From: Burkholderia sp. WP9
Lineage (GTDB): Bacteria; Pseudomonadota; Gammaproteobacteria; Burkholderiales; Burkholderiaceae
Length of the DNA: 64,000 nucleotides
Reading direction: 5' to 3'
NCBI RefSeq assembly: GCF_900104795.1
Contig: NZ_FNTG01000004.1
Location: forward strand, 171,117-235,116
Position numbers and translations under genes: made by a program. Positions 1 to 64,000 of the stretch are shown one piece after another. Position 1 is the stretch's first letter. Every line of letters starts with the position of its first letter. The notes beneath the pieces are model-generated. The model saw only the letters and a list, made by a program, of their open reading frames with translations. It was not told the origin of the DNA and did not search any database.

Positions 1-53
1 TAAAAAAACAAACAAACCGGTTACCAGGAAGCAACTTGGCGAGCGTCCCTGAT

Positions 54-374
54 GGTGAGGTTAATTGTGCGGAGCAGCAGTTTCGGTCCAGCTCCTGTTC
101 CGTTTCAACAGAAACACGTTTTCGATTCGTAAAGCACCCGATTGAAGGTGAGGTTCATTGTGCAGGCGTGTGCGCAGACACCTGTATAAAAACCGCCGCG
201 CGTGCGAGGCGCTGAAAATCAGAGAGGAAGGTGAGGTCCATTGTGCTGCGAACACATCGGCGCGCTTCGAGTTGTCTCTCGCAGCACAATTGACCTCACC
301 ATGTGCCGTATTTTTGTGCAAAGGTCGATGTGCGCGGCGATACTGCTTTCAGAATTAGCACAAGCGACCTCACC
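54..374. repeat. Five 17-bp iteron-like repeats (candidate origin or partition sites)
   Basis: Five copies of GGTGAGGTNNNTTGTGC are readable: 54-70, 147-163 and 230-246 on the plus strand, and 284-300 and 358-374 on the minus strand, so three direct copies face two inverted ones. The two variable centres read TTA/TTC/TCC/TCA/TCG after GGTGAGG. Such arrays upstream of a partition operon are typically Rep-binding iterons or ParA/ParB-type control sites. The core TGAGGTT recurs in the inverted repeat over the parA start. No rep gene is visible inside the window, so a replication role is inference; a regulatory array for parAB is the alternative. Confidence 0.75.
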
Positions 375-584
375 TTGAACGACCATCTGGCGACCGGCGC
401 GCGAACTACAGTGCCTATCGGCGACAATTCTGCCGAATGGCAGCGGTCTGGAAGAGCAGGAAGTGTCTCTTCTATGCTTGTCGGCCGCACTCCAGTCGAC
501 CAAAAACGCGCAATGACGCATGGTTTTTCAGAAAGTCTTCATAAAAAACAGCCGTTTATAGAGCTATTTTCATGTGTTTCATGT

Positions 585-624
585 ATTCTGAGGTTCATCG
601 AAATTTACGGATAAACCTCAGAAT
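585..624. promoter_or_regulatory. Inverted-repeat operator overlapping the parA start
   Basis: ATTCTGAGGTT at 585-595 is repeated perfectly in inverse as AACCTCAGAAT at 614-624, with an 18-bp spacer. The right arm runs into the ATG at 623. Both arms carry TGAGGTT, the same core as the five upstream iterons. Type Ia ParA proteins with an N-terminal helix-turn-helix repress their own operon through sites like this, so autoregulation by ParA is the likely role (inference). Confidence 0.6.
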
Positions 625-1834
625 GGTGAAAACGAGCCAACTTCCTGCCGTAGACCGAACGGTTCCTCTTGAGCAGATTAGCCAGTTCGCTGAAAAGGTG
701 TCAATTTTCACGGATGAGCTGCGTAACACCATTCTTGCACCCCGACCGCGAAAAGCTGCTCCTGTTTTCAAAACAGGGGAAATTGCTGAGATGTGCAACA
801 TCTCTCATTCCCAGGTCCAATACCTCGCAACCAAGAGCGACGGAGATTTGCCGCCAGGCACCGCTGCCGGTACCGGGCGGACCCGCACATTCACTCTGGA
901 GGAAGCGCGCCTTTGGGTCCAGAAAGTCTCCGACATCTATCAGACTCCACTCGTTACGGGAACACGTGAACCGGAAGGGAAAATCGTCATAACGGCCCAA
1001 TTGAAGGGCGGCTCGGCAAAGACAACCACAACTATGTGTCTCGCACAAGGACTGACGTTGCGCGGGCGCAAGGTGCTTGTCATCGACCTTGACCCTCAGG
1101 CCTCGCTTTCCGAACTATGCGGCTTGTACGCGGAAAAGGATGTGACGCCGGATGACACCGTGTTGCCGTATATCTACGACCAGGACGTCGAGGGTGGCCT
1201 GGAAACAAGGGTCCAGTCGACTTACTGGGATGGGCTTGACGTGATTCCGGCTCACACCGAATTGATTGGTGCGGAGTTCCATTTGCCGGCGATGCAGAAG
1301 ATGAGGCCCGGCTTCCGGTTCTGGACGGTGCTTCGGCAAGGTCTCGAGCCACTGCGCAAGCGCTACGACTACATCCTCATGGACACGTCGCCTTCGCTGT
1401 CGTACCTCAACCTGAATGCACTGCTGGCGGCGGATGCCATGGTCATGCCGATGGTTCCCGAAAATCTGGACTTCATCAGCTCGCTGTCGTTCTGGCGACT
1501 GTTTTCAGATGTATCCAAGAGCTTTATCAAGTACGAGCAGGACAAGAAATACGACTTTATTTCGCTGATGCTTTCGAGGGTCGATTACGGGCGCACGTCG
1601 TCCGCACCTATCGTGCGTGCATGGGCACAGAGCGCATACGAGAGCTGGCTGCATTCGATTGAAGTGCCGGCCAGTTCGGTGATGAGCACAGGAGCGTTGG
1701 CATTTTCAACGGTATTCGACGTAAGCAGTACCCATAGCGCAGCTAAGTCGTTGCAGCGTGTACGACAGCCCCTTGTCGATTACTGCCGGTGGGTGGACGA
1801 AATCTATGCAGAAAAATGGAGGAACGCGCAATGA
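623..1834 (+). CDS. parA: ParA family partition ATPase (type Ia, with N-terminal HTH)
   Basis: Walker-type ATPase that, with ParB and its centromere, segregates a low-copy replicon. From the ATG at 623 the product is 403 aa. An N-terminal helix-turn-helix/winged segment lies around residues 50-70 (TGEIAEMCNISHSQVQYL). The deviant Walker A KGGSAKTTT is at about 128-136, Walker A' VIDLDPQAS at about 153-161, and a Walker B-like YILMDTSPS around 250. The extra N-terminal DNA-binding part is what marks type Ia ParA proteins that also repress their own promoter. Neither 623 nor the alternative in-frame ATG at 572 has a good ribosome site; 623 was chosen because the operator repeat ends on it. The stop overlaps the parB start (ATGA), so the two are translationally coupled. 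Confidence 0.93.
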   Translation: MVKTSQLPAVDRTVPLEQISQFAEKVSIFTDELRNTILAPRPRKAAPVFKTGEIAEMCNISHSQVQYLATKSDGDLPPGTAAGTGRTRTFTLEEARLWVQKVSDIYQTPLVTGTREPEGKIVITAQLKGGSAKTTTTMCLAQGLTLRGRKVLVIDLDPQASLSELCGLYAEKDVTPDDTVLPYIYDQDVEGGLETRVQSTYWDGLDVIPAHTELIGAEFHLPAMQKMRPGFRFWTVLRQGLEPLRKRYDYILMDTSPSLSYLNLNALLAADAMVMPMVPENLDFISSLSFWRLFSDVSKSFIKYEQDKKYDFISLMLSRVDYGRTSSAPIVRAWAQSAYESWLHSIEVPASSVMSTGALAFSTVFDVSSTHSAAKSLQRVRQPLVDYCRWVDEIYAEKWRNAQ

Positions 1835-2808
1835 GCAACATGCGAGAGCAGCTGCTGGCCAAGACGTCCGGGATCCGGACGACCTCATCTATCAAGGAAG
1901 ATGAGGTCAAGCGTAGCAACCGAACGCAGACGGCGCCTGGCCTCGCGGGTGCGCTTGCGGTAGCGCAACTACGTGTCCAAGAGCTGGAGTCCACTGGCGC
2001 CGCGTCGCAATTGTCTGTGTCCGACATCGTACCGAACCCCTGGCAGCCGCGGAGAGTATTCAACGAGGCGAAGCTGTCGGAGCTGGCCGAGTCCATTCGT
2101 GAAGTCGGGCTTATGCAGCCCATCGTGGTCCGCCGCGCCGACGATATCTATCAGATTGTGGCGGGCGAACGTCGGTGGCGCGCACATAAGATGGTGGGAC
2201 TCGAAGCCATCAAGGCTGTCGTTGTGGAGTGCTCCGACGAAGACATGGCTGTGCTAGCCCTCGTGGAAAATGTTAGTCGTGACGACTTGTCCGACTATGA
2301 AGTTGCCATGTCCATGAGGCAGACGGAGAAGGAGTTCCCTGACCGTAAGCGGATGGCCGAGGCACTGGGTATGTCCCGCAGCGGGCTCTACCAGTTCCTC
2401 TCGTTTGAAAATTTACCGGACTTCATCAGGAAGGACCTCGACATTCAGCCGCGGTTGCTTGGCGGGACTGCTGCCCAAGCGATTGTTGCGGCCATCAAGA
2501 AACACGGCGAAGACGGTGTGAACGCAGCAATGGAACTCTGGCCGCTCGTGGTAAAGGGCGACATGGACCAGGGGAAGGTGGCAGCGGCGATTAAGGCGTT
2601 GGCAACTCGTCGAACGACGACGACGAATTCTGCAAGCGAGCGGAGCATCGACAAGTTTTTCTCTGGCAAGGAACACGCGGGCTCCATTACCAAGGACATC
2701 AGCGGTATCACGGTGAAAATTAAGGCCGGCGTGCTCACGGACGCGCAGGAGACGCAGATTCGGGAGCTTATCAGCCGGATGTTCCACGATCAGCCGAAAA
2801 CAAACTGA
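1831..2808 (+). CDS. parB: ParB family partition protein (centromere-binding CTPase)
   Basis: DNA-binding partner of ParA, 325 aa. The start at 1831 is fixed by GGAGG at 1818-1822 and by the ATGA overlap with parA. A ParB/Spo0J N-terminal domain spans about residues 58-160, with the CTP-binding signature GERRWRA at 112-118 and the ENVSRDDLSDYE segment near 146-157. The KorB-like helix-turn-helix follows (RMAEALGMSRSGLYQFLS, about 173-190), then a C-terminal dimerisation region. Directly downstream lie a terminator and four 19-bp palindromes that are the natural candidates for its binding sites. No lesion is seen. Confidence 0.93.
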   Translation: MSNMREQLLAKTSGIRTTSSIKEDEVKRSNRTQTAPGLAGALAVAQLRVQELESTGAASQLSVSDIVPNPWQPRRVFNEAKLSELAESIREVGLMQPIVVRRADDIYQIVAGERRWRAHKMVGLEAIKAVVVECSDEDMAVLALVENVSRDDLSDYEVAMSMRQTEKEFPDRKRMAEALGMSRSGLYQFLSFENLPDFIRKDLDIQPRLLGGTAAQAIVAAIKKHGEDGVNAAMELWPLVVKGDMDQGKVAAAIKALATRRTTTTNSASERSIDKFFSGKEHAGSITKDISGITVKIKAGVLTDAQETQIRELISRMFHDQPKTN

Positions 2809-2830
2809 GGAACGCTTTACCCTTAACCAA

Positions 2831-2854
2831 GCCCGCCTTGCGCGGGTTTTTTTT
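2831..2854 (+). terminator. Rho-independent terminator after parB
   Basis: CCCGC at 2832-2836 pairs with GCGGG at 2842-2846 across a five-base loop and is followed by eight T (2847-2854). It lies 23 bases after the parB stop and closes the parAB operon. Confidence 0.85.
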
Positions 2855-2872
2855 CGTCCAGCCGCTCTGAAA

Positions 2873-3149
2873 GTGTCTAGAGTCGAGGCACATCGCCGGC
2901 TGCGAGGCTGTCCGGCCCAGAGCATGCGTGTCTAGACTCTAGACACGAGATTAGGTAGCGGTGAGCGGACACCATGGGGCCACGCGAGGACCAATGAAGG
3001 GCTGCGGACCCTTCGGCGTGTCTAGAGCCTAGACACGCACGAGGACAGCTGTCGGTTCCGAGCAGCGCGGTTTGCATCTCAGCAATTCGCGGTTCCCGTA
3101 AGCGGCGATGGTTGCGGACGAGGCTTGAGCGGGTCTAGACTCTCGACGC
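2873..3149. repeat. Cluster of four 19-bp palindromes, candidate parS centromere
   Basis: Four copies of a 19-bp palindrome, consensus GTGTCTAGASTCTAGACAC, lie at 2873-2891, 2928-2946, 3018-3036 and 3131-3149. The second is a perfect palindrome with 9-bp arms around one central base. The first and fourth have two arm mismatches and the third has one. They start 1.0 repeat-length or more apart (55, 90 and 113 bp). Their place just past the parB terminator and their symmetry fit ParB-binding parS sites. The motif differs from the chromosomal Burkholderia parS consensus as I recall it. Function is inferred. Confidence 0.7.
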
Positions 3150-4116
3150 GCCCCTTCAATGGCAACAGCTACACAGGAGCTAGGCTGCTATTGAGAAGCT
3201 GGGCACGAGAGTCAGCAAATCAGCGCGGGCGCAGTAGCCTGATCAAGTTGAATGCGAAAAGCGTACGGCCCTAGGAGCCTTCATGGTAGACCCAAACTTG
3301 CGACAAGCATTCATCCGCGGCGGGCAAGTAAGCGTACCTGTTCACCATACCTTCGTCCTGAAAGTTGCTGATTGTTGAGCAAAACCCGCTCTCGCAACCG
3401 GCTTCGGATTCGAGAAGATGCCTGACGAGCATCCACCGCGACATTCACTTGCGGTGCTCTGGTGCCCTTTGAAGGACAAAGCCCCGCCCCCGCGGCAGCC
3501 CTAAGATCGCGACGAATCAGACTACAGTGGTCAGCAATGTTCGACTCTGAGCGCGGCCATCTCCTTGATGTTGTTTCAGGTCGTGGTATTTCCTCTTGCA
3601 ACTGTGTCCATACGTTTGTGGATCAAGCAGGCGTGATTACCATGACCGTATAGCGACGTGTCCATATTTCTGCGTGCTCAAGTAGCGCCGCACTAGAACC
3701 TCCCTCCTCCAGTTGGCCGGCGATGCTACCTGACAGCGATTCAGACCGGTCCACACACCGATCCCCTCTCTCTCGTAGCACCGACGATTTCAGTCATCAG
3801 GCTCGGGCCGGACAGGCGGCTGTCCAATAGGCCGGTCGTCAGCGGCGCAAGGCCTCCGCGGTTTGTAACGCACTGGCCAGTTGCGCAGGCGACAATTTCT
3901 CTAACGTTTGCGGTGAGCGCCGGATCGTGATCGGCGAGGGACGCCGCGTCAATGACAGTTCATGACGGGCTTGAAGCTACGCCGCGCGTTGCGGCGTAGC
4001 ACGGGCAAGCGGCCTTCGTGAAGGTCCTGCGTATCGAAAATGCTCGCTGCGGCGATCATAGCGACGAGGAGATCTTAATTGTGCGGCGCCACCCGGGAGT
4101 CGTGGGACGCCGACTG
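3150..4116. other. Gene-free stretch with one perfect hairpin
   Basis: No convincing coding sequence is seen on either strand. The clearest structure is a perfect 10-bp inverted repeat, GCTACGCCGC at 3976-3985 and GCGGCGTAGC at 3991-4000, with a five-base loop and no T-run. It lies about 120 bp downstream of the recombinase pseudogene, so it could be a terminator for that gene or part of an attachment site. Neither is shown. Confidence 0.4.
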
Positions 4117-5172
4117 TTATCGTGTCACGCGCGAACGGGCCCGCTGCGTCTCCAGCGCGCGCTTCAGCGGTTCGTCGTCGACGTACTGGCGGAAGGTCCG
4201 TAGATCGCTATGGTCCGTGTTTTCGAGCGCCGCAGAGGCGTCCAGGCCGTCGCGGACCGCCTGAGCGAGCCCTTTGGCGTACGTGTGACGCAGCCAGTGC
4301 GTGGACGCGCGTTCAAACCGGTCGGCATCGACGAGCCGGCCGTGGGCGCGGGCGTAGGCAAACGCCTCACTGCACAGTCCGGTGACCAGTTTCCAAATCG
4401 CCGTGCGGCTGCGGATGCCCTTGCGTTCACCCCAGCGGGAGCGTCGCACCGACAACAGCAGCGGCAGGTCTTCGTCCGGCAGCGGCACCGGTGGTAGGCC
4501 AAACGCTATTCGGTAGGCCTGCAGCGACAACCAAGCTCGTCGCACGGCACCCAGCGGGGCGTCCGGAAACTCACGGCGGAGAGCATGCGGCACCGGTTCG
4601 ATGCACACATGGCCCATCCGGCACTGCATCACCTCGGTGGTGGGCAGGCCGGTCCGTTCAAACAGGTCCACCGCGAACAGGTCGCGCGCATTCGCCAGGC
4701 ACGCCTTGCGGCCGGACTCCGCGCCCGGGCGGGCGGCAATCGCCTCACGCAGGAGCGCCGTGTCGTCAGGTGACCGGAAACGCCCCGGCTTTTCCGGCCC
4801 GCGTCGGCCCACCGTCGGCAGCCCGGTGGCCGGATTCAGCTGCAGGTAGCCGACGTCGCGCAGCCAGTCGAATAGCGACGTGACGATTTTCTGGGTCTGG
4901 CCCCCCGAGCGCTCGGTCAGTGGCCGGAGGAACGGTCGCCAATCCGCCGCACCGCAACCCGCGCACGCGGATCGACCACGGCGCTGGCGCCTGCAGGAAG
5001 TCGATGTATGCGGAAAACTCATCCAGCCCCCACGCCGAAATCGGTGCATTCACCTTCCGTGAATACCAGAACAGGCGCTCGGCCCAGATGCGGTACTGTG
5101 CGAGCGTGGTTGCGGCTAGGCGCTCGCGGCCGTGAGGGCTGGGTCCGGTTCAAAACGGTCAATCGTGCTCAT
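4117..5172 (-). pseudogene. Tyrosine recombinase/phage integrase, frameshifted
   Basis: The catalytic C-terminal half (4117-5000) reads cleanly, with box II THWLRHTYAKGL and the terminal DHSDLRTFRQYVDDE carrying the presumed nucleophilic Tyr. The N-terminal half is split over other frames. MSTIDRFEPDPALTAA starts at ATG 5172 behind a GGAG, then frame is lost near 5125. RIWAERLFWYS..NAPISAWGLDEFSAYIDFLQ continues in a second frame, and frame changes again between about 4940 and 4990 into the catalytic part. At least two frameshifts therefore inactivate it. Related XerC/D-like recombinases cut and join DNA at specific sites. It lies next to the partition locus and points away from the intact integrase at 10219. 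Confidence 0.75.
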
Positions 5173-5309
5173 CGAGGTGCTCCGGGACGAACCGGGTTGA
5201 CGTAAGCAACGCAACTAACGGCCTGCGCTTCGCCCCCACGCGCAAGCCCGCTTACGCGTGGCCGTAAGGCCTTGCAACGCAGTGGGGGCCCGTCAAGATT
5301 GGGAGCAGT

Positions 5310-5957
5310 TTAACGGCGAGCTCGCTCACGGCGCAGCCTCCCCACGGCCCATGTTGATGCGAAGCTCGTGCGCCGACGGCGCCGCGCACAGGAACGAAAA
5401 AAGCCAGCTGCCGCGCGCGGGTGCGGGACGAACTGCAGCGCCGGTTCGTGCTCGCTGAAAGTGACGTCGATGAGCCCTCTATCCGCATGGCGGACAACCG
5501 AGTGCGCGCAGAGGAGCAACTGCGGCCCGAAGGTGACCAAAGCGAGCCAGCCCTGCACGGCCTGCGTTTCCGAATGCGTGGCCACCCACGCGTCGACCGC
5601 ATCGTGGCAGTTGGGTCTGGGCACAACTGCTGGCCGCACGCGCGGAATTTCCCTGCCCATTTGGGCAGCGGGCAGGGCCCCGACGAGCGCCCGCGCAAGC
5701 TCGATCCGAGTCTGGACGACCTCATCGAACTCGCGCGCGTCCTTCTCGAAGCGAACGCGCAGGGCGGGCTCGGTCACGGCAAGTTCGTCGAGGATATGAC
5801 GCAGGGAGATTCCGTTTGTTCCGGCATTCTCACTATTGCTTCGGTGGACGGCCGCGCAGGCCTGCATCGGGCCAGGCCTGCCGGGCAAGCCGTACGTCTC
5901 GCAGCTGTGCCGGCAGCTCGGGCTGCGGCCGCCGTGGCCGGTGCGGGCGGCGGTCAC
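5310..5957 (-). CDS. Hypothetical protein of the integration zone
   Basis: Not recognised. The middle part (about residues 50-180) has ordinary protein character: an ISLRHILDELAVTEPALRVR segment, then an acidic/basic helical region and a stretch beginning NCHDAVDAWVA. The last 30 residues become Arg-rich and look frameshifted, and the first 40 overlap a possible gene on the other strand, so both ends are uncertain. The coding start may lie near 5830 rather than 5957. No domain can be named. Confidence 0.4.
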   Translation of the reverse strand: MTAARTGHGGRSPSCRHSCETYGLPGRPGPMQACAAVHRSNSENAGTNGISLRHILDELAVTEPALRVRFEKDAREFDEVVQTRIELARALVGALPAAQMGREIPRVRPAVVPRPNCHDAVDAWVATHSETQAVQGWLALVTFGPQLLLCAHSVVRHADRGLIDVTFSEHEPALQFVPHPRAAAGFFRSCARRRRRTSFASTWAVGRLRRERARR

Positions 5958-6057
5958 CGGTGCCGCCGCGCATATCGAGATCGGCGACCGTCATCTGGCG
6001 GCGATCCGGCAGATCCTCGCGCGGCCGCAGGTGGAGACGCGCCGGGCCGCGGGATGA
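5836..6057 (+). CDS. Small hypothetical protein, divergent from its neighbour
   Basis: About 73 aa from a TTG start. It contains GLPGKPYVSQLCRQLGL and HIEIGDRHLAAIRQILA, which read like a short helical protein, but I do not recognise the family. Codon choice fits the region. It runs divergently from the minus-strand gene before it and lies about 230 bp upstream of the first antitoxin gene. The N-terminal limit is not fixed by a ribosome site. Confidence 0.35.
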   Translation: MLRWTAAQACIGPGLPGKPYVSQLCRQLGLRPPWPVRAAVTGAAAHIEIGDRHLAAIRQILARPQVETRRAAG

Positions 6058-6284
6058 CAGGAGCGGGGCAGGGGCGCCGGCACGGCGCAGCGGCCGGATC
6101 GGGGGCGGCGGTGCCGTTCTGTCGCCGCCGGTCTTCACTGATAATTGTTATTAGCAGTGAAGGGTTTAATGGGTTAAATGGCGGGGAGCCGCGAAAAAGG
6201 GCGTGTTCCAGAGCCGGCGTAATGACAATTTCATTGCGTTTCTGCCAGACTGGGCCTTCCCACGGTTTCCGAGCGAGGTTTCCC

Positions 6285-6577
6285 ATGTCCGCCACCCATG
6301 CGCTGCCCCCGAAGCGCGAGACGCTAAACATCCGCATCCGGCCCGAAGAGCGGGGGCTGATCGACCGGGCGGCGAGCCGCGGCAAGAACCGCACTGACTT
6401 CATTCTCAAGGCGGCCCGCGCGGCGGCCGAGGAAGCGCTGCTCGAGCAGGTCGTGATGACGGCCAGCCCCGCAGCGTATGCGGCGTTTCTCGCACGGCTC
6501 GATCTGCCGCCGCAACCCAGTGAGCTGTGCCGCGCGATGCAGACCGTCGCGCCATGGGATACCCCGGGCGACGCCGC

Positions 6578-6581
<4 letters not shown>
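6285..6581 (+). CDS. DUF1778 (TacA-like) antitoxin, left copy
   Basis: 98-aa ribbon-helix-helix antitoxin of the DUF1778 family, which pairs with GNAT toxins that acetylate charged tRNA. The N-terminus (KRETLNIRIRPEERGLIDRA, about 10-29) is the DNA-binding ribbon-helix-helix. NRTDFILKAARAAAEEAL follows, and the C-terminal tail would neutralise the toxin. The stop overlaps the ATG of the GNAT gene (ATGA at 6578-6581), the usual coupling. The toxin gene is broken, so this copy is now an orphan antitoxin. A short near-palindrome, AATGACAATTTCATT, lies about 60 bp upstream and could be its operator (inference). Confidence 0.8.
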
Positions 6582-7068
<487 letters not shown>

Positions 7069-7070
7069 CC

Positions 7071-7215
7071 GTGGCCAACCAGCCGCAAACGCTGCCGCTG
7101 CCGCCACCGCGCACCGACCTCACCGCGCTGCGCGCGTTCGTGCAGCGGCTGCCTGCAGCGACCCCCGCGCGGCTCTACGACGATCCGGAGCTGGCGCCGC
7201 ATGCGGCCCACACGC
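7071..7215 (+). pseudogene. 5' fragment of a DUF3701-type integrase
   Basis: About 45 codons from GTG 7071 match the start of the intact integrase at 10219 almost word for word (both begin with ANQPQTL, and both have FTALRAFVQRLPAAT or near it and RLY.DPELAPHAA). The match stops abruptly near 7207, where unrelated sequence containing a mazEF stub begins. It is the third member of the left antitoxin-toxin-integrase unit, showing that the whole three-gene module, not just the toxin pair, was duplicated. Confidence 0.8.
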
Positions 7216-7478
7216 GGCAAGTGCCGACGCGATGGACCGCTATCTGGGGTGCCGTCACGTCCCGCTTCATTCCCACTCGTCCTTGGTCAGCCGCCCGATA
7301 AAGTCCATACGTCCTTTTCCGCTGCGCTCCCGGCGATCACGCGGGACTGGCGCGCGTATTCCTCGGCGAAACCAGGCGCGCGCGTGTCCGGCACCCCAAT
7401 CGTGACTGGCCGCAGCCCGGCGCGTCGCACGGCCTGGCGTCGCTGGGCGCGGGTGCTCTTTTCCCGGTGAGATGTCAA
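7210..7478 (-). pseudogene. MazE-like (DUF3018) antitoxin and start of MazF, broken
   Basis: The minus strand from 7478 reads like a DUF3018 MazE-type antitoxin: RRAGLRPVTIGVPDTRAPGF with EEYARQSRVIAGS after it. A one-base loss near 7300 shifts the end, which in the next frame reads MDFIGRLTKDEWE and stops at 7267-7269. That stop overlaps an ATG that starts MKRDVT, the beginning of a MazF toxin (usually MKRGD..), cut off within about 60 bases at the junction with the integrase fragment. This is a dead mazEF remnant. Assignment rests on the recognisable DUF3018 core; the MazF part is only a few codons. Confidence 0.6.
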
Positions 7479-7743
7479 GGCTGTTTTCCTGACGGGACGC
7501 TCACCGCTTACAGGGCGCGGCGCCTTCCTTTATAGGTGAGCCTTTCCGGGATCCGATGACGCAGTCGGGCGCCCATAGGGCGCGCCGTTTACCGCAAACG
7601 ACCGTTTCCGCACTACCCAGGATCGGACAGAACTGTGTGCGGTTTGCAACAGGCGATGCCCACTCTTGAAGACACTCTGTCCCAGACTTTGGTAGCCTTT
7701 GCCGTAGCAGAGGATGGGCATCCAACGACGGGAGGAATTTGCC

Positions 7744-8016
7744 ATGCTGAAATGGCTCGCAAACTGGGCTGTGCACAATGCGCTCACGCCTGAGAAACAG
7801 GCTGAAAGAGCGTTGCGACAATTGCGTCTGGAGCTTTTCCAGGCGGAACAGCGGATCCTCGATGCGCAGATGCACGCGGATTACTACCGGGCACGTTTGG
7901 CTTTCTGTGAGCAGGTCATCAAGGACGGTATCGAGCAGGTCGCCGACCAGCGCAAAGGTCACCTTGAGTCCACACAGGTGTCGCGGCCGGGACTCAAGCT
8001 CACAGCAGCTCAATAG
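7744..8016 (+). CDS. Small coiled-coil hypothetical protein
   Basis: 90 aa, starting at ATG 7744 behind a strong GGGAGGAA. It begins MLKWLANWAVHNALTPEKQ and continues as one long charged helix (residues about 20-75), probably a coiled coil. I do not recognise the family. It stands alone between the mazEF remnant and a series of gene fragments, with its own ribosome site and clean codon use, so it is probably a live gene. Confidence 0.6.
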   Translation: MLKWLANWAVHNALTPEKQAERALRQLRLELFQAEQRILDAQMHADYYRARLAFCEQVIKDGIEQVADQRKGHLESTQVSRPGLKLTAAQ

Positions 8017-8241
8017 CGGGCCGGTCGGAGATATTTGAGTCGCACACCCCGCGCAGGCCGTGGAAGCGGCCGCTCGTTGGCGGCCGTGTTGCCGGGGACG
8101 CCGCGGGCGCCGTCAAGTTCCCGGCCAGTGATCTCGACGCGCTGTTTGAACCGATTCCGGAGGTCTTGCTAGCCGCAGCGGCCCGTCCGCGCGCCAGGAC
8201 CGGTACACAGGCCGGTGATGTCCAGCGCTTCTCGAAATTCC

Positions 8242-8520
8242 ATGACCCCAGCCGATTTTCCGATCTCAGCGAAAGCCGGCCACCGGCTCACCATCGCCCA
8301 CGTCGAGGCCGCGCTCTCGCGCTGGCGTGAGCGCAAACCGGTCACGCTTCACACGACGCTCTCACCGGCCGAAGCCCTCGCCAGACTGCTTGCGCGAATG
8401 ACGGCCCGCCGCGAAACCACCATCCGGTGGATCGACCTCATTTTTGTGGAACGTCACGCGCTCGGTATCCTCTATCCGTATCCGGTCGGCAGCGCCTGGC
8501 CGGGGTTACCGCCTGACTGA
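8242..8520 (+). CDS. Hypothetical protein
   Basis: About 92 aa from ATG 8242, with no clear ribosome site. Residues 10-45 form a basic amphipathic part (HRLTIAHVEAALSRWRERK) and the end reads ETTIRWIDLIFVERHALGIL. Not recognised. Upstream, in another frame (about 8100-8300), AVKFPASDLDALFEPIPEVL looks like the end of a different broken gene, so this stretch is probably a patchwork of fragments. The downstream end overlaps the methyltransferase remnant on the other strand. Confidence 0.4.
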   Translation: MTPADFPISAKAGHRLTIAHVEAALSRWRERKPVTLHTTLSPAEALARLLARMTARRETTIRWIDLIFVERHALGILYPYPVGSAWPGLPPD

Positions 8521-8976
8521 AGACGGCGCAGGAAACGCTCCGCCTCCGGCGGATCTTCGAGCAGTCCGGCCCGCTGGTCGGGCAGAAAGATCAGGCACGC
8601 CCAAGGGCTCGAAGACCCGGCCCAAATCCTCTTTCTGGCTAGCGGTTTGCAACGCGCGGCCCGGATACGGCGGATTGCCGACGACGTATATTTCCGTTTC
8701 CGCCGACGGTGGACAGACGGCGAGCCAATCACGACGCAAGGCGTTACCGTGAACGATGTTACCGCTGTCGCGCAAGGGGAGCGCGGGCGGCGCCGTGCCG
8801 AACTGCTGCTTGAACTGCTCGTTCATTTGATATTCGGCGATCCACAGCGAGAGCTTTGCCGTTTTCGCAGCGAAGTCGGCCAGTTCGATTCCGTAGAACT
8901 GGCTCAGATGCACGCTCGACATCGCAATCGCGTCTTTGCCGAGCTCGGAAAGCCGCGCGAAAACCCGGCTCTCCAT
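8506..8976 (-). pseudogene. N6-adenine DNA methyltransferase fragment
   Basis: About 125 residues of a class I SAM-dependent DNA methyltransferase, as in type IIG or large restriction-methylation proteins. LSQFYGIELADFAAKTAKLS leads to the catalytic motif IV, VVGNPPY, and then QTASQKEDLGRVFEPLG. Full proteins of this kind are several hundred residues, and both ends are missing here. A stop lies immediately before the first matching residues, and the C-terminal side turns into unrelated Arg-rich sequence after about 8590. It is a remnant of a defence or modification gene, not functional. Confidence 0.7.
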
Positions 8977-9247
8977 TTTCTGTCATCGGCGTTCTGAAAG
9001 TCGTTTAGATCTGCCGGTCTGAAACTCGTCTTCTTCGTTGGTTTTCTTCGAGGTTATCTATCTATCTAAGACGTAGCTCTTCTTCGTTTTTTTGCGTTTT
9101 CTTCCCTTGTTTGTCGTGTTATTCGGAGTTGGGCCACCAAGGTTGCCCGCGGTGGCCGTGCATGATCGGCGCAAGGGGGCAGATCATGAAGCGCCAAAGA
9201 CAACGTAGGTGCCTGGGTTGTGGAGCGTTGTTGGGGTTTGAGGTGCA

Positions 9248-9284
9248 GTGGAACAGTTATGGATTCTTCCGATAACCGTTCCAC
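9248..9284. repeat. Inverted repeat upstream of the intact toxin-antitoxin operon
   Basis: GTGGAACAGTTATGGA pairs with CCGATAACCGTTCCAC (14 of 16 positions) around a five-base loop. It ends about 105 bp before the antitoxin ATG. It has no T-run, so a regulatory or recombination site is as likely as a terminator. Confidence 0.45.
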
Positions 9285-9388
9285 TGAGCCTCAGACCCCT
9301 TGTTCCGGGCGGATCCGCGCAACGTAAAACACCAGCGGTCTTGATGCATACGGCAATTAGCCGTACCATTGCGACAGGAGGATCCCTC

Positions 9389-9682
9389 ATGAAAACCCCG
9401 ACCCCACCCACGGCCCGGCTCGAAGCGCGCGTGAGCACCGAGCTGCACGCGCTGCTGCGGCGCGCCGCTGAACTGCAGGGCCGCACGATGACCGACTTCG
9501 TGATCGCGGCCGTGCAGGACGCCGCGCAGCACGTGATCGAACAGGCCGACGTGATCCGCCTGTCGCAGGCCGACCAGCAGGCGTTTGCCGACGCGCTGCT
9601 CGCGCCCCCGGCGCCGGCGGCCGCCCTCACGCGCGCCTTTGCGCGCCGGCGGAAGCTCGTGCGCGTTGATGACCCGCATTAA
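9389..9682 (+). CDS. DUF1778 (TacA-like) antitoxin, intact copy
   Basis: 97-aa antitoxin with a ribbon-helix-helix N-terminus (ARLEARVSTELHALLRRAAE, about 9-28) and the DUF1778 core that continues GRTMTDFVIAAV; the Pro/Ala-rich tail should bind the toxin. The start at 9389 follows AGGAGG at 9377-9382. The toxin ATG follows the TAA without a gap. Such pairs act as addiction modules and repress themselves as a complex. Beyond the shared fold, it differs from the left copy at 6285 at most positions, so the two units are not a recent exact duplication. Confidence 0.88.
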   Translation: MKTPTPPTARLEARVSTELHALLRRAAELQGRTMTDFVIAAVQDAAQHVIEQADVIRLSQADQQAFADALLAPPAPAAALTRAFARRRKLVRVDDPH

Positions 9683-10213
9683 ATGGGCGAGGCGCCGTTT
9701 CACCTCGCCCCGCTCGATGCCAGCCATGAGCGCCAGCATTTCCACAGTGGCGCCGCGGCGCCCGATCACTATTTCCACCACCAGGTCACCCAGGACGTGC
9801 GCCGCCGCGTGACCGCCTGCTTCGTCGCGCTGGGCGAGTCCCGTATCGCCGGCTACTACACGCTCGCCTCGGCCAGCGTGTCGCTCGCCGCGCTACCCGC
9901 CGCGCTCGGCAGGAAGCTGCCACGCTACCCGTCGGTGCCGGCGGTGCGCATGGGGCGCCTCGCGGTCGACGCGGATTTCCGCGGACAGGGCCTCGGCGGG
10001 GCGCTGCTCGCCGATGCGCTCGCACGTGTGATGGCCGCCGACATCGCCGCCTGGGCGCTCGTGGTTGATGCCAAGGACGAGGCCGCCGCCGCGTTCTACC
10101 GCCATCACGGCCTGATCGCGCTTCCCGATTCGCCGCTGATGCTGTTCCTGCCGCTGGCCACCGCGCAGGCGGCCCACAGCGCGGGCCGTCCCGCAGCGCG
10201 CAAGGGACGCTGA
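9683..10213 (+). CDS. GNAT acetyltransferase toxin (TacT-like)
   Basis: 176-aa N-acetyltransferase of the toxin class that acetylates aminoacyl-tRNA and halts translation. Visible features are the substrate-side FVALGESRIAGYYTLASASV (about 47-66), the acetyl-CoA binding strand-loop-helix RLAVDADFRGQGLGGAL (about 92-108, with RGQGLG) and the C-terminal AAAFYRHHGL, whose Tyr/His belong to the usual active-site end. It starts directly after the antitoxin stop. The next gene, an integrase, begins only 5 bases after its stop, so all three are probably one transcript. Uncontrolled expression would be toxic, making the unit self-maintaining. Confidence 0.88.
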   Translation: MGEAPFHLAPLDASHERQHFHSGAAAPDHYFHHQVTQDVRRRVTACFVALGESRIAGYYTLASASVSLAALPAALGRKLPRYPSVPAVRMGRLAVDADFRGQGLGGALLADALARVMAADIAAWALVVDAKDEAAAAFYRHHGLIALPDSPLMLFLPLATAQAAHSAGRPAARKGR

Positions 10214-10218
10214 ACGCC

Positions 10219-12168
10219 ATGGCCAACCAGCCGCAAACGCTGACCCTGCCGCCACCGCGTACCTACACGCGCACCGACTTCACCGCGCTGCGCGCGTTCG
10301 TGCAGCGGCTGCCCGCGGCGACCATCGCGCGGCTCTACTATGATCCCGAGCTGGCCCCGCATGCGGCGACCCCCGACGCGATGGAGCGGTACCTGCGCAC
10401 GATGCGTGACGACCTCGTGCAGCTCGCGCTGCTGCACGGCTCGCCAGTACTCGCCGATCACCTGAAGGCGTCGATCCGGCAGCACGGCAGCGCGAAACTG
10501 ACCGCCGTCACCTTGCGCATGGTCGGGCAGGCGTCGACGCTGGCCGCCGCCGTGCCGGCCGTGGCTCACCCGGTGCACCTGTGGTTCCGGCCGCTGGTCG
10601 CGCGGCGCCTCGCCGGGGAGGGGATCGCGACGCTGGGGGCGCTCATCGACTGGTGCAACGCGCGCGGCGGCAGCTGGTGGCGATCGGTGCCGCGCATCGG
10701 GCCGCTGCGCGCGGCCACGCTCGTCGCGTGGCTGCGCCGCCATGAAAAGACCCTCGGCGTGCGCGTCGCTGATGATGTCGATGCCGGACCCGGTCCGGGT
10801 GCGCTGGGGCCACCGGACGGGAAGGGCGGCACCGGTGACCTGGTGGTCATCGGCGGCAGTCCGCTCGCGCCGCGGCTGGCACCGTTCGAACGGCTCGCGG
10901 TGCCGGCCGCATTGTCGGGGGGAGAGGGGGGCGCGGGCGGCGCCGCGACGCAGGGGAGCGCGACCCGCGGCACCAACCGGGCGACCGCGTTTGCGTTCAT
11001 CCGTGCGCCGCACGACCTCGCGGCGCTCCATGCGTACCTGCACCGCTATCGCGACCGGCCGGCCACGCTGCGGGCCTACACCCGCGAACTCGAACGGCTG
11101 ATCCTGTGGGCGGTGATCGTGCGCGGCACCGCTGTCTCGTCGATGACGGTCGAGGACTGCGAAGCCTACAAGGATTTCCTCGCGGCGCCGTCGCCGGCGT
11201 TCACTGGTCCGAAGCGCTCGCGCGCGGGCGGACGCTGGCGGCCGTTTGCCCCCGGGGGCCTGGCGCCCGACAGTCAGGCCTATGCGGTGCGGGTGCTGCG
11301 CGCGGCGTTTGCGTGGCTCGTCGACGTCCGCTATCTGGCGGGCAATCCGTGGGCCGCGGTGCACGATCCGGTGACGGTGACCCGCGAAGTCGCGGTGCAG
11401 GTCGGGCGCGCGCTGCCGGCCGGGTTGTGGACGGAATTGCGGGCCGCGCTCGACGCCCGCTGTGCACGGCACGGGAACGCGGCGGAGGGGCCGGAGGCCG
11501 ACGCCCGGCAGTGGCGCACCGCGCGCGCGGCGATCCTGCTGATGGGCGACTCCGGGCTGCGGCGCGACGAGGCGGCGCACGCCCGCCGTGAGGACCTGCG
11601 GCGGGTGGACCTGCCGCGTGTGGACCTGCCCCGGTCGCCGCAGGGTCCGGATGCGGCTGCGGTCTGGGCGCTGACGGTCACCGGCAAGCGCCGCAAACAG
11701 CGCACGGTGCCGGTCAGTGCGGCCACGGTGCGCGCGCTGCGCGAACACTGGGCCGATCGCGGGCGCGACTTCGATGCGACGCTCGACTCCGCGCCGCTGA
11801 TCGTGCCGCTGGTGATTCCCGCGACTGGTCCGGCACTGAAGAAGCACGGCGGCGCCGTCGAGGCGCCGTACACGGCCGATGCCTTCGGGCATCTGGTCCG
11901 TCAGGCGATACGCCGTCTGACCGTTGAGTTTGGCGCGCGGGCGGACATCCCGAAAGAGGCGCTGGTCCAGCTCGCGAATACCTCGGCGCACGCGTTCCGG
12001 CACACCTTCGGCACGCGCGCGGTCGCCCGTGACATGCCGGTCGATGTGGTGCAGACGATTCTCGGCCACGCATCGCTGCAGACGACGTCGATCTATGTGC
12101 GCGCCGAGCAGCAGCGCATGCTCGAGGCGGCCGCGCAGTATTACGCGGCGGACGACGATCCGGGCTGA
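10219..12168 (+). CDS. Tyrosine recombinase with DUF3701 N-terminal domain
   Basis: 649-aa site-specific recombinase. The first 180 residues match the phage-integrase N-terminal DUF3701 type (TDFTALRAFVQRLPAAT; later RIGPLRAATLVAWLRRH). A core-binding SAM-like domain follows at about 255-350, then the catalytic domain: the first Arg in GDSGLRRDEAAH, Lys in TGKRRKQRTVPV, HAFRHTFG (box II), the second His in ILGHASL, and the nucleophile in TTSIYVRAEQQ. All catalytic residues are present. It lies 5 bp after the GNAT toxin gene, and a truncated relative follows the broken toxin at 7071, so toxin-antitoxin and recombinase travel together. It may mobilise or fix its own island; the attachment site is not identified. 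Confidence 0.9.
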   Translation: MANQPQTLTLPPPRTYTRTDFTALRAFVQRLPAATIARLYYDPELAPHAATPDAMERYLRTMRDDLVQLALLHGSPVLADHLKASIRQHGSAKLTAVTLRMVGQASTLAAAVPAVAHPVHLWFRPLVARRLAGEGIATLGALIDWCNARGGSWWRSVPRIGPLRAATLVAWLRRHEKTLGVRVADDVDAGPGPGALGPPDGKGGTGDLVVIGGSPLAPRLAPFERLAVPAALSGGEGGAGGAATQGSATRGTNRATAFAFIRAPHDLAALHAYLHRYRDRPATLRAYTRELERLILWAVIVRGTAVSSMTVEDCEAYKDFLAAPSPAFTGPKRSRAGGRWRPFAPGGLAPDSQAYAVRVLRAAFAWLVDVRYLAGNPWAAVHDPVTVTREVAVQVGRALPAGLWTELRAALDARCARHGNAAEGPEADARQWRTARAAILLMGDSGLRRDEAAHARREDLRRVDLPRVDLPRSPQGPDAAAVWALTVTGKRRKQRTVPVSAATVRALREHWADRGRDFDATLDSAPLIVPLVIPATGPALKKHGGAVEAPYTADAFGHLVRQAIRRLTVEFGARADIPKEALVQLANTSAHAFRHTFGTRAVARDMPVDVVQTILGHASLQTTSIYVRAEQQRMLEAAAQYYAADDDPG

Positions 12169-12375
12169 TGCCGGCATCGCGGGCACCGCGTTGGTCCGCT
12201 TCCTGGTCGATGCCTGACCGCCGCTGAAAAGCCGCGGGCGTTGCTGTATCCCGCGATTTCTCCAGCCAGCGGGAACTTCAGATGACCGTGCACGCGATTA
12301 CCGCATTCCGGCCGGACAAATCCTCATAGCGGTGGAACGTTCTGATCACATCGGAACATCCCGCGGTTTCCTCCC

Positions 12376-12681
12376 TTGGGGCTTGTAGGACGCCTGCCCG
12401 CCGGCTCCTGCACGAGTTCTCTTGCGCGCGGTTCGGGGCAGGTGTCCTACAACCCTGTTGAGCGGTGGTTCTGCGAAACAACCGATGCGAGAATCGATCC
12501 AGAAGTCACGGAAGCAATCGTTCGATTCATCGATCATCATGGTGCCAAATCGGTGGTGGCCTTCGATCGCATCATCGGGTGCCCGCATGAGGAAGGCATC
12601 GATTACCCGGAAGGCGAAAAATGCACGCGGTGTTCGTTCTGGGCCAACCGTGATCGGTGGAGCGGCGAGATCATCCAGTGA
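12376..12681 (+). CDS. Small Cys/His protein, possible zinc binder
   Basis: Up to 101 aa. The confident part is the second half: GAKSVVAFDRIIGCPHEEGI leads to a Cys pair CTRC and then FWANRDRWSGE. The C-x-H ... C-x2-C arrangement could bind zinc. I believe similar short proteins occur in Burkholderia accessory regions but cannot name a family. The true start is unclear; no ribosome site precedes 12376, and a start within 12430-12480 is possible. The stretch between this gene and 13066 shows nothing convincing. Confidence 0.55.
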   Translation: MGLVGRLPAGSCTSSLARGSGQVSYNPVERWFCETTDARIDPEVTEAIVRFIDHHGAKSVVAFDRIIGCPHEEGIDYPEGEKCTRCSFWANRDRWSGEIIQ

Positions 12682-13065
12682 GACGTCAGGAGGCAAGCGC
12701 TTCCATCCTCGCGTTAAGGCGTTCCTTACTGGCCTCATTCCGACCGTAGTCATGCATTCATTGACGCAGGACACTTTCTGGACGAGAAGGTCGCGTATGG
12801 CCCTTAGCGGGGCGCGGCCAAGCCCGTGGCGTGGTTCCACGCCACCGTGATCACCTCCGCGACTGACTTCGATTCCGCGAGCGCGATGACTGCGAGGTGC
12901 TTCACGTGGAGGGAAGGGTTCACAGAGCCGGGCATCGACCAGAACGACACGAAGCCTGGTCATGCGCGCGGTGTAACGTACAGTGGTGAATCTCCTGCTG
13001 GGGAGGCACGTTGCTGGATCTTGCCGCGCGTGGTGAGTATCGCGGTTAATGCAAGGGGCAGAACC

Positions 13066-13506
13066 ATGGGTTTTTCTTGCCGAAGGTTTCTGATCGCTCG
13101 TGACGATACCCTCTGGCGGCTGTCAGGCACCAGGTTCGACCGGATGCTGCGAGATCCGGCAAGTCACTGTCTGCCCGTTTTTGCGGGGCAACGAGCGCGA
13201 ATGGCCAGCGTCGTGGTCGAACTTGTGGCCAGAAACCCAGTGCGCGTCGTTCGGAATACGTTTTCCATTCTTACGTTCGATGCCGAAGGCCGCATTGACC
13301 CGGGCAGATTCGAAAAGCAGCAATTTGCCCTCGTGGAGTTGGCCGTCGCACCTGTCTTTGCCCCATTCGCTGACGACAGCAACCAGACGGTCGTCGACGC
13401 AACCTCCCGATTCATTGCACAGGGAGGCCAATGGGTTCCGTCACGCGCTTTGGCGCGCGTCATAGAGCAGACTGCGTTGGGTCAACGACAGTGCCGACAC
13501 CTGTAA
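13066..13506 (+). CDS. Conserved hypothetical protein
   Basis: 146 aa from ATG 13066, preceded by AAGGGG. It opens MGFSCRRFLIARDDTLWRLS, then has a basic-hydrophobic domain with RMASVVVELVARNPVRVVRN and an acidic segment FDAEGRIDPGRFEKQQFALVE, and ends on a short Arg-rich tail. The pattern is that of an intact cytoplasmic protein seen in Burkholderiales accessory DNA, function unknown. It stands alone with about 330 bp of gene-free DNA after it. Confidence 0.65.
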   Translation: MGFSCRRFLIARDDTLWRLSGTRFDRMLRDPASHCLPVFAGQRARMASVVVELVARNPVRVVRNTFSILTFDAEGRIDPGRFEKQQFALVELAVAPVFAPFADDSNQTVVDATSRFIAQGGQWVPSRALARVIEQTALGQRQCRHL

Positions 13507-13836
13507 GCGGTTGCTCGAAGGCTGCTCTACGGTATCCAGTTTTCGATTCTCGAGTGCCAGAGATGGGTCGACAACGGCCGACCGCATCCGGCAGTAGTCG
13601 GCCATGAACCGGCACCCGCCTGGAGGGATTGAACGACCGAAGAGCTTTCGGCTCAAGACATTCAAAGTCCCGGCATGATGCGGTTGCGATGCCAGTGGGC
13701 ATGATTCATTTCTTTCGTTAGACCTTCCAGGCGCATACCTGGTCGAGAAACCGTCAAGCCTTCCCGAAATTTGGTTTGGATCGTGTATAAATATCGGACC
13801 GTGATGCGGCACAAAAAGCGTTAATTTGCGACGACG

Positions 13837-14886
13837 ATGGGCAAACTGATAGACGATCTCCCTCTTCCAGACCGAAGGGCTCTTGCCGTCAAGCTTCTGC
13901 TGAAAGGTGTGGGGATTAGCGAAGTATCAAGGGTGGCTCAACTGAGCCTTCCCACCGTGAGCAAATATAAGAACCTGGTTGAGAGGGGCGGGCCGGAGGC
14001 CCTGGCTCACCTTCGCATCCACGGGGGCGTCCCGCGACTGGACAATGCTTCGGAAAGCTGGCTCGTTAGCGCTATCAAACACTCACCAGGCCTTTACGGC
14101 TATCCGGGGCCGACCTGGACCATCAGCCAGCTACGGGAAGTAATCTTCCAGCGCCTCGGCATCCAGTTTTCATCTTCACATGTCGGTTACCTCGTTCGCA
14201 GTTATGGCCTCGCATACCGACTCGGCTATTCGCCGTCAAGTAAGGCACCTCCCAATACTGCTCAGAAATCGCAGGGTGGCGTATATGCTGCTCGCCGAGC
14301 AGTCGCTGCGAGGATGCTGCTAGATGGAAACAGTGTCGAGATCGTGGCTAGAACGCTCGCCATCGGCGTGCCCACAGTTCGAAAATATAGGTCCATGGTA
14401 AGTGCCGGTGGAATTGACGCTGTCGAGAAGCTCAGGTCATCCGGGCGCAAAGCGACGCTTTCCGCCGCAGACCTTGATTGGTTACGTGGAAAATTGGAGG
14501 CCAATCCTACGGCGCAAGGTTTCGAAACCGAACTATGGAGGAGCGGGGATGTTCAAAAGCTGATCAAGGAAAAGTTCGGCATCTACCACTCACACGGTCA
14601 TGTGAGAAGGATCGTCGGAAAGCTTGGGCTGGAGCACAGGATGCGGCCGCCAAAGCAGCGCACGGAGAAAAAGCGGCTGACGATCGATGACGAAGTGCTG
14701 GCATGGGTTGCCGCTACGCTGAAGGAGCTGCCGCGAGCACACGGCATAGACGCTGATAACTGGACAAACGCGCGATTGCGCACCGTGATTCGTCAGCGGG
14801 TCGGCGTCGACTACACTCGCGGATACATCCTGAAAATTGCCATTCGTGCTGGGGTGGCAGACCTGCTTACAAGACGCCGTAGCTGA
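13837..14886 (+). CDS. Protein of repeated IS630-type winged helices, no nuclease domain
   Basis: 349 aa made almost only of DNA-binding units. Unit 1 (about 8-125) has an HTH (ISEVSRVAQLSLPTVSKYK) and a second winged helix ending RLGIQFSSSHVGYLVRSYGL. Unit 2 (about 148-268) repeats the plan: VEIVARTLAIGVPTVRKYR, then KFGIYHSHGHVRRIVGKLGL. Unit 3 (about 278-345) has only the second half: RVGVDYTRGYILKIAIRAGV. In IS630/Tc1-like transposases one such unit precedes a DDE domain; here the DDE part is absent and the unit is repeated. A role as a domesticated transposase-derived DNA binder is inference. It starts with ATG 13837 after a TATAAA-containing AT-rich patch near 13786. Confidence 0.8.
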   Translation: MGKLIDDLPLPDRRALAVKLLLKGVGISEVSRVAQLSLPTVSKYKNLVERGGPEALAHLRIHGGVPRLDNASESWLVSAIKHSPGLYGYPGPTWTISQLREVIFQRLGIQFSSSHVGYLVRSYGLAYRLGYSPSSKAPPNTAQKSQGGVYAARRAVAARMLLDGNSVEIVARTLAIGVPTVRKYRSMVSAGGIDAVEKLRSSGRKATLSAADLDWLRGKLEANPTAQGFETELWRSGDVQKLIKEKFGIYHSHGHVRRIVGKLGLEHRMRPPKQRTEKKRLTIDDEVLAWVAATLKELPRAHGIDADNWTNARLRTVIRQRVGVDYTRGYILKIAIRAGVADLLTRRRS

Positions 14887-15500
14887 TCCATTCATCCTGG
14901 TCCTAGCTGCCCCCGTCATGTGTGGCCGCTGCGGCAGCGTGAAGCCGCAGCAATGCACCGCGAACAGCGTTCAGCTCGTTTCGAACACCGATGGCAGATA
15001 CCGCGTCAATCACGTCGAAGCATGCGGCCATGGCACGGGAACAATTGCTAGCGGTCTGCTATACGGCAAGCTCCAGCCGGTCAAACTGGTCGTCAGGCGG
15101 TAGACGTGGGTCGCGTGCCGCCGATCGCCGACAGGCAGGGACCGGCCATCTCCCGCCGTTCGCAAGCGCGCACAGACAGACACTCAAACGTCGGCTTCTC
15201 CCAGACATCTGACATTCGCGCGCCGGCCGTGTACGTTGCGTCGTCGGACATTCTGCTCATTGGGTCGATCGCTTGCCGCGGGCCGCTATGGGTTGCTGTG
15301 CCGTCGTTGGACCACTAGTAATCTCTAAAGACAGCATTTTACCTGCAGCAGGACCGCACACTAAAAGCCTCGTTACGCTGCATGGGGATGGCGTCGTGCC
15401 ACTTACCAGGTCACTGCTTCTGCCAGTATCCTGCCGCAGGAGTTCCTTCGACGAATTCCGCCCCGGTTCAGGTGTCGCCGAACGCTCGTCGCTGGTTCGT
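14887..15500. other. Gene-free stretch
   Basis: No coding sequence, RNA gene or strong repeat was recognised on either strand between the winged-helix gene and the thioredoxin-like gene. Short open frames here lack ribosome sites and family features. Confidence 0.4.
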
Positions 15501-16061
15501 TCATTCGGATCGAACTAGGCGGCGACTGTCTAAATCTTTTATCGCGGGAAATACCGCTTTGTCCCACGAATAATAACCGGGCCAGTGCCAGACCACGTGC
15601 TTTCCAACAACAACTTCGAACATCGGGGTCCGGGATTTAAGATGGCCACGCCGCAAGTTGCGTTGATAAAGCCATTGGAGCTCGTCCGGGTAGTCATCGG
15701 CCACCTCAGTGGCGGCTATCGCCGAACGTTCTACGATGACTAGACGATCGCCTGGATGGTTCTGGGCCCACGATTCGAAGTCGTGCTTCCCGCCAAGGAA
15801 GCCCTTCCACCGGGCGCACCACTCACAGTCTTTCGCCGAATGCATGATGAGCAAGAGGGGTTCGTCCTTGTAAATTTCGGTTTGTCGTACTGCTTCGGCC
15901 CAGTCCTTGTTTGTCTCAGTGGTTATGGCGCTCGCGCCATCGGCTTTACCGGTGCCGTCGTCCGCCCAGCCAGCAGACGGTAAGGCCAGCAGCAGGAGCG
16001 CTGTCGAGAGAACACGGAAGATATGTGGCGCGGAGCAACAAGCTTTCATGGCATCGCTCAT
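15501..16061 (-). CDS. Exported thioredoxin-like protein
   Basis: 186 aa with a cleavable signal peptide (about 1-33, hydrophobic FRVLSTALLLLALPSAGWA) and a thioredoxin-fold start: EPLLLIMHSAKDCEWC places a C-x2-C pair at residues 79 and 82. FWESWAQNHPGDRL-type residues follow, then RTPMFEVVVGK, where the thioredoxin cis-Pro is normally found. It probably acts on periplasmic disulfides. The start at 16061 is fixed by GGGAGGAA eight bases upstream; a longer reading to 16196 lacks one. It lies beside the CHAT protease locus on the same strand, but about 640 bp separate them, so a functional link is only suggested. Confidence 0.75.
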   Translation of the reverse strand: MSDAMKACCSAPHIFRVLSTALLLLALPSAGWADDGTGKADGASAITTETNKDWAEAVRQTEIYKDEPLLLIMHSAKDCEWCARWKGFLGGKHDFESWAQNHPGDRLVIVERSAIAATEVADDYPDELQWLYQRNLRRGHLKSRTPMFEVVVGKHVVWHWPGYYSWDKAVFPAIKDLDSRRLVRSE

Positions 16062-16196
16062 CAGTTTCCTCCCGGTGACGGCTTGGCGCCACGCCTCGCG
16101 GATACATCGCAGCGCGGTCGCAACGGAGCCCGCAGAGGACACGCGGAGGCGCTGTGTAACGAGGCTAGACAATATCGCCGGGAGCGCGGCCGTCAT

Positions 16197-16699
16197 CTAG
16201 TGCTGTATGTGCGCTAACGAACATACGATGTGAGGGCTTGCAATGCTCACGTGACATACAGCGAGGTTCGCATTGATTTGCAAATTCAGGGTTGACTCGG
16301 TGGTGCCGGTGCGCTGCTTCTCTTCGCACTTCCGTTTTCGGCCATCAGACGCCATTCGCCTGCACAGGAGGTCGGACATTGGAGCGGCCGCGTCATCTGA
16401 AATTCCGCCTGATGGCAACGGTCCGGCGTTAAGAGCGATGGTGTGGACGCCGTGCGCAGAGCCTGCTCAAGAGGCACCAATCGGCCCTATATTCTGAAAG
16501 GGCCGCGCGACTGTTCAACCGTTGGCGAAAAGCTTCCCTTGGTATGGCCACGGCGGATCGTTCCTCGACCGCGAGGTGCATGTTCCGACTTCCGCCTGAG
16601 TCGAACACGTTTTATTGTCCCGTTTTATCTGTCGAACCATCGGATTTGAAGACGCAGGCCGCAGCCTGAAGTTTGCCACTAAGGAAGCATTGTCGAAGA
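16197..16699. other. Gene-free stretch
   Basis: No gene or clear regulatory element was recognised between the thioredoxin-like gene and the end of the left CHAT gene. Confidence 0.4.
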
Positions 16700-19596
16700 T
16701 CAGCGGGCCGCGTCACCGGCAAGAACGTATGCACCCCAGAAATACGGGTGACGGTAGAGTTCTCCATCCTTGCCGCTGGCCATGTCGCGTTCGGTACGCG
16801 CTAGTGCCTCCGCTTTTGACAGCGAGGGATTACTGGCATAGGTGCGGAATACACCGGTTGTCACGTCTGTCGCCGACCGAGATTCGACAGCCCACTGGGT
16901 GAGGAGAATCGAGCGAGCCCCCGCTGAAAAAAAGGCGCGGGATAGTTCCGACATTGCATCTCCCGCATTACCGGTGACAAGTCCCGTGTTGCAGGCGGAC
17001 AGTACCACCCAGTCGGCATTTAACCGCAGGGTTACGATGTCGTCCGCGGTGAGAACCGAATCTGGCAGCCCGTTTCCCTCATAGGCCAACGCGAGCCCCG
17101 CCTTGTGCCAGCCCGGCACTTCGCCCGCGACAATGCCGTGTGTAGCGAACAGAACAACCCGATCGTTCAACAGATCCCGCTTCATGACTTCGCTACGCGA
17201 GGCGCTGGTTCCCCACAGCACGCTGTGCCCGGAGGCATTGAGCGTCTTCGCGATTGAGGTCGCCTCGTCGAGCGTCTCAGGTAGCGGTGCGACGCGATGG
17301 TAGTCGAACGAAGCTGTACCCGCATCAACCGGAAAGGCTCGCGCGGGAGTCTTATCAACTGGGGGGGCGGCAATCCTGGCTGAGTCGCGGCCGTCGAAGC
17401 TCGGATCTGCGAATGCGATCAGCGCCTCGCCAGCGTGCGCTGCTGGATGACTACGGGCGAGCATGAGAGCTGCGGAATTCGGAATACGTACCGGCATTGT
17501 GCTGGCGATCCACCAGTGTGTACTCGCAAGATCCGTTGCGGGTGCCGTCACGAGCACATCGAACGGCAGGCTGGAGAGAATGCCGCTCGTGGCGATGTAC
17601 ACGGTGGCCGCCCCTTCGAGGTCGGGCTGGATCGAAGAGATCAACAAGCGATAGAGATCCGATGCCACTGTTGTGTCGAACCCGGCCAGATCACCCGCCT
17701 TACGTGGCGGAACGCCCGCATCAAACACGTTGCGAAGCGTCAAGATCTGCTTTTTCAGGTCTGCACGCGTTACGTTGAGTCGTGTCGCATGCAGCGAGCC
17801 TTTGGCGTTAATGACAAATGCGTAGGTCGCACCGCGCCCGACGTAGAAGTCGACATAAACCTCATCGGCATGCAGCGCCGCGCCCACCTGGTCCGGCGTT
17901 GGAACAGCGGACGATACAAGCCGCCGGTACTCGGGAAACTGCTTGTTGATGCGGTCGTGTAGTGTGGCCAGATCCTTGGCCGAGGCATTCATAGCTTCCT
18001 CGGCATCTTTGACACTAGCGATCGCATTCCCCTTATCTACGGTATTTTCTGCGTCGACTTTGGCAAGGCGTGTGCTCAGCCCCGAGAGCCCCATCCGTTC
18101 GGCATCCTGGGCACGACGTGTCATCTGCTCCTGCTCAACCAGGCTGCGCAGCTCCGGTGTGACCGCCGCCAATCGCGCTGCACCATCGCTCATTGCGCCC
18201 TGGGTCGCATTCATGTGAAACAATTCGGCAATACGGAAGGCGAGCGCCTGACCCTCTGCGCCGTCGTCCATGAGGCGGCTCAGACACATTGCAACCGCAC
18301 CGTCCTCGACAAAAGCCCCCGCGCTACCGGAAGCGTCCCAATCGTCGTTTTGGCCAAGCATGGGCATCACGTATCGGGAGATCTCACTTTCGCTGACCTT
18401 TCTGTCGGGATCCTCAAGGCGATAGAGCATCAACATTGCAGACTGATACTTGACGAATGGACTCTGCGCACCCTGATGCATTAGGTTGTACCCCAGCACG
18501 CGTGAAATGCTCGACTCGGCTCCCGACCAGTTCCCCTGCGTCGCGAGTATCACAGACAGCCGCTCGTCCGAGCTCGGTGTTTTGGCCACGACAGGATTGA
18601 TCGAAGCCGCGTATTGGAACGCCTCGGCATCGGCTTTGTAATCGGCAAGGCGATTCGTCGCAAGCGCAATCATCAACCGTGTGCGGAGCGCTTGCGCATA
18701 GGGGTAGGAATAGGGGAGCGCGCCGGCATCCCGATACCCTTTGATGGCTTTGTCAATCCAGAAGAGTGCGCCATCATAGAGATGAGATAGTCGTCGTTGG
18801 ACATGAGCGCGATCGAGACTGCAACCTGGACGAGCGCGCGTTGCAAGGGGCCAGGTTTGAGTCGCGGATCGTGGTCGATGTCCCAAAGCAGTCCGTTCGC
18901 GTAGTTCAGCGCCTCGGTGCGCCGGTTATTCTGCGTTAGCAAGTCAACGAGATGCACACTTTCGTCGAGCAGTTGATTGGCGGCTTCCTCGTGACGATGT
19001 TCACTGAGCGACGGGTTGTCGAGGTTCTTTCTGGCAAGATCGGACGCCTCGCGCACCAGGCGTAACGCCGTGTCATGTTGATTCAACGCACGGCGCGCAA
19101 GCTCCGCCTCGGCAGAGAGATATTCGTAGGCCGGTTCTTCCGACAGCGTTTCAAGTTCGGCAGCGGGCGTCTGGTCGGCCAGTTTCTTCGCCTGATTCGC
19201 CAGCCTCTGGCTTCGCACGAAGTCGTTTTCCAACGCATACACAAGGGCGAGTCCCGAGGCTGTCAGCGAGCGTTGGCCAGGCGGGATTAGCCTGTCATTA
19301 ACGATGTCTTCCATCACCCGCCTCGCGTCCGCAGGGTCATCCGCGTCAAAATAATCCTGGACGAGGACAATCAGCAGCGAAAGTCGTATATCGCCGTCTA
19401 AATTCTCATCCAGCAGTTTACGAATGGCCTTCTCTTCATCGGCAACGGAGGGTTGTCCCGACGTCTTGTAGATTTTTGCAACGGACGCGTTCAGGCCTTG
19501 TGGTTCACCCGCTAGCGCAATTCGGAGTAACCCGCAAGACGATCCGAGGAGAGCTGCCGACAGGATGCACAGCATAGGCCTTAGAGATGGAATCAA
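16700..19596 (-). pseudogene. Exported helical-repeat CHAT protease, left copy, frameshifted
   Basis: A protein of about 960 aa if repaired. The start is probably ATG 19575 (MLCILSAALLGSSCGLL), an export signal with a Cys that may be lipidated; the reading can extend to 19596 only inside the IS end. The N-terminal 500 residues are helical TPR-like repeats. The C-terminal CHAT caspase-like domain has the His in VVLFATHGIVAGEVPGW, the Cys in WVVLSACNTGLV, and ends at GDAAR. An 11-bp insertion CTCATCTCTAT near 18785-18795 breaks the frame after SNDDY; the next frame resumes with DGALFWIDKAIKGYR, as in the right copy's SNDDYDGAM. CHAT proteases act in proteolytic signalling and defence in other systems. 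Export and pairing with the gene at 22075 are notable. An IS element separates it from its former promoter region. Confidence 0.85.
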
Positions 19597-20495
19597 AAAG
19601 ACCCGTGGGGGCTGTTAACCTTTTCGGCAAGCTGTTAACCTTGGCCACCTGAACAACTGGAACCAAGGATGGGCGCGCCGATTGTTGATGACGGACTGTG
19701 GACACTGATCGAGCCATTGCTGCCTTCGCCCAAACCCCGGCGCAAGAAGTATCCAGGCCGGTTGCCCGTTGCGAACCGAGCTGCACTGAACGGCATCCTG
19801 TTCGTGCTCAAGACCGGTATCCGCTGGCGCGACCTGTCGACCAAATTGGGATTTGGATCGGGTTCAACCTGCTGGCGACGGTTGCGCGACTGGCAGAAGG
19901 TCGGCGTGTGGAAGCGATTGCACGAGCTACTGCTGGCGAAGTTACGCGAGGCAGGCGAACTCGATTTCTCACGAGCAGCCGTCGACTCTTCAACTGTGCG
20001 AGCTGTTGGGGCGGGCGAAAAACTGGTCCGAACCCCACGGATCGTGCGCGACCAGGTTCCAAGCACCACATCCTCGTAGACGCCAATGGCGTTCCTGTCA
20101 GCGCGATCCTCACTGGCGCGAATCGCAACGACGTCACCCAGCTGCTGCCGCTGCTTGACGCCATTCCACCGATTCGTGGCGTACGTGGCCGACCGCTTCA
20201 GAAGCCCAAGGTCGTCTACGCAGACCGTGGCTATGACTCCGAGGCACATCGCCAGAAACTTCGCGAGCGCGGCATCAAGCCGGTGATCGCCAAGCGTCGG
20301 ACAGAGCACGGCAGTGGTCTGGGCAAATTCCGCTGGGTTGTCGAACGTACTCATGCGTGGCTTCACAACTTCCGTCGTCTTCGAATTCGCTTCGAACGTC
20401 GGGCCGACATTCACGAAGCACTTCTCAAATTCGGTTGCTCCCTCGTCTGCTGGAATATATTCAGACGGACGGAGCAGCCTTTTTGAATCCGTCTC
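19584..20495 (+). mobile_element. IS5 family (IS427-group) insertion sequence
   Basis: The terminal inverted repeats are GAGATGGAATCAAAAAG at 19584-19600 and CTTTTTGAATCCGTCTC at 20479-20495, with two mismatches. They are flanked by a TTA duplication (19581-19583 and 20496-20498), the short T-N-A target usual for this group. The element is about 912 bp and is complete. It sits 8 bp upstream of the likely ATG of the left CHAT gene and separates that gene from its upstream DNA. Confidence 0.85.
19669..20486 (+). CDS. IS5/IS427-group transposase, two frames joined by -1 frameshift
   Basis: Frame A (19669-20079) begins MGAPIVDDGLWTLIEPLLPS and carries the first Asp in AAVDSSTVRA. Frame B, shifted by -1, carries HHILVDANGVPVS, the second Asp in VVYADRGYDS and the Glu in FRWVVERTHAWLHNFRR, ending at 20486. 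The overlap contains AAAAA at 20018-20022 (in GGCGAAAAACTG), a plausible slippery site, and IS427-group elements commonly use such a shift to make the full transposase. It is therefore read as a normal two-frame transposase rather than a broken gene. Confidence 0.82.
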
Positions 20496-20498
20496 TTA

Positions 20499-21055
20499 GA
20501 CACCACCACACGGCATGCGATGTATTTTCGGATCGGATGATCATCCTTGCCTCCGCTTCACACGTCGTTGCAGACCTCGGTTGTGTAGGTGCTCATGCAT
20601 GGCGCGTGTCCACGGTATTATCGGTCAGTACCGTGCGAGTGCAATCGCCAAGCAGCGCTGCCTCCACGCAATTCATACCAAGACTGTCCGCTGCCCAGGA
20701 GTACCAGGCACAAAGACGGAAATATGGCATCAGCCATCCAAGGACGAACAATAGCTTGTGACAGAAAAATAACCCTGTCTGCTATGGGCCAGCTTCTGCA
20801 GTTCGTCATCGTTTATTACACTTTGAGCGGGGGGCCGTTACACGCAGCCGACGCTCGCGACGGGATTGGACGTGCCAATTATCTGGCCTCGCGTTAATAA
20901 CATGAGTTGTTAATGAAGCGTGACAGAAAATAGTCGCATTCACCGCCCGAAGATGGCAAAAGGCAATTGATTCGCCTTATCGATTGCGAATCAGGCAGGG
21001 CGCTGCGAGGTTGTCCCGCCAGATTTCTGTCAGCGCGAAGACCGCGCTGTCGCCA
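20499..21055. other. Gene-free stretch, former upstream region of the left CHAT gene
   Basis: No gene was recognised. Before the insertion sequence arrived, this DNA joined directly to the left CHAT gene start, so it should hold that gene's original promoter or the end of the upstream SLATT-like transcript. No clear promoter or terminator could be picked out. Confidence 0.4.
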
Positions 21056-21580
21056 TTACCGTTCCGGAATAAAAAAAGCACTCGACGGCATTTCAGACAG
21101 CACTGCGGTAGTGCAGGCGTTCAGAAGTCGTGAATTAGCGATCTTGTCCGGACTGGAAATATCGATGTGGCGTTGTCGTTCCAGCGCACGCAAAAAGTCA
21201 GCCTTTAACTCCTCGTCGTAGACCCCGCGCTGTTCGACTTTGCGGCGTATCGTTTCGAGGTCGTACTCGAGGGCTTGATAAGAAACGATCGTCATTTCAT
21301 ACGTTTTGAGCGTCTTTCTAAACTGAATCGCCGGCCGGATGGCAGCAATGAAGGCGGAAACCGTTCCGAGGCCTTGCCATACGTGCTTGCCCATGTCAGT
21401 TTTGAAAAACCACAGGCCGGCGACCGCCGATGTCGGGGCCGCAATGACGAGCGCCAAGTCCATCGCTTTATCCAGAAGTTCCAGACGGCGCAGCCGTTCA
21501 CTGTAATATCGGACATTGAGCCGAGCGGTACGAAGCTTGTCATACACCGCCCAGACTGGATGGTTCTCGCGTCCCATGGT
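21056..21580 (-). CDS. SLATT-like two-TM membrane protein
   Basis: About 174 aa from ATG 21580, behind GGGGG. The plan is a charged N-terminal helix (YDKLRTARLNVRYYSERLRR), TM1 at about 41-58 (LALVIAAPTSAVAGLWFF), a short loop, TM2 at about 67-86 and a long soluble helical tail. This is the layout of SLATT domains, two-TM modules predicted as pore-forming effectors in nucleotide-signal and other conflict systems. The assignment is by architecture and feel, not a database hit. It is upstream of and co-oriented with the left CHAT gene, and its start is only 27 bp from the divergent secreted-protein gene. A generic two-TM protein is the alternative. Confidence 0.6.
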   Translation of the reverse strand, partial: TMGRENHPVWAVYDKLRTARLNVRYYSERLRRLELLDKAMDLALVIAAPTSAVAGLWFFKTDMGKHVWQGLGTVSAFIAAIRPAIQFRKTLKTYEMTIVSYQALEYDLETIRRKVEQRGVYDEELKADFLRALERQRHIDISSPDKIANSRLLNACTTAVLSEMPSSAFFIPER

Positions 21581-21607
21581 TCCCCCGTACACGTGCGGAG
21601 CAAAATA

Positions 21608-21925
21608 ATGATAGTCAAGAAACACAGCAGAGGCATTCTTGTCTTGCTACCTGCGCTATTTTGCTTGTCGACTCTCACCAAGGCCGAGGTGCCCGAAACA
21701 AATACCTCGGTATCAGGAAAGGCGGCGACCCAAAAAGCACGAAGGCCGATTCCGTCAAGCGCCGCGTATGCACAACCGGCATCCGCGGCAAGCGGCGCCG
21801 CTTCGAACCCTGACCAGGGGGATGCGCCACCCGCCACACGCAGCCTGTTTCCGAATGGCCCTCAACCCAGCGTCGACCCGACGCAACCCTGGCCGCGATC
21901 CGGCGCTGCTGACGAATCCAAGTAG
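21608..21925 (+). CDS. Small secreted Pro/Ala/Ser-rich protein
   Basis: 105 aa from ATG 21608, with GGAG upstream. A clear signal peptide (MIVKKHSRGILVLLPALFCL, cut after about 26) is followed by a low-complexity Ala/Ser/Pro/Gln tail with no Cys. Not recognised. It reads toward the right CHAT gene, 149 bp downstream, and is probably in its operon. Both are exported, so it may be a partner, propeptide-like inhibitor or substrate of the protease; that is speculation. Confidence 0.6.
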   Translation: MIVKKHSRGILVLLPALFCLSTLTKAEVPETNTSVSGKAATQKARRPIPSSAAYAQPASAASGAASNPDQGDAPPATRSLFPNGPQPSVDPTQPWPRSGAADESK

Positions 21926-22074
21926 CGTGGCTCCCGTCAGAATGAATCTCCGGCAGTCCGGGGCGCTTTACGCCTTGCATCCCTACTTTACTGCTGCTTC
22001 AATACAAGCTCTACTAGAGCGGCCGACCATCGTCTTATATGGCGAAGCCGAACCAGTCCTATGGAGACAGGGAC

Positions 22075-24982
22075 ATGGAGATACGCTGCCGTCGGCTGAT
22101 CCTTCTGATTTCGTTGATCCCGCTCACGCTGGCAGATCTGTCGTGCGCGTCGGACGACTCGTCCCGGACCTCCCAATCCGGCAATTCCCTCGCGTCGTCG
22201 GCGCCCACGTCGTCGGGTGCACAGGGTCCCCAACAACAGACGCTACGGGACCGCGAACAGGCGGTGCGACATCAATTGACCGACACGACTGATGACGACG
22301 CGCGTTATGCGTTGCTCGACGGTCTGGCGTCGGACTATTTTCGTGCGGGAATGGTGGCAGACTCGATGCGGATCCGCGAGCAGATCGTCGAGGACTCGCG
22401 TATTCCGGCTGGTCGACGCTCGCTCACCGCTTCATCGCTAGCCGGAGGGTACGCGCAGGGCTTCGACCACGCGCGTAGCGAGCGCCTACTTGGGCGCGCG
22501 CAGACGCTGGCGCGCGACACAACTCCGGCAGAACTCGAGACATTGCCGCGCGAGCCATCCTATGCTTACTTCTCGGCTGAATCGGAAATCGACCGTCGGT
22601 ACCTTAACCGGCATGACCTCGCGCTGCTAAAGCGCCGGGAAAGCGCGGAACTCGCCTGGCGTAACATCAACGATCCGGCACTCAGTGTCAGACGACACCA
22701 GGCAGCAGTTAACGAACTCCTCGACAACTTTCCCGAACTGATCCGCGAGATGGTCCAGAACAATCGCCGGACGGAGGCGCTTAGCTATGCGAACGAGATT
22801 CGATGGGATATCGACAATCGTCCCGACATGAAGGCGAATGTCACGCAGCGTGCGGAGGTTGAGATCGGCCGGTCGATGGCGCTTGCATCGAACGACGACT
22901 ACGATGGCGCGATGTCGGCCGTCGATGCAGCGATGACAGGCTACCGGAAGGCAAACCTCGCCCCGTATTCGGGGTACGTCGCGAACGCATTACGTTTACG
23001 TCTGATGTATGCACTTGCAACAGGGCGCATCGGCGACTATCAGGCGGACGCAGACGCCTACGAGTCCGCAGCAAGCATCAATCCGGTAGTGGCCCACACA
23101 ATAAGCAATGACGAACGCGAGTCTTTGGTACTCGCTGCGCACGGAAACTGGCAGGAGGCTGACAGGCGGATCAGGGCAACGATGGCCAGGAATCTGGTCA
23201 GCCAGGGGCCCGAAAGCCCTTTCTACAAGTACCAGGCGGCAATGCAGATGCTGTACCGGCTGGAAGATCCTGCCGGCAACGTTGGCGAGGCGGAGATCGC
23301 CGCCTATGTCAAACCCCTCGTTGGCACGCAGGACGACTGGAACGACTCGAGTACGCGGGGCGCCTACGGCGAAGACGGGGCTCTGGCCCAATCGCTGAGC
23401 CGCGCGATGAGCGAAGGTGAGCAGGGGCAGGTCCTCGCGTTTCAGATCGCCGAGCTGTTCCATATGAACGCAACCCAGGGCGCGATGGCCGATGGCGCGG
23501 CGCGCCTCGCGGCGTCGACGCCAGCGTTGCGCGCGCTGATCGAGCAGGAGCAGTCGCTGCGCCACGAGCAGAACACCGCACACCTCGCCTTGGCACGCTC
23601 GACCAACTGGCTCGAAGCGGAGCAAACGCAAGGCGGCTCGCAAGGGCGGCAGAATGTTGCCAGTGCCAATGTCGAGCATGAAGAGAATGCCATCAAGGCC
23701 GTTGACGGAAAGCTGGCCAGACTGCGTCAGCAGATCGCCGCGCAATTTCCCCTCTATCGTCAACTGGTGTCGCCAGAAATCCCGACACCCGACGCCCTCG
23801 GCAAGGCACTTCACGAAGGCGAGGTCTATGTGGACTTCTACGCGGGGCACGATGCGAGCTACGCGTTCGTGGTACGTCCGGGCGCATCCCCTCCGCGCGG
23901 TCCGCCTGAGCGTGACACGTGCCGAGCTCGCGAGACAGGTGAAGGCATTGCGAGCCGGTTTTGATGCAGGGGTGCCACCGCAGCACGCGGGCGATCTGGC
24001 AGGCTTCGATCTGGGCGCGGCGGCGAGCCTGTACCAGGCGCTGATCTTCCCGGTGCAGGACGATATTCACGCTGCGACGACGGTGTACATCGGGACGAGC
24101 GGAGTCCTCGCGAGCGTCCCATTCGACGTGCTGACTACGCGTCCCGCGTCAAGTCTTGCAGACGCCAACTGGTGGATCGATACAGCAACTCCAGTGCGCG
24201 TACCGAGCGCCTCTGCACTCGCACTCGCACGGAGTCATCCCGCCACGCACGCCAAGGAACCGCTGATTGCGTTCGCCGACCCGAGCTTCGACGGTCGCGA
24301 TTCGCAAGCCGTGGGCACGCCAACCGCCAGCGTTGCCGCGCGCGCTTTTCCCGTCGACACGGGTGCTCGGGCGTTCGACTACCATCGCGTGATGCCGTTA
24401 CCCGAAACGATGGCCGAAGCGCACTCCATCGCCACGACGCTTGGTGCCTCTGATGAAAATGTGCTCCGGGGTACGCGAGCCTCGCGTAGTGAAGCGATGA
24501 AGACAGATATGTCGAATGAGCGCGTCGTGCTGTTCGCGACACACGGCATCGTAGCGGGCGAAGTACCGGGATGGCGCAAGGCGGGTCTTGCGATGGCCTA
24601 CGAGGGGAGCGGGCTGTCCGATTCTATTCTCACTGCGGACGATATCGTGACGTTGCGGCTGAACGCCGACTGGGTCGTTCTGTCCGCCTGCAATACGGGA
24701 TTCGTTACCGGCACCGCTGGTGATGCAATCTCGGAATTGTCCAGGGCGTTTTTCGCGGCAGGCGCGCGTTCGATGCTCGTCACTCAGTGGGCAGTTGAAT
24801 CGCGCTCAGCGACCGAGGTCACAACCGGCGTGTTCCGAACTTATGCCGACGATCCGTCGCTGTCAAAGGCCGATGCACTCGCGCGCGCAGAGCGCGCTAT
24901 GGCCGCCGGCAAAGATGGGGCGCTTTATCGTCATCCGTATTTTTGGGGCGCGTATGTTCTGAGCGGTGATGCTGCTCGCTGA
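22075..24982 (+). pseudogene. Exported helical-repeat CHAT protease, right copy, frameshifted
   Basis: Paralogue of the gene at 16700 on the opposite strand, about 968 aa if repaired. The start at 22075 has a GGAG before it and an export signal (CRRLILLISLIPLTLADLSC). Helical repeats (RTEALSYANEIRWDID; SNDDYDGAMSAVDAAM) fill residues about 60-550. Then come EVYVDFYAGHDASYAFVV, a one-base frame loss near 23880-23890, and in the next frame RAVRLSVTRAELARQ through the CHAT domain with His in LFATHGIVAGEVPGW and Cys in VVLSACNTGFV, ending at GDAAR. Each half is otherwise intact, so the lesion is recent or a sequencing error. The two separate halves (22075-23964 and the part up to 24982) would be inactive alone, the first lacking the catalytic residues. 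Confidence 0.85.
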
Positions 24983-25438
24983 TCTCATACTTCAAGGTAC
25001 TTCGCCGTAGACGCTAGTGGCAATCCCTTTTGCTATCGAGCTTGCAGGTGTGAACCGGCATGACTCGATGGCGTTCGAGCACATGCTTGGCTCGCTCTGA
25101 TAGTTTCGGGACCTGCATTTTCGCTTTTGACACTGGCTTGACATTCAAATCGCGTCGCTACTCTTGCCGCTGTCATGATCTACCACGCTTTGTTGACGGG
25201 TTGTGTCTGTGGCTCGCACGTGACCAGTATGCGACAATCGGAAAGCAGTTGCTAAGACACAGTTGGCGAACAAATTCGAAGAAAGCAACAAGTCCGGAGG
25301 AAGTTGAAGTACCCGACACGGCACAAATGCCACGGGGCTTTCGGCTGAGCGTCCGTTGCGTCCTGAAAGCGGTCGTCGTGCCTTGCAAAGTTCTTTGTCC
25401 GCTGTGGGTCGACCGGAGACGCACGATGCGCAGCGGTT

Positions 25439-26898
25439 TCACCGAGGGGAGCCCTGCAGCCGGATCAATTCTTCGCGAAGCGCGGAGACATCGAGCACGT
25501 GTTGGGCGCGGTGATGGCCACGTACAGAAGGCGCAATTCGTCGTCGTCCAGAACGAGTCGACCGTTTTCCATCTTGAAGAGGAAATCGTTTGTGACCTTT
25601 ACACGTTTCCATTGAAGGCCTTTCGCCCGGTGGACGGTCGAGATCACGTAGTCCGCTTCGGCATCTGCTGTGATTCGCTGGGCGAGCGAGCGCAGGTAGT
25701 CGGTCCCGAGTTCATCCACGATTCGTACGACCGGTAGAAGATCGACGCCGGCGGCGCTGCGCGCAAAGGATTGTGCCTCCTTCCAGTTTTCGAACAGCGA
25801 AAATGCCGCTGGCCGGAATGCGCGACGTCCGGCGATTAGCGCGTCAGCGCCGTCGGCGTACGCCACAATCTCAGCGGGACTCATGCGGATTGAGGGGCGA
25901 TGGCCTGCCTCGATTCCGGCCGCGAGGTGCCAGATCGCGGAGACGTTCTTTCGGCACAAGATGGCATCGACAGGCGGTGCAATGGCCGGGTCGTCAGAGA
26001 TGATGGAGCCGATGCCGGGTTGCCCGCGCAATGGCGTGCGTTCGCCCAGCAGCTGGAGCAGCCTGCTGGCCAGCGTAGCGAACAGCGCGCCGAAACGGAA
26101 CGACTCGGTCAGTGCAAGCTCCGGGGCGTCGATTTGCGACATCGCGTTGAGTGCACCGCGCCACTCGTAAATCTGCTGATAGGGGTCGCCCACATAGATG
26201 ATCTGCGCGTGAGTTTGACGCGCCAGTATTTGCAGCATGACGCCGTCGCTATCCTGCGCCTCGTCAAACAGTATGAAGTCCGAGTCAATGCGCGGATCCA
26301 TCTGTGACCAGACCTTCAGGTATACGTCCGGCATGATCGCGCTGCGCCGGTTTCGTTCAGTGCTCTCCCTCCACATGCGAGAAACGGAGGGGAGCAGTCC
26401 GTCGCGGAGCCACTCTGCGGCGCCGGTGTCGATTTTCTCGTCGACGGGAATGTGAGCCGGCTCGGGTACCGGACTCGCGGAACGACAGAAGCGTCCAAGT
26501 CCGTCGGCGACCATACGCCCCAGGTCGAAGGGGGTCAACTCGAGAGCCTTGCCAGTGACAGATGGCACCTCCACGGAGCTCAGCCCGTACCGCGCCGCAA
26601 GCTCATGCGGTGGCTCGGCGGGCAGGCTCACCCGCGAGGTCAAGGCGGGCGGTGTGGAGGCATACGCGAGCGAGTGGACAGTCCGCGCAACGACGTTATC
26701 CGGAAAGCCCCGCCGCGCATGCTCAGCGATTTCCCTGTTGAACGCGAGGTAGGTACCGCGCTGTGGAGCAAGTTGATGCGCGACCAGACGGAGCGTCGAT
26801 GTTTTTCCCGCGTAAGCCTTAATCTTGAGGTTGTCGCCGCTGCTGGCCGCATCTACGATGGCCTGTTGCTCTGGCGTGGGTCTGAACTGGGCAGGCAT
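25439..26898 (-). pseudogene. UvrD/Rep-like superfamily 1 helicase, two lesions
   Basis: Start ATG 26898 (MPAQFRPTPEQQAIVDAA, the Q motif). The P-loop reads IKAYAGKTSTLRL, two residues short of the normal AxAGxGKT form, as if 6 bp were lost in frame. Walker B is FILFDEAQDSD, motif III-IV is YVGDPYQQIYEWRGA, and motif V is STVHRAKGLQW. Motif VI, LLYVAIT, then loses frame by one base near 25500. The adjacent frame supplies RAQHVLDVSALREELI and stops at 25439. Loss of the P-loop spacing and of the motif VI Arg should abolish ATPase activity. Helicases of this size occur in defence islands and on plasmids. It converges on the right CHAT gene. Confidence 0.8.
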
Positions 26899-27467
26899 AG
26901 ACTCGATTCGGGCCGAAAGACCATCAGTTTGCCCCGGTGCCCAGGAAATCGGTCGCCGGAAAGAAAAAGCCTGCTGGCGTTGGTTGGCCGTGCGGCTCAG
27001 TGCGGCCACAATCAGCCATTTGGGAAAGCGGGAGACCTGCCATCGGATTGGCAGCTTTACATCCGGAACCCGACAGACGAGCTACTGAACGCAGTTCGGC
27101 CATTGCGAACATCAAACGACCGGGAGACCAACGGCTGTTATCAAACGGTGAGTTGTCGAAGGATATGAAGCCCTCGAACTTTGCACACACCAATCAACTG
27201 GCCTTGACATAACGACGGCTGATGCATACAAACACTTAAAACGGGCGGCGATGCGAATCAGACTCCATTGCCAAGTTTACGAAGGAAATACACGACGTAC
27301 ATTTGGCAACGAACAAATCGGTAACGCGTACCACAACTCTGCACTTATCACCCTTGGGATCGAAAAAAAAAGGAAAACTGGCATTTTCGTTAGCCAACCA
27401 GAAATTCCGCAGCGTTGTTTGAAGATAGGAGGACACCATCGACCTCGATGCCTTTGCAAGGAACCTT
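26899..27467. other. Gene-free stretch becoming AT-richer to the right
   Basis: No gene was recognised. Composition shifts from GC-rich (left) to clearly AT-richer (from about 27100), which continues through the membrane-protein gene that follows and suggests a boundary of foreign DNA. Confidence 0.4.
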
Positions 27468-28373
27468 ATGGACTTCCTTCCGATTGCCGCAACTGCGCTT
27501 TCGATTGCCCCTGTTGTGCTCGGAATTGTCGCAATCTTACTTGGCGCCGGCCTTGGTTTCAGGTCGCTTATCCTATATGTGATCAGCGAACTTCTGTGGC
27601 GCAAGGAGATTACTCCATCGACGCGGCCAGTTAGAGAGCCGAGACTGAGCCCGGATAAGGTTTACGAAATTCACCGCGCCTACATAGAGCACGAAGATAA
27701 TCTCGTTAACCAAAGAACGACCTTGATGGTAACAATTCAAGGACTCTTGCTAGCCGCCTTTGGTTTTGGTCTTCAAAAATTCTACGAAAAGGTGGATGCC
27801 AAACTTTCATGTGACTTTAGAGATCAGCTGTTGCATCCAATTGACACGATCCAAGAAGTACTGCCTAAACTATTCCCTCCCGAAAATTTTCAAGACTTGG
27901 TGGTGCTCGAATTCAACTGCTATCTGTTAATTATAGTTCTTGTCGGCTTAGCCACCAGCCTAATCGGTAGAATCTCCATTGGAGCCGCAAAGAAGGCTAT
28001 CTTGGCACTAGAGGATCATTGGAATATTTATTATTATCAAAGCAAAGTACGACCGGAGCAAGAGATTAAATTTAGAATCTTTCCCGGCATTTCCGGAGGT
28101 GGAAAAATAAAAAATCGGAAGCGGGGCATAAGCTTTGTTAGTTGGATACCCGGCTTTTTCGTGTGGCTATGGATTCTTATGCTAACCGCCCGATTAGTTT
28201 TTATGATCGCCGAGGGGACGTGCATTAAGACGGGGGTACCGCTCCCGAATCCGATTTCACCGGAACATGAGAAAATCACGCACGAATGTTCGTCCATCTC
28301 GTCGGCGGTCCACTCGCGGCTCATCCGATGCAGTGACGCCTCATCGACGAGGCGCCGCAGTACGATCATATAA
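27468..28373 (+). CDS. AT-rich four-TM membrane protein, unknown
   Basis: Up to 301 aa from ATG 27468, behind AAGGAA. Hydrophobic segments are at about 5-28 (AATALSIAPVVLGIVAILLG), 84-103, 143-165 (LLIIVLVGLATSLIG) and 228-250 (IPGFFVWLWILMLTARLVFM), with a soluble part containing YIEHEDNLVNQRTTLMVTIQ between the first two. Not recognised; the layout could suit a sensor or effector membrane protein. Codon use is visibly AT-richer than neighbours, a sign of transfer. The last 40 residues turn Ser/Arg-rich and probably read into unrelated DNA, so the true end may have been lost. Confidence 0.6.
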   Translation: MDFLPIAATALSIAPVVLGIVAILLGAGLGFRSLILYVISELLWRKEITPSTRPVREPRLSPDKVYEIHRAYIEHEDNLVNQRTTLMVTIQGLLLAAFGFGLQKFYEKVDAKLSCDFRDQLLHPIDTIQEVLPKLFPPENFQDLVVLEFNCYLLIIVLVGLATSLIGRISIGAAKKAILALEDHWNIYYYQSKVRPEQEIKFRIFPGISGGGKIKNRKRGISFVSWIPGFFVWLWILMLTARLVFMIAEGTCIKTGVPLPNPISPEHEKITHECSSISSAVHSRLIRCSDASSTRRRSTII

Positions 28374-28773
28374 ATGGACTTGAAACGGTCAAGCCAAGCG
28401 CTGGGCAACGGTTTCGCTTCCTGCTGGATGAGCCAGTCTTTCGGTACTTCGGTCTGCATAGGGCTATGCGAATGACTATGTCACGACTTGAAACCTGGCA
28501 TTGGATTCGCGATTCGGGTGGCCGAGCTGGGTGCAACGCTGCCGTTCAAGCTGCTCGCGGCTCTCACGTCGACAAAGCTGATCGTAGCCGCCGTTTGTCA
28601 ATGGTCCCGCCCGCGGCAGCTATGGCCGAACCGCCGGTCCTGGAAAGCTGGCGTGGATGACCGGACCACTCAGTTAACCGACGTTGCCCCCCGGGCAGCG
28701 CGACCGGCGGTTGTGGGTCGACTAGTGCCATTCGAACCGCACAGGGCGCTCACGTCGTGAAGCCGGTGTGCGC
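28374..28773. other. Stretch without a clear gene
   Basis: Only a possible minus-strand fragment (about 28300-28459, with KPLPSAWLDRFKSIYMIVLR) looks protein-like; it has no recognised family and no intact ends. Nothing else is supported. Confidence 0.3.
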
Positions 28774-29082
28774 TCAGTCGGTCCCCGCCTGGCATTCCGC
28801 CTGGTACCAGATAGCGACCTGACGCTGCGCCGCCTCAAGATCGGCCGGGTAGAAAGGATCCAAAGTCCATTCGGGGCGATAGCCCGCCTGTTCCAACGCT
28901 GCCAGTTCACTCATGTTGCGCTCACGTGTGGCAGGTGCCTTGTTTCTGAGCTCGGTCAGGACGTGGCATTGCGTGGCGCTAAGGTGCGTCTGCGTGCCAG
29001 TCTACATGCTGCCTGTGGCACAGCCAGCGAGCAGAAGCACCAGCGCCGGAAGCATCGGCCAGACCTTGTTTGCGTCCTTCAT
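28774..29082 (-). pseudogene. DUF4148-type lipoprotein with in-frame amber stop
   Basis: From ATG 29082, behind AAGGAGA, the reading starts with a lipoprotein signal (PALVLLLAGCATGS, lipobox LAGC). It meets TAG at 29002-29004 (codon 27) and then continues in the same frame for 75 codons to a stop at 28774. The distal part, MSELAALEQAGYRP and YPADLEAAQRQVAIW, is the DUF4148 pattern common in Burkholderiales envelope proteins. A single C-to-T change in a CAG codon would explain the stop. Unless the TAG is suppressed, only a 26-residue peptide is made. Confidence 0.75.
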
Positions 29083-29241
29083 TTCGCGTCTCCTTCCAAA
29101 TGAAGCAACGCGTGTTGCGCATGGCGTCTTCCCGGCCGCAGTCCTTCGGTTTCGCCGCTCGCCGGGACGCATCGCGGCAATGCCACACTTGACCGGCTGC
29201 GTCACCACGGCGACTTTAAGGTCGGCAGCATGGTCAAAAAT

Positions 29242-29259
29242 AAGTGTCAATTGTCACTT
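29242..29259. promoter_or_regulatory. 18-bp palindrome upstream of higA, candidate operator
   Basis: AAGTGTCAATTGTCACTT is symmetric at eight of nine base pairs. It lies about 35 bp before the HigA start, and antitoxins of this type bind such palindromes to repress their own gene. Function is inferred. Confidence 0.5.
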
Positions 29260-29292
29260 GTCATTGGGGGCGAGAACCGATATTGTGTGCTG

Positions 29293-29598
29293 ATGACCCA
29301 TCCTGACTTTTCTCATCCGGGCGAGCTGGTGCGCCAGCAATGTCTGGAGCGCTTCGAGCTGAGCGTCACCGAGGGGGCGCGCGTGCTCGGCGTGAGCCGC
29401 CAGGCGCTGACGAACCTGATCACCGGCAAGGGCGGCATTTCGCCTGAAATGGCGTTACGGCTCGATCTGGCATTCGGTGGCGGGGCGGAAACCTGGTTGC
29501 AGCGGCAACTGCTACATGACCTCGCGCAGGCGCGTAAGCGGCTCGCACAGCTGCATGTGATGCCAATCGCATCGGAACGGCAGCCGGCGCTCTTCTAG
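29293..29598 (+). CDS. higA: HigA-type XRE antitoxin, without toxin
   Basis: 101 aa. MTHPDFSHPGELVRQQCLER is followed by an XRE helix-turn-helix (VTEGARVLGVSRQALTNLIT, about 24-43) and ISPEMALRLDLAFGGGAETW, the hallmark of HigA/VapI addiction antidotes. HigA normally neutralises the ribosome-dependent RNase HigB, whose gene lies just upstream. No HigB is visible here, only an 18-bp palindrome, so this is a solitary antitoxin or a repurposed regulator. The start at 29293 follows a weak ribosome site; an upstream start at 29230 is possible. Confidence 0.82.
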   Translation: MTHPDFSHPGELVRQQCLERFELSVTEGARVLGVSRQALTNLITGKGGISPEMALRLDLAFGGGAETWLQRQLLHDLAQARKRLAQLHVMPIASERQPALF

Positions 29599-29661
29599 GC
29601 CCGTTCGTCAAAGGACAGGGGAAGGGCGTCTTTCTTTCGTTATAAGAATAAGGAGTACGAC

Positions 29662-29748
29662 ATGACATTACCACCGGGACTGACTGATGATCGCGTGGAC
29701 GGGCTGTTTGACGCGGGCCGGAAGCCTGAAGATGTCGTGATGTTGTGA
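29662..29748 (+). CDS. 28-aa leader micro-ORF
   Basis: ATG 29662 follows AAGGAG with good spacing. The 28-codon reading (MTLPPGLTDDRVDGLFDAGR, then KPEDVVML) ends TGATG, overlapping the next micro-ORF. Acidic, no known family. The strong ribosome site and coupled stop/start argue that it is translated, perhaps mainly to feed the zinc-ribbon ORF. Confidence 0.45.
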   Translation: MTLPPGLTDDRVDGLFDAGRKPEDVVML

Positions 29749-29840
29749 TGCCGTGCGAGCAGTGCGGGGCAATGCCCGCCGTGACGGTGAATCTGACGGG
29801 GGAGGAAAAGCGGTTGTGTGCCGCGTGCAATCGCGACTAA
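29748..29840 (+). CDS. 30-aa zinc-ribbon microprotein
   Basis: MPCEQCGAMPAVTVNLTGEE is followed by KRLCAACNRD: two C-x2-C knuckles at residues 3/6 and 24/27, enough for one zinc ribbon and almost nothing else. It starts on the TGATG of the preceding micro-ORF. Zinc-ribbon microproteins often bind nucleic acid or another protein. Function unknown; the four perfectly spaced Cys make chance unlikely. Confidence 0.55.
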   Translation: MPCEQCGAMPAVTVNLTGEEKRLCAACNRD

Positions 29841-29909
29841 TTACGCCCGATAACTGGGAAATCTGGGCCAGCTCAAGCCGGTCGACCTGAGAGTGACGAA
29901 GGAACGCGA

Positions 29910-29941
29910 AAACCGGTCAATATCGGGATACTGACCGGTTT
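29910..29941. terminator. Bidirectional terminator-like hairpin
   Basis: AAACCGGTCAATATC pairs with GATACTGACCGGTTT (14 of 15) around a two-base centre. It lies between a plus-strand micro-operon and the end of a minus-strand gene. The A-run and T-run at its edges are short, so it is a modest terminator for either direction. Confidence 0.55.
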
Positions 29942-30015
29942 GTTGCTGCTCCCAGCTGCCATCGATGTCACCGTGGCGGCGCTTCCTCTTCGACCCTGCT
30001 GTCGGGGGACTATTT

Positions 30016-30543
30016 TTAGTTACGGGCACGGTCGATGTAACGGTTAAATGCGGCCTCGTCGTCGTAAAGGGACCTGGCCAGCGTGTCGTCAGCCCAGTCA
30101 GTCAGGCGCTCGATCACCGCACGCCGGGACAGGCCAAAATGCGCGACCAGCCGCTCCAGCGCGAAAATCCGGGTGCCATTCATCGTCAGGCGCAGGCGCC
30201 GCTCGCCAGAAGCGGTATCTTCCGGACGCGGAAGTCGTCCGAGGACCGCCGCCACGTCCGCAGGAGCCTGGTTTGACGGCGTCCCCCGCGATATCGCCTC
30301 AAGCTCGCGCCGCGGCCGCGCCGGTTCGCCACGCAGCTGCTCGCACTCCCGCACCAGGGCGTCAGGGGCTTCAGCAGGCAAGGGGATATTTTTCGTTACG
30401 GTAACGGATTTTGTGCGGGTTCCATGGCGGGTCCGCCACGCGGCCTGGCGCTCGGCGTTCGACAGCGCATCCGGCTTCCGTGGCCGGCCACGGACACGTT
30501 TCTCCGTTGTGCCGGTGACCTTGTCGTTGGCCGGTGCAGGCAT
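30016..30543 (-). CDS. Basic accessory-region protein with possible DNA-binding C-terminus
   Basis: About 175 aa from ATG 30543 (MPAPANDKVTGTTEKRVRGR); the frame stays open to 30642, overlapping the CHAD gene end. The N-terminus is basic (RGRPRKPDALSNAERQAAWR, an AT-hook-like GRPRK and a SNAERQ motif frequent in plasmid proteins). The middle is charged, and the C-terminal 50 residues form a compact helical unit (RIFALERLVAHFGLSRRAVI) resembling an HTH. No catalytic motif. A DNA-binding plasmid protein is the likely class; exact function unknown. Confidence 0.6.
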   Translation of the reverse strand: MPAPANDKVTGTTEKRVRGRPRKPDALSNAERQAAWRTRHGTRTKSVTVTKNIPLPAEAPDALVRECEQLRGEPARPRRELEAISRGTPSNQAPADVAAVLGRLPRPEDTASGERRLRLTMNGTRIFALERLVAHFGLSRRAVIERLTDWADDTLARSLYDDEAAFNRYIDRARN

Positions 30544-30602
30544 GATCAAATCGTAGTGTTGCCCTTGGGGGCGAGCATCAAACCGGTGGAGCGCGCGCCC
30601 CT

Positions 30603-32143
30603 TCAGCATTGCGGCGGCGTCAGCCGGCTGAACCTCTTCCAAAGCGATTTCAGGGAATCGCGATCCTGTGCAGCACGGGATGCGAAGTATCCTCGCGCAA
30701 AGGCCGCGCCCGATGCGGTCTCAGGTTTCGACGCCGTCAAGGATTTCAGCAATCCATCTGCGACGACGATGTCGTTTCGCCAGCCCAGGTCGTCCTGAAG
30801 CTCGCTCAGCGCGCTGATGTAGTGCTTCACGGCGCGCCGCGAAAACAGCGACGAAAAGAACTCAGTCGCGTACCGCACCTTCTTCGCGGCGATGCGGGCG
30901 CGATGTCGCCTTTCATTATCCAGTTCGACCAAACCACGGCCGCGTTTGAGGAGTTTCTTGTGTCGGCGCATCAGCGTCTCGCTTGCGAACCTGGCAACGG
31001 GCTATTCAAACGTTTCCCGGTCCTTGCTGGTCTGGCCATCACGCCACCCCATCGATTCGATCCAGAGGGTGAACCTGATCATCAGCCTGGCATAGCGGAC
31101 AGAGTCAACCGCGACGACCGCTGCCTTGCGATTCTGGGCAGCGATGCTGCTGGCTGCCTGCCGGACAGCCGCCGCATCCACATCATCCGCGATCGAGCCA
31201 AACGCCTGCTCCAGCGTGTTCCCGGCCAGAACCTCCCAGTCACGTGCCTCGCCAAGCTTGCCAGCGATCCATCGTAGTTCGCGGTCGAAATCGGCCGGCG
31301 CAGGGATGACAGGCGCAAAGAGATCGAGGGCGGACCGCAACCGGCGATGCCCGACGCGCATCTGATGCAGGCTGGACGGGTCATGTCCGGAGATGACGCC
31401 TCGCTCGTTTCCATGGATCCGGGCCAGACAGTTTCTGGCGACGGCCTGAAAGGCCGCCTCGACCGGGTCGCGCTTGCGCAACCTGAGCGGCTCCGCGCGC
31501 ACCGGCTCGCTGTGCTCCTGTACGAGCAGGTTATAACCGCGGTCTGCCTTGCTGAGATGGTCGATACGAAGCGGCACGACCTCCAGCAATTCAAGCGCAA
31601 GCGCATAGAGCTGTTCCGGTGCCCCGCTCTTCAATTCAATTTCACGCCATGGATCGCTGCTGAAGGATCGGCTCCAGCCTCCACCACACCGTCATCCAGA
31701 GCGAGTTCGATGGCCGTTCCGTCCGGCAACCGGATTACTGCTGCGGAACGGTTGACGCGTGTCACGAAGAGCGGCTGCAGGCGTTCTGCGAGACCGTCAT
31801 CGGCAAGGAGCTCTGTGGCGCCGTCGGAATCTTTGGGAATGAGCTGTCGCAGCGAAGCCAGGTCTGGCGTGTCGCCGTGTACCGGGCCGTCGAACTGGTC
31901 CCGCCCGTACAGCCCGGCAGCCGCCGCCCCGTCGAGCATGAGCGTCTGCAGTCGCCGCTCGCCTATCGCGCGAACGCGCAGGGAAGCGCCGTTTTTCCGG
32001 AAGTACAGAGCCGGCGTATCGAAGTAGGTGCTGACCAGTTCGTCGGAGTGCGGCGGGTCAGCCAGCAGGCGGCTGATGACGGGCGAATGCAGGATCTGGT
32101 CGGCCTTGCCGGCCGTGACCTGGCAGTTTCAGCTCTTTTCCAT
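30603..32143 (-). pseudogene. CYTH-CHAD protein, broken
   Basis: Rebuilt from three frames, this is a CYTH triphosphatase-fold domain followed by a CHAD domain, about 510 aa. The start MEKELKLP at ATG 32143 (behind AAGGGA) loses frame near 32125. The next frame runs STYFDTPALYFRKNGASLRV and QTLMLDGAAAAGLYGRDQF to 31631. Frame changes there to EIELKSGAPEQLYALALELL and the CHAD His/Arg pattern HQMRVGHRRLRSALDLF. An in-frame TAG at 31002-31004 then precedes ARIAAKKVRYATEFFSSLF and the end at 30603. CYTH domains hydrolyse inorganic triphosphates or similar; CHAD domains bind polyphosphate. At least three lesions make it non-functional. Confidence 0.8.
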
Positions 32144-32570
32144 GATCCCTTCTGGATTGCTGGCCATGACACGAACGTAGCGTTTCCCGTTCTTCGCCTT
32201 CCACGATCATGCACGCGCCTGGTGTGCCCGCCGGGTGTGCAAATTGCTATTTCATTGTGCAATGCACCAATCCACTGATCAGTCTGGAGCCTGCGTTGAA
32301 GTCACAATCTATATCAGCCGCGGTACGAATGGAGAGTCGTGTGGTGCTCGCCAACTTCAGGGTCGCAACAGGGCGGCTCCGTGTAACGGAAGGATCGACA
32401 ATTGTCGACGACATTTACCCGCCGGATTCATGGCTGGCACTGGCCTCATTGAACTAGGCCAGCCTGTGGGGCACCCGACCCACGCCGGGCGACCTCCTGG
32501 TCTTTCTTGAGCGGTATGTCGCAGCGCACCCCCGGTTTCGGCCGGAGCAGGGATCGTAAGACAGGCGCCG
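32144..32570. other. Stretch with only a small coding remnant
   Basis: Near 32485-32560 (plus) the frame TPGDLLVFLERYVAAHPRFR and then a stop reads like the end of a lost gene. No start or family could be identified. Nothing else is supported. Confidence 0.3.
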
Positions 32571-32891
32571 TCAGGTTGACGCGCGGCTGGCGTCCAGATC
32601 GCGAAGGGCGGCAGCCGCGGCGACGAACTCTGTCGCCTGACTCTTTTTAATGCTTGTCTGCAGCCGTTCCATGGCCGATTGGTACGTTGACGACTGCTCA
32701 TCCGTCGACCATGCGACGCATTCGGCCTCCTCGAGGATCCGTTTGACCAGCTTGCGGGCGAATCGCGGATCAAGGCTGTTCCGCAGAACCATCTCATGCA
32801 GGTTGCCAGCGAGTTCGGTTAGCGCTTCCATGGTGGTTTTGCTTGCTGCGAGGCGATTGGCCTCCGTTGCCTTACTGGATGATTTGGGCAT
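32571..32891 (-). CDS. Hypothetical helical protein
   Basis: 106 aa from ATG 32891, preceded by AGGAAGG. Mostly charged helices: ASKTTMEALTELAGNLHEMV, then SLDPRFARKLVKRILEEAEC, then an Ala-rich tail ending ALRDLDASRAST. Not recognised; intact by start, ribosome site and codon use. About 330 bp without a gene follow before the next (plus-strand) gene. Confidence 0.6.
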   Translation of the reverse strand: MPKSSSKATEANRLAASKTTMEALTELAGNLHEMVLRNSLDPRFARKLVKRILEEAECVAWSTDEQSSTYQSAMERLQTSIKKSQATEFVAAAAALRDLDASRAST

Positions 32892-33222
32892 GAGGTTGGC
32901 CTTCCTGAAAGGGGTTGATCGGTCGGTTGAGACGCTAACGGCGCGCCGTCAGAATTGGTGTCGGGCGGCGCCGGCTCCTGGACCAGCCGGATTGACGTCA
33001 GGGAGTGTGTTCCCGGTAACGGTCCGGGCTTTATCCCGGGCGGAGAGACGCGGCACCACATCACGGGACATCGAACGCGAGGCGATACCGAGCGAGGTCG
33101 ACGGCATATAATCGGTCGGCAAACCGAATCCGGCTGGCGCCGGTCGATTCGCGATCACGCCGCTTCGCCAGGAAGCGGGGTGCCGCCCCTCCCTTGAACG
33201 CCCACGAACGCACAGGCCTGTT
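32892..33222. other. Gene-free divergent intergenic region
   Basis: Separates two divergent genes and should hold both promoters; no clear -35/-10 pair or operator was identified. Confidence 0.35.
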
Positions 33223-33933
33223 GTGAACCTGACCACCGATCAGCCGCTTACCGATGACGAGTTCGCTCGCCTTTCTGGATTTCTCGATGCTATTGGTCCG
33301 AGCGCGATGAACATCGAAATGCTCGACGGTTACTTTGCGGCGTTGATCTGCGGACCCGACATGGTGCCGCCGAGCGAGTATCTGCCCCAAATATGGGGCG
33401 AGGATTTCGGTTTTGAGAGTGATGAGCAGGCTGCCGAGATCATGGGCCTGCTCATGCGTCACTGGAACACGATCGCGACCGAGTTGCGCCATACCTTGGG
33501 AGAGCCGGACGTGTATCTACCCGTGCTTCTCGAAGGAGACGATGGCATCGCACCCGGTAACGATTGGGCCCACGGCTTCATGCGCGGCGTCCAGACGCGC
33601 CCGGCAAGCTGGGGCGAGCTCATCGACAACGAGGATCACGGCGGCCCCATGCTGCCGATCATGATGCTGCGTTACGAGCATGACCCAGACCCGCAGATGC
33701 GACCTCCGCCGATTCCTCCCGAAAAGCGCGGGGAACTGCTTCAGACGATGATCGCGGGGCTGACCCACATCTACCGTTACTTCGAGCCTCACCGGCGGGC
33801 GCTTGAGAGCATGCCGGGTCACCTTCCCATGCGCCGCGACGGGCCGAAGGTCGGGCGCAATGAACCGTGCCCGTGTGGTAGCGGCCGCAAGTACAAGCAT
33901 TGCTGCCTCGCAAACGAGCCGACTCTGCATTGA
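33223..33933 (+). CDS. UPF0149 family protein with SEC-C zinc motif
   Basis: 236 aa from GTG 33223. Residues 1-190 match the UPF0149/YecA type: [40 protein letters not shown] and WAHGFMRGV. The C-terminal SEC-C motif is [14 protein letters not shown], three Cys plus His or Cys for one zinc, as at the end of SecA. These proteins are thought to bind the ribosome or SecA clients through the zinc motif; the precise role is not known. It is followed 28 bp later by a small gene on the same strand. Confidence 0.88.
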
Positions 33934-33961
33934 TCAACCACGCAACTAAAGGAGAAGGGAC

Positions 33962-34315
33962 ATGCCACAGGGAGCGGACGATTTGCCGTTGAATGCCAAC
34001 GGCCCTGCGTACACGTCGCAGCAGGACCGTCACGGCGTGCCGCTGTCGTACGTCGGCGAGAAACTCAGTCGCGCGATCGAGGATTTGCATCGGCACGCGC
34101 AACGCTGCCAGGGCGGACGCGATGATTTGCGCGGCGCCATGCACCATCTTCTGGTCGCGTACCTGGGGCTTCATAATATGCTGGGCAAGGCGAACGACCA
34201 TACCCTGACTGATCGGCTACTTGACGGCAGCAGCCAGAACCTGGAAAGGTGGCTGCGTCTGGTTGACCGGGAAGGTGATGTCCACGGACTTGCGGGCCTG
34301 GACAATCGCGACTAA
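33962..34315 (+). CDS. Hypothetical protein
   Basis: 117 aa from ATG 33962, behind AAAGGAGAAGGG, 28 bp after the UPF0149 gene and likely in the same operon. The central part is helical (EKLSRAIEDLHRHAQRCQGG; HHLLVAYLGLHNMLGKANDH). No signal peptide or known motif. Not recognised. Confidence 0.65.
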   Translation: MPQGADDLPLNANGPAYTSQQDRHGVPLSYVGEKLSRAIEDLHRHAQRCQGGRDDLRGAMHHLLVAYLGLHNMLGKANDHTLTDRLLDGSSQNLERWLRLVDREGDVHGLAGLDNRD

Positions 34316-34446
34316 GCGATCTTCATGGGCGGGGGCAGAGTCGGGGGCAATCGATCGCCTACTGGCGACGAACTTCCGGGTGTGACCAACAAAACCCGTA
34401 GGCCGTACGTCGACGCTCGAACGTTACACTCTATGGGAGTGGAGCC

Positions 34447-34875
34447 ATGGTCGCAGTCAAACACGACGATCTTTCTACGGCCTTCGACTTCGTTAGCTTT
34501 GCGGCGCCGATGGAGCATAACGCGTATGTCTCGCTCGATACGGGCACAGTCTACTGGACTTCCGATTCCAACGACGCGTTCGACGAGGATATTCCTGACG
34601 ACCTTGAAAGCTCGGACCGCTACCTTGCGATACCGCATAAGAGCAAGCTCGATCTTGGAAGAAGTCTCGCCTTGCGCTTTGTCGCACAAGAGTTGCCTGC
34701 GTGTTACGACCAGGTCGATGGATTTTTTCGACGGCAAGGGGCTTACGCGCGCTTCAAGGATTTGCTGGAGCGCGAATGCGTTCTCGAACTCTGGTATTCG
34801 TTTGAAGCCGATTCTGTCGAAAGGGCGCTGAGGCAATGGTGTGCCGAAAACGGGCTTGAGATCCTTGAAGCGTGA
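34447..34875 (+). CDS. UPF0158 family protein
   Basis: 142 aa from ATG 34447, behind GGGAGTGGAG. It carries the UPF0158 pattern: AYVSLDTGTVYWTSD near the start, DRYLAIPHKSKLDLGRSLAL in the middle, then DGFFRRQGAYARFKDLLERE and a C-terminal ALRQWCAENG. The family is widespread, small and uncharacterised. It follows the two preceding plus-strand genes and precedes the insertion-sequence cluster. Confidence 0.8.
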   Translation: MVAVKHDDLSTAFDFVSFAAPMEHNAYVSLDTGTVYWTSDSNDAFDEDIPDDLESSDRYLAIPHKSKLDLGRSLALRFVAQELPACYDQVDGFFRRQGAYARFKDLLERECVLELWYSFEADSVERALRQWCAENGLEILEA

Positions 34876-35144
34876 CGGGCCGGTTAGACGCGCCGACATG
34901 TCTGGCCGCACACGTTACCCATTGGGAATTCGCGCGCTGCGGTGACAAAAGAATCATGCTGCTTCGCCCCTGGTCGGATTGGAACACGCCAGTCGCGATT
35001 CTCCGTTATCGGCCAAGGTTTGCAACGATCGCCGGTTACCGTTTGTGCTGGGCAGGAGATCCGCGATGCGGTGCCGACACACCGACGAAGGGCATTGTCA
35101 ACTTGCCGATTGCGAGACGGCACGATGGCAGATGCGACGACGGG

Positions 35145-35687
35145 TCAGAAGGTAGTCGACGGATTTTGGGCGAGTTCGGCGAATTCGCGCCATGCAACGA
35201 ACCGGGCTGCGAGTTGTTTGCGATAAAGTGAGGCGCGTAGCAGGTGCCGCTTCAGTGCGAAATGTTGCCGGATCGGCCCGAAGCACGAGAGGAATTCTTG
35301 CGTGCGTTTCGGGTCGCGAAAGCCGCGCATGCGACGCTCGCGTTCGCGTGTTGGTTGGTGGCTGTTCTCCGCGCGGTTGTTCAGGCGGGCGGCCGCTTTG
35401 ACGAACACATGCTTCACGCTCACCAACTCTGGAATTTCGGCCTTCGCGGCCGGATAACTTCGCAGCTGATCGGTGACGATCTTGCGCGGCATCGGGCTCG
35501 AGCGCAGCACACGCTTGAAGAACCGCTTGGCTGCGGCCTTGTCGCGCCGCTTTTGTAGCAGGATGTCGAGCTCGGCGCCGTGCTCGTCGACCGCACGCCA
35601 CAGCACGTACGGTTCGCCACGCAGCGTGACGAACATCTCGTCGAGGTGCCACGTGCTACCCGGCTTGCGGCGCGGAGATAAAGTCAA
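35145..35687 (-). pseudogene. IS6-family transposase, 3' part of an interrupted gene
   Basis: Catalytic part of an IS6 (IS26-like) DDE transposase: first Asp in STWHLDEMFVTL, second in KIVTDQLRSYPAAK, Glu in RAENSHQPTRERERRMRG. Its first 75 codons lie beyond the inserted IS256 at 37108-37315. Removing the insertion and one copy of the 8-bp duplication rejoins ..VKAARRR to KPGSTWHLDE in frame, so the gene was intact when hit. Confidence 0.85.
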
Positions 35688-37099
35688 ATGTGGTGTTTGG
35701 GAAGGTCGGTCTGATCAGGCGGCAAGCGGTTGCTGAGCCGGTGTGCTGTCGGTCACCGGTAGTCCGTCTTTGAAAGGGACGCCTTCGAGCAGTGAGGCGA
35801 TTTTTTCTGGCGCACGAATGCGCCGCCATGATTTTTCCGCCGACTCGATCAGCTTGAATGCGAGGCCAAGGAAAGTCGGACGCGAGACGCAATTGCGCGT
35901 GCGGGTTGTTCGATGTCGAACGGTGGCAAAGGTCGACTCAATGGGATTGGTCGTTCGCAAGTGCTGCCAGTGTTCGGCAGGAAAGTCATAGAAGGCAAGC
36001 AGTTGATCACGGTCTTTTGTGAGTTTCTCCGTCGCCTTAGGATATTTGGCTGAATACGAGTCTGTAAAGCGGGTGAAGGCCGCAAGCGCCTCTTCGCGCG
36101 TGGCGGCTTGCCAGATCTCCTGCAAGCCCGCTTTAGCCCGCCCGTGTTGTGATTTGGGCAAGGCGTTGAGCACATTTCCGGTTTTGTGGAACCAGCAGCG
36201 CTGGTGCCGCGTCTTCGGAAACACTTCGTCCAATGCCGCCCACAGACCCATTGCACCATCGCCGGCCGCGAGCAGCGGACCGCTTTGTAGGCCTCGCGCC
36301 TTTAGATCCAGCAAAAGCTCGCACCAGGCGTCCTTCGACTCGCGGAAGCCGTCGCCGATCGCCACACGCTCTTTCGTTCCGTCCGGCTTCACGCCGATGA
36401 TGACCAACAGGCACTGGCCATCCGAATCGTCGCTGCGCAGCCCTGTGTGGATGCCATCGGCCCACCAGTAGATCCAGCGAGAGTTTGACAGATCACGTTG
36501 ATTCCAAAGGGCGTGCTCTTCGGCCCACTGAGCCTTCAGACGGCTGACCACGTTCGGCGAAAGACCTTTGGCCTCCTCACCCAGCAGCACGCTCAGCGCC
36601 TCGCTCATGTCGCCGGTCGAGACGCCACGTAGATACAACCAAGGCAACGCGGCTGACACGCGGGGTGACTTCCGAATATAGGGCGGCACGATGTTCGAAT
36701 TGAACTTCACACCCGAGCCTGAGCGATCGCGAACCTTCGGCACCTTCACGGTGATCGGGCCAATCGCCGTGACAACCTCGCGCTCAGGAAGGTAGCCATT
36801 GCGAATTACGGCCCGCCTCCCGTCGAGAGTCTTCACGTTATCGTAGCGTTCAAGCAATGTCGTCAACTCCGCCTCAATCGCTTGCTGGATGATCTGCCGC
36901 GCGCCTTGCTGAATCAAATCGTCAAGGCCGCTGGGCCGTGCTTCCGATTTACCCGCGCTCGTTTCTTCTGTAACCTTCTTCATTGGTGGTGGATCCCGGT
37001 TTCGCTGGTTGTTACTCTAGACAAGCAACATTCTCAGCTAAACCGCCATCGCCTTCAAATCCCTGCCTCACCCCGAACACCAGTTTCGACCATAACTCT
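35675..37099 (-). mobile_element. IS256-family insertion sequence, complete, with 8-bp target duplication
   Basis: The ends GAGATAAAGTC..TGGTGTTTGGG (35675) and, in reverse, GAGTTATGGTC..TGGTGTTCGGGG (37099) form an imperfect inverted repeat of about 26 bp. GCGGCGCG is duplicated at 35667-35674 and 37100-37107, the 8-bp duplication expected of IS256. The element is 1425 bp and carries one intact transposase gene. Confidence 0.88.
35715..36983 (-). CDS. IS256 family transposase
   Basis: 422 aa, full length. DDE residues are in WIYWWADGIHTGLR, LLAAGDGAMGLWAAL and TTNPIESTFATVRHRT. The mutator-type C/H motif RCWFHKTGNVLNALPK and the N-terminal QQAIEAELTTLLERYD (basic-helical DNA-binding part) are both present. 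It excises and inserts the surrounding element via a circular intermediate. No lesion is seen, so it may be active. Confidence 0.92.
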   Translation of the reverse strand: MKKVTEETSAGKSEARPSGLDDLIQQGARQIIQQAIEAELTTLLERYDNVKTLDGRRAVIRNGYLPEREVVTAIGPITVKVPKVRDRSGSGVKFNSNIVPPYIRKSPRVSAALPWLYLRGVSTGDMSEALSVLLGEEAKGLSPNVVSRLKAQWAEEHALWNQRDLSNSRWIYWWADGIHTGLRSDDSDGQCLLVIIGVKPDGTKERVAIGDGFRESKDAWCELLLDLKARGLQSGPLLAAGDGAMGLWAALDEVFPKTRHQRCWFHKTGNVLNALPKSQHGRAKAGLQEIWQAATREEALAAFTRFTDSYSAKYPKATEKLTKDRDQLLAFYDFPAEHWQHLRTTNPIESTFATVRHRTTRTRNCVSRPTFLGLAFKLIESAEKSWRRIRAPEKIASLLEGVPFKDGLPVTDSTPAQQPLAA

Positions 37100-37315
37100 G
37101 CGGCGCGCTGCTTTTACCCGATGCGCAAAGCCCTTACCAAACTTGTCGCACCAGCATCGGATCGTTTCATATGTCACGGTTACACCGCGCTCGAAGAGCA
37201 GTTCCTCGATGTCGCGCAAGCTCAACTGGAATCGAAAATACCAGCGAACTGCATGGCAGATGACCGATGCTGGGAAACGGCGACCGTGGTAAAGCGATTT
37301 TGCTTTCTTCATCAC
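37055..37315 (-). pseudogene. IS6-family transposase, 5' part of an interrupted gene
   Basis: ATG 37315 starts MMKKAKSLYHGRRFPASVIC, then WYFRFQLSLRDIEELLFERG and ETIRCWCDKFGKGFAHRVKA, the N-terminal HTH region of IS6-family transposases. After the 8-bp duplication (37100-37107) it runs into the IS256 end and stops at 37055. It belongs with the fragment at 35145. Confidence 0.85.
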
Positions 37316-37355
37316 GCCATCTTACGCGACCCGCCCGCCAACCTGACAACGCCCT

Positions 37356-37738
37356 TTGAAACCATAGCCGTGTCCTTCATCCCGAACCCTTTCCTCGCGT
37401 CCTTCCCTATTCCTGGTCAGACCGGAAGAGGCATCCGTTGGCGCAGGAAGGCGGCGATGGTGAGACGCGCCCGGAGCCGCAGTGGTCCTGCGGACAAGTC
37501 GGCACTTCTTTTTGCCCGGCTCTTCGCATAACACCACACGGTACAGCGAAGACCGAGCTTCCAACCTCAACTGGCCGCCCACGACCATCCACGGTCGCTC
37601 CTTAAGGACGCCCGTGACCGGATGCACATGCGTGGGCGTATGACGCATTCCACCGGATCCCCTTTGCGCTGCGGATGTGCGGCTGTTTGCCGCGTGTCTG
37701 AAACGCAACGGGGGCCTATGCGAGCAACCGGGAAAACC
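37356..37738. other. Stretch without a clear gene
   Basis: No gene was recognised between the IS6 end and the next plus-strand gene. Short open frames here lack ribosome sites. Confidence 0.35.
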
Positions 37739-38119
37739 ATGGGAACGCAAACGAATCGTTCAAACGAGCCGCTGCAACCTGGCGCGACACCCGTTATTCC
37801 TGTCACGGGTCGGTCTGCTGTTATGCAGTCCATCATTTTGCAGACGGGACGCACTGACCCGCTGAACTGTTGTGCTGATCACGAAGGCTATCGTCTTAAT
37901 GCCTGTGCCAGGCCGACGAACAACGGGCTGTATGCGGCTGATCTGGTGATTGGGCGGGCAGGATTTCCATCACGTCATTTTAGCGCGCTGGACTACTTCT
38001 ACGACGCCAGGCAAGCCCTGCGTTATGCGACCAGATGGGGAAGGATCTGGGTCGACCATCAGCTGAAAAAACCCACATGCAGCGCCAGTCGTTTGGACGA
38101 TGGCGAGCGGCAGTCCTGA
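37739..38119 (+). CDS. Hypothetical protein (Burkholderiales accessory type)
   Basis: 126 aa from ATG 37739. A disordered start is followed by a compact region GYRLNACARPTNNGLYAADL and FSALDYFYDARQALRYATRW, then GRIWVDHQ. The second half has the feel of a small single-domain protein common in Burkholderia plasmids, function unknown. The ribosome site is weak; no neighbour suggests a role. Confidence 0.55.
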   Translation: MGTQTNRSNEPLQPGATPVIPVTGRSAVMQSIILQTGRTDPLNCCADHEGYRLNACARPTNNGLYAADLVIGRAGFPSRHFSALDYFYDARQALRYATRWGRIWVDHQLKKPTCSASRLDDGERQS

Positions 38120-38185
38120 TGCCGCACCCGATAACAGAGGAATTTCGTTCTGCAGACGATATCAGGATACAGGAGTGAGGGAACA

Positions 38186-38515
38186 TTGCGCTTCGTGGTT
38201 CGGGATCCGGTCGTTCCGGCGGCAGCGCTCCTGTACTGGCTGGGAATACCCGAACCGTCACAGGCTGTGAGTTTCAGTGATGTCACCCTGCGTTTCAGCC
38301 CCCTGATACAGGTCGTTTTCGCGGATGAGCGTCCCGGCGCGTTCGTCAACTACGAGGTCGTACGCGAAGTTGTCCAGTCCGGCGTGATGGACCGTCTCAT
38401 CTTTTTCGATGATTCGTGGCTGGACATATGGAATGACAGCCACTGCGCGGACATCTGTAACCTGCATTCCTGTCGGAGACACACATGTCATTTGCCAGAA
38501 CCTCGTCACCCGTGA
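38186..38515 (+). CDS. Possible hypothetical protein
   Basis: About 109 aa from a TTG with GAGGGAAC before it. The first 75 residues have ordinary composition (RFVVRDPVVPAAALLYWLGI; VNYEVVREVVQSGVMDRLIF), but the Cys/His-rich end looks shifted. No family recognised. A minus-strand reading also exists over the same bases, so this call is weak. Confidence 0.3.
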   Translation: MRFVVRDPVVPAAALLYWLGIPEPSQAVSFSDVTLRFSPLIQVVFADERPGAFVNYEVVREVVQSGVMDRLIFFDDSWLDIWNDSHCADICNLHSCRRHTCHLPEPRHP

Positions 38516-38527
38516 CGGTGAAAGCAC

Positions 38528-38917
38528 ATGTCGAAGTCTTTCCGATCCTTTCAGAACTCGACGTGGATCGACTCGGGGCATGTGCTTCTGCCAACCGTGT
38601 CGGCCCAGCAACGCGCGTGGGTAGAAACACTTGAATCAACAGCCGTGATCGTCGACCCCGCCGAGATTCCACCGCACGTCGTCACGATGAACACGACCGT
38701 CGAATGCACAACGGTCGACCGTGCTGACGCATATCAGTGGACGCTGGTCTATCCGGATGAAGCGGACTACCTGCGAGGGCGTCTGTCCGTGCTGTCGCTC
38801 GCGGGGATCGTGTTACTCGGTGCGCGGTGCGGTCAAACCGTGGTATGCCGGCCGCCGGGCGATGTACCGATCCACTATTTCGTCAGCGAAATCCTGTTGC
38901 ACCAAGCCGGCACATGA
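38528..38917 (+). CDS. Rnk/GreA-C-terminal-like protein
   Basis: 129 aa. The C-terminal 90 residues (AVIVDPAEIPPHVVTMNTTV, WTLVYPDEADYLRGRLSVLS, then a typical IHYFVSEILLHQ end) match the FKBP-like domain shared by Rnk and the GreA/GreB C-terminus, which bind the RNA polymerase secondary channel. The N-terminal 40 residues do not fit; another frame starting at 38486 reads TVKAHVEVFPILSELDVDRL, close to the LDVxRL of Rnk. A frameshift near 38570 may therefore separate the real start from the domain. Regulation of transcription elongation is the likely ancestral role. Confidence 0.7.
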   Translation: MSKSFRSFQNSTWIDSGHVLLPTVSAQQRAWVETLESTAVIVDPAEIPPHVVTMNTTVECTTVDRADAYQWTLVYPDEADYLRGRLSVLSLAGIVLLGARCGQTVVCRPPGDVPIHYFVSEILLHQAGT

Positions 38918-38930
38918 CGGGGGAGTACTA

Positions 38931-39787
38931 GAGCGTGTTAGGCACTTCCGGTCGGACCTGGTAACCTGGCGGGATGACAGAACGCAAGCCATACCCGACG
39001 GATGTTTCGGACGAGGAATGGAGCTTCGCCGCTCCGTACCTGACCTTGATGAACGAAGAAGCACCGCAGCGCCGATACGGACTGCGCGAAATGTTCAACG
39101 CGCTGCGCTGGATGGCGCGAGCTGGTGCATCGTGGCGTATGCTGCCGACCAACTTCCCGCCGTGGGAACTGGTCTACCAGCAAACGCAACGTTGGTTGAA
39201 CGCAGGTTGCTTCGAGGCGATGGTCAACGATTTGCGTTCGGTGCTGCGCGTGGCGCAACAACGTCAGGGTCAGCCCAGTGCGGTCATCCTGGATGGGTGC
39301 ACATTGCAGTCCACGTGCGAAAGCGGTCCGCGTGCGGGTTACGACGGTTATAAGCGCAAGCGAGGCAGCAAGGTCCATATGGCTGTCGACACGCTGGGCC
39401 TGCTGCTCGCTGTGCACATTACGCCGGCCAACGAGCAGGAGCGCGCGCAGGTGGCCGAGCTCGCGCGTCAGGTTCAGCACGTAACCGGTCAGACGGTGAA
39501 ACTTGCATTTGCTGACCAGGGCTATACGGGCGACACTGCCGCGCAGGCCGCACGCGAGCAAGGCATTGAACTGCAGGTCATCAAGCTGTCCGAGGCGAAG
39601 AAGGGCTTCGTGCTGCTGCCCCGCCGCTGGGTAGTCGAGCGCAGCTTCGGCTGGCTCAACCGTTTCAGGCGGCTGGCACGCGACTACGAACGCCTGCCTG
39701 AAACCCTGGCAGGCCTGCACTTCGTCGTCTTCGCCATGCTCATGCTCGTTCATGCCGGACCTATTATGCAAAGTGCCTAACACGCTC
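38931..39787 (+). mobile_element. IS5-family insertion sequence, complete
   Basis: AGCGTGTTAGGCACTT just inside the left end is repeated exactly in inverse at the right end (AAGTGCCTAACACGCT, ending 39786). The element is flanked by TA (38929-38930 and 39788-39789) within CTAG/CTAA contexts, the usual IS5-type target. It is about 857 bp and contains a single intact transposase frame. It inserted 13 bp after the Rnk-like gene. Confidence 0.88.
38974..39780 (+). CDS. IS5 family transposase
   Basis: 268 aa in one frame. The N-terminal part is YPTDVSDEEWSFAAPYL, with WMARAGASWRMLPTNFPPWE. DDE residues are in SAVILDGCTLQSTCE, VKLAFADQGYTGD and RRWVVERSFGWLNRFRR. The TAA stop lies inside the right terminal repeat. 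Unlike the IS427-group element at 19584, this one needs no frameshift. Probably active. Confidence 0.92.
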   Translation: MTERKPYPTDVSDEEWSFAAPYLTLMNEEAPQRRYGLREMFNALRWMARAGASWRMLPTNFPPWELVYQQTQRWLNAGCFEAMVNDLRSVLRVAQQRQGQPSAVILDGCTLQSTCESGPRAGYDGYKRKRGSKVHMAVDTLGLLLAVHITPANEQERAQVAELARQVQHVTGQTVKLAFADQGYTGDTAAQAAREQGIELQVIKLSEAKKGFVLLPRRWVVERSFGWLNRFRRLARDYERLPETLAGLHFVVFAMLMLVHAGPIMQSA

Positions 39788-39835
39788 TAAGCCAGATTCA
39801 GATGCCGCACCTCCAGACTGAGGGAGTACCCCTAT

Positions 39836-40060
39836 GTGTGGTGCGACAGCGATATTTTTCCGACGAAGAGCCCCCATGAATTTGCCACCCTGATGCTGGT
39901 CAAGGCCGCGCCGGACCAGATCGACATCACCCGCGCAGAACTCAATAGCCTGCTGGAGCGCCAGCTGGTAGCCCTCGAACAGCTCGCGTCCGGATACCAG
40001 CGCCCCCGGCTCACCCGCGATGGCGATGCCGTGCTGCAGGCCGTCGCGCGACGACGCTGA
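39836..40060 (+). CDS. Small hypothetical protein
   Basis: 74 aa from GTG 39836. The body (FATLMLVKAAPDQIDITRAE, then SLLERQLVALEQLASGYQRP) looks like a genuine helical protein with normal codon use. The frame is open further upstream toward the IS5 right end, so the original start may have been lost or may lie near 39800. Not recognised. Confidence 0.4.
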   Translation: MWCDSDIFPTKSPHEFATLMLVKAAPDQIDITRAELNSLLERQLVALEQLASGYQRPRLTRDGDAVLQAVARRR

Positions 40061-40365
40061 ACCGCGCTCCCCTTTTATTGCCCGCTACACCCCGCTGGTG
40101 ATGCGGTTGCCCCGTGCGATCCGCATCGCCGGTCCGTTCACGCGATCACACTCATTATTTCGCGGATCAAATTACTGTATTCGGACTTTCCCGATGCGCG
40201 GGCGAGGAAGAACCTTTAACATCAGTGGATCGCGATCCACGTAGCGCCAGACGACGATCCTGTGCTTGCTAAATGATCGGAAACAATTGTGCCTCGCTCA
40301 GAGAGGGTTCTAGCGAATTTCGATTCGCATCCAACGACTGATTGCATTGTCGTGTATTTGCACCA
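40061..40365. other. Upstream region of the potassium channel gene
   Basis: About 300 bp without a gene, AT-richer toward the channel start. It probably carries the channel promoter; no reliable -35/-10 pair was chosen. Confidence 0.3.
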
Positions 40366-41283
40366 ATGATTGACCAATTTATGCGAAATAAATCGCTCAA
40401 TGGACGCCACCGGTTGTTCGATCCAAAAAGACGGCATGTCCATACGATTGCACATCTGGACTTTGTCACAAGCGGACTCGAACAGCCGTTTTGGCAAGAT
40501 CTATATCATCATCTACTCACCATTCGCTGGCCGGCCTTTATTTCGTTGGTCGCATCAGCATTTCTTGCGATCAACGCGCTTTTTGCGGCGGCATACCTTT
40601 TCGGCCAACATTCAATCGTCGATGAGTCGCCTAAGGGTTTTCTCGGCGCGTTCTTTTTCAGCGTGGAAACTCTTGCGACGGTGGGCTATGGAGCAATGCA
40701 CCCCAATACTGTCTACGGTCATGTGATTGTGACAATAGAGGTCTTTGTTGGAATGACTGGCACTGCGTTGATCACCGGTTTGGTATTTGCGCGGTTTTCG
40801 CGACCCCACGCAAAACTGCTGTTCGCGAGGACGGCTGTGGTTCGTCCTATTGACGGAGTTCAAACCCTAATGATTCGGGTGGCCAATGCGCGACTTAATG
40901 TGATAAGCGAGGCCTCTGCACAGCTACGTCTCATGCGCATCGAAAGTGGGCCGGAAGGCGAGCAGGTCCGCGAATTTCACGATCTTGCATTAATGCGCAG
41001 TCACCATCCGGTTTTCGTTTTGGGATGGAATCTCATGCACCGGATAGATGCATCCAGTCCGCTCTTCAATCAATCGGCTGAGTCCATGGCTTCTTCCGAC
41101 TCACTTCTTATCTTATCTATCGACGGGGTCGACGAAAATACGGAGCAATTCATGCGCAGTCGCCATGTCTATTCAGCAGGCGATATACGATGGCAACACC
41201 GATACCCGCAATTGATCCAGGTTGACGAGGGTGGCGTGCATCGGATTGACTACGATAAATTTCACGACGTGGAGCCCGTCTGA
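40366..41283 (+). CDS. Inward-rectifier-type potassium channel (KirBac family)
   Basis: 305 aa from ATG 40366 (a TTG at 40342 is also possible). It has an amphipathic slide helix (DLYHHLLTIRWPAFISLVAS), TM1 at about 50-72, a pore helix and selectivity filter SVETLATVGYGAMHP, TM2 (HVIVTIEVFVGMTGTALITG), and then an Ig-like cytoplasmic domain starting ARFSRPHAKLLFARTAVVRP, typical of KirBac1.1 and eukaryotic Kir channels. It conducts K+ inward across the inner membrane, gated by the cytoplasmic domain. It stands alone between insertion-sequence remnants, and the 3' end overlaps an IS630 remnant on the other strand. No lesion. Confidence 0.93.
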   Translation: MIDQFMRNKSLNGRHRLFDPKRRHVHTIAHLDFVTSGLEQPFWQDLYHHLLTIRWPAFISLVASAFLAINALFAAAYLFGQHSIVDESPKGFLGAFFFSVETLATVGYGAMHPNTVYGHVIVTIEVFVGMTGTALITGLVFARFSRPHAKLLFARTAVVRPIDGVQTLMIRVANARLNVISEASAQLRLMRIESGPEGEQVREFHDLALMRSHHPVFVLGWNLMHRIDASSPLFNQSAESMASSDSLLILSIDGVDENTEQFMRSRHVYSAGDIRWQHRYPQLIQVDEGGVHRIDYDKFHDVEPV

Positions 41284-41284
41284 A

Positions 41285-41856
41285 ACGCTCTCTACTTTGA
41301 GGATGTTTTGCATGTAGGAGCTAGGTGTTCGCCGGAAACGGATTTGATCAGTTGATCCGTAGGCACCGAGCAGCGCGTCGATCTCGGAGTCGATGGTGTC
41401 GCGCGTCCAGGTGACGAAGCGTCTGCCGTGATATTTGGCCTGCGTCCACAGGATCTCGATCATATCCAGCTCGGGACTGTAGGGCGACTGATAGAACTGC
41501 ATCATGCGATGTTCGATAAGCCAGCGCTCTGGCGTTTCGTGATCGATGTCGCGGTGGATCGGCGCGTTGTCGAGCACGACGACCGTCGGGCGCTGATCGT
41601 GAGCCACGCGATCCAGGAATTGAACGACCGCAGGACACTTGACCGATTGCTTGATGGCTTCATGGATCAGCGTTATGGCGCCGAAATCGAGCACGCCCAT
41701 GACTGAACGCCGGCAAGGCGGGTTGGGCGCGACGCAATGCGGCTTGCCGTGCGGTGACCAGCCACGTGAAACCGGGGGCGAAGCCGAGAAGCTGGCATCG
41801 TCGAAATAGATCAGGCGGCACTGTCTGTCGCGGGCAGCCTTCTGCAGTTCGAACAT
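41285..41856 (-). pseudogene. IS630-family transposase remnant
   Basis: The DDE domain of an IS630 transposase lacks its N-terminal DNA-binding part: first Asp in RLIYFDDASFSASPP, second in VVVLDNAPIHRDID, Glu in SPELDMIEILWTQAKYHG. After ..YGSTDQIRFRRTPS the frame runs on antisense to the channel gene, so the native end is near 41285. The 5' side is cut at 41856, directly against an IS6 remnant. Confidence 0.85.
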
Positions 41857-41859
41857 GCG

Positions 41860-42345
41860 TTATTTTAGGATAGCTAACTCAATCGGTAAGGTGCTCCAAC
41901 ATCGGAGCGCCCGCTTCTGCTGTGCGCCGGTGTGGTAGCGGCAATGCGTAAAGAGATTAGCCACCTGATCGTGGACAGAAGCGAAACGTTGCAGATGACT
42001 CGCTGATTTGGAAGGGCGCATAACGTTCTCGCGCAGCCGGGTCGGTTGGTGCGAATTTTTCGCCTGGTTGTTCAGCCCCTTATGCTGACGGTGTTCTTCA
42101 TTCAGACCGGGATCCCGGTTCGCCGCTGCAAAGCTTTTGAGCTTGTCGGTGATCTGCACACGCGGCGCTCGGCCGTGCTTCCTGAGCAGCTTGCGCATCG
42201 GGCGTCCGGCCGCGTGCCGGGCGCGCCGGCTTTGTACCAGCACGGCGAGCACTGCGCCATACTCGTCTACCGCGCGCCACAGCCAGTGTTTCTTCCCGTC
42301 AGTCGTGACGAGCACCTCGTCTACGACAGGACTTCCTGCTTGACG
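41860..42345 (-). pseudogene. IS6-family transposase remnant
   Basis: C-terminal two thirds of an IS6/IS240-type transposase: first Asp in VVDEVLVTTDGKKHW, second in VQITDKLKSFAAANR, Glu position altered to Gln in LNNQAKNSHQPTRLRE (normally NRAENSHQ). The N-terminus is missing just before 42345, beside the end of the CoA-transferase gene. Unlike the IS6 at 35091, this copy is a different sequence and is not restorable. Confidence 0.8.
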
Positions 42346-42363
42346 CCGTCCAAGCTGCCGCGA

Positions 42364-43875
42364 TCAGGGTTTCATACGTCCCGTTTCGACGAACCGTTCA
42401 TGCCACGACAAGGCTTCGCCAAGCAGGTGCGGAGTATGTTTGCCGGGACTGTCGCGGAGGGCGCGCTCGAAATAGTCCTTAAGCAGAGGACGGTGATCCG
42501 GGTGCGCGCAATTCTTGATAACAACACGCGCTCGTTGCGTGGGCGACAAGCCGCGTAAGTCTGCCAGTCCCTGCTCCGTCACGACCACTGATACATCATG
42601 CTCTGTGTGGTCAACATGGCTGACCATCGGCACGATACAGGAGATCGCCCCATTTTTGGCTGTACTCGGTGTGACGAAGCAGGAGAGAAAACCGTTGCGG
42701 GCGAAATCCCCCGAACCGCCGATGCCATTGATGATCGAACTGCCAGCCACGTGGGTTGAGTTTACGTTTCCATAGATATCCGCTTCGACCATGCCGTTGA
42801 TTGCAATACATCCTAACCGGCGTACCAGTTCCGCGTGGTTAGAAATCTCCTGGGGACGCAGCACTATACGGCTACGGTAGTGCTCGATATTTCGCCCGAA
42901 TTCCTCGACACCTTCCGGGCTCAGCGACAACGCGGTCGCCGACGCGGTTCGGATGGTATCGGTCCTGATCAGATCCAGCATTCCATCCTGAATCACTTCC
43001 GTAAAGGCGGTCAGCTTTTCAAATCCGCCGTCACGCAGTCCGCTTAACACGGCATTCGCGATATTCCCTACGCCGGACTGCAACGGCAACAGATGCTGCC
43101 CGAGCCGTCCCATTGCGATTTCGTGACGGAAAAACTCTACCAGATGATTGGCAATCCGGATGCTGCTCTCATCTGGCGGGGCAAATCGACCAAGACGATC
43201 CGGACCGTGAGTCTCTACAACGGCGATTACCTTCGATGGATCGACGCACAGGTACGGCTCCCCGATGCGGTCACCCGGCCGGATCAACGGAATTGGTCTG
43301 CGATCTGGCGGTAGCGCTGTACCGTAATAGATGTCGTGCATGCCATCCAGCCCGGCAGGTTGGGCCGAATTCACCTCGATGATCACTTTGTCGGCCAGGT
43401 CGAGCCATGTTTTGTTGTTGCCGACAGATGTCGATGGAATTAGGCGACCGTCTGGCAATATCCCGGAAACCTCAATTACCGCCACATCCAGCTTACCCAG
43501 GAACCCGAACCAGGTGTACTGCGCGACCTGACCCAGATGGATGTCCATGTACTCAATCTCGCCTCGATTGATCCGTGCGCGCAAGTCCGGGTCGGACTGA
43601 TAGGGCAATCGAAAGTCGATGCCTCCCACTTTGGCGAGTGCGCCGTCCAGTTCTGGGGCGGTGGAGGCGCCCGTCAGTAGCCTCAACGCAAATTTTTCTC
43701 CACGGGCATGAGCATCTTCGATTTGTGCGGCCAACGCCAAGGGCACCGCTTTGGGGTATCCCGACCCGGTGAAGCCACTCATTCCGACGGTCATACCCGG
43801 GAGAATTTGCGCCGCGGCCTGATCGGCTGGCATCACTTTGGATGCGAGATGTGAACTAAGGATACGATTTTCCAT
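42364..43875 (-). CDS. Succinyl-CoA:acetate CoA-transferase / acetyl-CoA hydrolase family
   Basis: 503 aa from ATG 43875. Class I CoA-transferase of the Cat1/AarC type, moving CoA between succinyl-CoA and acetate, or hydrolysing acetyl-CoA. Features: the oxyanion-type loop GMSGFTGSGYPKAVP near residue 33, the catalytic Glu in LTAFTEVIQDGMLD (about 290), and GGSGDFARNGFLSCF near the C-terminus. The length fits AarC-like enzymes. The neighbour upstream on the same strand is malate:quinone oxidoreductase, 305 bp away. The pair can replace succinyl-CoA synthetase and malate dehydrogenase as in acetic acid bacteria. Exact substrate is not decided by sequence alone. Confidence 0.9.
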   Translation of the reverse strand: MENRILSSHLASKVMPADQAAAQILPGMTVGMSGFTGSGYPKAVPLALAAQIEDAHARGEKFALRLLTGASTAPELDGALAKVGGIDFRLPYQSDPDLRARINRGEIEYMDIHLGQVAQYTWFGFLGKLDVAVIEVSGILPDGRLIPSTSVGNNKTWLDLADKVIIEVNSAQPAGLDGMHDIYYGTALPPDRRPIPLIRPGDRIGEPYLCVDPSKVIAVVETHGPDRLGRFAPPDESSIRIANHLVEFFRHEIAMGRLGQHLLPLQSGVGNIANAVLSGLRDGGFEKLTAFTEVIQDGMLDLIRTDTIRTASATALSLSPEGVEEFGRNIEHYRSRIVLRPQEISNHAELVRRLGCIAINGMVEADIYGNVNSTHVAGSSIINGIGGSGDFARNGFLSCFVTPSTAKNGAISCIVPMVSHVDHTEHDVSVVVTEQGLADLRGLSPTQRARVVIKNCAHPDHRPLLKDYFERALRDSPGKHTPHLLGEALSWHERFVETGRMKP

Positions 43876-44180
43876 TACGATTTCCCAGTCGATAAAAATT
43901 CCAACTTCGTCCCACTCACGTAAGATCGGCCGGCAAAGGCGGATCCTGAAAACACAACACCGGCTACCTTGAACATAACGGCCCGAACCAAATGCAGGGG
44001 CAACCGTATCTTTCTGACCGCATCGCGAATTTGTCGAGTCTGCCTGCGCGGGGTTACGCAGTTGCCGCACGTGAAAGCAAGGCTGGGTCAGCAGGTCAAC
44101 GTACCACCAATGCTGCTTTCAGCCAGCTGTGTTCACTTCGATGACCTACCCCTACCTGACCGATATCCAGCCGGCGTCGC

Positions 44181-45827
44181 CTAAAGCGCCATCTCGACTT
44201 CGGCCTTGGTCGGCTTGGAGGAAGCCGTATCGAAGTTCTGCACGGCGGGCGCGGTCAGATCAATCGCTGGCGGTGGCGTCAATTGCAGAACTTCGCTTGT
44301 CGCGACCCATGATTCGTAAACCTTGGCGGGACTCGCCCCGAGCCGTGTGCCGTAGCCCGGGACGATCCTCCGAATCCTTGCCTGCCACACTGGCGTGCGA
44401 AGTTTGTCCTTGAAGGCCTTCTCCAGCAGGGCGAGCATGATGGGTGCGGCAGTCGAGGCGCCAGGCGATGCGCCCAGCAGGCCCGTGATACTTCCATCCT
44501 GCGCACTGACGATTTCCGTGCCAAGCTTGAGCACGCCGCCCTTCGCCTTGTCACGCTTGATGATCTGGACGCGCTGACCCGCTTGCCACAGGCGCCAGTC
44601 CTCCTTCCGGGCGAGCGGGAGATACTCCTTCAACGCATTGAGGCGATCGGTATCCGAGAGCATCAACTGACCAGCCAGGTATTTGACCAGCGAATACTCG
44701 GCGAGTCCCACGCGCACCATCGGCATGACGTTGTTCGCGTTGGTGCTGGCGATCAGGTCCAGGTAGGAGCCGTTCTTCAGGAATTTTGTCGAGAACGTGG
44801 CGAATGGGCCGAACAGGAGCGCCTTCTTGCCGTTGAGAATACGGGTGTCCAGATGGGGCACCGACATGGGCGGCGAACCAACGGACGCCTTCCCGTAAGC
44901 CTTGGCGAAATGACGGCTCGTGACGTCGGGATTGTCGGCCACGAGGAATGAACCGCCCACGGGGAAAGCACCGTACTCTCTGGCTTCGGGGATGCCCGAT
45001 GCCTGCAGCAACGACAGCGAGCCGCCACCGGCTCCGATGAACACAAACTTGGCGTCGACTTGCCGCGTCTGTGTATCGGATTGGGTATCGGCCAACGACA
45101 CGCGCCACGTGCCGTCCACATTGCGCGTGATATTCCGAACCTTGGTGGAGAGGAGGAGGCTGAACCTGGCCTGACGCTGCAAGTAGCCGACAAATTGGCG
45201 CGTGATTTCGCCGAAATTCACGTCAGTACCCATGGGGGACCAGGTCGCGGCAACCTTCTGCCGGGGATCGCGGCCCTCCATCATGAGGGGGACCCGTTGC
45301 GCGATCTCGTCACGGTGCTCCGAATACTTCATGCATCGAAACAGCGCATTCGCTTGCAGTGCCTCATGACGCTTCTTCAAGAAGCGGATGTTCTCGTCCC
45401 CCCAGACGAAACTCATGTGTGGCGTCGAATTGATAAACGTCCGTGGCTGTTTCAATACACCCCGCTTCACCTGCCACGCCCAGAACTGGCGCGACAACTG
45501 GAAATCCTCGTTGATCCGGACCGCCTTTGCGATATCGATTGCGCCATCGGGGATTTCGGGGGTGTAGTTGAGTTCAGCCAAGGCGGAATGTCCGGTACCC
45601 GCGTTGTTCCAGCCGTTGGAGCTTTCCTCGGCGACACTGCCAAGTCGTTCGACCATCATCATCGACCACTCGGGCTCGAGCTCGTGTAGCAGGATACCCA
45701 GTGTCGAACTCATAATGCCCCCGCCCACCAGGAGAACGTCGACCTTCTCGACCTCAGCGACAAATCCGGGACGAGCGGTGCCAGAAATGGTCTGCTCCGA
45801 TAACGTTTTTCGTGTCGTTTTGCTCAA
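44181..45827 (-). CDS. mqo: Malate:quinone oxidoreductase
   Basis: 548 aa. Membrane-associated FAD enzyme that oxidises malate to oxaloacetate and reduces quinone. The N-terminal FAD motif is [19 protein letters not shown] (about 29-47). Family signatures are [60 protein letters not shown] and [19 protein letters not shown]. The start is a TTG at 45827 with no strong ribosome site. Intact and full length. It probably forms a functional pair with the CoA-transferase downstream. Confidence 0.95.
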
Positions 45828-46545
45828 AGTGCCAACCCGCCTTAGCTGATACGCAAAATGTTTGCCATAAGTTCACACGGACTGGTCTTGCCCGAACGCC
45901 TTCATATCCATCGATTTCATTCCGCTCGCCATCGGGGGGCGACGAAAACGATTCGAAGCTCGAATCCGGTGACGAAAAGGAGGCTCTGCAACTTGCTTGC
46001 CGTTCGGCGGCCTGTCCCGATGAGCTGCCATGTTACGTCCTCGGCACCGCTACATTTAGTCGCGGAGCGGTAATGGTCTGTTACTCGTGGAGTGCGGATT
46101 TGTCCGTAGTCTGGCTCCGGGGCCTCGCAGGCCCATGCCGTCGGCGTTTCGGCCAGGCTCGCGCTTCATGGCTTGTCCACCGCGTTCGAAGGTCCGGGCA
46201 CTCAATGCAGGGCCAAGCGAACGCGTTCCGACGTAATCTGTTCAGGTGGCTCGCTCAGGTGCCAGGTAAATTGCTCGCGGGGATTCGTCGCGCGGCCGGA
46301 AAAGTCAACGTCCCGTCAGGAAACAGTCCATTACGACAGCGGGGCTTCAATCGCCCGCACATTCACGGAACAATCCACACGCTACGTGCCGTAGAGTCCC
46401 AATCGCTTCGGCTCACGCAGCGCTGCCGCAGCTGGATTGATCCCGTTTGGCATGTTCCGTGGCACAGCGGGCTGCCGCAATTGCGACGGCCTTTTCTGGG
46501 GTACCTTGCCCGCCGCCACACGATTTGGGCAAAACAGATCTGCAC
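45828..46545. other. Gene-free stretch
   Basis: About 700 bp between mqo and the DUF3579 gene, which diverge, so both promoters should lie here. No coding sequence or strong repeat was recognised. Confidence 0.4.
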
Positions 46546-46851
46546 ATGACCGACGCACGTCCAATTGAATACGTCATTCAGGGTATTACGAACAGTGGAA
46601 AGACTTTTCGGCCAAGCGACTGGTCGGAACGTCTTGCCGGAGCGATGTCGTGTTTTGGGCCCGCGGCCGACGGTATCAGGAAGGAAGACCGTCACCTCGG
46701 GTACTCGCCCTACGTTCGCCCGATGATCATCGGGAACGTGAAGTGTGTCGTGCTTGACTCCCGGCTGCGTGACCTCGAGCCATACGCTTTCGACTTCGTC
46801 CTGAACTTCGCCAGGGACAATGATCTGCTGTTGACCTCCGCCCCCGCCTGA
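46546..46851 (+). CDS. DUF3579 domain protein
   Basis: 101 aa from ATG 46546. It carries the DUF3579 pattern: YVIQGITNSGKTFRPSDWSE, LGYSPYVRPMIIGNVKCVVL, then DSRLRDLEPYAFDFVLNFAR and NDL. This is a small cytoplasmic family of beta-proteobacteria with unknown function. The length is normal. No clear ribosome site. An IS256 remnant begins about 60 bp downstream. Confidence 0.85.
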   Translation: MTDARPIEYVIQGITNSGKTFRPSDWSERLAGAMSCFGPAADGIRKEDRHLGYSPYVRPMIIGNVKCVVLDSRLRDLEPYAFDFVLNFARDNDLLLTSAPA

Positions 46852-46910
46852 AGAGGCTGTAGCAAAACATTTCGACTGGGTTAGCGCCTGAAGCTCGGGG
46901 GTGGATATGA

Positions 46911-47239
46911 TTGCTGGCGCAAGCCGGGTGGGGCCGGAAGTTCCCCACCGTGGCTGCCATGTGGCAACGCCAACGGGAACAGGTGATTTCCTTCTTTGCG
47001 TATCCGCCCGAGGTACGCAGGATCATCTATACGACGCCATCGAGAGCATGCACATGCAGTTGCGCAAGATCGTCAAGAACCGGGGTCACTTTCCCAGCGA
47101 CGAAGCCGCCAGCAAACTGCTGTATCTGGCCTTGCGCAACATCGAAAAGGATTGGAAGATGCCGCCTATCACCTGGCGGTAAGCCGCCAACCAGTTCGCC
47201 ATTCTGTTCGGCGAGCGGTTCACCCGCGCCATGAGCTGA
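46911..47239 (+). pseudogene. IS256-family transposase C-terminal remnant
   Basis: GRKFPTVAAMWQRQREQVIS and SFFAYPPEVRRIIYTT are followed by a one-base shift near 47030 into DAIESMHMQLRKIVKNRGHF and LYLALRNIEKDW. An in-frame TAA (in place of CAA, WR-stop-AANQFAILFGERF) falls before the natural end at 47239. The catalytic Glu region (AIESMHMQLR) remains but the rest is lost. A T-run follows the final stop. Confidence 0.85.
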
Positions 47240-47907
47240 GTTTTTTTATAACGACCTCAGCACACAGAAATCCTGACACGTCCCGATGTATTTCTGGGTC
47301 GGTGTTCTGAGCTATCTCGCGTGAAACGAAGGTGGATGTCGCGCGTTGCACAAGGGGATTTTCGTTCCTCTTGCAACGCGCGACAGAGGCGCCGGAACAC
47401 GTCTTTTTTACGCTGCCAGGGTTGGTCGGAATCGATCGCTTCGCGGTAACGCCTGTCATAGTTGCAACTGAATCCCTTTCGCCTTGTTTGATATTCCCGG
47501 CAGATCCTCCTTCAACGCCTTCACTTCAGCGATGACCGGTTGCATGCAACTCGCAACCGGCCCGAATAGATTGCTGAAAGGTACTCGCTCCGGACCGCCG
47601 CGGAGGCCTGTCATTCGCACCTTCGTGCCTTGACGTGACTACGCTTGGCGAACGGCCGCTTACGAGAAAAGCGTGAGGCCGGACCCGACTCGCAAGCGAT
47701 ACTGGGTGGGGCGTGATGACAGGCTGTTTAACGCCGGCAACCGACATTCAGTCTGCACACCCGAATCGCGTTTCCCTGTGAATCTCGTTTGCCCGGCCTG
47801 ACGGCCATCCGAGCCATTCGACCACATATCGGAATCGCTGCTTCGCAACGCCGTCTTACGTGGACTCCGGCTCGCCTCGCGCCAATGTGACGATGAATGG
47901 CTCCCGC
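47240..47907. other. Gene-poor stretch between IS remnant and pirin-like remnant
   Basis: Contains the long hairpin at 47338-47384 and otherwise no recognised gene. Parts of 47590-47900 may be decayed coding sequence of the pirin-like gene, but no frame could be followed. Confidence 0.35.
47338..47384. repeat. Perfect 13-bp inverted repeat (large hairpin)
   Basis: GTCGCGCGTTGCA at 47338-47350 and TGCAACGCGCGAC at 47372-47384 pair perfectly across a 21-base loop whose flanks (CAAGGGGA / TTCCTCTTG) can pair further with a bulge. No T-run follows. It may be a transcript-stabilising stem, a terminator without T-run, or a mobile-element end. Confidence 0.6.
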
Positions 47908-48023
47908 TGTCCGAAGGCGACGGCGCCCGGGTACGGAAAGAAGAAGTCCTGTCGTTTGTCGACGGCCAGGATGCGGAGGTGCTAGTGTTTGACCTGCGTG
48001 CCGTCGAAGTATCAGCGAACTGA
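47908..48023 (+). pseudogene. C-terminal fragment of a pirin/YhaK-type quercetinase-like protein
   Basis: EGDGARVRKEEVLSFVDGQD, then [16 protein letters not shown] and a stop, resembles the end of the second cupin domain of pirin-family proteins. Upstream sequence no longer follows the family. The gene is often found next to wrbA in Burkholderia, which supports the call. Fragment only. Confidence 0.5.
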
Positions 48024-48144
48024 CCGACGTAAACGGCGGCTTCGCCTGTGTCCGGCACAAGGTGTCCGGGGCTCTCACGCGGAGTTGCGGCGATATGTAA
48101 CAGCCGTTCGAATCCGTCGGACGGCTCTCATTCCAGGAGCAATC

Positions 48145-48747
48145 ATGGCGAAAGTACTCGTTCTCTACTATTCAATGTACGGTCATATCGAAACGATGGC
48201 CGACGCGGTTGCCGAGGGTGCGCGCACCGTGCCCGGCACCGAAGTGACGATCAAGCGCGTGCCTGAAACGATCCCGGCCGAACAGGCTGCGGCTCACGGC
48301 GCCAAACTCGACCAGAAGGCACCAGTGGCGACGCCCGACGAACTGGCCGATTACGACGCCATCATATTCGGCACGCCGACGCGCTTCGGCAATATGGCCG
48401 GGCAGATGCGCACGTTCCTCGACCAGACCGGCGGACTCTGGATGAAAGGCGCCCTTGTTGGCAAGATCGGCAGCGTTTTTGCGTCGACAGGGACCCAGCA
48501 CGGCGGCCAGGAAACCACCATCACGTCATTCCATAGCACCCTGCTGCATCAGGGCATGGTGATCGTGGGTGTACCGTATGCCTGTGCGGGTCTTACCAAC
48601 ATGAATGAAATTACCGGTGGCACCCCCTACGGCGCGACCACGCTGGCAGGCGCTGACGGCAGCCGGCAACCGTCGCAGAACGAACTGGAGATCGCGCGCT
48701 ATCAGGGCAAGCACGTCGCCGGACTCGCGGCGAAAATCGCTGGGTGA
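48145..48747 (+). CDS. wrbA: NAD(P)H:quinone oxidoreductase WrbA
   Basis: 200 aa from ATG 48145, with CAGGAGC upstream. Flavodoxin-like FMN enzyme reducing quinones by two electrons and protecting against redox cycling. Signatures: [20 protein letters not shown] (phosphate loop), [32 protein letters not shown] and [18 protein letters not shown]. Full length and intact. It probably ran in an operon with the pirin-like gene whose end remains upstream. Confidence 0.96.
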
Positions 48748-49295
48748 CTGATGGCATGAGGAGAGCGTCGATCCGACGCTCGCTTTTCCAAACTCGGGTA
48801 TATCTGCGCGTCGGTTTGTCCATTAAGGGACGCTTCGCAAGCTGAGCAGAAGAATCCGGCAATAAAGATGTAAGGGTTTTGGCGTATTCTCCACGACCTG
48901 GATAGTTTTCAGGATAGCCTGTTCCATGCTGGACAGAACACATGGCCGTTTTCACGATAGCCGGAACGATCTTTTGATCGACACCGGACTCATCGAGAGT
49001 GTTCGACTCCTCCACACGTCAAAATTTTTCGGCTGCACTGATCGGCCACTGGCGGTCGATCGAACGAGCAACGCATTCCAGAATGGCTCGATCACCTCCC
49101 GACATGCGAAAGGCCATGATGGCGTTATACACAGCGTGGCCCGATCGGGCCATGCATTATCGAGTGCTGCAAAAACGTGATGCCGGAATGCGGATCGTCC
49201 GCAGACCGTCCGTTCAGGGTCAATGCCCAGCACTCAAGCCGCCTGTCAGCTCATTCATCAAGCCAGAAGGCTCAACAGAGTCCGCCCGAATAACT
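48748..49295. other. Gene-free stretch upstream of the hopanoid genes
   Basis: About 550 bp with no recognised gene; it should contain the promoter for the hpnJ operon. No reliable promoter elements were selected. Confidence 0.35.
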
Positions 49296-50717
49296 ATGAA
49301 AACACTATTTTTGCAGGCGCCGTCGTATGACGGCTTCGATGGTGGCGCGGGTTCGCGCTATCAGGCCAGGCGTGAAGTCCGCTCGTTCTGGTATCCGACG
49401 TGGCTCGCGCAGCCCGCGGCACTCGTGCGCGACAGCCGCGTGCTCGACGCGCCCGCCGACGGTCTGTCCGTCGAGGCATCGCTCGACATCGCGCAGCATT
49501 ACGATCTGGTGGTGATCCACACCAGCACGCCGTCCTTTCCGACCGACGCGCTATTCGCCGAAGACCTGAAAAAGCGCAAGCCGTCGCTGCTGATCGGCAT
49601 GGTCGGCGCGAAGGTCGCGGTCGATCCGCACAATTCGCTGACCGCCAGCGAGGCCATCGATTTCGTGTGCCGCGAGGAATTCGACTTCACCTGCCAGGAA
49701 GTCGCCGAGGGCAAACCGTTCGCGCAGATCAAGGGGCTCAGCTACCGCAACAGCGACGGCTCGATCGAGCACAACGAAGCGCGCCCGATTCTCGAGAACA
49801 TGGACGAGCTGCCGTTCGTGGCGCCCGTGTACAAGCGCGATCTGAAGACCGACAACTACTTCATCGGCTATCTGAAGCATCCGTACGTGTCGATCTACAC
49901 GGGCCGCGGCTGCCGCTCGAAATGCACCTTCTGTCTGTGGCCGCAAACCGTGGGCGGGCATCGCTACCGCACGCGTTCGGTCGAGAACGTGCTGGCGGAA
50001 GTGAAGTGGATTCGCGACAACATGCCTGAAGTCAAGGAGATCATGTTCGACGACGACACCTTCACCGACTTCAAGCCGCGCGTCGAGGAAATCGCCCGCG
50101 GCCTCGGCAAACTCGGCGTGACGTGGTCGTGCAACGCGAAGGCGAACGTGCCGTACGCCACGCTGAGGATCATGAAGGAAAACGGCCTGCGCCTGTTGCT
50201 GGTCGGCTACGAATCCGGCGACGACCAGATCCTGCTGAACATCAAGAAGGGCTTGCGCACCGACATCGCGCGCCGTTTCAGCGACGATTGCCGCAGGCTC
50301 GGCATCAAGATTCACGGCACCTTCATTCTCGGTCTGCCGGGCGAAACGCAGGACACGATCCAGAAGACGATCGAGTACGCGAAGGAGATCAATCCGCACA
50401 CGATCCAGGTGTCGCTCGCCGCGCCGTATCCGGGCACGACGCTCTACAACCAGGCGGTCGAAAACGGCTGGCTCGAAGAGAACAAGGTCATCAATCTCGT
50501 GAGCAAGGAAGGCGTGCAGCTCGCGGCAATCGGCTATCCGCATCTGTCGCGCGACGAGATCTACCATCAGCTCGAAAACTTCTACAAGCGTTTCTATTTC
50601 CGCCCGTCGAAGATCTGGGAGATCCTGCGCGAGATGTTGACGAGCTGGGACATGATGAAACGGCGCCTGCGTGAAGGCGTCGAATTCTTCCGTTTCCTGC
50701 GTGCCCACCAGGCATGA
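49296..50717 (+). CDS. hpnJ: Hopanoid-associated B12-binding radical SAM protein HpnJ
   Basis: 473 aa. An N-terminal cobalamin-binding-like Rossmann domain (DLVVIHTSTPSFPTDALFAE) is followed by a radical SAM barrel with the cluster motif GRGCRSKCTFCLWPQ (C-x3-C-x2-C) at about 208-222, then DDDTFTDFKPRVEEIARGLG and GTFILGLPGETQDTIQ. HpnJ converts the sugar-bearing side chain of hopanoids toward the cyclitol ether of composite hopanoids. The next gene, hpnI, starts 27 bp downstream and makes the glucosamine-bearing precursor. Hopanoids stiffen the outer membrane of Burkholderia. No lesion. Confidence 0.9.
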   Translation: MKTLFLQAPSYDGFDGGAGSRYQARREVRSFWYPTWLAQPAALVRDSRVLDAPADGLSVEASLDIAQHYDLVVIHTSTPSFPTDALFAEDLKKRKPSLLIGMVGAKVAVDPHNSLTASEAIDFVCREEFDFTCQEVAEGKPFAQIKGLSYRNSDGSIEHNEARPILENMDELPFVAPVYKRDLKTDNYFIGYLKHPYVSIYTGRGCRSKCTFCLWPQTVGGHRYRTRSVENVLAEVKWIRDNMPEVKEIMFDDDTFTDFKPRVEEIARGLGKLGVTWSCNAKANVPYATLRIMKENGLRLLLVGYESGDDQILLNIKKGLRTDIARRFSDDCRRLGIKIHGTFILGLPGETQDTIQKTIEYAKEINPHTIQVSLAAPYPGTTLYNQAVENGWLEENKVINLVSKEGVQLAAIGYPHLSRDEIYHQLENFYKRFYFRPSKIWEILREMLTSWDMMKRRLREGVEFFRFLRAHQA

Positions 50718-50744
50718 GCGCCACTTATCTGCGTCGGGCAATCC

Positions 50745-52007
50745 GTGCGAGGCGCCGACGTGAAGCGCCTTGAGTGGATCATGTTGCCGGCCGGTCTGCT
50801 GCTCGTGACCGGGCTGGTCGCAGTCGAAGGTCCGATGCGTGCGGCCCATCTGCTGCGCCTCGCGCTGCTCGGTATCTCGGCTTCGGCGGCCGTAGGCGGC
50901 ATCAGCTATACGTTGCTGGCAAGCGTATTGATTTCGCGTTTTTTTGCGCGCCCGACTGTAGTTGCCTCCAGCTATCCGCCCGTAACGGTCGTCAAGCCGC
51001 TGCACGGTAACGAGTGGAACCTGCTCAGTAACCTGTCGAGCTTCTGCCAGCAGGATTACCCGGGTGACGTGCAATATCTGTTCGGTGTGCATGATGCGGC
51101 TGACCCTGCGTTGAAGACGGTCGACGAGCTGCGCACGCTGTACCCTGAAGCGCACATCACGGTGGTAGCGGATGCCCGCCTGTACGGGCCGAACAGGAAG
51201 ATCAGTAACATCGTGAACATGCTGCCGCAGGCGGCCCATGATGTGATGATCTTCGCGGACAGCGATGTCAGTGTGAGCCCGGACTATTTGCGCAGCGTCG
51301 TAGGCGAATTGCAGAAGCCGGGCGTGGGCCTCGTGACCTGCATCTATCGCGGAAACGCCGCTCCGGGGTTCTGGCCCCGCCTGGCCGTCAATGCGATCAA
51401 CTATCAGTTTGTTCCCGGCGTGGTGACCGGCCTGACGATGGGTCTGGCGAAACCCTGTATGGGACCGACGATCGCAATGCGCCGCGCAACGGTTGACAAG
51501 ATCGGCGGTTTCGAACAGTTTGCCCATCACCTCGCCGAGGACCATGCGATCGGGCAAGCTGTGCGCATGGCCGGCGAACGCGTTGTGGTTCCACCGTTCT
51601 CCATTTCCCATGCCTGTGTTGAAACGAGTTTCACGAGGCTGGTCTCGCACGAATTGCGCTGGAGCCGCACGATCCGCTCCATCGATCCGGCAGGCCATCT
51701 GGGCTCTGCGCTGATGCATCCGTTCCCGTTCGCCACGCTGGCCATCGTACTGTCGGGAGCCGCAAGCTGGTCGTGGTCGCTTGCCGCGATCGCCCTGCTG
51801 GCGCGCCTCTGGCTGAAGCTTCGCGCGGACAAGGCGTTGTGCCACGCCGATCGCGGGCCGTGGCTGCTGCCGATATGGGATATTGCGCTGTTCCTGGTAT
51901 TCCTCGCGAGCTACAGTTCGACCCGGGTTACCTGGCGCGGCTTCACTTTTTACGTGGACCGGAACGGCATGCTACGTTCATCCGAACGCGGATCGGAGCC
52001 CGGTTAG
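50745..52007 (+). CDS. hpnI: Hopanoid glycosyltransferase HpnI (GT family 2)
   Basis: 420 aa from GTG 50745 (a GTG at 50760 is also possible). It has two N-terminal TM segments (about 12-30 and 40-62), then a ceramide-glucosyltransferase-like GT2 domain: PPVTVVKPLHGNEWNL, the metal-binding MIFADSDVSVSPDYL, and the HELRWSRTIR acceptor motif (Q/R-x2-RW). C-terminal TM segments start near PFPFATLAIVLSGAASW. HpnI adds N-acetylglucosamine to bacteriohopanetetrol. Neighbours hpnJ and the flippase-like gene complete a hopanoid-modification operon, although hpnK, the usual deacetylase, is not here. Confidence 0.9.
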   Translation: MRGADVKRLEWIMLPAGLLLVTGLVAVEGPMRAAHLLRLALLGISASAAVGGISYTLLASVLISRFFARPTVVASSYPPVTVVKPLHGNEWNLLSNLSSFCQQDYPGDVQYLFGVHDAADPALKTVDELRTLYPEAHITVVADARLYGPNRKISNIVNMLPQAAHDVMIFADSDVSVSPDYLRSVVGELQKPGVGLVTCIYRGNAAPGFWPRLAVNAINYQFVPGVVTGLTMGLAKPCMGPTIAMRRATVDKIGGFEQFAHHLAEDHAIGQAVRMAGERVVVPPFSISHACVETSFTRLVSHELRWSRTIRSIDPAGHLGSALMHPFPFATLAIVLSGAASWSWSLAAIALLARLWLKLRADKALCHADRGPWLLPIWDIALFLVFLASYSSTRVTWRGFTFYVDRNGMLRSSERGSEPG

Positions 52008-52252
52008 ATCGGATGGGTGCGTCGGGCGCTATCTGTCGTCCGAATGTCCGCGTCACGAGCGTGGCCAGCGTCCCAAGATCGCCGCACGCAGCCTGCCGCA
52101 GCCGGGGAAGGCGAGCCTTGAGCGCATCCTTCAGACGTTGTCCGGGATTAATCACGCGTCGTGCGAGTGCGCGAACACAAGACCATTCGTCGGGCATGGT
52201 CGGTGCCGAGCCGCTGCACCCGGCTCCTATCCGAACCGCAACCGGTTATTGG

Positions 52253-53485
52253 ATGTCGCTCACTACGACTGGCATCATCACGCTGAGAAAGCTGGTACGA
52301 TCGCGACCGCCGGCCGTGCTATGCAGCGTCGCATTGTCTCGCATCGCCCTCACACAGGTAATGACGCTGCTGGAACGATCCCTGTATCCGCATGCATATT
52401 CTTCCGCCTACGTCAGCGCAGAGCAACCTGCGAACACCAGGCCCCGTTGCCCCCCGGCCAGTTCTGGGGCGGCTCTTTTGAGCAGCCATCGCAAACGTAA
52501 CGCAGCGACGATGCTGGCTGTGCTTGGCGTCGGACTGGCCGTGGGCGCGCCTTTCATACTGGGCTCCCACCAGTCGCTTGCCGGGCTGCGGACCGTCCCG
52601 GTGCACATGTTCCTGGTGTTGGCGGCAAGCGCCGCTGCGAGCGCGCTGGGTAAGGCTGGCAAGCAGTACCTGATGCAAGCGACGCTGGGCTTGCGTCTTT
52701 CTTTCATGCGCACGTATGGAATCGCCCTGGTGACCGACTCTGCCTTTCTCGTCTCGCCTCTGGGTGCAGCAGGCTATGGCGTCAATATCGGGTTGCTGCA
52801 GCGCGCTGGAGCCTCGTGGGCGACTGCCACGACGGTCGTCGGTGCCGACCAGGCGCTCGACCTGGCTTTCTTGACGGTGGCGGTGCCGATCGCGATTGCG
52901 TTCGCTGTCGGTCCGCTAGCTCAGGTTGTTCCGAGGGCAAACGTATCTATGGTCGTCGGGATGCTGGCAGGTGTCGCGATCCTTATAGGCACGCTATGGG
53001 CGTGCCGCCGGAAAGTCGCGAGCGCGCTGGATGCCTCATGCGGCCGCATTCAATGGCTCGGGACACAGCGAGTCCGGTGGGACAAGTTCCGCCAGAGTGT
53101 GCGCCAGCAAGCGGCGCTGCTCATGACGGGGCCTCGCCATCGGTTTGCCGGCTTGCTGGTGTTCACTACGCTGCAATGGCTGCCTCGCTATGGCGCCCTT
53201 TGGTTCGTGCTGCTCGAACTCGGCTACCTGTTGCCACCCGGATTCGTTCTGGCGGTGCAGGCTGTGGTTCTGCATGCGGCGCTTTGGACAGGGATACCGG
53301 CCGGCGGGGCCGCCGGCGACCTGGCGCTTGCGGCAGCATTTGCAAACTGGGTTCCGCAAGATGCTATGGCGACGGCTCTGGTCCTTTGGCGCTTCGCGAC
53401 GCTCTATTTCCCGCTGATGCTCGGTGCTGCGGCCTTCTTTGCTCTTGCGTCGCTGCGAGCCTCGGTAAAGCCGGCTGCGGAATAA
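52253..53485 (+). CDS. Flippase-like membrane protein (UPF0104/LPG-synthase TM family)
   Basis: Up to 410 aa from ATG 52253; the first 80 residues are poorly conserved in feel, and the membrane domain starts near MLAVLGVGLAVGAPFILGS (52511), which could be the real start. It has eight or so TM helices: VHMFLVLAASAAASALGKAG, TYGIALVTDSAFLVSPLGAA (the PLGAAGYG loop), DQALDLAFLTVAVPIAIAFA and VLAVQAVVLHAALWTGIPAG (a PAG-type family signature). The family includes membrane parts of LPG synthase and AglD and is associated with lipid-linked exports. Behind hpnI it probably moves a hopanoid intermediate (inference). Confidence 0.7.
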   Translation: MSLTTTGIITLRKLVRSRPPAVLCSVALSRIALTQVMTLLERSLYPHAYSSAYVSAEQPANTRPRCPPASSGAALLSSHRKRNAATMLAVLGVGLAVGAPFILGSHQSLAGLRTVPVHMFLVLAASAAASALGKAGKQYLMQATLGLRLSFMRTYGIALVTDSAFLVSPLGAAGYGVNIGLLQRAGASWATATTVVGADQALDLAFLTVAVPIAIAFAVGPLAQVVPRANVSMVVGMLAGVAILIGTLWACRRKVASALDASCGRIQWLGTQRVRWDKFRQSVRQQAALLMTGPRHRFAGLLVFTTLQWLPRYGALWFVLLELGYLLPPGFVLAVQAVVLHAALWTGIPAGGAAGDLALAAAFANWVPQDAMATALVLWRFATLYFPLMLGAAAFFALASLRASVKPAAE

Positions 53486-53544
53486 GGACCTCGGGAATCA
53501 TCAGAGCATGCTGTCGCGCGTCTTTCTGATCTGTACCGGAAACG

Positions 53545-54133
53545 ATGCGCGATCAGCATGATCGCTCCGCACTGGCGGACGGAAAGCAACTGCTGCATAA
53601 CCTGCAACAGGCGGTGATCCCAGCCCGGGCGGACGAAATTTGCGCCTTACGGCGGATCTGTCGACGATGCTATCGCTGGGCGGCGCTAAAGGACTACCGA
53701 CAACGCAAAGTCGACACCGTGTCTGGCACCGTCAGCGTCCGCAGCCCACGCATTGTGTCGTGCGCCTGTGAGCCGCCCTGGTATCTGGAAACAGCGTTCT
53801 GCACTGTTGCCGATCATACCGGAGCGCGCAACGCCGATCCTTGACTGGTTTCACATCCCGATGCGGGTGCGGTATCCCGAACAGATCGTCAGGGGTCTGC
53901 TGCCACGGTCCGAGGCCGAGCAGTACACGAAGAAAGCGCTGCAAACTTACGTGAATAAATTGCGCAGATGCTTCTGGCAGGCGAACGCTGCAAAAGCGGA
54001 GCAACGGATGCGACAGATCTCGCTGCTCTGTCGGATCATCGTGCCACAGACGCCGCGATACGCGCGGAGCCTTGAGCAACTCGACTATCGGCTCGGCGAT
54101 TTGTCCGCTTACCGGGTGTTAGCGGCGGTGTAA
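53545..54133 (+). pseudogene. ISKra4-family transposase remnant
   Basis: Two pieces in different frames: N-terminal RRCYRWAALKDYRQRKVDTV and SGTVSVRSPRIVSCACEPP, then, after an internal loss, PILDWFHIPMRVRYPEQIVR and RCFWQANAAKAEQRMRQISL, ending YRLGDLSAYRVLAAV. The pattern, especially the ILDWFHI motif, is that of ISKra4 transposases, which are normally over 400 aa. This is a deletion remnant. Confidence 0.75.
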
Positions 54134-54220
54134 AAGCGTCACTAGATGGCGGCGCAAGGTTGAGTAAAGGCGTCAACAACAGGGGGGCGGTTATGGTCCG
54201 CTGTTGTATTAGACATCTGG

Positions 54221-54775
54221 TCAAAAGTTGTACTGCAGATAGACCTGGCTGAAGTTAATGCCGGGATTCGGATACCGGAGACCGGCATTAGACAGATGCT
54301 GGAAACGGAAACCTGCCTGGTAGTTCTGGTGCGCGCCGAACTGCGCCCCGATACCCACCATATCCGCAAACTGGAAAGACGACGACACGGTCCGGTCTTC
54401 GGTCTCGCGCACGTGCGAAAGTATCCTCACCCCGACGCCGGCTTCGACGTATGGACGGAACCATCCCGAGCTTCTGACGAAGCGGAACACCGGTGTGAGA
54501 CCAAACTCCCAGATGTCCGGATGAGCAGCATGGTCTTCCTGTATGTCCCAGTAGGCGACATGGGCCTCACCGACCACTGTGAAATGGTATCCGCCGAGTT
54601 CCCACCACGTCAGGCCAGGAGCCCAGACGACGCCAAGGTCTGCCTTTTTTACGTCGTGGTCCGCGACACCGCCTGCAAGCTGTAAGCTGAACGGAGCGGC
54701 GTGTGCGCTTGCCGATGTGATCGTTAAGGCGCCGAGGACGACGGCGTGAAGCATTCTATTTGACCGGTCTTTCAT
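54221..54775 (-). CDS. pagL: Lipid A 3-O-deacylase PagL
   Basis: 184 aa outer-membrane beta-barrel with signal peptide (MLHAVVLGALTITSASAHA, cut near residue 26). It removes the 3-linked acyl chain from lipid A, lowering innate recognition and changing permeability. Catalytic residues are visible: His and Ser in GFRFQHLSNAGLR (H-x-S), with Glu earlier. The C-terminus NPGINFSQVYLQYNF ends in an aromatic residue as porin-like barrels do. Alternating short beta strands fill the middle. Together with the hopanoid genes it suggests a set for outer-membrane remodelling. Confidence 0.9.
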   Translation of the reverse strand: MKDRSNRMLHAVVLGALTITSASAHAAPFSLQLAGGVADHDVKKADLGVVWAPGLTWWELGGYHFTVVGEAHVAYWDIQEDHAAHPDIWEFGLTPVFRFVRSSGWFRPYVEAGVGVRILSHVRETEDRTVSSSFQFADMVGIGAQFGAHQNYQAGFRFQHLSNAGLRYPNPGINFSQVYLQYNF

Positions 54776-54832
54776 TTCTGTATAAGCCCCAGTTGTGTCG
54801 GCGGGGTTGGGTGAGTTGCCTTGAATGTGTCG

Positions 54833-55255
<423 letters not shown>

Positions 55256-55317
55256 TTAGGGGACACTCCAGCAAAACTGTCGGCCTGCGATCGGGTGGGC
55301 ATGAAACGGTAGACGCG

Positions 55318-55869
55318 TCATGTGTCATCGTCATCGACGGCGAAGGCCGGATGTGTAGGGTCATTGAGCAGCCTTCCATCCGGAGACAACGCGTCAGGAA
55401 GGATCATTTCGTCGGCATTGGCCGCACGGGGACGCGAAGATGGCATGAACACGGGTGAGCCCGTAGCGATTGCGCGCCCGCTGAGCGCGCACGTCCCGTG
55501 GTGCGGGGCTTGTCGCAGGCGCCATGTCGGCTCTGCATAACAGCATCGCCGCGGATCGCGCCATGATACGACGATGACGTCTTGAGCGACCCGGTCAAGA
55601 ACAGCGACTAGATGGCTTCTGTTATGAGGCATCTCTCCGGACTGACGCTCTGTGTCGCGCGACGGTGCGATCCGGCGTACGCACTGGGGCTCCTGAGCCG
55701 ATGGGTGGCGCGTTGGCGTTCCGGATAGCAGCAGGTCCACGATGCCCGACCATATTTCTCGCTGCCGTTGTCTCGTGATCATGATGTGGCGTTCTCCGTA
55801 CTCTAGCGCCAGCCTGCGCACCGCATTGTCGAAGTGAGACGACCAGGCGAAGATCTTCCTCAAATGCAC
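55318..55869 (-). CDS. DUF3331 domain protein
   Basis: Up to 183 aa; the start may rather be ATG 55782 (MITRQRQREIWSGIVDLLLS), which has ACGGAG upstream. The C-terminal DUF3331 domain reads LVAVLDRVAQDVIVVSWRDP and CYAEPTWRLRQ, then the CALSGRAIATGSPVFMPSSR motif with ADEMIL after it. The family is nearly restricted to Burkholderiaceae and uncharacterised; the C-x-L-S-G knuckle hints at metal binding or a fold role. Intact. Confidence 0.8.
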   Translation of the reverse strand: MHLRKIFAWSSHFDNAVRRLALEYGERHIMITRQRQREIWSGIVDLLLSGTPTRHPSAQEPQCVRRIAPSRDTERQSGEMPHNRSHLVAVLDRVAQDVIVVSWRDPRRCCYAEPTWRLRQAPHHGTCALSGRAIATGSPVFMPSSRPRAANADEMILPDALSPDGRLLNDPTHPAFAVDDDDT

Positions 55870-56831
55870 ACGGTCACATTCATCATGCGCTCACTTGCAG
55901 AGGATTTATAGTCTTACCGTGATACATCTGTCAATCATCGATGATCAGCCTCGCCATGTTCCGCATATGCACTGCGACCGTGTTTACAACCTGTAAAAAA
56001 TAATCAGACTGAAAGCCAACCGGACATTGGGACAGGCGGACCTGAGATGTTTGCTGACCACGAATCAATCGCATCCTGGCCGTTGCCTGATGACAATGCG
56101 CGCTGCATGTCAACGAACGTTGATTGCGCAACGATCCTGATGGATAAAAAAAGGCCCGCGTGGGGCCGACCATGGAACGTCTTCGAGGGCGAGGAGAATG
56201 TAAATTCCCATGCCCGCTTTCGCGGAAAAGTGGCGGAATAGATATGAGAATATAGCTGTACGTGAGTAATCAGGAATCCGTATATTGTTAGATGAAAAAA
56301 CGGTGCCCGCGCAACGCCTTCGGCCATAGATTCATAAAAAATTCTTGTGCAATCCGGAAACCGTGCCCTATGATGAATCGCAGACGAACTGTCCTCACTA
56401 ACCAGATGGCGACTATACCTGACCGGGGTGCGCTGAGGACTCTGACAAAACCGTACGTTAGCCGCACTGTACAACTAATGAAATAAACGGCTTATGGCTT
56501 GCTCGATACGATATCAAGGGTGCGATTCCTGTATAGGCGTTCATCCTTTTCCAGGGCGGCTTTACGGGCCGCTGGCGTACGAAAAAACCGAATCCTGAGT
56601 GCAGCCCTGAAAGGGACGTTTCGGCATAATCTATTCCAGTCCGAGGCGAGTCTTCTTCGCGGACCGTTTGCGGTACAGTGCGGGTGTTTAACGAACGGTT
56701 AGAGATGAGTGAATCGTTAGATCATATGGATACCTAAGCACAGAGACCAAAAAGCATTTCTGTGTGGGCATCTTCGAGGCGGTTAAGCATGCTCGCGGTG
56801 CCGCCAGCTTTCGAGTCAACAGGAAACTTTA
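55870..56831. other. Long AT-richer intergenic region before the gluconate dehydrogenase operon
   Basis: No protein gene was recognised over about 960 bp. It contains a terminator and hairpin on the minus strand (56145-56235), described separately as an RNA candidate, and must contain the promoter of the operon that starts at 56832. Confidence 0.5.
56145..56235 (-). ncRNA. Candidate intergenic small RNA with terminator
   Basis: On the minus strand a CCGC-GAAA-GCGG stem with a GNRA tetraloop (56214-56225) is followed about 47 nt later by a rho-independent terminator: GGCCC at 56163-56167 and GGGCC at 56153-56157 with a five-base loop, then seven T (56152-56146). No coding sequence leads into this terminator. 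A short AT-rich promoter-like stretch lies around 56240-56290. A small RNA or riboregulator is possible. Confidence 0.35.
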
Positions 56832-57572
56832 ATGTCCACAGAAAAACCGCCAACCCAGCGACCGCCAACCCAGCGGCGAGCTTTCTTGCGCAAGACGCTG
56901 GCAATCGTGCCTGCAGTCTCGCTAACGAGCGGCGCCGCGACGATGGCGATGTCGAATCAGGGGCACGCAGCCGATGCGCCGAAGCAGGAAGTACCTTACG
57001 AACCGCGTTACTTTCATCCGGCCGAATGGGCGTTCATCAACGCGGCGGTCGATCGTCTGATTCCGTCAAACGATGACGGCCCCGGCGCAGTGGAGCTGGG
57101 CGTGCCCGAATTCATCGACCGCCAGATGGAGGCGCCCTACGGCCGAGGTGCGTTCTGGTACATGCGCGGTCCTTTCAAAACGGACGGCGAGCCGACGCTC
57201 GGCTACCAGTTGCGCCTGACGCCGAGAGAACTCTACCGTGCCGCGATTACGGCGGTCGACGGCTGGTGCCGCAAGACGCATGGCAAAACGTTCGCCGCCC
57301 TCGACGCGCCGACACGCGACGCGGTGCTTCGTCAGCTCGAGGCCGGCAAAGCAGAACTGGAGACGGTCCCTGCGGCCATCTTTTTCACAACGCTACTCGC
57401 GAACACCAAGGAAGGTTACTTTGCCGATCCCATTTATGGCGGTAACAGGCACATGGGTAGCTGGAAGATGATCGGCTTTCCCGGTGCTCGCGCCGACTTC
57501 ATGGACTGGGTCGACCAGCCCGGCAAGACCTATCCACTCGGTCCCGTTTCCATCTCCGGCGAAAAAGCGTAA
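56832..57572 (+). CDS. Gluconate 2-dehydrogenase-type gamma (small) subunit
   Basis: 246 aa with a twin-arginine signal (RRAFLRKTLAIVPAVSL, cleavage after about residue 47, HAADAPKQ). Small subunit of three-part membrane-bound sugar-acid dehydrogenases; its Tat signal carries the folded FAD subunit across the membrane. Signatures are FHPAEWAFINAAVDRLIPSN, VPEFIDRQMEAPYGRG and YFADPIYGGNRHMGSWKMIG. It is the first gene of an operon: the FAD subunit starts 70 bp later, then the cytochrome subunit. Confidence 0.92.
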   Translation: MSTEKPPTQRPPTQRRAFLRKTLAIVPAVSLTSGAATMAMSNQGHAADAPKQEVPYEPRYFHPAEWAFINAAVDRLIPSNDDGPGAVELGVPEFIDRQMEAPYGRGAFWYMRGPFKTDGEPTLGYQLRLTPRELYRAAITAVDGWCRKTHGKTFAALDAPTRDAVLRQLEAGKAELETVPAAIFFTTLLANTKEGYFADPIYGGNRHMGSWKMIGFPGARADFMDWVDQPGKTYPLGPVSISGEKA

Positions 57573-57641
57573 GCCGCTGTGGGCGGGCACAAGTGCCCAG
57601 GCGAACGTGCCAGCAGACCACGTAGCATCCGAAGGAATTAC

Positions 57642-59420
57642 ATGGCTATCAAGAAGAAGCCCGTCGATGCCGTCATCATCGGCTTCGGTTGGACCGGGGC
57701 AATCATGGGCATGGAACTCACCGACGCGGGGCTCGATGTCGTCGCGCTCGAGCGCGGTCCTAACCGTGACACGTCACCCGACTTCACCTATCCGAAGATC
57801 GTCGACGAACTCGCTTATGGGATTCGCGGCGAGCTGTTCCAGCGCCTCGCCGACAATACCGTGACAGTGCGTCACAAGGTCGGCGATACCGCGTTGCCGT
57901 ACCGGCAATATGCGTCGTTCCTGCTCGGCGACGGCGTCGGGGGCGCGGGCGTGCACTGGAACGGCCAGCACTACCGGCCATCGCCCGAAGACCTCATGCT
58001 GCGCACCCACATGGAGTCGCGCTATGGCCGCAATTTCCTGCCGAAGGACATGACGATCCAGGATTACGGCGTCACGTACGACGAGCTGGAACCGTTCCTC
58101 GATCAGTTCGAACGTGTGTGCGGCACATCGGGCAAAGCCGGCAACCTGAACGGCGTGATCGTGCCCGGGGGTAATCCGTTCGAGGGCCGCCGTACGCGCG
58201 AATATCCGAACCCGGCTGTCGCCGATACCTATCCGGCGACCCTGTTCGCAAAGGCGGCCAAGGAAGTCGGCTACCATCCGTTTCCGCAACCCTCCGCAAA
58301 CTCGTCGCGTCCTTATACCAACCCTCACGGCGTACGTCTTGGCCCGTGCAACCTGTGTGGATTTTGCGAACGTTTCGGCTGCTTCCTTTATTCAAAAGCC
58401 GCGCCGCAGACGACTATCCTGCCGGTGCTGATGAAGCGCAAGAACTTCGAACTGCGCACGCGCAGCGAAGTCCTGAAGATCAATCTCGATTCCACCGGCA
58501 AGCGCGCGACGGGCGTCACCTATATCGATGCGCAGGGCCAGGAAGTCGAGCAGCCAGCCAAATTGGTGATCGTCGCGGCATTCCAGTTTCACAACGTGCG
58601 GCTGATGCTGCTGTCCGGTATCGGCAAACCGTATGACCCGGTGTCCGGCGAAGGCACGATCGGCAAGAACTTCGCCTACCAGATGATGAGTTCGATGTCG
58701 GTTTTCTTCGATAAAAACGTACCGACCAATCCCTTCATCGGCGCCGGCTCCGGCGGCTCGCAAATCGTCGATGAGTTCAACTCTGATCACTTCGACCACG
58801 GGCCGCATGGTTTCGTGGGTGGGGGGTACATCATCGGCGGCCAGACCGGCGGCCGGCCGATCCAGCAACTCTCGGTACCGCCAGGCACGCCGGCATGGGG
58901 CGCGCAGTGGAAGAGGGCAGCCAAAGACAGCTACCTGCACACGACGAACGTGGTGACGCACGGTTCCGTGATGTCGTACCGCGATCGTTATCTCGACCTC
59001 GACCCGACCTATCGCGATTCGTACGGACTGCCACTACTGCGCATGACTTTCGACTGGCACGACAACGAATACAAGATGACGCGTTTCTTGACCGACCGCG
59101 CACTCGAAATCGTCAAGGCAATGAACCCGAAGACACATTCGCTGCTGATACGCCAGCCGGGCGACCACTACGACGTGCGTCAATACCAGACGACGCATAC
59201 CACGGGCGGCGTCATTATGGGCACCAACCCGAAGACAAGCGCGGTCAACCGCTATCTGCAGAACTGGGACGTGCACAACGTCTTTGTCATGGGTTCTTCG
59301 GCGTTCCCGCAGAACATCGGCTACAACCCCACGGGGCTGGTAGGCGCGCTCGCCTACTGGTCCGCGAAGGCGATCCGCGAAAAGTATCTGACCAACCCTG
59401 GACCGCTGGTGTCAGCATAG
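57642..59420 (+). CDS. Gluconate 2-dehydrogenase-type FAD (large) subunit, GMC family
   Basis: 592 aa from ATG 57642, behind GAAGGAA. GMC oxidoreductase that oxidises a sugar acid (gluconate or 2-ketogluconate) or sugar in the periplasm and hands electrons to the cytochrome subunit. FAD motif VDAVIIGFGWTGAIMGMELT; GDGVGGAGVHWNGQHYRP; a Cys cluster CNLCGFCERFGC that can hold an Fe-S centre as in bacterial FAD-glucose dehydrogenases; and C-terminal VMGSSAFPQNIGYNPTGLVG with the catalytic His/Asn region. It has no signal of its own. The substrate cannot be fixed by eye; the length and TALPYRQYASF segment fit gluconate dehydrogenases best. Confidence 0.92.
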   Translation: MAIKKKPVDAVIIGFGWTGAIMGMELTDAGLDVVALERGPNRDTSPDFTYPKIVDELAYGIRGELFQRLADNTVTVRHKVGDTALPYRQYASFLLGDGVGGAGVHWNGQHYRPSPEDLMLRTHMESRYGRNFLPKDMTIQDYGVTYDELEPFLDQFERVCGTSGKAGNLNGVIVPGGNPFEGRRTREYPNPAVADTYPATLFAKAAKEVGYHPFPQPSANSSRPYTNPHGVRLGPCNLCGFCERFGCFLYSKAAPQTTILPVLMKRKNFELRTRSEVLKINLDSTGKRATGVTYIDAQGQEVEQPAKLVIVAAFQFHNVRLMLLSGIGKPYDPVSGEGTIGKNFAYQMMSSMSVFFDKNVPTNPFIGAGSGGSQIVDEFNSDHFDHGPHGFVGGGYIIGGQTGGRPIQQLSVPPGTPAWGAQWKRAAKDSYLHTTNVVTHGSVMSYRDRYLDLDPTYRDSYGLPLLRMTFDWHDNEYKMTRFLTDRALEIVKAMNPKTHSLLIRQPGDHYDVRQYQTTHTTGGVIMGTNPKTSAVNRYLQNWDVHNVFVMGSSAFPQNIGYNPTGLVGALAYWSAKAIREKYLTNPGPLVSA

Positions 59421-59431
59421 GCCTGGAAATC

Positions 59432-60745
59432 ATGAAGAGAACTGTACTGAAGTGGGGCGCTGCATTGGCGCTCGGCGCTTTTGCGCAGGTGATGAGTGCC
59501 GCCGCAGTGGCAGACGATGCAACACAGCAACTCGTGCGGCGGGGCGAATATCTCGCGCGGGTCGGCGATTGCGTCGCATGCCACACCGCGACTGGCGGCA
59601 AGCCGTTTGCAGGCGGTTTGCCGATCCAGTCGCCCATCGGCACGATTTATTCGACCAACATCACGCCCGACACCGCGAAGGGTATCGGCACGTATACTTA
59701 CGACGACTTCGAGCGTGCCGTGCGCCACGGCATTTCGAAACAGGGGTACACGCTCTACCCGGCAATGCCGTATCCGTCCTATGCACGCGTGCATGACGAC
59801 GACATGCACGCGCTCTACGCGTATTTCATGCACGGCGTCGCACCCGTGTCGCAGCCGAACCGCGCCGAAGGCATCAATTGGCCGATGTCGATGCGCTGGC
59901 CCCTCACCTTGTGGCGGTGGGCTTTCGCACCAAAGGTCGAGGCGAGCAGCCCACCGCCGGGCACCGCCCCGGTGATTGCGCGCGGTGCGTATCTGGTGGA
60001 AGGTCTTGCACACTGCAGCGCATGCCACACGCCGCGCGGATTTGGCATGCAGGAGCTTGCACTGACCGGCCAACAAGGACCGTCGTTTTTGTCGGGAGGT
60101 GGCCTGATCGATAGCTGGATCGCCACCAACCTGCGCGGTGACCCGGCGACCGGCCTCGGGCAGTGGAGCGAGACCGATCTGACGACGTTCCTCAAATCGG
60201 GGGCGAACGACCGCACTGCTGCCTTTGGCGGAATGACCGACGTCGTCCAGCACAGCACCCAATACATGACGGATGAGGACCGCACGGCGATCGCGCGATA
60301 CCTCAAGTCGTTGCCGGGTACGAAGGGCGAGGCTCCTCCACACTATGACGCGAAGGTCAGCACCGCGTTGCACTCAGGCGATGTGACGCGGCCCGGCGCC
60401 GATACGTACCTCAACAGCTGTGCTGCGTGCCACCGGTCGGACGGCAAGGGCTATGCATCGGTATTCCCGACGCTTGCGCTTAATCCTGTGGTAAACGACA
60501 GCGATGCGACGTCGCTGATCCACATCGTGCTCGCCGGTAGCAGCACCCCGGTCACGAAAGCGGCGCCCGCCCAGTTCGCGATGCCGCCGTATGGCTGGCG
60601 CTTGTCGGACACCGAAGTGGCGAACGTCTTGACGCTCTTGCGCTCGAGCTGGGGCAATCACGCGTCGCCGGTGACCGTGGCACAGGTCGCCAAGGTGCGT
60701 GCCATCATACCGGCCGCAAGCCTCGGCGCCGCGCCACAGCGCTGA
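59432..60745 (+). CDS. Gluconate 2-dehydrogenase-type triheme cytochrome c subunit
   Basis: 437 aa with a signal peptide (MKRTVLKWGAALALGAFAQV, cut near residue 28). It has three c-type haem sites, CVACH (about 46), CSACH (about 193) and CAACH (about 328), the standard for the membrane-anchoring subunit that passes electrons to ubiquinone. C-terminal MPPYGWRLSDTEVANVLTLL is typical. It begins 11 bp after the FAD subunit. A partial inverted repeat 20 bp past its stop may end the transcript. Confidence 0.95.
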   Translation: MKRTVLKWGAALALGAFAQVMSAAAVADDATQQLVRRGEYLARVGDCVACHTATGGKPFAGGLPIQSPIGTIYSTNITPDTAKGIGTYTYDDFERAVRHGISKQGYTLYPAMPYPSYARVHDDDMHALYAYFMHGVAPVSQPNRAEGINWPMSMRWPLTLWRWAFAPKVEASSPPPGTAPVIARGAYLVEGLAHCSACHTPRGFGMQELALTGQQGPSFLSGGGLIDSWIATNLRGDPATGLGQWSETDLTTFLKSGANDRTAAFGGMTDVVQHSTQYMTDEDRTAIARYLKSLPGTKGEAPPHYDAKVSTALHSGDVTRPGADTYLNSCAACHRSDGKGYASVFPTLALNPVVNDSDATSLIHIVLAGSSTPVTKAAPAQFAMPPYGWRLSDTEVANVLTLLRSSWGNHASPVTVAQVAKVRAIIPAASLGAAPQR

Positions 60746-60765
60746 CGCGCGAGGCATAGAGGGGA

Positions 60766-60804
60766 TTCCGGATCCATGCCGTGTATGCGGCGCGGATCCG
60801 GGAA
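60766..60804. terminator. Stem-loop after the dehydrogenase operon
   Basis: TTCCGGATCC (60766-60775) pairs with GGATCCGGGAA (60794-60804) with one bulged G. There is no T-run, so if it terminates transcription it is weak or factor-assisted. Confidence 0.4.
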
Positions 60805-61073
60805 CCGGACGGTCGGTGTCCTGTCGGCATCGGCGAGCCTGCTACGCCGAAGGCGCAGCCCGTGCGTGCTGTACGTGTCGCGTTTTATCGGGGGATCAAG
60901 GGATTAGGGCGACGAGACAAGCTGCGCTGCGCAGCTTCCGCCGCTTGGTCTTGTTACTGAGGTGCCAGACGTTCGCCGTTGGCGCGTTAAACCAGACTGT
61001 TTTGATATGACGCCAGCGAAAGCTCCAATCATCAGCCGCTCGAAGAGAGCGACAGCCTTCACTGCTAGCGAGT
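60805..61073. other. Convergent intergenic region
   Basis: Lies between the ends of the dehydrogenase operon (plus) and the efflux operon (minus). No gene recognised. Confidence 0.4.
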
Positions 61074-61934
61074 TCAGTTCGCGGCGATGACGACAGTACA
61101 GGTGATCCCGGCCGCCAGCACGATATCATCTGGCACGGAATCAATCTTCACCCGCACCGGTACGCGCTGTGCTAGCCTGACCCAGTTGAAAGTTGGATTC
61201 ACATCAGCGAGCAGTTCGCGGCTTTCCGGATTGTCGCGATCGTAGATGCCTCGCGAGATGCTCTCGACGTGGCCCTGCAACGTGCCGCCGCTCATCAGCC
61301 GGACCTCAGCCTTATCGCCGATGCGAACATGCGGCAGCTTGGTTTCCTCGAAGTACCCATAGACCCAGAATGAGTGGTTGTCGACAATCGCCAGCTTGGC
61401 GGATCCAGCGGTCGCATAATCGCCGCGGAACACGCTGAGATTCGTAACATACCCATCGACCGGTGACACCACCCGCGTGCGCTCCAGGTTCAGTTTGGCT
61501 GCATCGAGCGCGGCCAGTGCCTGCTGGTACGAAGCCTCGGCGGCGGACGCCGTATGCGTCGCATTCTCGCGGTTTTCCTTCGACACGACCAGCGCGTCCA
61601 TATCGGCGCGCCGTTGTGCGTCGTCGCGCTTCATCTGCAACTCGGCCTTGCGGGCGGCCACGGCGGCCTGCGCCTGTTCGACCGCGATCTGATAGTGCGA
61701 CGGATCGATCTGCATCAGCAGATCGCCCTTCTTCACCAGCTGGTTGTCCTTCACCGGCAGATCGACAACCGCGCCAGAAACATCTGGCGCCACATTGACG
61801 ATCTCGGCGCGCACGCGCCCGTCGCGGGTCCACGGTTCATCCATGTAATGAACCCACAACACGCGCCCAATCAAAATCGCGACGATAAAAATAATGGCTG
61901 TCGCGACGAAGCCCACAAGATTTCGGATGGTCAT
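61074..61934 (-). CDS. HlyD-family membrane fusion protein (AaeA-like)
   Basis: 286 aa from ATG 61934. One N-terminal TM segment (VGFVATAIIFIVAILIGRVL), a biotinyl-lipoyl half (NVAPDVSGAVVDLPVKDNQL), a helical hairpin (residues about 85-150, KAELQMKRDDAQRR), and the second half (VVSPVDGYVTNLSVFRGDYA), closing with a beta-barrel part. Periplasmic adaptor of an aromatic-acid efflux system with the DUF1656 and FUSC proteins; it would bridge FUSC to an outer-membrane factor. It starts 13 bp after the DUF1656 gene. Last gene of the operon. Confidence 0.92.
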   Translation of the reverse strand: MTIRNLVGFVATAIIFIVAILIGRVLWVHYMDEPWTRDGRVRAEIVNVAPDVSGAVVDLPVKDNQLVKKGDLLMQIDPSHYQIAVEQAQAAVAARKAELQMKRDDAQRRADMDALVVSKENRENATHTASAAEASYQQALAALDAAKLNLERTRVVSPVDGYVTNLSVFRGDYATAGSAKLAIVDNHSFWVYGYFEETKLPHVRIGDKAEVRLMSGGTLQGHVESISRGIYDRDNPESRELLADVNPTFNWVRLAQRVPVRVKIDSVPDDIVLAAGITCTVVIAAN

Positions 61935-61947
61935 GTTTCGACTCTGA

Positions 61948-62148
61948 TCAACGATAAACGGCGAGACCCAGCACGCCGCACACACACACGAGCAAGCTGG
62001 CCCGGAACAAGGACGGATGCCACACCACGCGATACAGGCCCGTATAGGCGATCACGCGGTCCAACACCCAGGTCAGCGCGGCGCCCGCAATGAACAGCAG
62101 CACAATGGCCGGCACGTAGGCGTCGAAAACGGCGATATCACGTGGCAT
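61948..62148 (-). CDS. DUF1656 (AaeX-like) small membrane protein
   Basis: 66 aa from ATG 62148, behind AAGGAG, which lies inside the end of the FUSC gene (11-bp overlap). Two TM segments: VPAIVLLFIAGAALTWVLDR and LFRASLLVCVCGVLGLAVY. Such proteins always sit between FUSC and HlyD genes; their role is unclear, perhaps assembly. Translational coupling to FUSC is evident. Confidence 0.9.
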   Translation of the reverse strand: MPRDIAVFDAYVPAIVLLFIAGAALTWVLDRVIAYTGLYRVVWHPSLFRASLLVCVCGVLGLAVYR

Positions 62149-63737
62149 GACGAACTCCTTCTGACGCGTCGGCACGTCCGCTCATCAGCGGTTCAAGCGG
62201 CGATTGCGGATCGAGCAGCGCGGTACGAATGAAATGCAGTTGACTCAAAATGCGTTGCAGCCGATGCCGCTCTTCACGCGGCGGCGTGAAGGTGGCGAGC
62301 ATCTGCTGAACCGTGGCGATGGCATCGGTGGTCGCGGCCAGCGCGCGGTCGAAACGGTCTTCACGCGGCCGTTCGAATAGCGTGGCCAGCGCGTCGCGCA
62401 TCGAACGCAACGCGACGCGCCACGGCATCGACTTCGCATGGCGCGCGTCGGCGGGCAGCGCCGCGACCTCGCGGCGCAGGTCGATCACCGCGTTGCCGAC
62501 TTCGAGCACCGAGAAGAGCCAGCGCAAGGTGTCGCGTTTGAGCTCGGGCTCGTTCTGCGCGAGCGCATTGATCTGGAACATCAGATCGCGCGCGCCGCTC
62601 TCGAAGCGCGACCGCACCCGGCGCATGCCCGCGCGGCTCGCCAGCACGACCTGGCGGCGCAGATCGACCAGCAGGCGGTTGCGCAGCCACGGCGTCGAAG
62701 GCGGCAGCAACACCGCGAACGCGATCGACGACACCAGCATCGACAGCACGAGCGCCAGCGCGTCGTTCATGAAGGCGCTCGGGTCGTAGTGAATCACGTT
62801 GTCCGGGCCGGCCAGGAAACAGAAGAAGATGCAATAGCCGACGCCGTAGCCGGCCAGCGCGGGCCGAGTCGTCATGAACACGCCGAGCAGCAGGAACGGC
62901 GTGAGCGCGGCGCACAGCAGCGGAAAGCCGTCGATGTGCGGATACACGCCGTACACCGCGATCATGCCCATCACCGCAGCGGCCAGCGTGCCGCCGGCCA
63001 TCTGGAAGGCCGTGCGCTTCGGATTCGGCGACGACGACGCCAGCGCACAGACCGTTGCGGCGACCAGCGTCAAGGTCGAGCCGCTCGGCCACGCGGTCGC
63101 GATCCAGAACGCGCTGAGCACCATCATCACGATGGCCGCCCGCACGCCGGCGACGCCCGCCGCGATCGCGTTCGTCTTCGGTTCGTAACGCTCGATCCAG
63201 CGCTCGCGCTCGTGCGTATCGACGGCAAGCGACGCGTACGTGGCCGCATACGCATGCAGATCGTCGATGAAGCGGTACAGCAGTTCGGCGCCGGTGTCGA
63301 AGTCGAGCAGCGGCGCCTCGGGATGCGCTTCCAGTTGCGCCCGTGTCGCGCGCATGCGTTTGGGCAACTCGGCTTTGTAGGCCTCGAGTTGCGCGGCGGC
63401 GTGCGCGGCGTCGGCGGCGCTCAGCACGGGTTCGCCGGACTTCGCGAGCAGCGGGGCGATTTCCTTGAAGTACGGTTCGAGCGCGTCGATCGCGGTGGCC
63501 GCGCCGCTCGTGTTCGTGTTGCGCAAGCGGTTCATCAACTGATGCAGCGCGTGAAAGCGCGTCGACGCGGTCATGAACTCGCTGTTCAGACGCGCGAGAC
63601 GGCCGCCGCGCATGCGCGAATCGGGGCCTTCGAACACGGCCACGCTGCGCGCGGCCTCGAAACCGACGATGTCGGCGACAAAGCGCGCATTGGTCGCTTC
63701 GATCCGCGCGCGGTCGTTGCGGCCGGCCGCGATCCAG
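62138..63737 (-). pseudogene. FUSC/AaeB-type efflux transporter, 5' end cut off by an IS110 fragment
   Basis: The remaining 530 residues start at GRNDRARIEATNARFVADI, where foreign sequence begins at about 63737. The cytoplasmic helices RLARLNSEFMTASTRFHALH and a second TM bundle (IVMMVLSAFWIATAWPSGST, FPLLCAALTPFLLLGVF, DALALVLSMLVSSIAFAVLL) are present; the first TM bundle (about 150 residues) is missing. Full FUSC proteins of the AaeB type are around 650-700 aa and pump aromatic acids or similar. Without its start the operon may be silent unless the IS provides a promoter. The DUF1656 and HlyD genes downstream are intact. Confidence 0.85.
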
Positions 63738-64000
63738 GAGTTACGTGATCTGACACGCACACGCAAACAGCTGACGCGCGAGATCGCCCAGCATTGTCTG
63801 CGTGTCCAGAAGGTGCTCGAGGATGCCAATCTCAAACTGGGCAGTGACCTTTCTGACGTACTTGGCGGCAGCGGGCGTGCAATCCTGAAGGCCATCATCT
63901 CGGGTGAGGACGATCCGGTGCTGCTCGCGGCACTGGCGCAAGGTCACGCGCGCAAGAAGACGAGTGAACTACGCGAGGCATTGCGCGGGCGCATAACTTC
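63732..64000 (+). pseudogene. IS110-family transposase fragment
   Basis: From about 63732 the plus strand reads IQELRDLTRTRKQLTREIAQ, then LEDANLKLGSDLSDVLGGSG and AILKAIISGEDDP, the middle of an IS110-type (DEDD) transposase. The N-terminal RuvC-like part is absent at the junction with FUSC, and the C-terminus runs off the window. Either the element is truncated or a recombination joined it to the FUSC gene. Confidence 0.85.

Follow-up and report, generated by a model that had tools for sequence, protein, structure and literature searches.

An SLATT-like membrane protein gene, a small exported protein gene and CHAT-domain genes in a rare conserved cluster of soil Burkholderiaceae

The locus and its genes

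The stretch of DNA analysed here (hereafter, the window) comprises the final 64 kb of a 235,116-bp contig from a genome of 9.02 Mb; genes encoding ParA- and ParB-like proteins at 572-2808 make it likely that the replicon carrying it is plasmid-like or secondary. Between 16.7 and 25.0 kb, two outward-pointing CHAT genes enclose a gene for a 173-residue protein with two transmembrane (TM) segments and a gene for a 105-residue exported protein (Table 1).

Table 1. Features of the CHAT locus in window coordinates
Feature	Position	Strand	Basis or remark
Left CHAT, downstream frame (end of TPR region and CHAT domain, with His/Cys motifs)	16700..18886	-	PF12770, E 1.1e-46
Left CHAT, upstream frame (TPR region)	18673..19596	-	Homology switches frame near 18.78 kb
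IS5-type insertion sequence interrupting the left CHAT in its 5' coding end	~19586..20494	+	Edges approximate, judged against the P. fungorum and P. hiiakae loci
Extreme 5' end of left CHAT, severed by the insertion	20495..20544	-	blastn against L009 (P. fungorum) and L006 (P. hiiakae); outer edge placed from the likely P. fungorum start
SLATT-like two-TM protein, 173 aa	21056..21577	-	Start ATG at 21577; two hydrophobic helices
Gap separating the divergent start codons, 30 bp	21578..21607	.	By eye, each gene has a ribosome-site-like motif, GGGGGA in one case and CGGAG in the other
Small exported protein, 105 aa	21608..21925	+	Signal-peptide-like N-terminus, low-complexity middle, conserved PTQPWP tail
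Right CHAT, upstream frame (signal-peptide-like N-terminus and TPR region)	22075..23964 (open frame from 22039)	+	Homology stops near 23.89 kb
Right CHAT, downstream frame with CHAT domain	23654..24982	+	PF12770, E 1.1e-48

The CHAT domain (PF12770) is recognized in the two window copies with scores of 160 and 166.6 bits, against a curated cut-off of 24, and the catalytic His and Cys, whose motifs are present in both copies, are conserved without exception in the aligned CHAT sequences (14 of 14 and 43 of 43). In the structural model, helices spanning 52 to 565 form a TPR superhelix, and matches to TPR proteins were obtained by both profile and fold, which bears out the N-terminal helical repeats described in the original prediction. 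The fold is predicted to combine this superhelix with a CHAT protease domain resembling those of separase and Csx29, and peptidase activity is likewise predicted; a single-sequence search of the PDB with the left-type CHAT returned no match. Signal peptides and topologies were assigned throughout from hydropathy and inspection. On this basis, 15 of the 16 close CHAT stretches, as cut by us, have signal-peptide-like N-termini, in keeping with the export signals anticipated in intact homologues, and by eye several of the CHAT N-termini resemble lipoprotein signals. The same kind of N-terminus is seen, again by hydropathy, in 17 of 20 hand-picked, less close relatives; the view of export as an unusual trait is, therefore, not supported.

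The proposal of two CHAT genes on opposite strands holds for their domains and motifs, but neither gene is a single open frame: each is split across two different frames, and the left copy is additionally interrupted by the IS5-type element (transposase frames at 19669-20079 and 19698-20486; DUF4096, E 5.9e-26; DDE_Tnp_1, E 7.8e-25). The CHAT genes of relatives are intact. The frame changes may be sequencing errors; given the insertion in its 5' end, the left CHAT is a probable pseudogene. Residues 37-728 of its downstream frame share 90% identity with a P. hiiakae gene. When the CHAT pieces were compared with P. fungorum, dN/dS was 0.12-0.27 in four pieces, and this persisting purifying selection would fit a recent decay; the window locus seems to be a decaying copy of the module.

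The description of the central minus-strand gene as encoding a two-TM SLATT-like protein stands as regards the two hydrophobic helices, whereas the family label falls below the thresholds: 18.9 bits against SLATT_1 of Pfam (cut-off 26.3) and 22.7 bits in NCBIfam (cut-off 41). For this reason we name it SLATT-like and do not file it as a SLATT member. Among 39 aligned relatives, 15 match SLATT_1 at E <=0.01 (best 1.6e-5); one relative (P0003) carries a precomputed SLATT_1 annotation, and the source names of this and another (P0004) begin 'SMODS and SLOG-associating 2TM effector'. The model (pLDDT 83.2) has helices at 7-56, 61-84 and 86-117, giving a hairpin with a four-residue turn and a long helical C-terminus; in the near relative P0001, the 19-residue hydropathy mean peaks at 1.68 at residue 37 and, modestly, at 1.27 at residue 66. 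On inspection, the positive charges at both ends suggest that both termini are cytoplasmic, with the turn of ~4 residues outside. The gene is constrained, with dN/dS of 0.04-0.34 in the 17 pairs, out of 21, for which a value was obtained, and 133 relatives were found at E <=1e-3 in a large protein set, those from Bradyrhizobium, Massilia and acidobacteria being among the matches listed. We also considered conserved regulatory DNA within the coding start, and rejected it: synonymous change over the first 20 codons is 0.25 versus 0.298 overall (permutation p 0.23, six loci).

On the plus strand, the small secreted protein of the original prediction is supported as a real gene by dN/dS of 0.23-0.72 in its own frame over 15 pairs; the two shifted frames, calculated for one pair, give 0.96 and 3.1. 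Seventeen homologues were retrieved at E <=0.01 among scored candidates from 5.8 billion sequences, and all 17 retain the PTQPWP tail. The next residue is Arg in 16 and His in one, an exception that weakens the idea of cleavage after an invariant Arg. The middle of the protein is poorly conserved, and its sequence would be compatible with a disordered linker ending in a docking motif. Neither the stretch 21659-21925, compared with Pfam, nor the full-length protein, compared with NCBIfam, gave a match. Within 21000-22100, a promoter scan found none (0.4 expected), and there are two terminator-like sites against 1.2 expected.

Recurrence across genomes

A scan in which the left CHAT piece served as query against genome contigs retrieved 24 loci; 10 of these are close, with 51-90% identity, and belong to Burkholderiaceae. 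A close SLATT-like/secreted pair is present in nine Burkholderiaceae genomes: that of the window, P. hiiakae (L006), P. ginsengiterrae (L008), P. fungorum (L009), C. ptereochthonis (L010), Burkholderia sp. Ax-1719 (L012), C. grimmiae (L015, where the secreted gene is diverged, E 9.9e-6), G374 (L040) and G1230 (L079). The two genes are divergent in eight of the nine, with start codons 30 bp apart in seven of these eight; in C. grimmiae the distance, measured to the likely start, is 33 bp. A CHAT gene adjoins the pair in eight of the nine genomes, as conserved linkage would demand. It lies downstream of, and co-directional with, the secreted gene in the window, L006, L008, L009, L010 and L040, and downstream of the SLATT-like gene in the window (across the insertion), L006, L009 and L015; in L012 it is tail-to-tail with the pair. 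In L079 there is no CHAT at the pair, and a member of the family is encoded on another contig of the same genome. At the other extreme, five CHATs occupy the P. hiiakae locus, three along one arm and two along the opposite arm, with one of the five truncated where the retrieved stretch ends.

The notion that the locus consists of two mirrored halves is not supported by this comparison. In a 29-sequence tree, the left and right CHATs fall in separate, old, well-supported clades that also hold the copies of other species, which rules out a recent mirror duplication; moreover, the number of CHATs per locus ranges from 0 to 5, and in C. ptereochthonis the SLATT-like, secreted and CHAT genes follow in order on one strand.

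Frequencies were estimated in a sample of 398 genomes of the family Burkholderiaceae, using the CHAT query at E 1e-60 and scoring at most two candidate places per genome, so that CHAT counts are lower bounds. The query matched at least 15 of the 398: nine at >=54% identity and six at 31-35%, the latter not being counted as members of this family. The SLATT-like query matched seven, six at 48-100% identity and a seventh (G375, 22%) in a different cluster. When the nine CHAT-family genomes were searched, the SLATT-like gene was found in six and the secreted gene, which was sought in these nine and in the fetched loci, in the same six. The hypergeometric chance of all six falling within nine of 398 is 1.6e-11, uncorrected for relatedness, such that the true surprise is smaller. 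Elsewhere, the SLATT-like family is rare, being detected in 2 of 398 genomes of a phylum sample and 1 of 399 of an order sample (both including this genome), and in 7 of 144 within the genus, six of them close.

The CHAT also occurs on its own. Three of the nine sampled CHAT genomes (G213, G034 and G357) have neither partner, and both partners are absent within the fetched flanks of four of the ten named close CHAT loci (L007, L011, L013 and L014), one of which is from P. unamae, where the pair seems to lie elsewhere; the CHAT may, therefore, act without partners. Conversely, G1229 encodes a distant SLATT-like protein (40%) in a genome without a match to this CHAT at E 1e-20, and no CHAT match lies in the 19 kb retrieved with the distant SLATT-like gene of G577. 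The tight unit might, then, be the divergent pair by itself, the CHAT paralogues being separate envelope proteins that share its neighbourhood by chance: the constant spacing of the pair, set against CHATs that vary in number and clade, and the CHAT genomes that lack the pair would agree with this, whereas the finding of a CHAT family member in all eight close-pair genomes searched whole speaks against it, and we consider it quite unlikely. Because the arrangement recurs in other species, it is more than chance. As read from the sequences, the linkage of SLATT-like, secreted and CHAT genes is real, and the module is a rare, conserved, co-inherited gene cluster of soil Burkholderiaceae.

Carriage of the module by plasmids or phages was considered and discarded: the left CHAT piece has no match in 50,697 phage records, and its plasmid matches are distant only (131 records, each with <60% identity and <80% coverage of the query). 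Similarly, the SLATT-like protein has no match among 72,556 plasmid records, and no relative of it is encoded by any of 138 pattern stretches from viral contigs. Separately, at L081 (G1229, contig C33; 7330-12605), the distant SLATT-like gene lies between Abi_alpha (E 1.5e-29) and a TrwC relaxase (E 6.4e-83), and it looks as if the SLATT-like family is also carried on a conjugative element there.

Genomic surroundings and possible function

Proximity to defence or phage genes, which had been put forward as a point to check, is not supported: by eye and among the matches listed for 52 neighbours scanned by profile, no such gene is clearly recognized at the close loci, except for a restriction-enzyme fragment ~8 kb away in the window. 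The neighbours scanned, against PADLOC and PHROGs, were open reading frames (ORFs) of the window and of six loci: 49 drawn from a list of 82 and three chosen manually, with L006 and L079 contributing none. The 25 of 59 matched PADLOC families that were listed, with one member each, include PDC-S12, type IIG restriction, BrxHI, SngC, Cas3-like, DpdF, PbeA, GajB and others, and most of these look to us like ordinary helicases or enzymes whose domains are also found in defence genes; most of the 25 of 72 PHROGs families listed are enzymes, polymerases, partition proteins, a transposase or families without a name. The type IIG match presumably corresponds to the fragment at 8506-8976, which matches the MmeI DNA-methyltransferase domain (E 2.9e-40) and is perhaps the remnant of a type IIG restriction system. 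Neither the CHAT nor the SLATT-like proteins match PADLOC at E 0.01. A defence island around the module is not supported. Settings of the conflict type are seen for two distant SLATT-like genes, that of L081 (above) and that of L041 (below).

Several other features were noted in passing. Downstream of the left CHAT, the product of 15501-16196 has an N-terminal hydrophobic stretch and, by eye, a CEWC thioredoxin-like motif; it has no Pfam match and no tblastn match at ten close loci. A membrane protein encoded at 27468-28373 gives a sub-threshold 8xMP match (25.1 bits versus 30). The genome of the window has three further CHAT genes, at L042 (C1:3521000-3540900) and L043 (C5), the two on C1 being within 20 kb of a TIR-HEAT gene. 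In Paraburkholderia domus (L013, 2-4312), a second TPR-CHAT of a different type is divergent beside a Ser/Thr kinase gene with DUF4384. Finally, the different cluster of the Burkholderiaceae genome G375 (L041, contig C405; 6944-9091) has, in a row on one strand, the SLATT-like gene (22%, E 1.6e-4; itself without a Pfam match), a ThsB-type TIR gene (E 6.7e-18) and a caspase C14 gene (E 1.4e-17); this TIR-caspase cluster is Thoeris-like, and the SLATT-like protein is its putative membrane partner.

As to function, the reading we favour, if tentatively, is that periplasmic CHAT proteases act together with the exported, PTQPWP-tailed peptide and the inner-membrane SLATT-like protein. The CHATs would be periplasmic or envelope-anchored latent proteases that sense envelope disturbance. 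As the exported peptide would occupy the same compartment, we propose it as their partner, whether substrate, inhibitor or tether; being fixed in the module, it offers a testable substrate candidate. The SLATT-like protein would be an inner-membrane effector, let go to permeabilize the membrane; its likely topology would leave hardly anything exposed to direct cleavage from the periplasm, and we therefore propose the peptide as the intermediary. A more specific version, which we hold to be unlikely, is that of an envelope immunity or death module operating beyond the inner membrane, in which the exported CHATs act on the exported peptide and thereby license a two-TM pore, and arrays of up to five CHATs provide a periplasmic repertoire of sensors.

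The same proteins could be cast in envelope signalling rather than killing: the exported TPR-CHATs would be DdvA-type sensors or regulatory proteases, their signal being relayed, or its level set, by the SLATT-like protein and the peptide, with no cell death. When the nine pair loci were inspected by eye at the level of ORF starts, a few neighbours also being profile-scanned, we saw neither a sigma factor nor an anti-sigma domain nor a partner kinase, and we view this alternative as rather unlikely. Interbacterial antagonism or predation, in which the CHATs would leave the cell and act extracellularly while the small and membrane proteins serve as guard or export helpers, appears very unlikely; no dedicated protein-secretion apparatus was noticed by eye at the nine pair loci. 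The export-type N-termini, several of them lipoprotein-like by eye, and the CHAT proteins reported from a Bacteroides T6SS locus, in a region of it that is variable (PMC11854122), would be in its favour.

Comparison with known systems

For the favoured assembly of exported CHATs, peptide and SLATT-like protein, a search of the open-access literature found no paper joining the CHAT domain with SLATT, or the CHAT domain with Burkholderia, and eukaryote work predominates among the matches listed for CHAT, caspase and gasdermin; the arrangement seems to be undescribed in the literature searched, most subscription journals lying outside its scope. The closest parallel for the SLATT-like protein is with SLATT proteins, which are reported as predicted pore-formers and as required for DRT10 phage defence (PMC12632851, PMC7159879). 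The DRT10 SLATT is likewise small and helical, with a predicted action on the membrane, but its reported partners are a reverse transcriptase and a non-coding RNA (PMC12632851), whereas the SLATT-like protein here, with scores under the cut-offs, is accompanied by exported proteins; the window has no Rfam match, and no reverse transcriptase was noticed by eye among the neighbours.

More distant large CHATs from sphingomonads, Microvirga and an alphaproteobacterial MAG (L022, L024, L025 and L029) are 27-28% identical to the left CHAT. Unlike the module here, L022 and L029, the two scanned, have kinase, PP2C or FHA genes nearby: by Pfam, a Ser/Thr kinase in both, PP2C in L029, and T6SS-FHA and a CAAX-type protease in L022. 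No SLATT-like gene was noticed by eye in the ORF lists of the four loci. In L022, L024 and L029 (Microvirga, Sphingomonas and a Sphingomonadales MAG), the large CHATs lie immediately 3' of very long, open-ended ORFs that are repeat-rich by eye.

HetF of Anabaena similarly combines CHAT with TPR and is tied to the membrane; it differs, according to PMC8406250, in having its CHAT at the N-terminus (residues 1-555) and one predicted TM segment, and in being a component of the divisome. DdvA of Myxococcus (PDB 8rot) is an anti-sigma factor with a membrane anchor, a domain that is not seen here. Csx29 of the type III-E CRISPR system (Craspase) is also a TPR-CHAT protease, reportedly partnered by Cas7-11 and a guide RNA. 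The export-type N-terminus of the CHAT here argues against Craspase membership; nor was a Cas7-11 or CRISPR partner recognized among the best 25 of 59 PADLOC families matched by the 52 neighbours. Separase is the eukaryotic cohesin protease and is not known to be exported. The best-studied bacterial CHAT proteases, Csx29 and the gasdermin-cutting ones, act in the cytoplasm, and an export-type CHAT set would extend caspase-like control to the periplasm.
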